From Trichodesmium erythraeum GBRTRLIN201 (GTDB lineage: Bacteria > Cyanobacteriota > Cyanobacteriia > Cyanobacteriales > Microcoleaceae): DNA of 38,605 nt. The notes beneath the pieces were generated by a model. It ran no database searches and had not been told where the DNA came from. It was given only the letters and a program-made list of their open reading frames with translations. Positions 1-38,605 of the stretch are shown here, in pieces. The first letter of the stretch is position 1. Every line of letters starts with the position of its first letter. A program made the translations under genes and the position numbers. The DNA lies in assembly GCA_018457135.1 (NCBI GenBank), contig JAGGDU010000074.1, positions 1-38,605 of the forward strand, read 5' to 3'.

Positions 1-40
1 CAAAACTTTTTCAGTATGAAATTTTGCCGCAACCTACTTA

Positions 41-74
41 GGATTGCTATATATTGTCTTTGCATAAGTCCTGA
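41..74. repeat. Dispersed repeat, copy 1 (partner at 9099-9130)
   Basis: Read on the minus strand this begins TCAGGACTTATGCAAAGACA and ends ATATATAGCAATCC; the first ~30 bases match 9099-9130 (plus strand) with few differences. A shorter piece of the same GGACTTATGCA motif occurs at 32090. It looks like a non-coding dispersed repeat or an end of a small mobile element; no gene is associated. Confidence 0.5.
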
Positions 75-115
75 TATTAATAGAAAAGAGTTTCATAAGA
101 AAAAGGTACGGAATA

Positions 116-1192
116 TTAATACTCAATTCTAGGAATTGATAATATTTTTGGTCTTAAAGCCTCTGGACTAATACCTGCCTTATGAGCAACTAACACCCCC
201 AAGGCTTCTAAATATGAATTTACCTCCAGCGCCTTGATCCCCAACTTTTCAGGTGATACCTGCATATAGGTTTTATTTTCTTTGACGGCAATAATTTGTG
301 CTTTAGTTTGACTGAAACTTATCACCGCACTACCTCCACAAGCTGTCGCAGGTACAACCACCGCATCAACTTGTTCTGCCCAGATGCTGTTAGGAAGTGC
401 CAAACCATCTCTGAATGTGACTAACTGTGGCGCACGACTCAAACCAACTAAAACACAAGGCAAAAACGTATAACCCATTTCTTCCGCGGCAGACCGGGGT
501 GATAAGTTAGGGTCTAGAGGTAGGGGTAATAAAGCAGGAGCATGAGCACAGGGTATTTGAAAAGTTTTGACAATTAAATGACTAATAACCGCCTCTGCTC
601 CTGCCAGAGGGTCAACTCCTTGACCATAACGATATTCTTGCAATGCTGTACTACCTTCGTCATCCGGAAATCTAGCAACAACAGCGATCGCCTCTGCCTT
701 TCCTTTGTGAATTAGGGTATATGCTGCTCGTAGCAAGCTATCAGGATTAGCTATTGTGCCCCAGGACGCCCCAGACTCAGACTTTCGTAGTTGTACTCCT
801 AATGGCAAGTCAGTCACAATGTAATCTGTAAGATTTAGACCTAAAGTTGCTCTCGTAGCATCGGCAGCTTGTAAATGGCGCAGTTGTAATTCTGGCTCAA
901 TGGCCTGGTCAAGGATTAAACCCACTCGGTTTTGATGTACTGGTTGTAAGCCATACCATCCTTGAGCAAATTTGTCAATAGCATACCCTTCTACATAGAG
1001 AGCATTAGGTAATGACCAATAAAGTTGTGCCCCATTGAGAACATTAGGGTGAGTTATCAGAAGATCGCAGGTTTGTGCGATCGCTCGTGCTACTGGCAAA
1101 CCATCACCAGCATAACCCCCAATAGATGCACCGATACCAGTGGGTATAATTAAGACTACTGTATAAGGACGTGGTGTCAAGTTAAAAGTCAA
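116..1192 (-). CDS. DUF3326 family protein
   Basis: A 358-residue protein of the cyanobacterial/plastid DUF3326 family, whose function is not established. The N-terminus carries the family's glycine-rich VVLIIPTGIGASIGGYAGDG stretch (about residues 12-31), followed by LITHPNVLNGAQLYWSLPN (46-64) and a central ...IVTDLPLGV segment. There is no signal peptide or membrane segment, so a cytosolic protein is likely. The start is a TTG at 1192; no ATG or GTG lies between it and the conserved core, and no Shine-Dalgarno sequence is visible. The TTG and the first codons (MTFNL) lie inside a GACTTTTGACTTTTAAC heptamer-type repeat, so the first few residues may be repeat-derived and the true start is uncertain. 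Family membership is confident; no role is claimed. Confidence 0.9.
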   Translation of the reverse strand: MTFNLTPRPYTVVLIIPTGIGASIGGYAGDGLPVARAIAQTCDLLITHPNVLNGAQLYWSLPNALYVEGYAIDKFAQGWYGLQPVHQNRVGLILDQAIEPELQLRHLQAADATRATLGLNLTDYIVTDLPLGVQLRKSESGASWGTIANPDSLLRAAYTLIHKGKAEAIAVVARFPDDEGSTALQEYRYGQGVDPLAGAEAVISHLIVKTFQIPCAHAPALLPLPLDPNLSPRSAAEEMGYTFLPCVLVGLSRAPQLVTFRDGLALPNSIWAEQVDAVVVPATACGGSAVISFSQTKAQIIAVKENKTYMQVSPEKLGIKALEVNSYLEALGVLVAHKAGISPEALRPKILSIPRIEY

Positions 1193-1524
1193 AAGTCAGA
1201 AGTTAAAAATTGATTATTGTAGTGGACTAACACATCTAAAATATTGCAATAGTAGTGGTGGGTTCTAGTTTCAATTAGTGAGTTTAACCATCAGATTAAA
1301 TAAACCGACCCCAAAATCTAGGATAGTTATTTAGGGCTAAAACCTATAAGTGGTTGTGCAAAATTAATTACAAATTTACACAAGCTGAATTCTTGGCCTT
1401 CTAAAAAGCACAGATAATTAAAATAGGTAAATAATTTTCCTGAGGTACTTCTCATGTTTCTTGAAATACTTAACTATGGAAAAATTTTAGGTAATTGGGA
1501 GCAATTGATGTTATAAAAACATTT

Positions 1525-1556
1525 TTATTATGGCTAATTAATGAGACTTGATATTA
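1525..1556. repeat. Solo IS630-type terminal repeat relic
   Basis: The stretch TTATTATGGCTAATTAATGA followed by GACTTGATATTA matches the right end of the IS630 element at 18209-18238 (TATTATGGTTAATTAATATG then ACTTGATATA) with a few differences. No transposase remnant is recognisable beside it, so it may be a one-ended relic or part of a decayed small non-autonomous element. Confidence 0.5.
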
Positions 1557-1727
1557 GACAGTGAAAGCTATCTATAGGGGTTTTAATATCAATATTCTAC
1601 CTAAATTTAAGAGTACATAAGTGCATAAGTTTCAAAATCTCTGTCTTATTTGAATAATAAAAACTGCTATAAAATCTTTCTATACTTATCATTGAATATG
1701 TGTAATACTAGTTTCTATACATTAACA

Positions 1728-1851
1728 CTATACTATATACTAATCCTAAATAATTTTGAATATAAATCAGGTATCATGGAAAAGTACAATTGTTGAGTTT
1801 ATATGATTTTACATATTATACTTTCTCTAATATAATAATAGATTGCTATAG
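1728..1851. repeat. MITE-like dispersed repeat, copy 1 (partner at 13455-13569)
   Basis: Copy 1 of a ~120-bp non-coding repeat. Shared blocks with copy 2 are TACTAATCCTAAAT, ATTTTGAA, ATAAAT, TATCAT.GAAAAGT and TACTTTCTCTAATAT. One edge reads CTATA...TAATCCTA and the other ends GATTGCTATAG, which is roughly its reverse complement, suggesting short terminal inverted repeats as in a miniature element. No coding capacity. Confidence 0.6.
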
Positions 1852-2075
1852 ACTATACTTTAGTTCTTAAGTAATTAACACAAAGGGAATAACCTTTTTG
1901 CAAAATTCAGCTTTGTCAGTGTTGAAATTTGTCGTCATGTCACAACATATAGATTTATCTCAAATCAACTGTGTAGAGTCTCTTGAAGTCAGTATATAAA
2001 TCTTATCATATAGCTAGTTTTTTTTCATTCCTACCTACTTAACCCTAAGTTAATGTTAATTATTCTTATGTTGTA

Positions 2076-2129
2076 GGAAAGTTTTATGCAACGTCCAACA
2101 GAGAGGCATGGAGGTTGTATAAAACTTCC
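2076..2129. repeat. Imperfect 54-bp inverted repeat (hairpin)
   Basis: Arm 2076-2096 (GGAAAGTTTTATGCAAC then GTCC) is nearly the reverse complement of 2110-2129 (GGAGGTTGTATAAAACTTCC), separated by a 13-base loop. There is no T-run after either arm, so it is not a typical terminator; it lies more than 300 bp downstream of crtR. It may be a repetitive extragenic palindrome. Confidence 0.6.
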
Positions 2130-2225
2130 CTAGCTACTCTCCCTCCAAAATCTACATTAGGGGTGAGTCCTCTAGTCAACAAAATGTAGAAAAGTTGTGA
2201 AGAAATGGTACTATTTATATCCAAT

Positions 2226-2242
2226 ACAGGCAAGATGCCTGT
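2226..2242. repeat. Short perfect palindrome ACAGGCA-AGA-TGCCTGT
   Basis: Seven-base perfect arms around AGA, followed by ACTAC. The ACAGGCAAGATGCCTGT motif is a repeat I recognise from many cyanobacterial intergenic regions. It is non-coding. Confidence 0.55.
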
Positions 2243-2453
2243 ACTACAAATAAAATTATTTTTCTCAGCTGTGGGTTTCATCAAGGGTTAGGCACTATTG
2301 TAGGCCATATCCTTATGTAGATAGGTCTAAAATTAGTAGGTACTTTGGCTTGTTTTACAAAACATAAAACTAATTAAAATTAATGAGACAAATTGTTTAT
2401 AGTAAGAGAGTTTATTTTTCACTAAAAAGAAAAAACATTATTGGAAAAATTAA

Positions 2454-3329
2454 TTAATGTTTATGAAACCTAATTCCTAAAAAAACATCGTAAAGAAAAC
2501 TCCAAAAGTTTTTTCCTTGCAAGAGTCCCAAAGATTGAGGAGAGCCTTTAACATCTAAAAGTGGTTTCATTGCCTCATAAGCAGGTTTGTAATTATACCA
2601 AGGGATAGAAGGCCATAGATGATGAATTAAGTGATAGTTTTGTCCACAAATCAGGATATTGAGAATAGGACTGGGATAAACTCTAGCGTTGTGCCAGCGA
2701 TCGCGCTCTTGAAAGGGGCGGTGAGGCAAATAATCAAAGAATAACCCTAGAGCTATACCTACCACCAAAGCGGGGCAAAACCAGAAATTCAAAATATAGC
2801 CCAGAAAACCATAATAGATAGATAACCCTACAATAATAAAGACTACTAAGCGACTGAAAAACCATTCCCATAGCTCAAACTTTCGCCACAGTCGTCTTTT
2901 AAAAAAGAATATTTCATGGTAAAAAAAACGAGCTGCAATTAGCCATAGTGGCCCACCAGTAGAAACGAAATGATCTGGGTCATTTTCTGGATCGTTAACG
3001 TGAGCATGATGTTGTAGATGTACTCGTGTAAATACTGGAAAAGCAAAACCTAAAAGTAAAGCACTCCCATGACCTAAAATAGCATTAATTAAACGGTCTT
3101 TGTGAGCCGAATTATGGGACGCATCGTGAATGACTGTTCCTGCCATATGTAAGGCTACTACATTCATTAAGAAGCAGCACCAGCCAGGAAAGTGCCAGTA
3201 AAAGTAACCACAGGTTGAGAAAATTACTATTCCTAAAGCACTCAAAAACATTAGTAAGTTAGTATTTAAGCCTCCAGATGAGTGAAGTAACTCTCTTGGG
3301 ACTGTTATTTGCACTCCTGCCTCTAACAT
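2454..3329 (-). CDS. crtR: Beta-carotene hydroxylase (CrtR type)
   Basis: A membrane di-iron hydroxylase of the fatty-acid desaturase superfamily, expected to hydroxylate beta-ionone rings (beta-carotene to zeaxanthin) in the membrane. The 291 residues carry the diagnostic histidine clusters: HDASHNSAH (68-76), HLQHH (104-108) and HLIHH (233-237), plus His203 in LPHRPF. Hydrophobic spans lie near 25-45, 49-66, 86-100, 161-180 and 183-200. The C-terminal segment HHLWPSIPWYNYKPAYEAMK then GSPQSLGLL is characteristic of cyanobacterial CrtR rather than acyl-lipid desaturases. The ATG start is supported by AAGGAG 11 bases upstream. It is monocistronic, with spacers of over 1 kb on both sides. An acyl desaturase is a less likely alternative. 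Confidence 0.93.
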   Translation of the reverse strand: MLEAGVQITVPRELLHSSGGLNTNLLMFLSALGIVIFSTCGYFYWHFPGWCCFLMNVVALHMAGTVIHDASHNSAHKDRLINAILGHGSALLLGFAFPVFTRVHLQHHAHVNDPENDPDHFVSTGGPLWLIAARFFYHEIFFFKRRLWRKFELWEWFFSRLVVFIIVGLSIYYGFLGYILNFWFCPALVVGIALGLFFDYLPHRPFQERDRWHNARVYPSPILNILICGQNYHLIHHLWPSIPWYNYKPAYEAMKPLLDVKGSPQSLGLLQGKNFWSFLYDVFLGIRFHKH

Positions 3330-3340
3330 TATTATTTTTA

Positions 3341-3346
3341 CTCCTT
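3341..3346 (-). promoter_or_regulatory. Ribosome binding site of crtR
   Basis: AAGGAG on the minus strand, 11 bases before the crtR ATG. It is one of the few clear Shine-Dalgarno sequences in this window and fixes the crtR start. Confidence 0.7.
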
Positions 3347-3746
3347 AATATTAATTAACATTTATTTTCGTAGCATAGGTTAAATACAAATTTTTGTAAA
3401 TGTATGTAAAGCAATATTAAGTAATATAGTATGATTATTATTTTTGTCAAGAGAGAAAATCAAAAAAGTTAAGGATGAACCCCATACCTTTAACAGAGAA
3501 AAATATTTTTATTGTGGCTAACTCATTGAACTTTTTTCCAGAAGTAAAATATATTCACAACAATTTCTGTAAGTATAGGAGGTTATACCTAAGTTTACCC
3601 CCAGACAAATTTTATAGCAGTTCTTAAATCTATGAGTTACAATTCATACATTAGCGCATTTTTTTAGTTATCCTTTATAAAAAACTTCTAAAACCCTCTT
3701 CTGAAGTGGGGGAAAGGAAGATGGCGGGATAATGATCGCAAAATTA

Positions 3747-3826
3747 AGTGGGCAGCTATATCGCTCCTTGGGACTTGAATGACTTAATCATTTCATCGAA
3801 TGCTTTGCTCTCTGCATTACCTAATC
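3747..3826. repeat. Dispersed repeat family (copy A)
   Basis: Aligns with 34211-34300 (copy B) over ~80 bases: shared blocks include CTATAT..CTC, CTTGGGA, GAATGA.CTAAT and CTCTGCA.TACC.AATC. The left part, GGCAGCTATATCGCTC, also matches 11593-11620 (copy C). The copies are diverged and non-coding. Confidence 0.5.
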
Positions 3827-4426
3827 TTTCAACACGGCTTATTCATAGTATATTCTTCTCCTACATGAATATCCAGGAAAATCATGTATGTAAATGAGAC
3901 CAAGATTTAATAACATTGTCTGTCATTTGAGTAATGTTTTGGCATTTACTTTCTCCCTACAGTCCCCCTAAAGAAGAACGATAACCTTTCTTTTGAACCA
4001 AATTTTTCCAGAAGTTACCATATTTATAAAACCATTTTTAGTCGGGATAGATGTAAAACAGACTACCTTTATTTAATTCACGGAACAGGTATTTTTAGGT
4101 ATAGGTCAAGCTAGATGATGGATATCAACTAATTTAGTTCATTTTTTCCAAAAGTCCAGCTAATAAAACGTAATATGAGATATCAATATTACCCATGAAT
4201 ATAATAACTAATAAATTAGAAAATTATGTCAAATTAGAACTTGCCCTAGAAGTTGACTAGCATATGTATTTTTAGCATTTGTGTGCTGAGTACTTCTTTT
4301 ATGTTTATTTGTTAAATAAATCTGAAATTTTTTTTTTTATGACTATTTCTGGCGTAATTACTATCATAAATAATTAAAAATCAAGATATTTATCCTACTT
4401 CACCTATCTACTAATACCCTAAACTC

Positions 4427-6190
4427 ATGGAACTACAAAATTATCTGCGTCGCACTAAAATAGTAGCCACTATTGGCCCAGCCACAATTAAGCCTGATGT
4501 ACTTCGGGAGCTAATTAAAGCTGGTGCTACAACCCTGCGACTCAACTTTTCTCATGGAACTCATGAAGATCATCAGAATAGTATTCGCCTTATCCGGCAA
4601 ACCTCTTTTGAGCTGAATCAAACGGTGGCTATTCTACAGGATCTTCAAGGACCAAAAATTAGATTAGGAAAATTTGAAACAGGCTCAATATCTTTAGAGG
4701 ATGGAGACCCTTTTATTTTGACGAGTCACTTGAAATTAGGAACTCAAAAAATTTCTTCTGTAACTTATGAACCTTTGGCAGATGAAGTGCCGGAAGGGGC
4801 AAAAATTCTCCTTGATGATGGCAAAGTAGAAATGTTAGTGGAGAAAGTAGATAAAACAGAGAAAGAACTACATTGTCGTGTTGTAGTCGGTGGTACTCTT
4901 TCTAATAATAAAGGTGTTAACTTTCCGGGAGTTTATCTGTCAATTAAAGCACTGACAGACAAAGACAGAAAAGATTTAATGTTTGGTCTTGACCAAGGAG
5001 TAGACTGGGTAGCGCTTAGTTTTGTTCGTAACCCCCAGGATGTTATAGAGATTAAACAATTAATTGCTAATGCGGGGAAAAAGGTTCCTGTAATTGCTAA
5101 AATAGAAAAGCACGAAGCTATCGAACAAATGGAAGAAATTTTGGCTTTGTGTAATGGGGTGATGGTTGCCCGTGGTGACTTGGGGGTGGAGTTACCTGCA
5201 GAGGAGGTACCTCTGTTACAAAAACGACTAATTTCTACTTCTAACAGGATGGGAATACCTGTAATTACTGCTACCCAAATGTTAGATAGTATGGTGAATA
5301 ACCCCCGCGCTACTCGTGCCGAAATTTCTGATGTGGCAAATGCAATTATTGATGGTACTGATGCTGTCATGTTATCAAATGAGACAGCAGTGGGTAAGTA
5401 TCCTGTGGAAGCTGTAACAACAATGGCAACTATCGCCAAACGCATTGAGCAAGAAGTTATTACTTGCAACGTTTCGAGTATGAATGATACAGGTCATTCT
5501 ATTCCCAATGCTATTAGTCATGCAGTTAGTCAGATTGCACAAGAGTTAGATGCAGCAGCTATTATGAGTCTGACAAAAACCGGTGCAACAGCACGCAATG
5601 TATCTAAGTTTCGACCAAAAACTCCTATTTTAGCAGTGACTCCCCATGTGGATGTGGCGCGACAGTTACAACTTGTATGGGGAGTGAAACCACTATTAGT
5701 ATTGGATTTACCTTCTGCAGGTCAGACTTTCCAATCAGCCATTAATGTAGCTCAGGAAAACGAGTTATTGGTTGATGGAGATTTAGTAGTTATGACTGCG
5801 GGTACTTTACAAGGCATAGCAGGTTCAACAGATTTAATTAAAGTTGAGGTTGTAACTGCAGTTTTGGGTCAAGGTACTGGAGTTGGTCAAGGTTCTGTGA
5901 GCGGTCGTGCTCGGGTTGCTCGTAATTCGACGGAGGTTCGGGATTTTAACCATGGAGAAATTTTGGTGGTTAATCAGACAAATGCTGAGTTTGTGGAGGC
6001 AATGCAAAAAGCTTCTGGAGTGGTGACGGAAGAGGATAGTGTTACCAGTCATGCTGCAGTTATTGGTTTACGTTTGGGGTTGCCAGTGATCGTGGGAGTG
6101 AAGAATGCGACTAATGTAGTTCGGGATGGAACAATTTTGACGTTGGATGCTCAAAGAGGTATGGTTTACTCTGGAACTAATCGAAGGTAA
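4427..6190 (+). CDS. pyk: Pyruvate kinase with C-terminal PEP-utiliser domain
   Basis: Catalyses PEP + ADP to pyruvate + ATP, the last step of glycolysis, in the cytosol. The 587 residues are much longer than the ~475 of the core enzyme. The catalytic barrel shows RTKIVATIGPAT (9-20), LRLNFSHG (37-44), DLQGPKIRLG (72-81), the B-domain about 85-170, IAKIEKHE with the active-site lysine K225 and E227, VMVARGDLGVELP (246-258) and the TATQMLDSM/PRATRAE block (281-299). The allosteric C-domain spans about 350-475. Residues ~485-583 form an extra PEP-utilising mobile (phosphohistidine-like) domain with TSHAAVIGLRLGLPVIVG (540-557), as in other cyanobacterial and Bacillus pyruvate kinases. The ATG at 4427 precedes the conserved N-terminus; no Shine-Dalgarno is seen. 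It stands alone. Confidence 0.97.
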   Translation: MELQNYLRRTKIVATIGPATIKPDVLRELIKAGATTLRLNFSHGTHEDHQNSIRLIRQTSFELNQTVAILQDLQGPKIRLGKFETGSISLEDGDPFILTSHLKLGTQKISSVTYEPLADEVPEGAKILLDDGKVEMLVEKVDKTEKELHCRVVVGGTLSNNKGVNFPGVYLSIKALTDKDRKDLMFGLDQGVDWVALSFVRNPQDVIEIKQLIANAGKKVPVIAKIEKHEAIEQMEEILALCNGVMVARGDLGVELPAEEVPLLQKRLISTSNRMGIPVITATQMLDSMVNNPRATRAEISDVANAIIDGTDAVMLSNETAVGKYPVEAVTTMATIAKRIEQEVITCNVSSMNDTGHSIPNAISHAVSQIAQELDAAAIMSLTKTGATARNVSKFRPKTPILAVTPHVDVARQLQLVWGVKPLLVLDLPSAGQTFQSAINVAQENELLVDGDLVVMTAGTLQGIAGSTDLIKVEVVTAVLGQGTGVGQGSVSGRARVARNSTEVRDFNHGEILVVNQTNAEFVEAMQKASGVVTEEDSVTSHAAVIGLRLGLPVIVGVKNATNVVRDGTILTLDAQRGMVYSGTNRR

Positions 6191-6604
6191 TCAGTTATCA
6201 GTTTCTGATGCCAGGATCGGAGTAGCAATCAAAAAGTATATGCTTTGTACTAGGGTAAGAGCGATTTCTATCTTATTGCTCAAGCTCTATTACAAGCTTT
6301 AGTTATAACTCTTTAACCGAATAAAATATTATAGCACTACGTTAATTGGTTAGGATATATAATTACTACTAATTAATTAAACTATAAGAAAGACTATGTC
6401 TGCACCCTATAGCCAGACAAAACACATCTAATTTTTTTGACAAATGACCAAGTCAGAATATAATTTAAGAATAGGCTCTGGGAGCATATTGGATACTTCC
6501 TAAAATAAATACGAACGCTATCAACAATTATAACCATCAAAAAAAGCTCAACAATAATTAACATTGTTACATACAAATAGGCTTTTAGGAGTCGGTGAGT
6601 TGAG
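6191..6604. other. Non-coding spacer after pyk
   Basis: Starts with a heptamer-type repeat (TCAGTTATCAGTTTC at 6191) directly after the pyk stop, then AT-rich sequence up to the IS1 relic. No terminator hairpin with a T-run is obvious after pyk. The hydrophobic minus-strand frame at 6394-6648 overlaps the relic out of frame and is not called. Confidence 0.6.
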
Positions 6605-7294
6605 CTATGAACGATAAGGAACAGGAATATCTTTCCAATCAAGATCATTAATCAGTAAACCGACAGAATATTTCAATATTTCCACCGACTTGTGACTTAC
6701 ACAAAGTTTTTCGGTGTAGCCTAGCTAAATAGTTCCTAACTCTTGTGTTTTCTCTTTCGACTATGGTCATATACGTTTTACTAATAATCTGATTCCATTT
6801 GAGTTTAACTGTGGATATACTTTCCACCCATCAGCTCACATAGAAATAACAGTTCTACTTTTCGACCTGTGCTCATAAGGGTTCAAAGGTTTCTGCAATG
6901 TGCTCTCCAATCACCCACTCCAAAATACCTCTGTTAAAATGATCTACAGCGTTCCAGATCCAAATCTTGTTTTTTTTCTCCAGTTCATCTAATTCTCCTA
7001 CCTGGGGAGTCCTAGGGAGGAGAATAACTGTTAGGTAATAACTCACCCACTTGTTTAATTCAATTGATTATGGTATTGTAATGATTTTTTTTAAGAAAGA
7101 GCGATCGCTCTTTACCCAATTCCATTAACATACATTGTCAAACATTCATATTTAAATTCATCAGAATAACCCTGCGCTAATTGATAATTATCAATAAATT
7201 GGTGAGAAGAATTAACACAGATGTAGTTTTGTTTCCCTTGTCGATATATTCCGTTTTTGCGGATATTATCAGATCTACATTCTCGGTATTCCAT
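6605..7294 (-). pseudogene. IS1-family transposase, decayed
   Basis: A dead IS1-family (InsAB-type) transposase. The first 60 codons are open: MEYRECRSDNIRKNG...GKQNYICVNSSHQFID...MYVNGIG is the N-terminal zinc-finger/HTH region, but two of the expected cysteines are lost (CPxC is now CRS, CxxC is now CVNSSH). Further along, in shifting frames, one can read QVGELLPNSYSPP, VGELDELEKKNKIWIWNAVD, ILEWVIGEHIAETFEPL, then KTYMTIVERENTR and NYLARLHRKTLC, and finally SVEILKYSVGLLIND near the 3' end, stopping at 6605. Several stops and frameshifts and an internal deletion rule out function. An 18-bp palindrome with a HIP1 core (7096-7113) lies at the first break. Element ends are not recognisable. 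Confidence 0.85.
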
Positions 7295-7479
7295 GATTTG
7301 AGACTATAGAGTTAAAATTTATTTTAATAATACATTAACTCATATCTTGATTCACCAACGATAGCTTTTAAATTAGAAAGTTATGAATGATAATTGTTAT
7401 CTAAATACTCTCAATATTTAACAATAAAAGTTCTGAAAAAAAGAGTATTTATGAATATTTTAGTAAATTATAAGACCCC

Positions 7480-7775
7480 AGATTTGAGAGAACAAAACAC
7501 CAGAAATTAATTGATGTTATTACAATTATATTTGTGATGTAATTTGTGTCACGGATACCTGGATAGATATAGAATTTTTAGGTAAATCTAAAAGTGAATA
7601 GCTAAATTTTTTTTGAGAACTGCCTAATGGAACTCCATCTCACCATAAAGCTTGGGCGAGTTTTTGCAAGTCTTGAGCCTATTAATTACAGCAATGTTTT
7701 TTGCCATTTAAGTCATTAAGTCAAATAACTGAAGTAGAAATAATAGCAATTGATGGTAAAACTCTCAACAGGGTT
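7480..7775 (+). pseudogene. ISAs1-like transposase, N-terminal fragment, decayed
   Basis: In translation one reads RTKHQKLIDVITIIF, then after a 1-2 base shift CDVICVTDTWIDIEFLGKSK, ELPNGTPSH, and EVEIIAIDGKTLNR. The order and the motifs (the I..ADNWVDIE-like block, ELPNGIPSHDT-like block and AIDGKT carrying the first catalytic aspartate) fit the ISAs1/H-repeat transposase family. There are four in-frame stops, one frameshift, and the rest of the gene is missing: only ~75 bp separate it from rlmN. It lies tail-on next to the opposite-strand IS1 relic. Confidence 0.75.
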
Positions 7776-7850
7776 TGGTTAATGTATAAGATCATTGGAA
7801 GCTTGTGCTACAATTACATAAAAATTATTTTACAAATATCTTAATCACCG

Positions 7851-8888
7851 ATGACTCAATCTTTCAAAACTCCTACTCAAACTCCTCTCCTTGGTTTATC
7901 CTTAGCTAAGTTAACTGAGTGGGTGCAACAACAGGGACAACCTGCTTATCGAGGTAAACAACTATATCAATGGATTTATCAAAAAGGGGCTAAGTCTCTT
8001 GCAGATATTACTGTATTTTCCAAACAATGGCGTGAGGAAATTAGTAATTTTCCTATTGGTCGTTCTGTCATACATCATCGCTCTGTTGCTCCAGATGCTA
8101 CAGTTAAATATTTGCTAAAATTATCAGATGGCAATATAATTGAAACTGTGGGTATTCCTACTTATAAACGCTTAACTGTTTGTGTTTCTTCTCAGGTTGG
8201 CTGTCCAATGGCCTGTGATTTTTGTGCTACTGGTAAGGGTGGTTTTAGCCGTAACCTAGAAGCACATGAAATTATCGATCAAGTACTAACGGTGCAAGAA
8301 GATTTTGAGCGACGGGTCAGCCATATCGTGTTTATGGGAATGGGGGAACCTCTGCTGAATACTAAAAATGTTTTGGCTGCAGTTAGGTCTCTGAATCAAG
8401 ATTTAGGTATTGGGCAACGTTTGATAACTATCTCGACTTCGGGGATTCGTGATCGCATCCGGCAATTAGCTCAACATAAATTGCAGGTGACCCTTGCTGT
8501 TAGTCTTCATGCTTCTAATCAAAGATTGCGGGAACATCTGATTCCTAGTGCTAAGTTTTATCCTTTAGCTGATTTGATATCAGAATGCCGTGAATATGTC
8601 AAGATAACAAAGCGGAGAATTAGTTTTGAATATATTTTGTTAGCAAGTTTTAATGATTTACCAGATCATGCTAGAGAATTAGCAAAAAATATGCGTGGGT
8701 TTCAGTGTCATGTTAATTTAATTCCTTATAATCCTATTAGTGAAGTTGATTATCAACGACCTACTCAGGAGATGATAAAAACTTTTGCTAATGCTTTGGC
8801 AGAACAAAATATTGCAGTTAGCATTCGTTATTCCCGTGGTCTAGAAGCTAATGCAGCTTGTGGACAATTACGGGCTTCGCGGGTTTAA
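7851..8888 (+). CDS. rlmN: Dual-specificity 23S rRNA (A2503-C2)/tRNA (A37-C2) methyltransferase
   Basis: A radical-SAM enzyme that methylates C2 of A2503 in 23S rRNA and, in bacteria studied, A37 of some tRNAs. The 345 residues show the complete RlmN architecture: an N-terminal helical domain (about 10-75), the radical-SAM triad GCPMACDFC with C118, C122 and C125, the SAM-binding [10 protein letters not shown] (161-170), and near the C-terminus NAACGQL with C337, the counterpart of the cysteine that forms the covalent intermediate. Length is typical. The ATG at 7851 lies just ahead of the conserved [20 protein letters not shown] segment; no Shine-Dalgarno is evident. Upstream is an ISAs1-like relic, so its promoter must lie in a short (~75 bp) or IS-derived region. 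A heptamer repeat follows the stop (8892). Confidence 0.97.
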
Positions 8889-9098
8889 AATCAGTTATTA
8901 GTTATGGCAGTATGTAAATAAGTTAGGACATTTATAAATACTCAAACTCAGTCAAAAATTACTTCTGATTTCTGATATTAAGTTTCGTATCATCGGTGTT
9001 ATTGTTATGAGCGTTGGGGGTAATGAGTTAGTGAAGTTTGGTATCAGGTTGGGCAAGCTAAACCTCTATAAAAGACATAATCTAAAATTTTGGTAGAT

Positions 9099-9130
9099 CA
9101 GGACTTACGCAAAGACACTATATATAGTGC
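9099..9130. repeat. Dispersed repeat, copy 2 (partner at 41-74)
   Basis: TCAGGACTTACGCAAAGACA followed by CTATATATAG, matching the minus strand of 41-74. Non-coding. Confidence 0.5.
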
Positions 9131-9256
9131 ATGATAAAAAAGCGCGATCTTTACTATAGTTTTATGCGCACCTGGCGATACGCCACGCGGAGCAAACGCT
9201 TAACTACTTTAATTCAAAAACACTTTAGTTACTGGACAGTACAAAGTTCTCGGTAG

Positions 9257-9288
9257 AAAAAAATATTCCCCGCTAAAAGTCGGGGAAT
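9257..9288 (-). terminator. Intrinsic-terminator-like hairpin on the minus strand
   Basis: Perfect 8-bp stem ATTCCCCG/CGGGGAAT (9265-9272 with 9281-9288), 8-base loop, followed on the minus strand by a run of seven T (9257-9263). It would end leftward transcription, yet no live minus-strand gene lies to its right for several kb, so it is probably left over from a lost gene or IS end. Confidence 0.5.
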
Positions 9289-9614
9289 CGTGCATACTGG
9301 TTAATGATTCTTAAATTTGACCAGCTCTAATACTTTCAGGATGCACGTAATACGTTGTCTAGAGCCAATCTTGACCAACTTACGTCCAGTGTTTAGTAGT
9401 CATGCTACTTATGAATGTTTCGTTATACGTACGAATTTGGGGAATTCTTTTATGCAACCAACATCAGGCAGTTATGAGTTATCGACTTACTGTGGGACTA
9501 ACACAACATTACTACACCTAAACTTTGCACTGGTTCCATTCCCAGGGTGATTAGTGCCCAAAAATTATCCACCATGTAGAATGAATGTCTAGTTTGTAGT
9601 TAGAACTTATCCAT

Positions 9615-9699
9615 ACTGGTAGCTATATCATCCTTGATGCTTATTTTGCTTCTAAAGAGTTGATTAAAGAGTTGAGGATTTACTTGCGACACTTAATTA
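9615..9699 (+). pseudogene. DDE transposase relic, left part (interrupted by an IS)
   Basis: Translation gives TGSYIILDAYFAS then KELIKELRIYLRHLI, the central part of a cyanobacterial IS4-like DDE transposase (pattern: LDAYFAS...LI.RVR). It is cut at CTTAATTA (9692-9699) by the element 9700-11207 and continues at 11208. The N-terminal half is not recognisable upstream. The exact IS family is not assigned. Confidence 0.65.
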
Positions 9700-11207
9700 G
9701 AGTTTACTGAATAAATATAAAAAACTTACACAGTAATGATTTTAGGTATTTTTCATCATAAATAGTATCTAATTTTCAGCTAAAATAAACCTCTATAATG
9801 CACACACTATGTACAAAAAAGTTGGCCAACCTGATACTCCACCAGAAAATTTTCAACTGCCGTTTAATGGCTAATTATCCCCAGAAAATCCTTGGGTAGT
9901 GATGGCTAGTTTAATTTCTTAGGAGAAATATGAAGATGTATATGTAATCTTTTTCTCTACCATACATAGGAGCACCTGGATGAAATTTAGAATGGAATTA
10001 GGGGCGTTAATTTTGTTTCATTTTAGAGAAGGAATAGGTACAGATTTAATCAATAAAATTAATTGAGATGTGGTGAAAAATTAGAGTAAAAATCAGGAAG
10101 ATGAAGTAAAAAAAACAACCTTATTAGAAAAAATAAAGGAGTGTAAAAATAAAAGTAAATTAATTATAGATGCCACCTGCGCTCTCTCCGATATCAACTA
10201 TCTGATGCACTTAAATCTATTAAATAATGGCATAATTAAAACCGAAATTATCTAATATATTCTATTAAAATGCTGTTAAAAGCTAGTTTCAACAAAAAAT
10301 TATTACTCACATTCAAACAACAAGAAAGGAATATTTAAAGGTAGAAAAAAAAGACGAAAAACTCCTAATTCTATTAGGGAAACTATAAAAAAAACTGAAA
10401 TATTTAAGTAAAAAATTAAGCAATTAAAAGTCTGTTAATTGAGAATTTTTCAGTTATGAAAATTTGAGTACTAGACAATATAAAATATTGTTGGATTTTC
10501 GTAAATTTTATAATCAACAACAATTAATGTGGGATAACAAATAACAACGAATAAATAAAAAAATAGTAAGTTTAAATCAACCTGATATGCGTCCAATAGT
10601 AAGAGGAAAAAGGGGAAAAATACAGAATTTGGAGCCCAAATATCTGTAAGTTGTATAGATGGATATATATTTTTACATAGAATAAATTCGGATAACTATA
10701 AGGAATTTCAAGATTTAAAGGCTCAAGTTGAATAGTGGAAAAAATACACGGGTTATTATACAGAGTCAGTTCATACAGACCAAATTTAGCTAACATGAGA
10801 AAACGGAAAATTCTGTAAAGACAAAGGTATTAGAATCAGTGGTTCATTAGGGAAGAGCACCCAAAAATATTGATAAAGAACAGAAAAAATAAGCTCAGGA
10901 GCGATGAAAGATTAGGTCACCATATTGAAGGTAAATTTTGCCGGTGGCAAAAGAGGATTTAGTCATAAAAAAAGTAATAGCTAAACTTTCTAAAACTTCC
11001 ACAACTGCAATCGCAATTACTTTTTTGACTTTTTTAGTAATCAACCTTTTTACCCTCTTCAAAGAGGCTTTTTCTCTTTTTTTATAGTTTTTTGTCTGGG
11101 TGTTTTTAATAATTTCAACTTCTAGTTGAATAAATGATGATAATTTTTGATAAACATCAATTTTTATTGAATAAAAAATCAACTATTTTCATACTTTTTC
11201 AGCAAAC
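9700..11207 (+). mobile_element. IS1182-like insertion sequence, inactive, inserted in another transposase
   Basis: A 1508-bp element flanked by the 8-bp direct repeat CTTAATTA (9692-9699 and 11208-11215). The ends form imperfect inverted repeats: left GTTTACTGAATAAATAT (from 9702), right, on the minus strand, GTTTGCTGAAAAAGTAT (from 11207). It contains one decayed transposase gene. Removing the element and one CTTAATTA joins the two halves of the host transposase in frame. The boundary on the left is uncertain by two bases. Confidence 0.75.
9809..11087 (+). pseudogene. IS1182-family transposase, decayed
   Basis: From the ATG at 9809 one reads MYKKVGQPDTPPENFQLPFN and then, in changing frames, SPENPWVVMASLI, FRMELGALIL, FREGIGTDLINKIN, LLEKIKECKNKSKLIIDATC, SLNQPDMRPIVRGKRGK, VSCIDGYIFLHRI, LKAQVE, YTGYYTESVHTDQI and RLGHHIEGKFCRWQKR, ending KLSKTSTTAIAITFL with a stop at 11087. 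This is the DUF772/DDE layout of IS1182-type (IS5-like) transposases: N-terminal DUF772, IIDATC around the first catalytic Asp, and the C-terminal IEGKFGQGKRR-like block. There are many stops and indels and a strong shift towards A-rich codons, so it is long dead. The minus-strand frame at 10895-11182 is a shadow. Confidence 0.8.
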
Positions 11208-11565
11208 CTTAATTACCAGAGTCCGATACAATGCAGTTGGGAAATATCCTCCACCAACACCACTCCTCAAACGCAGTCGTCGCAGATCTTGCGTTTGGGG
11301 TTAACAGTCAAATTACGCAACTTGTTTGACGAAAAAGATTGCTTCATGACAGAAACTCTACTACTTTACACTAAGATGGTGACTCTCAGATATCGCTGTT
11401 GTGATTTGCATTGGGACTCTTCTATTGAAAGAGTTCGCTTTATACTAGCTGTGTGGGCATAAGGCCAACAAATAATCCTGCTTTGGAGTATTTTTTCAAA
11501 TGAAACCAACTGTTTTATGAATACAAAAACTTTTTACTGTCCAGTTTAGTTATTTAGGTTAAAAT
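11208..11565 (+). pseudogene. DDE transposase relic, right part
   Basis: Continuation of the relic at 9615-9699. Starting in the CTTAATTA repeat it reads LITRVRYNAVGKYPPPTPLL, KRSRRRSCVWG, then in another frame TVKLRNLFDEKDCFMTETLL, YTKMVTLRYRCCDLHWDSSI, ERVRFILAVW, and after a further shift GQQIILLWS. The KRGRGRPRTWG-like, LRNLFDEKD and DLHWDSP.E..RFVL motifs belong to the same family as the left part. Multiple frameshifts and stops; the C-terminal end fades out around 11560. Confidence 0.65.
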
Positions 11566-12420
11566 TTGCTTCATTTTACAGCAGTTTTCAGCGGAGCAAG
11601 TGTGCCAGCTATATCGCTCTAGATAAGTATTTTATCTTGAGTTACATTTTACACTTTTGTGGTTCACTCATATGAAAAGCGCTGTAATGGAGGAAGTATA
11701 GCAGTCGAAGCATAGGTTAAGATATCAATCTCGGTTATATGAGCAAATCCGAAATAGAGAGAGCGTCCTAAGCTTTTGTTCGATTGCTATAACAGTTAAA
11801 AATCTTGACCATCACGGGGCGAAAAATAGCTGAAAGCTATATATATAAATGGATGTGCATTCGAGAATTAAATTATACTTCAAATAAAAAAAATCCTTAT
11901 TGAGAAGAAATGGGATGTAGTGCATTTAACTGTCTAGCGATCGCATTCTTTCCTCATTATACTTTTATCTACCAACCCCAGAAATATAAAATCTAAGTAT
12001 AGCAAAGTTTTTGAGAATTAGTATCAGACCTTTTTTTGTATAAAAAGTTGTCAAAGCCTGTCTAAACAAGAGAATTACGTCGACGCCATAAAAAGGACTA
12101 GACCCCTTGGGAATTCAGGATTTATACCTTTTTGAAGTCAAAGCCTTTGAAAATATATGTTTTAGCCTTTTTATGGGTCTATTTTTTGAAGTCCCACTAA
12201 TAAACTCCCTAAATCAACTGTGCTGAAGATGGCCTTCATCTTTTAATGGTTTGCCTTAACTCAAGAAACCAAACTTACTAAAGAAATAGTTATAGTTATT
12301 TAACTGAAAAATGATAAAAAGTTAAATGTTCAAAGTCTTGTATACCTTAAGGTATTGTACTTTCAAAAAGTCTCTCATGCCTCAAGTTCGATGACTATAT
12401 ATTAACATTTCCACACTTTC
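11566..12420. other. Non-coding stretch right of the nested IS
   Basis: No gene recognised. Contains a short copy of a dispersed repeat (11593-11620), a HIP1 octamer at 11937, and an 11-bp inverted repeat CCATAAAAAGG/CCTTTTTATGG (12086-12096 and 12166-12176) whose right arm precedes a short T-run on the plus strand. Confidence 0.5.
11593..11620. repeat. Dispersed repeat family (copy C, short)
   Basis: GGAGCAAGTGTGCCAGCTAT then ATCGCTCT; matches the left part of copies B (34211, GGAGCAAGTACAGTAACTAT) and A (3747). Confidence 0.45.
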
Positions 12421-12575
12421 TTGAACCACAACCAGAATTTTCTTATTAGGAATGTAATGCAAACCATAAATTTGAACGTAAAAGTAATAACGATCAAACC
12501 ATTCCTACAATGGCATCATTGAGTTAATTACTTCTGGGTCATGCTCATCTAATGACTAACCATCATTAACTTGTT
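12421..12575 (-). pseudogene. Decayed partial copy of the acyltransferase gene (5' part)
   Basis: This stretch aligns almost gap-free with 13257-13420, the first ~50 codons of the adjacent acyltransferase gene; long identical blocks include GAAAGTAATAACGAT-like, CCATTCC.ACAATGGCATCAT and TTAATTACTTCTGGGTCA.GC. It lies on the same strand, immediately downstream of the intact gene's stop, as expected for a tandem duplicate whose rest has been deleted or has decayed. The frame is broken and the start region is altered. Nothing of the catalytic motifs remains. Confidence 0.8.
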
Positions 12576-12589
12576 GAGTTGATAAAAAA

Positions 12590-13432
12590 TTATGACGTTG
12601 ATAATATTAATTCGTCTAACTCTTGCTGCATTTGGGTGAGAACTTTTTGATAGCAAGCATCAACATAAGCGCGATCACTAGCTGCCTTACGTCCATAACG
12701 TTCAAACACAATGGGGGGACAAACCCGAGTATGGATCTGTACTGGAAAGGGGAAATTAGGCAAAGGCCCAATAGCTAATCCCCAAGGCAAACCTATATAA
12801 ATAGGAAAGACCTCTGGGTCAAGATCAAATAACCACGGCATCCCCCACTTATGAAGTTGTTTTGCTTGTTCATAAAAATCAGCTAGTACGATTAAAGTAT
12901 CATGAGCACCATTAGAAATCATTGGTACAATAGGAACTTCTTCACGCAAAGCTAATTTAATAAAGCCTTTACGTCCAGCAAAATAAATTTTGTTTCGCAT
13001 AGAATGGGGACGGAAAACATCAGGACCCCCGCCAGGATAAACAATTACAGAGGCATTTCTTTGGAAGGCAGCGATCCCCATTTTCGGATGGGCTCTAACT
13101 GCTCCACATTGTACAGCTAAGGTTGTTGTACTAGGGAAAGCTGACCAGGCATTCTGGTGCATTAGTCCATAAACCAAACGTTTTGGACCAAACCTTTTAA
13201 ACCAATCATACATACACATATGCATATCTGGAGCTGGTAAACCACCATTATGAGAGCCAACTATAAGAATTTTCTCATCAGGAATATGATGCCAACCATC
13301 AGTTTGAACACGAAAGTAATAACGATAAAACCATTCCCACAATGGCATCATCGACTTAATTACTTCTGGGTCACGCTCATCTAATGACCAACCATCATAA
13401 GGTTGACGCATATTTTGTTGATTAGCAGTCAT
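12590..13432 (-). CDS. Lysophospholipid acyltransferase family protein (LPLAT, MGAT-like)
   Basis: Probably transfers an acyl group to a glycerolipid or similar acceptor at the membrane; the substrate cannot be read from the sequence. In 280 residues the PlsC-type motifs are visible: VGSHNGGLPAPD (58-69), with His61 in the motif I position, and VIVYPGGGPDVFRP (129-142) followed by GRKGFIKLALREEVPIVPMI (153-172), the motif III/IV region. Motif I is the SHxGG variant of the MGAT/DGAT2-like subgroup, not plain HX4D. No transmembrane helix is obvious; the protein is probably peripheral. The ATG at 13432 is preceded by AATAACTGAA, part of a heptamer repeat, with no Shine-Dalgarno. A decayed copy of its 5' end follows it directly (12421-12575). 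Confidence 0.85.
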   Translation of the reverse strand: MTANQQNMRQPYDGWSLDERDPEVIKSMMPLWEWFYRYYFRVQTDGWHHIPDEKILIVGSHNGGLPAPDMHMCMYDWFKRFGPKRLVYGLMHQNAWSAFPSTTTLAVQCGAVRAHPKMGIAAFQRNASVIVYPGGGPDVFRPHSMRNKIYFAGRKGFIKLALREEVPIVPMISNGAHDTLIVLADFYEQAKQLHKWGMPWLFDLDPEVFPIYIGLPWGLAIGPLPNFPFPVQIHTRVCPPIVFERYGRKAASDRAYVDACYQKVLTQMQQELDELILSTS

Positions 13433-13843
13433 TTCAGTTATTAGTTATTAGTTACTATATTACTATACTAATCCTAAATGATTTTGAAGATAAATAAGTT
13501 ATCATAGAAAAGTGATCATGATTTGACTATAAGAGTACTTTCTCTAATATCATGATATATTGCTACATCATATTAATTTAAGTATTCAGCTTTTAGCAGC
13601 AACTACTAGGGTTAGATGATGACTTTTTTTCTTTCCTGGGGAATACTGAGCAAAGACAACTTTTAGTTCTCCTTGGAGATGAATTTCTCCTTTGAAGATA
13701 ATGAGTTATAATTCATAGCTGAACTACAAAGTTTATACCCAGGATACTAGCTAATAACTGAAGGCTAAATACTTAAATATTAATTATAGCAGATTCCAGT
13801 TATCTGATTTTAAATGCTGATGAATAGTTTTAGTAAGAAGTAG
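13433..13843. other. Non-coding spacer upstream of the acyltransferase
   Basis: Contains heptamer repeats (CAGTTATTAGTTATTAGTTA, 13435-13454) abutting the start codon, and copy 2 of the MITE-like repeat (13455-13569). A segment near 13630-13665 (GGAATACTGAGCAAAGA) resembles 25612-25640 in the rpoB-rpoC1 spacer. No gene. Confidence 0.6.
13455..13569. repeat. MITE-like dispersed repeat, copy 2 (partner at 1728-1851)
   Basis: See 1728-1851. This copy is ~10 bp shorter in the middle and lies directly beside the heptamer repeats upstream of the acyltransferase. Confidence 0.6.
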
Positions 13844-14347
13844 CTATTTAATGGTAGGAAATGGAAATTTTTTTGGTCTATCAAACAAACTGCTACTAAA
13901 TCTAGATTTAATTTCTACATAACAGTTTAATGGAGCAGTTTCAAATTCACAAAAATAAGCAGCAATTGGTTTTTTTTGAAGAGGTTGACATATTTGCAAG
14001 TTGTAACCATATTCTCTAGCTATCCTACCAAAATGATTTATAAATTTATAAATATCCATATATTCTTGCTTTTCCCAAGTTAATTGATTTACTACCAAAA
14101 TTACCCATGTATCATCGGGGTTAACAAACCAAGTCTCAAGAAGTTTAGCACCAAATAAATCCTTAGTTAACCAGAAACTAGGAATGCTTGGTTTAGTTTG
14201 GGATAAAGGAGGTTGAGGTAGTTGAGAAATTGAACTTCTCGGACAGACAGGAAAAATAACTTTAGGTTTAGCAGTTGCAGGTAAAAGGAATAGGAGATCA
14301 GAAAGCAAGAAGAAGGAAAGATATAGTAATAATTTTAGATTCAACAT
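13844..14347 (-). CDS. Secreted or periplasmic hypothetical protein
   Basis: I do not recognise the family. The 167 residues start with a classical signal peptide: MLNLK, a hydrophobic core (about 6-22) and a PATA-KP cleavage site near residue 27. The mature part is small and hydrophilic, with four cysteines (in VCPRSS, QICQPL, YFCEF and LNCYVE) that could pair in an oxidising compartment, and the central segment WFVNPDDTWVILVVNQLTW (around 92-110). It lies between the acyltransferase and dprA on the same strand, with spacers of ~90 bp (plus a dprA relic) and ~400 bp, so an operon with either is not evident. The ATG at 14347 is the natural start for the signal peptide. Function unknown. Confidence 0.75.
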   Translation of the reverse strand: MLNLKLLLYLSFFLLSDLLFLLPATAKPKVIFPVCPRSSISQLPQPPLSQTKPSIPSFWLTKDLFGAKLLETWFVNPDDTWVILVVNQLTWEKQEYMDIYKFINHFGRIAREYGYNLQICQPLQKKPIAAYFCEFETAPLNCYVEIKSRFSSSLFDRPKKFPFPTIK

Positions 14348-14435
14348 ATTAAGTAAGAAGGAATAAGGAAAAATATCTTAATATTAATTAAATCAGAAGT
14401 AAGAATGATAAATGTATTGAATCAATGAAAAAAAT

Positions 14436-14695
14436 ATTAATTATTTTAATAACGTATTCCTGGTAATTGAGTCATTAATCCTAATAATTCTAATTGTAGA
14501 AGATAACTAGAAAATTTTCCTGATGATAAATCAGTTTTTTGAATGATTAAATATCAAACAATAAGTTCAGTATAAATATGTTTAAAATCTCAGATAAAAT
14601 TGGTTATAAATTTAGCTGATAAGTTTGCTTTTTATCATTAAAAAAAGATAATTTTTCCGAATATTATCCTACATCAATATCTAAAAACGGCATTA
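14436..14695 (-). pseudogene. Decayed duplicate of the 3' end of dprA
   Basis: Aligns over ~260 bp with 14711-14973, the last ~85 codons of dprA, e.g. CCTGGTAATTGAGTCA.TAATC and CCTAATAATTCTAATTGTAG in both. Translation on the minus strand gives DIDVG*YSEKLSFFNDKK then stops and frameshifts; the part encoding the DprA winged helix is recognisable but dead. It is a direct tandem repeat at an offset of about 275 bp, placed just downstream of the real gene. Confidence 0.88.
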
Positions 14696-14713
14696 ATATA
14701 AATGAGAAAATTA

Positions 14714-15856
14714 TTAATTCTTTTGATAACGCATTCCTGGTAATTGAGTCACTAATCCTAATAATTCTAATTGTAGGAGAGAACTAGAAACTTCCCCTGA
14801 TGATAAACCTGTTTTTTGAATGATTAAATCTAAAACAATAGGCTCAGTAGAAATATGTTTAAAAATCTCAGCTAACATAGGTTCTAAATTTGGCATATCA
14901 GTCTGGTTTTTATCGTTAAACAAAGATAATTGTTCCGAATATTCTTCTACATCAATATCTAAAGATGGCATGGCTCCTAACATTTCTAATAATCTATCCA
15001 TAGTAATCGGAATTACCTCGGCACCTTTATTAATTAGCTGCAAAGAACCATAAGATTTTTGGTCATCTAAACGAGCGGGTAAAACATACACATCTCGACA
15101 GAATTCATTTGCCATATCTGCTGTAATTAAAGCACCAGATTTTTGTGGAGCTTCCATAATTAAAACCGCTCTACTTAATCCCGCAATAATTCTATTTCGC
15201 TGGGGAAAATGTTTAGAATTTGGTTTAGTTCCTGCGGGATATTCACTAACAGCTAAACCCTGTTTAACAACTTGTTCAGCTAAACTTTTATTTTGCCTAG
15301 GATAAACAATATCAACCCCGTTTCCAAAGACAGCAACAGTTCTTCCTCCTACTTCTAGACAAGCACTATGAGCTTCTGTGTCAATTCCTGCTGCTAATCC
15401 TGAAACAATTGTAAAGCCACTTTTTGCTAAGATTGAACTTATTTTTCGAGTCCAACGACGACCATATTCCGAAGGGTTTCTGGTGCCAACTATTCCTACT
15501 GTGGGAGTAATACCTAGTATTTCTTGCAAGTCTACTATACCTCGATAATATAGCAGAGGCGGAGGTGTGGGAATTTCTTGCAGGAGACGAGGATAGTCTG
15601 GGTCTGCTGGTGTCCAAAAATTGGGATTTTTCTCTATGTGTTGTTTGAGGAGTTGTTCGGGGTTGATGCGCGATCGCTCTTCAACTATTTTGTCTATTGT
15701 ATGACGGCCAAACCCTGATATTTGGCCTAATTCTTTTGGGGTTGATGTCCAAGCTATGGCCAGGGTGTTGAATTTTTGTTTGAGTTTTTGTAGAGCAATT
15801 GGACCTAAACCACTAATGTTTGCCCATGCTAACCAATAGGCGCGTTCTTCTGTCAA
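14714..15856 (-). CDS. dprA: DNA-processing protein DprA (SMF)
   Basis: Binds incoming single-stranded DNA during natural transformation and loads RecA. In 380 residues: an N-terminal helix-hairpin-helix-like/SAM-type region (about 1-65, ISGLGPIALQKLKQKF), the Rossmann-type SMF core with IVGTRNPSEYGRRW (122-135), SGLAAGIDTEAH (152-163), VFGNGVDIVYPRQN (176-189), FPQRNRIIAGLS (217-228) and SGALITADMA (240-249), and a C-terminal winged helix (~315-380, IVLDLIIQKTGLSSGEVSSS). All core motifs and the length are normal. The gene is intact even though a degraded duplicate of its last 85 codons follows it. The ATG is at 15856. Presence of DprA suggests, but does not prove, competence. Confidence 0.96.
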   Translation of the reverse strand: MTEERAYWLAWANISGLGPIALQKLKQKFNTLAIAWTSTPKELGQISGFGRHTIDKIVEERSRINPEQLLKQHIEKNPNFWTPADPDYPRLLQEIPTPPPLLYYRGIVDLQEILGITPTVGIVGTRNPSEYGRRWTRKISSILAKSGFTIVSGLAAGIDTEAHSACLEVGGRTVAVFGNGVDIVYPRQNKSLAEQVVKQGLAVSEYPAGTKPNSKHFPQRNRIIAGLSRAVLIMEAPQKSGALITADMANEFCRDVYVLPARLDDQKSYGSLQLINKGAEVIPITMDRLLEMLGAMPSLDIDVEEYSEQLSLFNDKNQTDMPNLEPMLAEIFKHISTEPIVLDLIIQKTGLSSGEVSSSLLQLELLGLVTQLPGMRYQKN

Positions 15857-16186
15857 TTCTTTTATCCTTTGGAGTAATGATCGGTTTTGAATTTATTTTA
15901 GGCTGGGTTGAGGGAGGAAACCCAAAAAACTTTTCATAACTCAGAAGTAATTCTTGACCAAAAAAACAAGGTCTTAGGTCTACCCTTTCAAGTTGAATAA
16001 GTTATCGTATATGGTAATACTATTTTATTTGTGTGTAAAATCTTACTGCTTTTTAACATAGGGGTTTGGGAGCTATAGTCAATGAGTAAGAGTTTCGGAG
16101 TTAATTTCTAGTTTTTTAATTTTCACAACCTAAAGAAAGTATGGCAATGATAAGATGAGTATTATCCCTAAATACTATCAATTATT
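15857..16186. other. Non-coding spacer between dprA and the nested IS
   Basis: Holds the imperfect hairpin GGGTTGAGGGAGGAAACCC (15905-15923), a form common in cyanobacterial intergenic DNA (the GGGTTTCG/CGAAACCC type). Otherwise AT-rich with no gene; the left end of the IS1-type host element should lie here but its inverted repeat is not recognisable. Confidence 0.5.
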
Positions 16187-16822
16187 ATGGGATATCCTCT
16201 GTATGCCCATCACAAAACTCATAAACATGGAAAGACTAGTAATATTCTCAGCGATATTATCGTTCTGAATGCCTACAAACTTTCACTAAAATTTTTCAGA
16301 CTCTCTACTATCGGCGAAAATTTGAACCAGAGCAAATGCCCTAGGTTGCTACAGCCTCATGTTGAAGGTAGTAGTTTAAGATGAATTAGTCGAACAGTGA
16401 ATCTCGCCTATAATACGATAGTCAGTTTGTTCAGGGCGGTCTCTCAAAAAGGACAAATGATTCATAATAGCCATGCAGAAAATCTCAAAACCTCACAGGT
16501 TAGCAGTGATGAATTTTGGTAATTTGTTCAAAAAAACAAAAACATTGTCATATGAATGAATTGACAGAAGGTGACTGTTGGATAGGCATGACTCAAGCCT
16601 CATCCAGCGAATTAATTTTAAGTGAAGTGAGTAAGTAAAGATACTGACCAGTTTATTGAAGAATTAATTTTCCACACAGAAGGGAAGACTAGCTGCAAAC
16701 AATAGTATACAGATGATTGGGGAGGGGATGAACGAGTCATACACCCAGAAGTAGAGCAAATCATTGGTAAAGACCAAACCCACCATAAGGAGCGAACTCA
16801 AGGAATTGTCAGACAGCTTCTA
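16187..16822 (+). pseudogene. IS1-type transposase relic, left part (interrupted by IS630)
   Basis: From the ATG at 16187 the translation resembles the N-terminus of a cyanobacterial IS1-family transposase (MGYPLYAHHKTHKHGKTS), continuing in other frames as YYRRKFEPEQ, PHVEGSSLR, SRTVNLAYNTIVSLFRAVSQ, KGQMIHNSHAENLKTSQVSS, QKNKNIVI, MNELTEGDCWIGMTQASSS, DQFIEELIFHTEGKTSCKQ, TDDWGGDERVIHPEVEQIIG, KDQTHHKERTQGIVRQ. The TD.WGG.ERV and ERT.GI.RQ blocks are the catalytic region. It breaks at TA (16821-16822) and continues at 18238. Several stops and frameshifts predate or postdate the interruption. Confidence 0.8.
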
Positions 16823-18237
16823 ATATCAAGTCACATTAAATAACCTTAATATCCACATTCCACACTTCTTAACATTAAATTGATAAGTTTGATCAATAAA
16901 ACGCCTCGAATGCACTCCCTGAAAATCTTATAGCTATAGGCATCAATTTTCACTGTCATAAAGAATTGTAACTGATTTTCTCATAAAAAATTAGTTATTG
17001 ATAAATTTTATTGATATTAAGTTCTAGAATGAAAATTTTTCCTATAAGTCTATTTGAAAATTTAAATATACATAAACATGTATGAAGATCTGCATGTCGG
17101 TTAATATAGACTAAGCAAAAAATAAAACGAATATGACTAATGCCCAAGGGAGTCAGTATAGAAGATCACCTAAGTGTTGAAGAATTAGAAAAACGCTATC
17201 CTCAAGCTAAAGAACCTATTGAACGTTCTCACTATCAAATAATCTGGTTGATAGCTATGGGCAAAACCAGTGAAGAAGTGGCTCAGGTAAAAGGATATAA
17301 GCGTAGTTGGATTTACGAGTTAGTATGGCGCTACAATCGTCAGGGAGCATAAAACTTAGGCGATAGTAGACAGACTAATCAGGGAGTCCCTCCGATGCTA
17401 ACTGATGAGCAACAAGCCCAACTATATCAAATTTTGTCTGATAATGCTCCAGATGGTGGACTTTGGAATGGCCGTAAAGTGGCAGATTATCTCTGTGAAT
17501 TGTTAGAACGTCCCGTTTCACCTCAACAAGGATGGCGAATTTTAAAGCAAATGAATTTTACTCTCAAAGTACCTAGACCTAGCCTAGGCAAGTCTAACCC
17601 TCAACAGCAACAAGATTGGAAAAAAAACTGACAACAGAAGTAGAAAAGTTACAAAAGCAGTACCCTGAAGCTAAACTCTCTGTATGGAGCCAAGATGAAC
17701 ATCGTATAGGTCTTAACCCGATACTGAGACGAACTTATGTAGAGACTGGCCAACAACCACTAGGGAGTGTCAATTTGGAAACGGGAATGGTTATGGTTGT
17801 ATGCCTTCCTAGAACCAGAAACAGGCCAAACCTATTGGTGGATATTACCACAAGTCAGGACATATTTGTTTAGTACCCTACTGCAAGATTTTGCCAACCA
17901 CTTTGAGATTGGAGCTAAAAAGCTAGTAATTCTAGTATTATATCGAGCTCGGTGGCATACAAGCGATCGCTTGGAGGTGCCTGATGGTATTGATTTATTC
18001 CCCCTACCTCCTTACTCTCCTGAGCTATAGCCAATTGAGAGATTATGGCCTTTGGTCAATTAAGTTGTGGCTAATCAGGGGTTTGACTCGATCGCAGAGG
18101 TAGAAGAACTGATTGAACAACGTTGTTGCCATTTACTGAGAAGACCAGATTGGCTCCGAGGAATCACTTTCTACCATTGGTGGCCTCAAGTCATGTCTAA
18201 AGATACTTATATTATGGTTAATTAATATGACTTGATA
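16823..18237 (+). mobile_element. IS630-family insertion sequence, inactive, inserted in an IS1-type transposase
   Basis: A ~1415-bp element. Its ends are ~30-bp inverted repeats with only a few mismatches: left ATATCAAGTCACATTAAATA (from 16823), right on the minus strand TATCAAGTCATATTAATTAA (from 18237). It is flanked by TA (16821-16822 and 18238-18239), the target duplication typical of IS630/Tc1. Deleting the element and one TA restores the host frame as AGA CAG CTT CTA AGT AGG TGG CAT, i.e. RQLLSRWH. It carries one broken transposase gene and a ~310-bp non-coding left part. Confidence 0.85.
17140..18225 (+). pseudogene. IS630-family transposase, decayed
   Basis: Frame 1 from 17140 gives the N-terminal HTH part (HLSVEELEKRYPQAKEPIER, IIWLIAMGKTSEEVAQVKGY), an in-frame TAA at 17350, then MLTDEQQAQLYQILS and GWRILKQMNFTLKVPRPSLG. 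At an A8 run (17619-17626) the frame shifts and continues as KLTTEVEKLQKQYPEAKLSV then WSQDEHRIGL, the first catalytic Asp; a second shift near 17770 leads to EWLWLYAFLEPETGQTYWW. The second catalytic motif reads LVLYRARWH, with Tyr where LDRARWH has Asp, and PPYSPEL is followed by a stop (18028) before PIERLWPL; VN*VV has another. So it is inactive on several counts. The A8 shift may once have been a programmed frameshift, as known in some IS630 elements. Confidence 0.85.
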
Positions 18238-18445
18238 TAAGTAGGTGGCATCGCCGATATGCAGAAATTTGGTAATATCTGGCTACACCCGAGAGATAAC
18301 GGTTAGGTTAGCTAACGCTTACTTCAATTGGATTTGGATTCATACTCGTAAAGACAATACAGCAGCACAAAGGGCAGGATTAGCCGCACCCTGGATTTGG
18401 AACGACTTGCTAACTCATCCCACACTTTGTGGCCTGCACTACTAA
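18238..18445 (+). pseudogene. IS1-type transposase relic, right (C-terminal) part
   Basis: Continuation of 16187-16822. It reads SRWHRRYA then, after shifts, TVRLANAYFNWIWIHTRKDN and TAAQRAGLAAPWIWNDLLTH followed by PTL, with a stop at 18445. This is the C-terminal end of the IS1-type transposase (canonical RWHRRQNKF...YFNWIW.H...TAAQRAGL). The 66-codon open frame from 18245 is part of it, not a separate gene. Confidence 0.8.
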
Positions 18446-18888
18446 GGATAATTACCCCAAGCTAGGGTTAAGACAGTTTAATAGAATTCGTGTGCCTATC
18501 CATGACAGAAAACTTTTCCAGCTTCAACTATAGTCCTTGAGCTTTTACTTATATTTAGGCCATGCACGATCGAGTAATGGACGCTACTCAATTAAACCTG
18601 ACCTACGAAGTTACTCCCGAACTTTGAGGAGAGGAATAATCTAGCCTAATTAGCAGTTATCAGCTATCATCCCTGATGACTATTAATCATTTTGAGAGAT
18701 GTGAACCATGATATTGAATGGCTTCTTTGCCTCAACGAATCGCACTCAGCAAACGCTAATGACTTTAATACTACTAGATTTGATATATATCTCTCCACAA
18801 AAGGTTCTCACACCCTTACCCTAATGTTCCAAAATTGGAATTTTTGGATAGGTCTATTGCTAAGAGCTAAATACTTATTACTTTGTAC
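18446..18888. other. Non-coding spacer downstream of rpoC2
   Basis: No gene recognised. Contains a heptamer-type repeat (AGCAGTTATCAGCTATCATC, 18652-18671) and the palindrome-like TTCCAAAATTGGAA (18827-18840). No clear intrinsic terminator for the rpo operon is visible. The plus-strand 66-codon frame at 18692-18892 has no recognisable motif and runs into rpoC2. Confidence 0.5.
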
Positions 18889-21800
18889 CTAAATTAAATC
18901 TGGTGTATTCTCATCAAAATCATCATAACCATCATAAACATCATCCTCTAAATCTATTTCATGCTCTAGGTCATAATTATCAGCTGGGAAATCTGAATCA
19001 AAATTACCAGGAGGGAAATCTGAATCATCTAAAACTGACCCAGACTTATCTTTAACTGGAGAAAACTCAGACATACTATCATCTATAAATGAACTTTGAC
19101 TTTGAGGTTTGCCCTGAGAATCTACAAAATTCTGATTCGCAGATGACAAATTTAGACTGTTTTCAAATTCTAATGAACGAGCTGTCTGATCATCTAAAAC
19201 CACACTCTGCAAATCACCTTCCTCAAAAATATCGAGATCATCATCCCAATTTTGTTCCAAACGATTAATCTCTGCACTCAGGGCATCTTCATAAGCATTA
19301 AAACCAGTACCAGCAGGAATCAATCGCCCAATAATTACATTCTCTTTCAATCCCCTTAACCAATCAGACTTACCCTCAATTGCAGCTTCCGTCAACACCC
19401 GTGTAGTCTCTTGGAAACTTGCTGCTGAAATAAAGCTATCTGTATTTAGGGACGCTTTTGTAATCCCCAACAACATTGGTGTATATTGAGCAGTGGCTCC
19501 ACCCGTAATAGACATAGCCTCATTAACCTGTTCCACTTGTCGCAACTCTATCAATTCCCCAGGTAACATAGTAGTATCACCACCATCATCAATCCTCACC
19601 TTAGCTGTCATCTGACGCACAATTACCTCAATATGCTTATCAGAAATATCTATACCCTGAGACTGATACACTGCTTGCACCTGATTAACCAAAAACCTCT
19701 GACACGCCTCAAAACTCCTCAGGCAGGCTTCATAAGCGCTTTCATGTTCTCGGTAATAGTTGAAGAAAGTCTCCAGAATTTCATGGGGATTCTGAGGTCC
19801 ATCTGTCAGAGCTTCACCCACGTTAACATTTTGTCCATCAGCAACAATCACATTCTGGCCATGACCTAGAGGATAATCTGTGATTGTGCCATCACTGGAG
19901 ACCACGCTCACCTCTACATTATCATCATTAACATTAACCTGAGCTTGACCAGGATATTTTACTAAAATACAAGACTCTTTGGGTTTACGTGCCTCCAACA
20001 ACTCTTCAATCCGAGGTAAACCCTGAATAATATCCCCAGTCTTAGTCCGCTCAAACACCAACAGTACCAAAATATCTCCCCGTTGCACTAAATCTCCATC
20101 CATAGTCAGCAATACTGCTCCCGTAGAAACACGATAAGGTCTGCCTTTACGCAAGATTACCTGATAACCTTTACTACCATCATTTAAAACAGTTTCCTCA
20201 ACTTTTGACACCAGACCAGACCTTGGAATAACTATTCCCGGAGCAATTTCGGTACCAGCAACCAACAAATCACCTTCAACTACAGAAGGTAAAGTATTTA
20301 CTGGTATTTTAACTAAATCTGCTTCTCGAACTATCAAAATACGACGAATAGCTTCTGAACCTTCTCGGATACCGCGAACCTCACCAGATTTTTTAGATAA
20401 TATCTGTGTGCGAGATACTACCCCTCCAGCTTCAATAACATCTCCATCTTTAACTAATAATCGAGTACTTGTACTACCTTGAGTTGTATCTGCTACCACA
20501 TCTCGTCGAATGACTAAAGACTCTAGAATTACCAACTGCAAACGCATTATTCCCTCTTCCTCTAGGTCTGGTAATAACTCAATATCAGCAGCTAATTGAG
20601 GGGCTTCTTCTCCAATCTCCAATACTAACTGGGTGCGCAGCAATTCTATACCTTCTACAGATTTAACTCTTTCCCCATCCTTAAAAGGAATTCGTTGTAC
20701 TGCCCGTAACTCAATAGAAGAATTAATTGATTTCTGAGAAGGCACACCAGGTTCATCCGGCACATGAAATTCAGTCACAGGTCGCAATAATAAACCAGGA
20801 CCCTCTGGTGTTTCTATATACTCAATGTACTTTAACTCAGATGTTACTAATCCTGGAATTACTTCCTCTCCCGGTGTAGCAATTTGACCATCCATCAGGG
20901 TTAAATCCCCTAAATCTATTTCATAGTTCCCACTATGTAGTTTGCCTGGTTTAATTACAACTTCTCTGAGAATATCATTTTTCTGGTGTACTTCTGTTAC
21001 TCCATTAGACTGACAGAAAATATCCTTAACTATTTCTGTACCAGCTTCCACATATTGACCGTCTTCTACCAAAAGTAAAGATATGTCTTTATTAACTTCA
21101 TGGCATTCTTCAGGAATCCATAGCAACGTACCACCTTTTACTACCTCATAGCCTTGTTTCGCTTTACCACGTTTGAGAACTTCTACTCCAGCATATTTAA
21201 TGATACCACCTGTAGAAGTTTGATAATTTTCGTCTAAAAGCTCAGCAATAACTTCGTGGTTGCCAACCTTACTACCAGGGGTAACTTTTAGGGCAAACCG
21301 TTGATCATTTTGGGTCTCAATGATATATTGCTCGCGGTTGGAAATACTTTCCAACCGAACTTTCGCCTGGTCTAGTCGCACACTTGCCGTAATCACCTCA
21401 ATCTCACGAGGCAAATTATCCGGCATTTCAGTATTTATTGGCAGTTGGGCAGAAGTTCCCGTCATTGAGGCTTCTAACTCATCTATTGTTGATTCTTGAG
21501 TAGCTTGGGCCAAAACATTTGTCTCATTTTGCTTCTCAGGACTGTACAAAGGAGAAGAAGAGATTCTGATCACACCACCATGTTCGGTTACTAATTTAGT
21601 TTCCGCAAGTACGCTGTTAATATTAATCCTAGTGCCATTTTTTACCATTGCTTCTGCACCTGGTGGCAAATTATATACTTCTCCTTCTAATATCCATATC
21701 AAACCACCTCTTTGAGCAATGCGAGTTGTTGTTCCTTGTTTATCTACCTTTTCTTCTTGCACCAACTGAGCAAATTTAAGTTCTCCTGCTAGGTCTGAAG

Positions 21801-23136
21801 CAACTTCTTTTGTTACTTTTTCAGTGGTTTTTCTGACCTGACCTACCTTTGGTACTTCTGCTAAAACTATGCCTGCTGATACCTGCTGGTTATTTTGCAC
21901 CATTAAAATAGAACCTTGAGCGATAGGTATAGTTTCTTTACGACCATCAACTCCTAATATTATCATATCAAAATTATTCTCTGCAATCATTGCTTCATCC
22001 CCATGACGAGTTCGGAATGATCTGGTACGCACATTAGATGGATATTTGACTACACCTCCAAAAGATGCTACGAATTGACGGGCCACTTCTCCTGTAAAGA
22101 CTCCTCCAGTATGGAATGTTCGCATAGTTAATTGGGTACCTGGCTCACCGATCGACTGGGCAGCAATAATCCCAATAGCTTCTCCCATGTCAACCATATG
22201 ACCGTGAGCGAGACTCCACCCATAGCAAGTTTGACAGACAGATCGCGGTGATTCACAAGTTAAAGGCGATCGCACAAACACATTTTCTACACCTGCTTTA
22301 CCTATAGCTTTTGCCAAATCCTCGGTTAATACTTGATTTTTTACCGCCTGAATATGGCCTTGAGTAACAATTTCTCCTGTTTTTGGATCCTTGACATCAT
22401 CAGCTAAAACTCTTCCTAATAGTCTATCCTTGACCGGAATCAAAACACGATCACCATCTTTCATACTAGTTACCATCACTCCCCGCTTAGTGCCACAGTC
22501 TGCTTCCCGAACTATTACATCTTGAGAAACATCAACCAAACGACGTGTCAAATAACCAGAGTCAGCAGTTCTCAAGGCTGTATCAACTAAACCTTTCCGC
22601 GCACCGTAAGAAGAGATAATATACTCAGTTACAGTTAAACCCTCCCGGAAATTCGTCTTAATTGGTAAGTCAATAATTTCCCCCTGTGGATCTGCCATCA
22701 AACCACGCATCCCAACTAACTGGCGAACCTGAGATATATTACCCCGCGCTCCAGAAAATGCCATCATATAAACTGAGTTCAAGGGATCAGTTGATCTAAA
22801 GTTACGAACTACTTCGTTTTTGAGATTTTCACTAGTACTATTCCAAGTATCAATTACTTTTTGAAAGCGTTCTACTTCCGTGATTTTCCCTTTAGTATAA
22901 CGTTCAGTTGTATTGCGAATTTCTTGCTCTGCTTCATCTAAAAGTTGTCGTTTAGAAGGAGGTACTTGTAAATCATCTACACTAATAGAAACTCCTGCCT
23001 TTGTTGCATAACGGAATCCTAAATCTTTCAGCTTATTTGCCATTTGTGCAGTTATTGCTGTACCGTAATTATTAAAAGACCAAGAAATTAGCTTTTTCAG
23101 TTGACCCTTATTGATAACTCTATTATAGAAAATCAT
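18889..23136 (-). CDS. rpoC2: DNA-directed RNA polymerase subunit beta'' (gamma-split C-terminal part)
   Basis: The C-terminal half of beta', which in cyanobacteria and plastids is a separate polypeptide. The 1415 residues hold the structural zinc site C214, C294, C301 and C304 (ADCGTKRG ... [12 protein letters not shown]), the bridge-helix segment [20 protein letters not shown] (175-194) and the trigger-loop N-terminal helix [20 protein letters not shown] (322-341). The trigger loop is then split by the very large cyanobacterial SI3 insertion (~345-990), built of repeated sandwich-barrel modules, before [17 protein letters not shown]. The C-terminus (~1300-1415) ends in an acidic, low-complexity tail rich in D, E and S. 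An AAAGGT lies 8 bases before the ATG at 23136. Last gene of the rpsT-tatD-rpoB-rpoC1-rpoC2 group. Confidence 0.98.
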
Positions 23137-23323
23137 GTTTTTTTACCTTTATTTGTTAGTTGACGGGGAGTAGTTAAATAAAACATCCCTACCTATTTCC
23201 TATTTCCTATGGAGTTACGTAGAAACCAGGTTAATCAAGGAAATTTCGCATAGTTACAAAAATCAGGCCATACAGTGCACCCGGTTTCGGTTTCCTGTTT
23301 AGGTCTGTAAGTTCTGCCATGAA
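23137..23323. other. rpoC1-rpoC2 spacer with heptamer repeat
   Basis: 187 bp. Contains CTATTTCCTATTTCCTAT (23193-23210), a period-7 tandem repeat, and CACCCGGTTTCGGTTTCCTG (23279-23298), related to the AGAAACCGGGTTTCT-type cyanobacterial repeat. No gene. Confidence 0.6.
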
Positions 23324-25342
23324 CTAAAGCACACTTTGAATTGTTTGATTGATAATTATTCGACCAGGCGTTGTCACAACAAACTGTGTAGTCACTAATC
23401 CATTACTCTGCCGAACTTGGCGAGATTTAATATAAACTTTCTTAATCTCTCCCTCTTGACTATAATGGATTCTATAAAGATTATAAGCCTTCACCAAATC
23501 CCCATTTTCGCACTTTTGCTCTGATTTCAACTCTCCTAAAGTATTAGGTAATACTTTACTATCCAATGGCATCCAATAAGTATGAACCACTAGTTCATCA
23601 GATATTTGTTGTATATCAGGAGGTATTTCTTCTGGTTTATCAGTTTCAATCTCCACATCAGGAGCTAACCTCAAATAAACATAAGTATGCAAATCTATCT
23701 TATCTTGTTGATAAGCTAAAATTACATCATCAGGGTTAGCAAAATAAAGTGCTTTACTACCTTGGAGTTTATGGTTTTCTGCCGTTAGATAATAACAACC
23801 CAACACCATATCTTGAGAAGGCGTAATAATTGGGCGACCAGTTGCCGGAGACAAAACATTATTCGATGCCAACATCAATAACCTAGCCTCCGCTTGCGAC
23901 TCCAAAGACAGTGGCACATGAACCGCCATTTGGTCTCCATCAAAATCAGCATTAAATGCTGGACATACTAAAGGATGTAGCTGAATTGCTCTACCTTCGA
24001 CTAAAATAGGTTCAAAAGCTTGAATCCCTAATCTATGCAAAGTTGGAGCGCGATTTAACATTACTGGATGGCCGTCTATAACTTCTTCTAGTACATCCCA
24101 GACGTTGGGGTCTCCTTTTTGAATTAGTTTTTTGGCAGCCTTAATATTATTCACTAATCCCTGACGAATTAACCGATGAATCACAAATGGTTGAAACAAC
24201 TCAATTGCCATTTCTCGTGGTAAACCACATTGATTAATAGCCAACTTAGGTCCAACAACAATTACGGATCTCCCTGAATAATCAACCCGTTTACCTAACA
24301 AGTTTTGCCGAAAACGACCCTGTTTTCCTTCAATAATATCGCTCAAAGATTTTAGAGGCCTGTTATTTGCACCTACCACAGTTCTACCCCTACGACCATT
24401 ATCAATCAAAGCATCAACTGCTTCTTGCAACATTCGTTTTTCATTGCGGATGATAATCTCTGGAGCCAATATTTCCTGTAACCTCGCCAAACGATTATTT
24501 CTATTAATTACTCGTCGGTAAAGATCGTTCAAATCACTAGTGGCAAACCTACCCCCATCCAACTGTACCATCGGACGTAGGTCTGGAGGAATAACAGGAA
24601 TTGCATCCAAAACCATCCATTCTGGTCTTGAACCTGTAGCAATAAAGTTGTCAATTACCCGTAAACGCTTGATTAACTTCGCTCGTTTTTGCCCTTTAGA
24701 ATTAGCAATTTCTTCCCGTAGTTTTTCCGCTTCTACTTCTAGATCCAGATTTGCTAACAAAACCTGCAAAGCCTCAGCACCAATACCAACATCAACCCCT
24801 ACTATTTCAGAATCTTCACTATAAATTTGGTCTTCAATTTCTAACCAAACATCTTCACTTAACAGTTGTTTATAACTTAAACTTTCGTGATTTCCTGGTT
24901 CCAATACCACATAAGCATTGAAGTAAACAATTTGCTCCACATCCCGCAATGGCATATCTAATAAAATTGCCATGTAACTCGGAATACCTTTGAGGTACCA
25001 AACATGAGTTACTGGTGCTGCTAACTTAATATGTCCCATGCGGTGACGACGCACCCGTGACTCAGTTACTTCCACTCCACATCTTTCACAAACAATTCCC
25101 CGATGTCGGACTCGCTTATATTTTCCACAATGACATTCCCAGTCTTTCGCCGGACCAAAAATACGTTCGCAAAATAACCCATCCATTTCTGGTTTTAGAG
25201 TCCGGTAATTGATAGTTTCTGGTTTAGTTACTTCTCCTACCACAGTACCATTTGGCAGAGTTCTTTCTCCCCATCCACGAATTCTGTCTGGAGAAGCTAA
25301 CCCAATTTTCACATAATCGAATCTTTGTTCAAGTTTTGGCAT
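23324..25342 (-). CDS. rpoC1: DNA-directed RNA polymerase subunit gamma (N-terminal part of beta')
   Basis: The N-terminal half of split beta', carrying the catalytic magnesium site. In 672 residues: zinc ribbon C70, C72, C85, C88 ([20 protein letters not shown]), clamp helices around 200-300, rudder/lid region with [20 protein letters not shown] (339-358), and the absolutely conserved NADFDGD (464-470). The length is slightly above the ~625 usual for cyanobacteria, the extra residues falling in the last ~100 (a charged stretch about [20 protein letters not shown]). The protein ends [16 protein letters not shown], as expected at the natural split point. The ATG is preceded by AATAACTGAA with no Shine-Dalgarno; the same ten bases precede the acyltransferase start. 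Confidence 0.98.
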
Positions 25343-25804
25343 TTCAGTTATTCATGTATCAGTTATCAGTTAGCCTCCTGCGTCAGAGTTTAATTAATAT
25401 TACCGACAGCTAAGGCTAGAGGCTTGAAATACTGAGGTTTGTTTTTTTCGTCCCCTTATAGGAGTCGCCAGGGCAGAATTTGATATTCTCAAATATAGTC
25501 ACAGCAAGAATTTAATTTCTGACTTTCGCCTTCTGACTTTTGCTATAAAAGGGGGGCTATTGACCTCATTATTTTGTCAATTTTTATCAATAGCTATTAG
25601 CTTTTCCTTTCGGAATACTCTGCAAAGAGGACTTAGCTATCAGCTAAAAATTCAAGAGTAACCGTCTCCTACTATATTTGAAAGAAAAAAAATAGTGGTG
25701 CATTTTCAAAGTAGTTTTAATTTCCCATTATACATGAAAAACTCATAGCTGATCCCTGAATGATCAGTACTACTTCAGATTTCACTCCTCCTCACTCCCT
25801 GCTT
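25343..25804. other. Unusually long rpoB-rpoC1 spacer
   Basis: 462 bp inside what is normally a tight operon. It holds heptamer-type repeats at both positions: CAGTTATTCATGTATCAGTT (25345-25364) abutting rpoC1, and TTCTGACTTTCGCCTTCTGA (25521-25540). A stretch near 25612-25640 resembles 13630-13665. No coding frame. Whether a second promoter for rpoC1 lies here cannot be seen. Confidence 0.6.
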
Positions 25805-28800
25805 TTAGTCTTGGTTCCCTTCAGTCGATAATGATTCATATATAGGACGAGATGGTGTTCGCTTTCCTGGCAAATCTGCCATTAAATCAACCTCCACATC
25901 CTGAGTCGTACCATCATCAACAGTTTCTACTTTATGGGCTGCAATATCCAAACATAGGGACTGTAACTCTCGCATCAATACCTTGAAAGATTCAGGAGTA
26001 CCAGGTCGTGGAATTGCTTTTCCTTTCACAATTGCATTCAACGCTTCATTGCGACCCTGCATATCATCAGATTTCACAGTCAACAATTCTTGTAAAGTAT
26101 AAGCAGCACCAAAAGCTTCTAATGCCCATACTTCCATTTCCCCAAAACGCTGACCACCTTGTTGCGCCTTACCCCCTAAAGGTTGCTGTGTCACCAGAGA
26201 ATAAGGTCCTGTGGAACGAGCATGAATCTTATCATCAACTAAGTGAACCAGCTTCAACATATAAGCAATTCCCACAGTTACCGGGCGATCAAACCTTTCT
26301 CCAGTCCGCCCATCAAACACCCAAATTTTTCCAGGATGCTTCTCATCAAATACCCAATCTTTACCAGAATTATCCCTGGCTAATTTTAACATTAGATGTA
26401 CTGTTTCCCTGGATTTTTCAGGACCATGCATCTCATCAAAAGGTACACACTTAAACCGCACGCTTAAAATTTCACCAGCCCATCCTAACAAACACTCAAA
26501 AATCTGTCCTACATTCATTCGGGAAGGTACGCCCAAAGGATTTAACACCACATCTATAGGAGTACCATCAGGCAAATAAGGCATATCTTCAATCGGTAAA
26601 ATTCTTGAAATAATACCTTTATTTCCATGGCGCCCTGCTACTTTATCCCCTACCTGAATCTTCCGCTTTTGAGCTACATAAACCCTGACCACCATATTTG
26701 CTCCTGGTGGTAGTTCATCTCCTTTTTCCCTAGTAAATACTCGGACATCAACAATACGACCTTTTTCACCATTAGGTACCCGTAAAGAATTATCTCGAAC
26801 ATCTCTTGCTTTCTCCCCAAAAATTGCCCGCAACAGTTTTTCTTCTGGGGGTTGGTCAGATTCTCCTTTGGGGGTGACTTTACCTACGAGAATGTCCCCT
26901 GATTGTACCCAGGCACCAACACGAATAATTCCCTGTTCGTCCAAGTTCCGCAGACCGTCTTCTCCAACATTCGGAATTTCTCTAGTAATTTCTTCTGGTC
27001 CTAATTTTGTCTGTCGAGCCTCAATTTCAAACTTTTCAATATGAATAGATGTATAAACATCATCATATACTAAACGCTCACTAATCAGAATCGCATCTTC
27101 ATAGTTATAACCTTCCCAAGGCATATAAGCTACTAGAACATTTTGCCCCAAAGCTAACTCAGCCCCTTCAGTAGAGGAACCATCAGCTAATACCTGACCT
27201 GCAACTACTTGGTCTCCCTCAAACACCAGGGGTCTTTGGTTTAAGCAGGTGTCTTGGTTAGACCGCTGATATTTACATAGTGGGTAGTCGGCTTGGTTGC
27301 CCTCTTTGTCAATGACGGATATCTTAGTTGAATCTACATAGCTAACTTCTCCATCTGTCCGAGTAACAACTACCATACCAGAATCTCGGGCAGCTTGAGG
27401 TTCTAAACCTGTTCCTACAAGAGGTCTATCTGGGTTTAATAATGGCACTGCCTGTCGCTGCATATTAGAACCCATAAGCGCTCGGTTAGCATCATCATGT
27501 TCCAAAAATGGAATTAATGATGTAGCCACTGAAACAACCTGTACTGGGGAAACTGCTACATAGTCTACTTGTTGGGGATTGGTAGTGGTAAAGTCTTGTC
27601 GATAACGTACTGGTACAACATCCCCTAAAATCTTCCCTTCCGCATCAGTCATAATATCCCCTGGTGCTACTCGCAAATCGTCTTCTGCATCTGCTGTCAT
27701 ATATATTGGGGTGCGATCGCGCAACACCCGACCATTTTCTACTGGATAATAGGGAGTCTCTATAAATCCATAGCTGTTGACTTTAGCATGGTTAGCTAGA
27801 GAACCAATTAATCCAGCATTCGGGCCTTCTGGTGTTTCAATAGGGCAAATCCTGCCATAGTGGGAAGGATGGATATCTCGAACAGCAAATCCAGCTCTTT
27901 CTCTGGTTAATCCTCCAGGTCCCAAAGCTGAGATTCGTCTTTTGTGGGTCAGCTCCGCCAATGGGTTTGTTTGATCCATAAATTGGGACAACTGAGATGA
28001 ACCAAAGAATTCTTTGATAGCTGCTACTAATGGTTTTGGGTTAACCAGTGATGTTGGAGTTAATGTCTCTGATTCAGATACAGTCATTCGCTCCCGAATA
28101 ATTCGCTCTAAACGGTTTAACCCGACTCTGATTTGATTTTGCAGTAGTTCTCCTACACTTCTGACTCGTCGGTTGCCTAGGTGGTCAATATCATCTGTCT
28201 GACCAATGTCATACTCCAAATTAATTAGATAGTCAATCGAAGCTAATATGTCTTCTTTCGTTAATACTCGTACTGTGTTTGGTAAGTTTAACCTTAGTTT
28301 ATTATTAAGTTTATATCGTCCTACTTGCCCTAAGTCGTATCTTTTCTGGTCAAAGAATCGACTGTGGAGTAGTTGTTCTCCACCAGCTATGGTAGGTGGT
28401 TCCCCTGGGCGTAGTTTCCGATATAGTTCTAATAGGGCTTCTTCTTCTCCGTATTGTCCTTCTTTTTCTATAGTTTTTTGGAAATAATCCGGGTGTCTCA
28501 AGGAGTCAAAAATTTCACTGTCTCCTAATCCCAAAGCCTTAAGTAATACTTGAGCAGAAAGTTTACGAGTTTTATCTATTCTAACCCAAACTAGGTCATT
28601 TTTATCTGTCTCAAATTTAAGCCATGCACCTCGGTTAGGAATTAAACTAGCATTATATGTCCGTCGACCACTCTTATCTGTCTCAGATTTATAGTAAACT
28701 CCTGGAGAACGAACTATCTGATTAACAATTACTCTTTCAGCTCCATTAATAATAAATGTTCCCCTATCTGTCATTAGGGGTAAATCTCCAATAAATACTT

Positions 28801-29113
28801 CTTGTTCTTTTATCTCCCCAGTTTCTTTGTTAATTAAGCGGGTGGGAACATACATTTGCACTGCATAGCTGCTGTCTCGGCGTTTGGATTCTTCTACACT
28901 ATATTTTGGTTGTTTTAGTTTGTAGTTTTTGGCAATAAAGTGAAGTTCTAATTTACCTGTATAATCGGTAATTGGAGAATAACTGTCTAGTTCTTCTATT
29001 AGTCCATATTCTAGAAACCAGCGAAAGCTAGCCCTCTGAATTTCAATCAGATCGGGCATATTGAAAATTTGTAGGTTACTGTAAGTATTTACATTTAATT
29101 TTTGATAAGTCAT
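25805..29113 (-). CDS. rpoB: DNA-directed RNA polymerase subunit beta
   Basis: Forms the catalytic cleft with gamma and beta''. I start at the ATG at 29113 (1102 residues), because [15 protein letters not shown] is followed at once by the conserved [20 protein letters not shown] and AGGA lies 9 bases upstream; the open frame reaches another ATG at 29143 with no such signal. Key regions: [20 protein letters not shown] (~118-137), the rifampicin pocket [20 protein letters not shown] then [12 protein letters not shown] with wild-type Asp, His and Ser at the usual resistance positions, [47 protein letters not shown], and the C-terminal [20 protein letters not shown]. The length is typical for cyanobacteria. 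Preceded by a 1.2-kb empty region, followed by a long spacer before rpoC1. Confidence 0.97.
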
Positions 29114-30304
29114 TCTTGAGTATCCTATTAGGTAGGGAGACATTTTTTATCAGTAGATTTTTAAGTAAACAATCGTGGATTAATATTCCACCAATTAATT
29201 GACTATAGATAGCAGATTTAAAGTACGTGATAAACAAATATTAATAATACAACCTTTGTGGGACAAATATCTTCTTTAGCACAACTATAAATTACTGAAA
29301 TAAAATCTGCTGTAGACTGACAAATTTTTAAGGCAAGTAAGTAAATTTTTCACTATTAAGTTATTTTGTAGTAATTAAAAGTTTATATTTTAACTGATAT
29401 AAATCTTATTTTTACCAGTCAAACCTATCCAGTTAACGGTATTTTAATCAGATTAAAACTCATATTTAATTTCTCCTTTCACTATAATAATTGTTTAAGG
29501 GATAATTTTTTTTTTGTAATTTTTCTACTGTTTACTCAGATTGATCTCTAGTTTTTTTATTTTCATTTTTGATATACATTCTCATGAAATTATAACTTTT
29601 CCCTTTTTCTTGTGCCACAACAACTAACAACATATTTGCTATACTCACTGAATCGGTTATGAACACAAATATTTATTTAATTTTTTAACCTGTTAATATC
29701 AATTATATTAGTAGTTTGTTAAAAATTAGATAAACTACAAAACAATTATTTGAATCTAATATGATAAGTTTTGCTATCTATCCTTGCTTATATGTTATAA
29801 GGAATTAGTTATTTTGTTTCTAGTTACTAAAATTGTACTGTTACTTATTAAATATTAATAATATATCTATTAATTCATCTTAATTATCATTAATTAATAG
29901 TTATGATAATATTGTATATAGATTTGTTTCGGCTAATAAATACACTTGATCAATAATGTGTTTATAGATTTACAGCAACAAACTTAGCATAAGTAATGTA
30001 TATTTGAGATATGAACTTCGTTTGAGTAATAAATCATACATATTAAAATAAAATCCAAGAATGTAAGTTAAAATATGAGTTTTAGTAGGATATTATCTTA
30101 ACTATATCTACTCTACAGAACTTACACTTAAGATCTGAACTTACTATTAATTAAAAACTTTACCTGGCAAGCAGCCCACCACAAGAGAGCATAAGAGAGT
30201 TTTTCCTAGTATGAAGAATGGCGATCTAGTTTCAAACTCATTTGTCAATAAATATAATCATAATTAAATCATTAACCTACTCCTCTAAAATAAGTGGAGC
30301 TGGG
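29114..30304. other. 1.2-kb non-coding region between tatD and rpoB
   Basis: Very AT-rich, with no open frame worth calling and no recognisable RNA gene. It should contain the rpoB promoter and leader. The stretch 30165-30215 (minus strand GGTGGGCTGCTTGCCAGG) is less AT-rich than its surroundings, but I cannot assign it. Confidence 0.6.
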
Positions 30305-31093
30305 TTATTGAAAATGAATAGAAAAGCCAAATAGTTCGCAAGCATTTTTGCTGGTTTGTGCTGCTAAATTTTCTAATGTTATACCTCTAAGTTCAGCAAC
30401 TTTTTTGGCCACATATTTTACATAAGCAGGTTCGTTGCGTTTGCCCCGCTTTGGCACTGGTGCGAGAAATGGACAATCTGTTTCTATTAACAGGCGATCA
30501 TCAGGTACTATTTTAGCTGATTCTTGAATTTGTGTAGCATTTTTAAATGTCACAATTCCACTAAAGCTAATATAAAACCCTATATCTAAGAACATTTTAG
30601 TTTCTTCTGGAGTACCTCCCCAGCAGTGCATAACCCCTGTAACAGGCCTGTGATTTTCTTGAAAATCGTACAAAATCTCTGCCATTGAGTTAGCTGCATC
30701 ACGACAATGAATAATTAATGGCTTGTTAAGTTCTTGAGCTATAGTTAATTGCTGTTTGAAGACAAATTTCTGTTGCTCTTGATTATCTGCTTTGTAAAAA
30801 TCTAATCCCGTTTCACCTATAGCTACTACTCTAGGGTCTGATATACCCCAGTTTTTAATTTGATTAGCAGTGGCAGATGTCCACTTGTGAGCATCTAAGG
30901 GATGTAAGCCAACTGCATAAGAAAGTTCTGGAAAGCGATCTGCTATTGCTTTTATAGAAAGGAACTCCTCTGGTTCTACACAGGAGTGAACTAGGTGAAC
31001 TACTCCTGCTTCTTCCCAACGTTTACGGATCTTTTCCAAGTCAGAATTGAATATATCAAAGTTGATGTGGACGTGAGTATCAATTAGCTGCAT
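30305..31093 (-). CDS. TatD-family metal-dependent hydrolase (probable DNase)
   Basis: A TIM-barrel amidohydrolase-type enzyme; family members are 3'-5' exonucleases or D-aminoacyl-tRNA-like hydrolases, cytosolic. From the ATG at 31093 (262 residues, [12 protein letters not shown], the canonical cyanobacterial start) the metal ligands are in place: H7 and H9, E94 in [12 protein letters not shown]129 in LIIHCRD, H156 in MHCWGG and D206 in [14 protein letters not shown]. An in-frame ATG at 31126 would add 11 residues ([11 protein letters not shown]) not usual in the family; neither start has a clear Shine-Dalgarno. It sits between rpsT and rpoB, its conserved position in cyanobacteria. The exact substrate is not inferable. 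Confidence 0.95.
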
Positions 31094-31466
31094 TTGGCTT
31101 TTATAGTTAATTTTACTACTCCCCATACTAAAGTTACGGAGATTTTTAACGAGTTAAAACTGCGTTTTTCCACATCTACTAGCTGCCACTGGACGCATCC
31201 TTGAGGCTATTACATAATACTGCACTATACTGTCAAGTTAACGTGGGCATCCTATTTTTTCGTCTTGGTATACTATTTAGATACACATAGACACACAGGT
31301 TATCTAAGAACAGATGTGCTTAGAGCCCTATATTTTGTATTTATAGATACGCTTTAATAAAGACACATTATAATTCTACAAATCGGACAGGAATTTATTT
31401 TTTCTGATAGTTTTTTTCAGAACTGACTAAATGATAATGATTTATGATAGCTAGACTATTATTCCC

Positions 31467-31805
31467 TTAGGAAGCTACAGAAGTATCTTTAACCCCAGAG
31501 TCTGTCTGACTTTTTTGACTAATTAAATGTCTCTTATAAAATCTCACTAACCTAGCCTTTTTACGAGAACCATTATTTTTATGTAGAACACCACGTTTCA
31601 CAGCTTTGTCTATCTTACTATAAGCTTTTGACATTTGCTGTTCAACTTCTATCTTTAATTCATCTGTGGGATTGGAGGCATACTTTTCAACAGTAGTGAA
31701 GTATTTTTTCATCAAAGTTCTAACTGCAGATTTATAACTTTTGTTCCGCAGACGGTTGCGCTCAGCAACTTGGATACGTTTAATAGCAGACTTGATATTG
31801 GCCAT
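31467..31805 (-). CDS. rpsT: 30S ribosomal protein S20
   Basis: Primary 16S rRNA-binding protein of the small subunit. The 112 residues begin [20 protein letters not shown], the invariant S20 N-terminus, and continue as basic three-helix protein ([40 protein letters not shown]). The last ~15 residues ([15 protein letters not shown]) are a polar extension beyond the E. coli length, as in other cyanobacteria. ATG at 31805. It is first in the rpsT-tatD-rpoB-rpoC1-rpoC2 direction, 373 bp from tatD, and divergent from hisD. Confidence 0.98.
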
Positions 31806-32595
31806 AGTTTAATTTTATTTATATTCAGAATTTTTGACATCCTCCCGATGCCTTTTATATCGCACGGAACTTAAGGCTCCCTATAATTATCCTTAGTCAC
31901 TATTAGTTTATAGTATATAACACTTTTATATAATAGCATTGACTTTGTCAATAGGCAAGGTATTTTTTGGCATTTCCATCAAACTCAAAATGTATAGCTC
32001 AACTCTAGACTCCTTTAACCTCTAATATGATGGGTTAGGTTGAGTTTGGCATAAATCTTAATTTTCTGAAGGCATTAAGATTGGGACTTATGCAGGATAA
32101 CCCAGAAACCTAGTTTTTTTAGCAGATGTCTATAGCTATTCATTCATAGTTTGTCAAGGTTAAACAACTAGAAATAAACTATTAAACTCTTGCCCATTAA
32201 CCATTACCTATTCTATATTTCCTAAAAACCCCAAAATTTTGGACAAGGTTAAAATAGGATTGCTATATTATTAAAAACAAGGATTTATTCTAGAAATCTG
32301 ACTTTAGTGGATAAGTCTTAAAATATGTCAAAAAGTATTAAAGATGCCAGTGTTATGACTTCACGCTATAACAAAGAGTAATGGGTGATTGGGAAATTGA
32401 AAGAATTGTTTGACTCTTATTCCTAGATCAAGTCAGGGTAATTACAAGACAATTGACAATCAGCAGGAATTTTATTTCTAATTTGTCAGCGTTTAATATT
32501 ATAGATAAATAGTTTTAAGATTTATCCAACTCTTTTGGTTCTCAAACTACCCTCTACTGGCGAACTTTATTTTTTAGTTGGCATTCCTAATCTCT
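31806..32595. other. Intergenic region between divergent rpsT and hisD
   Basis: About 790 bp without a gene; it must hold both promoters. Contains the repeat-like GGGACTTATGCAGGATAACC then CAGAAACCTAG (32090-32120), related to the repeat at 41 and 9099 and to the AGAAACC..GGTTTCT type. An AGGATTGCTATAT at 32250 matches the edge motif of the repeat at 41-74. Confidence 0.55.
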
Positions 32596-33960
32596 ATGCT
32601 GCGAATAATTACTGAGTGGGTTGAGGCACAAGCTGAATTAAAACGGATTACAGAGCGTACCCACGATGATATGGCTATTCATAAAGAAACAACGGTGCGA
32701 GAAATTTTGCGCAACGTTAGAGAAAAAGGTGATGAGGCTCTATTAAACTATACTTCTGAGTTTGACCATATCACCTTGACTTCAGAAGAGTTAAAGATAA
32801 GTGGTTCTGAGTTAGATGCAGCCTATCAGCAAGTCAATAAGGACTTATTAAGTTCCATTCGTTTGGCTGCTAAACAGATAAAGGCTTTTCACCGACAACA
32901 AATTCCTAAGTCCTGGGTTCAGTTTGGTGATGATGAAGTGGTCTTGGGCAAACGTTACACTCCTGTGGATAGAGCTGGACTTTATGTTCCTGGTGGTCAG
33001 GCTGCTTATCCTAGTACAGTTCTGATGAACGCTATTCCAGCTCAAGTGGCTAAAGTCCCCAAGATTGTTATGGTGACACCACCCTCTCAAGGAAAAAAAA
33101 TTAATCCTGCGGTACTGGTGGCTGCTCAAGAGGCAGGTATTCAGGAAATTTATCGAATTGGAGGTGCTCAGGCAATAGCGGCTCTGGCTTATGGTACAGA
33201 GACTATACCCAAAGTGGATGTGATTACTGGGCCTGGGAATATATATGTAACTTTGGCCAAAAAAATTGTTTATGGTACAGTAGGTATTGATTCTTTGGCT
33301 GGGCCTTCAGAGGTGCTGATTATTGCAGATTCTGAGGCTAATCCAGTTTATGTGGCAGCAGATATGTTGGCCCAAGCAGAACATGATTCTTTGGCTGCTG
33401 CTATTTTATTGACTACAGATTTAGAACTAGCACGTCAGGTGGTGGTAGAGGTGGAACGACAACTTGAAGATCATCCACGTCGCACTTTGACGGAAAAAGC
33501 GATCGCCCATTATGGTTTGGTGGTTGTTGTTTCATCTTTTGAAGATGCTGTTGAACTTTCTAATCAATTTGCTCCAGAACACTTGGAGTTGGAAGTTTCA
33601 GATCCTTGGGAACTACTGGAAAATATTCGCCATGCTGGTGCTATTTTCCTTGGTTATTCAACTCCGGAAGCTGTGGGAGATTATTTGGCTGGGCCGAATC
33701 ACACTTTACCTACTTCTGGTGCTGCTCGTTATGCTTCAGCATTGGGAGTAGAAACTTTTCTGAAGCATTCTAGTTTGGTTCAATATTCTCCTACTGCTTT
33801 GCAAAAGGTTGCTTCTGATATTGATTTATTGGCCACAGCTGAGGGTTTGCATTCTCATGCTAACTCAGTTAGATTGAGGATGAAAGCTCATGAACATGAA
33901 CAACCTGAGTTAGTAAAACAAGAAACAATTAGTCAGGAGCACGACGGTAAAAATTTATAA
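32596..33960 (+). CDS. hisD: Histidinol dehydrogenase
   Basis: Catalyses the last two steps of histidine synthesis, L-histidinol to L-histidine with two NAD+. I start at the ATG at 32596 (454 residues, MLRIITEW, the usual cyanobacterial N-terminus); the frame is open to a TTG at 32578 that would add MAFLIS. Zinc ligands align with the E. coli enzyme as Q260, H263 (AQAEHD), D362 (VGDYLAGPNHT) and H421 (EGLHSHA); the catalytic pair is E328-H329 in QFAPEHLELEV; the NAD-binding GPGNIYV lies at 212-218. The ~25-residue C-terminal tail (AHEHEQPELVKQETISQEHD) goes beyond the usual end and is probably disordered. Divergent from rpsT, conserved in cyanobacteria. Confidence 0.97.
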   Translation: MLRIITEWVEAQAELKRITERTHDDMAIHKETTVREILRNVREKGDEALLNYTSEFDHITLTSEELKISGSELDAAYQQVNKDLLSSIRLAAKQIKAFHRQQIPKSWVQFGDDEVVLGKRYTPVDRAGLYVPGGQAAYPSTVLMNAIPAQVAKVPKIVMVTPPSQGKKINPAVLVAAQEAGIQEIYRIGGAQAIAALAYGTETIPKVDVITGPGNIYVTLAKKIVYGTVGIDSLAGPSEVLIIADSEANPVYVAADMLAQAEHDSLAAAILLTTDLELARQVVVEVERQLEDHPRRTLTEKAIAHYGLVVVVSSFEDAVELSNQFAPEHLELEVSDPWELLENIRHAGAIFLGYSTPEAVGDYLAGPNHTLPTSGAARYASALGVETFLKHSSLVQYSPTALQKVASDIDLLATAEGLHSHANSVRLRMKAHEHEQPELVKQETISQEHDGKNL

Positions 33961-34502
33961 ATGATGCTAGGTGACTCCCGTTAGAATCTTTAGATCGCGG
34001 GAGAATATGTTATTTCAGTTATCGGTTATCACTTCATCAGTAACTCTGGCTACAGTATCCAACTCGAAATGCTAATATTGTTTTTTTGTCAATTAGACTG
34101 TCTTTCATCCTTTGGTATTCCCTAGCTAGATTTTGTTTTTTACCTTCCTAGAATAATACTACTTCCTAAAAAACAGGTTTGGGGTCTCGGCTATTGCTGA
34201 CATTAAAGTTGGAGCAAGTACAGTAACTATATTACTCTCTTGGGAAGTCGAATGAACTAATACCTATTCCACACGGGATCGTGCTCTGCACTACCAAATC
34301 AATAATAATTTGAAATTAAAACAAATTTTAATATCTAAGTCTTAAATACCTAAGAAAGTTAAAAAAACCAAATTTTCTCACTTGAGAAGATTTAGACTAA
34401 ATAGGGTTTGACAAATATTTAGGTAAGGTACGAAAATTAGTTTTCAAATTTCTTAAAATTTACAACATTCTTGGATATATCAAATCAGACAAAACAACAC
34501 GG
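33961..34502. other. Spacer between hisD and the DUF3747 gene
   Basis: Begins with a possible weak hairpin after hisD (CTCCCG 33975-33980 with CGGGAG 33998-34003, no strong T-run), then a heptamer-type repeat (TCAGTTATCGGTTATCA, 34016-34032) and copy B of a dispersed repeat (34211-34300). No gene. Confidence 0.5.
34211..34300. repeat. Dispersed repeat family (copy B, longest)
   Basis: Reads GGAGCAAGTACAGTAACTAT then ATTACTCTCTTGGGAAGTCG, AATGAACTAATACC and, after a short gap, GTGCTCTGCACTACCAAATC. It aligns end to end with copy A (3747-3826), and its first 28 bases with copy C (11593-11620). Confidence 0.5.
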
Positions 34503-35078
34503 ATGAAAACTTTTTTCAAAAGGTCTATAGCTGCACTTACAACTTTAGGGTTATTGACTTTATCTTCTATAATTCCCGCGAAGGCAAATTTGTTTAACCA
34601 AAAAGAAGTTGAACAATCTAGATATGTTGCAATTGCCATTCGCCGTGATTTTGGGCCACAATTACTAATTTTAGAGCAAAAAACTGATACCAGACAATGC
34701 TGGAGTGAAAGTGGCGATCGTCCTACGTTGGTCGATCCCCTGTTACTAAATTTCGATTTTACAGGCATTTGTGGCCGTGCTACTGACAGTAATGGTTATT
34801 CTATCCGAATGGCTAATACTGATCTAGCTCTTGACTATGCTCTCTCTTTACAAGAGAGTGGGGGTGATATACGACTGATGGGTATTTCTCGTGTTGATTC
34901 TAATGCACCACGACTACTTATTGGTAGAACTTATGGTTTGGCAAATGGATTTACTAAGATTATTCTTGAACCTGGGTGGCGGTTTGCTAAAAGAAGTTAT
35001 CAGGGTAAAGAGTTAGGACACATATATGTTACTACTGACTGGATGCCAACAGAGTTAGAAAGCTACAATTCCCAATAG
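34503..35078 (+). CDS. DUF3747 domain-containing secreted protein
   Basis: A cyanobacterial protein of unknown function with the DUF3747 pattern. The 191 residues start with a signal peptide (MKTFFKRSIAA, hydrophobic 9-23, cleavage after AKA at ~28), so it is exported. The mature part shows the family's LFNQKEVEQSRYVAIA (30-45), LLILEQ, the cysteine in RQCW and the block DPLLLNFDFTGICGRATDSN then GYSIRM (~78-103), ending ILEPGWRFAKRSYQGKELGH. Two cysteines (in RQCW and GICGR) could form a disulfide. The ATG at 34503 suits the signal peptide; only a weak ACGG precedes it. A strong terminator follows at 35119. No neighbour suggests a pathway. Confidence 0.88.
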   Translation: MKTFFKRSIAALTTLGLLTLSSIIPAKANLFNQKEVEQSRYVAIAIRRDFGPQLLILEQKTDTRQCWSESGDRPTLVDPLLLNFDFTGICGRATDSNGYSIRMANTDLALDYALSLQESGGDIRLMGISRVDSNAPRLLIGRTYGLANGFTKIILEPGWRFAKRSYQGKELGHIYVTTDWMPTELESYNSQ

Positions 35079-35118
35079 ATGTATCTCGATTAATTTAAAT
35101 TATTTGAAATTTAAATTT

Positions 35119-35151
35119 CAAAAAGCGGTCATTAGAAATGACCGCTTTTTG
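35119..35151 (+). terminator. Strong intrinsic terminator after the DUF3747 gene
   Basis: Perfect 15-bp stem CAAAAAGCGGTCATT/AATGACCGCTTTTTG around AGA, 41 bases after the stop codon, with A- and T-runs in the stem so it can act in both directions. It is the clearest terminator in the window. Confidence 0.88.
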
Positions 35152-35246
35152 ATAATGTTTAACAAAAATTAAAAGAGATGTGACACAACAATAGTGTCTG
35201 AATTTTACTAGAGATTTTTAACAGAATTTAAAATTATTATTCAGAA

Positions 35247-35285
35247 AGAGCATCGACGACTGGCCGTGTTTCGTCTCGATGCTCT
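35247..35285 (-). terminator. Hairpin downstream of the alpha/beta hydrolase
   Basis: Perfect 10-bp stem AGAGCATCGA (35247-35256)/TCGATGCTCT (35276-35285), extended by a few bases. On the minus strand it lies ~95 bp past the hydrolase stop and is followed by TTCTGAATAATAATTTT, only a loose T-rich tail, so it is a probable rather than certain terminator. Confidence 0.5.
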
Positions 35286-35380
35286 CGCTGATTTCGCTCC
35301 TCACACGACTAATATTATAACTTACTAAGTTAATTTTGTCACGACTATTAATATATTTTTTTTTATTAATTTTATAAGTT

Positions 35381-36283
35381 TTACATATTAATCATTTTAG
35401 CTAACCAATCTAAAATCAAAGAGTTAACTATTGTAGGCCTTTCATCATGGGCACAATGACCTGTGTTTGGTATGGGTTCAAATTGAATAACTCCACTTTT
35501 GTCTGCTAAGTCTTGATAAATTTGGGCACCAGATATTGGTGTCCAAGGGTCTTTTTCTCCCCAGATCACTAACAATGGAGCTTTAATTTTTGGTAACAAT
35601 TCTGAGGGATGAGGTCCAGCCGGTGCGGTGAGAATTGAAGCAAAAACTTTTTGGGCTCCAGCATCGCAAGAGGGACGATGAATTATTTCTACTAATTCTT
35701 CTGTGACAGCTTCTTTATTTATATAGACTTGTTTGAGAGTATTACGGATGCGATGTTTTTGACGGACTTGGTTAAAAATAAATGGTCCTAAAACTGGGGA
35801 GCTTACTAATTTGGTAAACATCCCCATGATGAATCTTAGGGGCAGATTTAATTCTTGGGGTCGATGGTTTAAACCTCCTGCACAATTAATGAGAATTCCT
35901 CCTGTGGCAATTTCTGGGTAACTCGCTAGTATCATTAGACTGAGTAATGCACCTATTGAATTGCCTACAAAGACAGTAGGTTGGCGAATATGTGCGCTCC
36001 AGAAGTCGTATATTAGTTCTTCCCAGAGTTCCATTGAATAATCTATGGAAGGCTTAGAAGATGCTCCAAATCCTAGTAAGTCCAGGGCAAATACTTGGTA
36101 ACCAGATTTAGCGAGGAGAGGGATATTATTACGCCAGTGATTTATGGATGCACCAAAACCATGGGTTAATAGTAAAGGTTGTCCAGTTCCCATCATGGTA
36201 TATTGGATATTATGGTTTTTCCAACTCCAGTTATACTGCCTTAGCTGGTTATCTAAAGTTGGGTTTGATGTAATTACGTTCAT
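35381..36283 (-). CDS. Alpha/beta-fold hydrolase
   Basis: A serine hydrolase of the alpha/beta fold; the substrate is unknown. In 300 residues: oxyanion-hole segment LLLTHGFGASINHWRNN (37-53), nucleophile elbow GNSIG with S109 as in VFVGNSIGALLSL, catalytic acid D245 in WGEKDPWTP, and H276 in NTGHCAHDE, a complete triad. A lid domain covers about 140-215. There is no signal peptide, so it is cytosolic or thylakoid-associated. The closest general pattern is the large cyanobacterial/plant group of chloroplast-type hydrolases that includes pheophytinase-like proteins, but I would not name a reaction. ATG at 36283 without a clear Shine-Dalgarno; monocistronic, convergent to the DUF3747 gene. Confidence 0.92.
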   Translation of the reverse strand: MNVITSNPTLDNQLRQYNWSWKNHNIQYTMMGTGQPLLLTHGFGASINHWRNNIPLLAKSGYQVFALDLLGFGASSKPSIDYSMELWEELIYDFWSAHIRQPTVFVGNSIGALLSLMILASYPEIATGGILINCAGGLNHRPQELNLPLRFIMGMFTKLVSSPVLGPFIFNQVRQKHRIRNTLKQVYINKEAVTEELVEIIHRPSCDAGAQKVFASILTAPAGPHPSELLPKIKAPLLVIWGEKDPWTPISGAQIYQDLADKSGVIQFEPIPNTGHCAHDERPTIVNSLILDWLAKMINM

Positions 36284-36928
36284 TTTATAAACTTTTGTAA
36301 AGTTGCATAATTATCATAATAGAAATATTGGTAAAATAATAGTCTATCTATAGCTTTAAGCGTTTATATATTAGCTATCAGCTCAAGTAAAAACTATTGG
36401 CAGTAAAGGATTCTAATTTTATCAATTTTCTAAAATTTTTTTGTAGTACTCTAAAATGATCACTAAAAGCTTTAGCTGGCAATAGTTATTCTCATAAACT
36501 CCCACTGTCTAGTTTATACTCATCTTTCCTGATTTTTTTATTCTCCTAAACTTATTAAAATAGAGCTTTTTAAACTCATTTATAGTTAAGCGATCGCCTT
36601 TTATAAAGGTATTGTTTTGTTTTTGTATAATTCTTCTTAATCATAATGTTATTATAAATATGGTTTATAGCAGGTATATATTAGTATATGCATCTAATAA
36701 AAACTATGAATAATACTTTATTTAGGTCAAAATTTTTGGCAAATAATTTTATTTATATACAGTTTTATTTTTATTTAGTATAAGCCTGAAATTAATTGAT
36801 ATATACATTATTATTAAATGAATGCCAGTAAAATATTTTATCTTAATTTTAACGAAAAATAAAAATTGTATACTAACAACAATCTATTTTTTACATATCA
36901 CTAAAAATATGCTGATTGTTTGCCTTTA
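36284..36928. other. AT-rich spacer between the hydrolase and gmd
   Basis: 645 bp without a supported gene; one HIP1 octamer at 36591. The 64-codon plus-strand frame at 36822-37016 overlaps the gmd end and is only hydrophobic because the DNA is AT-rich. Confidence 0.6.
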
Positions 36929-37919
36929 TTATTTTATTTTTTTACGACTTTCAATAATTTCTAAATTAGCCATTCTATCCTTAAGCATCATCCGCACAAC
37001 ATCTGGCATTTTATAATCTGCTTTCCATCCTAATTTTTGTTCAGCTTTAATTGGATTTGCCTTACTAACAAAAATATCAGTAGGACGATATAAACCCTTA
37101 TCTATCTCTACATAATCCTGCCAATTTAATCCTACAGCGGCAAAAGCTTCTAATACAAAATCCTGCAAAGAATAAGTTTTTCCAGTAGCAATTATATAAT
37201 CATCTGGTTTATCTTGCTGTAACATTAAAAACATTGCTTTTACATATTCTGGTGCCCAACCCCAATCTCTTTGTACTGAAATATTTCCTAAAGATAATTT
37301 CTCTTTAACTACCTTGAGCAATTCTAGAAACAACTGAGACAATTTTTTGAGTAACAAAACGTTGAGGTCTGAGAGGAGATTCGTGATTAAATAAAATTCC
37401 AGAACAAGCAAATAAATTATAAGCTTCTCGATAATTTGCTACTTCCCAAAAAGCTGCAGATTTAGCAACAGCGTAAGGACTTCTAGGGCGAAATGGAGTA
37501 ATCTCTGTCGCAGTTTGACCTTCTGTATCCCCAAAACATTCACTGGAACTAGCATTGTATAGTTTAATTTTTTCTCCAATAAAACGAATTGCTTCTAATA
37601 AATTCAATGTACCAGTAGCGATACTTTCTAGTGTTTCTACAGGTTGCTCAAAAGATAAACCTACTGAACTTTGACCAGCTAGATTATAAATTTCATCTGG
37701 TTGATATTTGGTTAATATTTGTAAGACACTTCTAAAGTCATTTAAAGACATAGAATCTAACTTTATCTGTTCACGAATACCTAAATAAGATAAGTTTTTA
37801 AAGGTAGACATTTGAGCATCTCTGGAAGTGCCACAAACATTGTAACCTTTTTCGAGTAACAATTTAGCTAAGTAGGAACCATCTTGACCGGAAATTCCTG
37901 AAATTAATGCTGTTTTCAT
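36929..37919 (-). pseudogene. gmd: GDP-mannose 4,6-dehydratase, split by a 1-base frameshift
   Basis: Would convert GDP-mannose to GDP-4-keto-6-deoxymannose, the first step to GDP-fucose, GDP-rhamnose and related sugars for surface glycans. The first reading frame (37305-37919, 204 codons) has the Rossmann GISGQDG (8-14), SSSE (124-127) and the catalytic SPYAVAK with Y149 and K153, and ends ...VVSRIAQGS-stop. The second frame continues directly with KEKLSLGNISVQRDWGWAPE then YVKAM, YRPTDIFVSKANP and the normal C-terminus. One extra T in AGTTAAAG (minus strand, ~37304-37310) accounts for the break; without it the protein would be ~329 residues, full length. It could be a real recent mutation or a sequencing error, since the rest is well conserved. 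The adjacent coiled-coil gene may share its locus. Confidence 0.9.
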
Positions 37920-37966
37920 AATCTTAAAATAAGGAAAAAAGAGGTAAATAGTAGGAGATAATGTTT

Positions 37967-37996
37967 AGGGATTTTTTTTGCTAAAAAAAATCTCCT
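37967..37996 (-). terminator. A/T-rich inverted repeat, possible terminator
   Basis: TAGGGATTTTTTTT and AAAAAAAATCTCCTA form a near-perfect inverted repeat around GCT. On the minus strand it lies ~125 bp after the coiled-coil gene's stop and ~50 bp before gmd, so it could separate the two transcripts. The stem is almost all A-T, so it may be weak. Confidence 0.4.
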
Positions 37997-38120
37997 AATT
38001 TAAATTGTCATTAATAAAGTTGATCAGTATACCAATAAGCACTTTTATTAGGATAATACTAAGGCTTAAAACTTATTTATAGATTAATTTTTATTATAAC
38101 TTTTCCGTAGTTATATTATA

Positions 38121-38605
38121 TTAATCTTGGATTGTTTCTGCGAGTATTTTCGCCAGATTTTTGATATGAGCTGCATAGTTTTTTGTATTTTTATTTAGTA
38201 ATATTTTTTCCTGATTTTCCTGTTTTAATTTTGTTGTTTCTAGTTCTTTTTTAGTTTGCTTAAGTTGGGATTGATAGGTATTGAGTTGTTCCTGATGTTT
38301 GGATAACTGAGATTGAGATTGTTCTAATTCTGCTTGTACTTCATCTAATTGGAATTGAGTAATTTCTAATTCTTCTCGTATATCGTGTAGCTCGGAGTGA
38401 GATTTATCTAATTCTGTTTTAATATTTTGTAATTCTGATTCAGCATTTTTGGCTTTTTCTTGATTTTGCTGAAGTTGAGACTGGGTAGATGTTAATTGCT
38501 GGGAAATTTCGTCTCTTTGTGATTGAGTATTTTCTAATTTTTCCCGAGTTTTTTGTAATTCTGATTCAGCATTTTTGGCTTTTTCTTGATTTTGCTGAAG
38601 TTGAG
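38121..38605 (-). CDS. C-terminus of a long coiled-coil protein (partial, runs off the window)
   Basis: An uninterrupted minus-strand frame from the window edge to a TAA at 38121, ~161 codons, missing its start. It is almost pure heptad coiled coil rich in Q, E, K, L (e.g. LQQNQEKAKNAESELQ, KTELDKSHSELHDIREELEI, EQSQSQLSKHQEQLNTYQSQ) and ends in a short non-repetitive tail NYAAHIKNLAKILAETIQD. A 42-residue (six-heptad) unit containing QLQQNQEKAKNAESELQ occurs twice, with nearly identical DNA at a 126-bp spacing. Such tails occur on cyanobacterial glycosyltransferases and methyltransferases, which would fit the gmd neighbour, but the catalytic part is outside the window, so the function is unknown. 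Confidence 0.8.
   Translation of the reverse strand, partial: QLQQNQEKAKNAESELQKTREKLENTQSQRDEISQQLTSTQSQLQQNQEKAKNAESELQNIKTELDKSHSELHDIREELEITQFQLDEVQAELEQSQSQLSKHQEQLNTYQSQLKQTKKELETTKLKQENQEKILLNKNTKNYAAHIKNLAKILAETIQD

Follow-up and report, generated by a model that had tools for sequence, protein, structure and literature searches.

Between dprA and rpoC2 of Trichodesmium erythraeum GBRTRLIN201, a transposase reading breaks off and resumes 1.4 kb further on, which raises the question of what interrupted it and in which order the parts arrived. In the window (the whole 38,605-nt stretch of DNA that was analysed) this array almost certainly consists of three nested mobile elements: a decayed IS630-family element lies inside a decayed IS1-family element, and a MITE lies inside the IS630-family element (Table 1). 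The original prediction had described a nest of two; its placement of IS630 within IS1 was correct, but the third level escaped it. We observed the family or the ends of each element, an uninterrupted host for the IS630 insertion, and target repeats flanking both the IS630-family element and the MITE. All three elements are remnants, and intact transposase is absent here.

Table 1. Positions of the nested elements, their repeats and the adjoining sequences in the window
Feature	Position	Strand	Basis or remark
Decayed IS1-family element, outermost	16133–18446	+	Split into 16133–16822 and 18240–18446; own-genome paralogue homology
Decayed IS630-family element	16823–18237	+	NCBIfam/Pfam pieces, inverted repeats, length
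TA target duplication, left	16821–16822		Sequence; aligns with TA of L019
TA target duplication, right	18238–18239		Sequence
IS630 left terminal inverted repeat	16824–16845	+	2/22 mismatches against right end
IS630 right terminal inverted repeat	18216–18237	-	Paired with left end
IS630 transposase pseudogene	17140–18225	+	Three-frame reading; Pfam/NCBIfam pieces
MITE, 249 bp, no transposase ORF	16852–17100	+	Full-length copy C60, near-full congener copies, 21-copy alignment
MITE target duplication TTAATA, left	16846–16851		TTAATAT on a 7-bp reading
MITE target duplication TTAATA, right	17101–17106		Matches left repeat
Different dispersed repeat abutting truncated IS1 left end	16017–16132		77–89% matches at L234, L235, L236
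Further dispersed repeat cut off at IS1 right end	18446–18765		Other copies extend past that point

The outer element and its paralogues

The outer transposase reading starts at 16187 and carries frameshifts and stops throughout. Its left pieces match the NCBIfam IS1 profile NF033558 at 8e-7 and 0.0042, both under the curated cut-off, and have no Pfam match; the right piece alone matches neither NCBIfam nor Pfam. Our confidence in the assignment to IS1 is therefore moderate. The evidence that the two pieces form one element is strong: they are contiguous in paralogues, as expected from the proposal that 18238-18445 belongs to the transposase beginning at 16187. When the two pieces were checked for membership in different families, the left matched IS1 below cut-off, whereas the right, unmatched by itself, could be placed only through this contiguity.

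With 40 of 101 first-look candidates scored, at least 41 own-genome matches to 16100-16822 were found at E ≤ 0.001, the window itself included; five of them are 31-33 bp long and come from a different repeat. The 19 loci fetched (L012-L030) show 71-83% identity to the IS1 left part. Paralogues have recognisable ends, GGTAGTGC...GCACTACC, with terminal inverted repeats, as in the IS1 family, whereas the window copy lacks a left end: its left terminal inverted repeat is unrecognisable, its right end is recognisable, and paralogue homology mostly begins at 16133. Elements of the IS1 family produce 8-9 bp target duplications. Inspection by eye of L016, L017, L019 and L022 showed none, nor was a target repeat found for the window copy, which has lost its left end. 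The E. coli IS1 encodes an InsA-InsB' pair; the outer element, in contrast, appears to be a single reading.

The 1.4-kb insert has an empty site in related IS1 copies

Thirteen distinct fetched own-genome loci match both sides of the insert, and ten were aligned with the joined flanks of the window. Eight of these ten IS1 paralogues cross the join without a gap, and in L019 a TA occupies the same alignment columns as the window TA; in the remaining pair, L013 and L014, the insertion site falls within a deletion. Among the unaligned loci, the left and right matches are separated by 7 bases in L028 and 12 in L030, exactly as predicted for an empty site, and the left match of L024 ends at 16571. 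Congener copies in G001 (L174, L178 and L183) and G005 (L179) likewise have the left-to-right spacing of an empty site; from other congener IS1 copies the region around the insertion site is missing. Because IS1 copies show the empty site, the 1.4-kb segment was genuinely inserted, and the predicted bounds are confirmed. The predicted 1415-bp insert with TA on both sides is thus borne out by the sequence and the gapless alignment, and uninterrupted IS1 copies, which the prediction proposed to look for elsewhere, occur in both the own genome and congeners.

Terminal inverted repeats of about 30 bp had been described, in agreement with what we find: from TATCAAG to the MITE edge, 25 of 28 positions are the same in the two IS630 ends, and a repeat finder returned arms (16814-16852 and 18209-18247) that are 85% complementary over 39 nt. 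One detail counts against a simple IS630 insertion, namely an extra A between TA and TATCAAG at the left end that is absent at the right end.

Removal of the insert had also been said to restore the reading frame exactly. This holds at the join, where connecting 16822 to 18240 gives RQLLSRWHRR in frame (...GIVRQLLSRWHRRYAEIW*YL), but not through to the C-terminal end. About 20 nt downstream of the join the window copy carries a base that the paralogues lack; the C-terminal motif (VRLANAYFNWIWIHTRK...) therefore lies in another frame, and the joined frame runs into a stop (W*YL).

The insert resembles IS630-family elements

Three pieces of the insert match the NCBIfam IS630 profile NF033545 (1.2e-23, 9.9e-22 and 8.9e-5), each below its whole-protein cut-off of 100 bits. 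Pfam HTH_33 and DDE_3 match the insert above their cut-offs, the PF13358 match standing at 6.7e-11, over cut-off. An IS630-type DDE transposase, a TA duplication and terminal inverted repeats are all present, and on these sequence features the insert is assigned to the IS630 family. Here it is a pseudogene: residue 71 is an in-frame TAA, the reading shifts frame near 17620 and near 17780 (placed by eye), and further stops occur.

ISY100 of Synechocystis, a cyanobacterial IS630 element, is described as inserting almost only at TA, which is duplicated (PMC2170065). The window element shares with the IS630/Tc1-mariner family, to which ISY100 belongs, its HTH and DDE_3 pieces, inverted repeats, TA duplication and a length of about 1.1-1.2 kb without the MITE. 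Unlike ISY100, it is a pseudogene, is longer (1160 vs 947 bp) and has no second full-length copy that we could find in its own genome, where the search returned only fragments and ends.

The 22-bp IS630 terminus recurs at six other own-genome places with 1-3 mismatches; the scan gave eight matches in all, against one for the reversed control. At one of the six, L074, a second end lies 225 bp away; at the other five, no second end was found in the loci read within 1500 bases on either side. The idea that these termini also serve as ends of other IS630 copies is thus upheld as to recurrence, with a paired end at L074 only. A single IS630-type terminus (3/22 mismatches) lies at 1532-1553 of the window.

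A MITE occupies most of the IS630 leader

The IS630 inverted repeats enclose the whole 1415 bp, as they would if there were only two elements and the 318-bp leader were native to the window IS630. This is very improbable, since the 249-bp segment recurs alone at many sites, flanked there by 6-bp target repeats of its own, and leaders measure 54-67 bp in the three IS630 relatives for which both ends were found. These three (L145, L162 and L163, the first two from one genome) are the ones that show both ends with the TATCAAG motif among 28 relatives read; they measure 1143 bp (leader 54 bp), 1141 bp (leader 54 bp) and 1176 bp (leader about 67 bp), respectively. Subtracting the MITE and one target repeat leaves a window element of 1160 bp and, by arithmetic, a 61-bp leader running from TATCAAG to the start codon.

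The segment is short, non-coding and multi-copy, with inverted ends and a target duplication of constant length, as is characteristic of a MITE. In a DNA search with the insert, 16851-17103 was matched alone at C60 and in pieces elsewhere. C60 is a full-length own-genome copy (87%), and three congeners contribute another 41 that are near-full (84-91%), giving at least 42 near-full copies besides that of the window (own genome 1, G001 13, G005 15, G006 13). These counts are lower bounds from 59 genomes (the own genome and 58 relatives), with about 13 first-look candidates scored in each, and a few of the G005 copies sit on contigs that possibly duplicate each other. Among the roughly 13 candidates scored per genome, the same-genus G002, G003 and G004 gave no match, and five other genomes gave one short match each.

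When the window copy was aligned with 20 fetched near-full copies (n = 21), the edges were sharp, with the family consensus CCCACATTCC on the left and ATGTCGG on the right; the window MITE itself begins with TCCACATTCC... and ends with ...ATGTCGG. In one fixed frame, chosen after the copies had been viewed, the 6-bp flanks are identical in 15 of the 21 copies and agree at five or more positions in 17. Over 20000 shuffles of the flank pairing in the same frame, identical flanks averaged 1.05 copies and never exceeded 6. As no MITE-free copy of the window IS630 was found, the empty site of the MITE was not seen. A copy of the same family at L004 (1333-1543) is seemingly interrupted by a short element with ends resembling CAGGACTTACGCA.

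Allowing one mismatch at most, the own genome contains the CCSACATTCCGCA end at 26 places and its reversed control at none. One pair of ends, followed at C35, stands 1.7 kb apart (CCCACATTCAGCA and ACCACATTCCGCA). Between these ends lie broken readings with matches to IS1634 transposase (4.3e-13 and 5.4e-18, each under the whole-protein cut-off). The first 17 bases of the MITE consensus match one end of the IS1634 remnant (L222) at 16 of 17 positions. This similarity of the ends suggests that an IS1634-type transposase mobilised the MITE. Like MITEs with IS1634 ends, it is about 250 bp long, has no ORF, is multi-copy and has inverted ends and 6-bp target repeats; it differs in that its pairing with IS1634 relies on the likeness of its ends to those of a single decayed element in the own genome.

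Order of insertion and decay

Because a host must precede its guest, the IS1-family element came before IS630, and IS630 before the MITE. That IS1 came first and IS630 second had already been predicted, and the uninterrupted IS1 copies in the own genome and in congeners, together with the IS1 and IS630 family matches, agree with it. Going by the established biochemistry of these families, transposition would have built the nest. The IS1-family element would have landed between the present dprA and rpoC2; an IS630-family element of the Tc1/mariner type would then have entered a TA of the IS1 transposase gene by cut-and-paste, duplicating the TA; and the 249-bp MITE with IS1634-like ends would have inserted into the 5' leader of IS630, duplicating TTAATA.

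The outermost 22 bp of the IS630 end are not disturbed by the MITE, which could therefore have entered before IS630 moved into this IS1 copy. The IS1 element may have been defective before IS630 arrived. The further claim that both elements decayed afterwards is not established, as IS1 decay cannot be dated later than the arrival of IS630.

Deletions over the site and the integrity of the assembly

In a midpoint-rooted IS1 tree the clade of the window copy comprises five rows (support 100/99). Two of its four other members, L013 and L014, reach the insertion site, and both are deleted over it, by 62 and 42 bp. L173 has a 70-bp deletion over the site and a 135-bp deletion elsewhere; it falls across the midpoint root, yet by path it is no further from the window copy than L013 and L014 are. 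None of nine more distant IS1 copies examined is deleted at the site. The pattern was noticed after the fact and is given little weight.

An IS1::IS630 composite that formed once in the ancestor of this IS1 subfamily, with later loss of IS630 and flanking DNA from the clade-mates, would leave deletions confined to L013, L014 and the nearby L173 and spare the nine distant copies. We nevertheless hold it distinctly unlikely, given that the deletions differ from one another, that a similarity search found no IS630 sequence in the deleted loci, that L173 carries a second deletion, and that a small and decayed clade yielded the pattern only in retrospect. It is hardly probable that the deletions over the TA are footprints of imprecise ancestral IS630 loss, and that IS1 with a passenger IS630 was once mobile. 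The genome is repeat-rich and lies in 241 contigs, so unrelated repeats might have been joined in assembly, but misassembly would not be expected to produce target repeats at two nested levels or matching host sequence on both sides of IS630, which makes an artefact scarcely credible.

Genomic setting

Six congener genomes were compared at rpoC2: their homology to the window ends at 18791-19141, and no IS1 or IS630 match was found there. The flank available was 1500 bases in four of the six, about 425 in one and almost none in another, and the array is absent from the four loci that can be judged. Nothing in the 3-6 kb upstream of dprA in 14 cyanobacterial records (L044-L057) matches 16133-18445, and homology upstream of dprA ends at or before 15992; the comparison covered these 14 records and left out ten more distant ones (L058-L067). 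Because neither the congener rpoC2 nor the cyanobacterial dprA loci gave a match, the array is seen only in the window among the loci examined. A side-by-side arrangement of dprA and rpoC2 was not seen in the loci read. Among the matches listed for the dprA product, Okeania sp. SIO2F4 shows 91% identity, and Hydrocoleum sp. CS-953 and Trichodesmium MAG_R03 show 88% each. A partial copy of the dprA 3' region just downstream of the gene (14437-14694) matches the same stretch of sister dprA as the main copy does.

Both sides of the array adjoin other dispersed repeats, and the left end of IS1 may have been lost by recombination with the one at 16017-16132. Since other copies of the 18446-18765 repeat extend beyond its cut-off point, IS1 may have inserted into this repeat, adding a fourth level. 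A search beyond IS1 for the rest of this repeat was negative; 16017-16132 was considered for this role and rejected as a different repeat. No shared protein was evident by eye in the copies of the 18446-18765 repeat, and an Rfam scan of 13500-19000 returned nothing at gathering score. A short repeat of about 70 bp at 18785-18862 has many copies across the genus.

Discussion

According to a 2008 survey of cyanobacteria and archaea, groups of IS4 and IS630 are the two that have been deployed most widely among those recently active; some 100-kb intervals, for example in Trichodesmium erythraeum IMS101, contain up to 18 recently active IS (PMC2246112). In genomes so rich in IS, nested insertions would be unsurprising. 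We found no earlier description of this nest in the accessible parts of the open-licence literature. The nest is an ordinary kind of genomic wreckage that records the order of arrival, and by itself it adds no new biology. It does offer a clear three-level record of insertion order, set in a genome where mobile remnants abound, and illustrates that an unusually long IS leader can be a hidden MITE.
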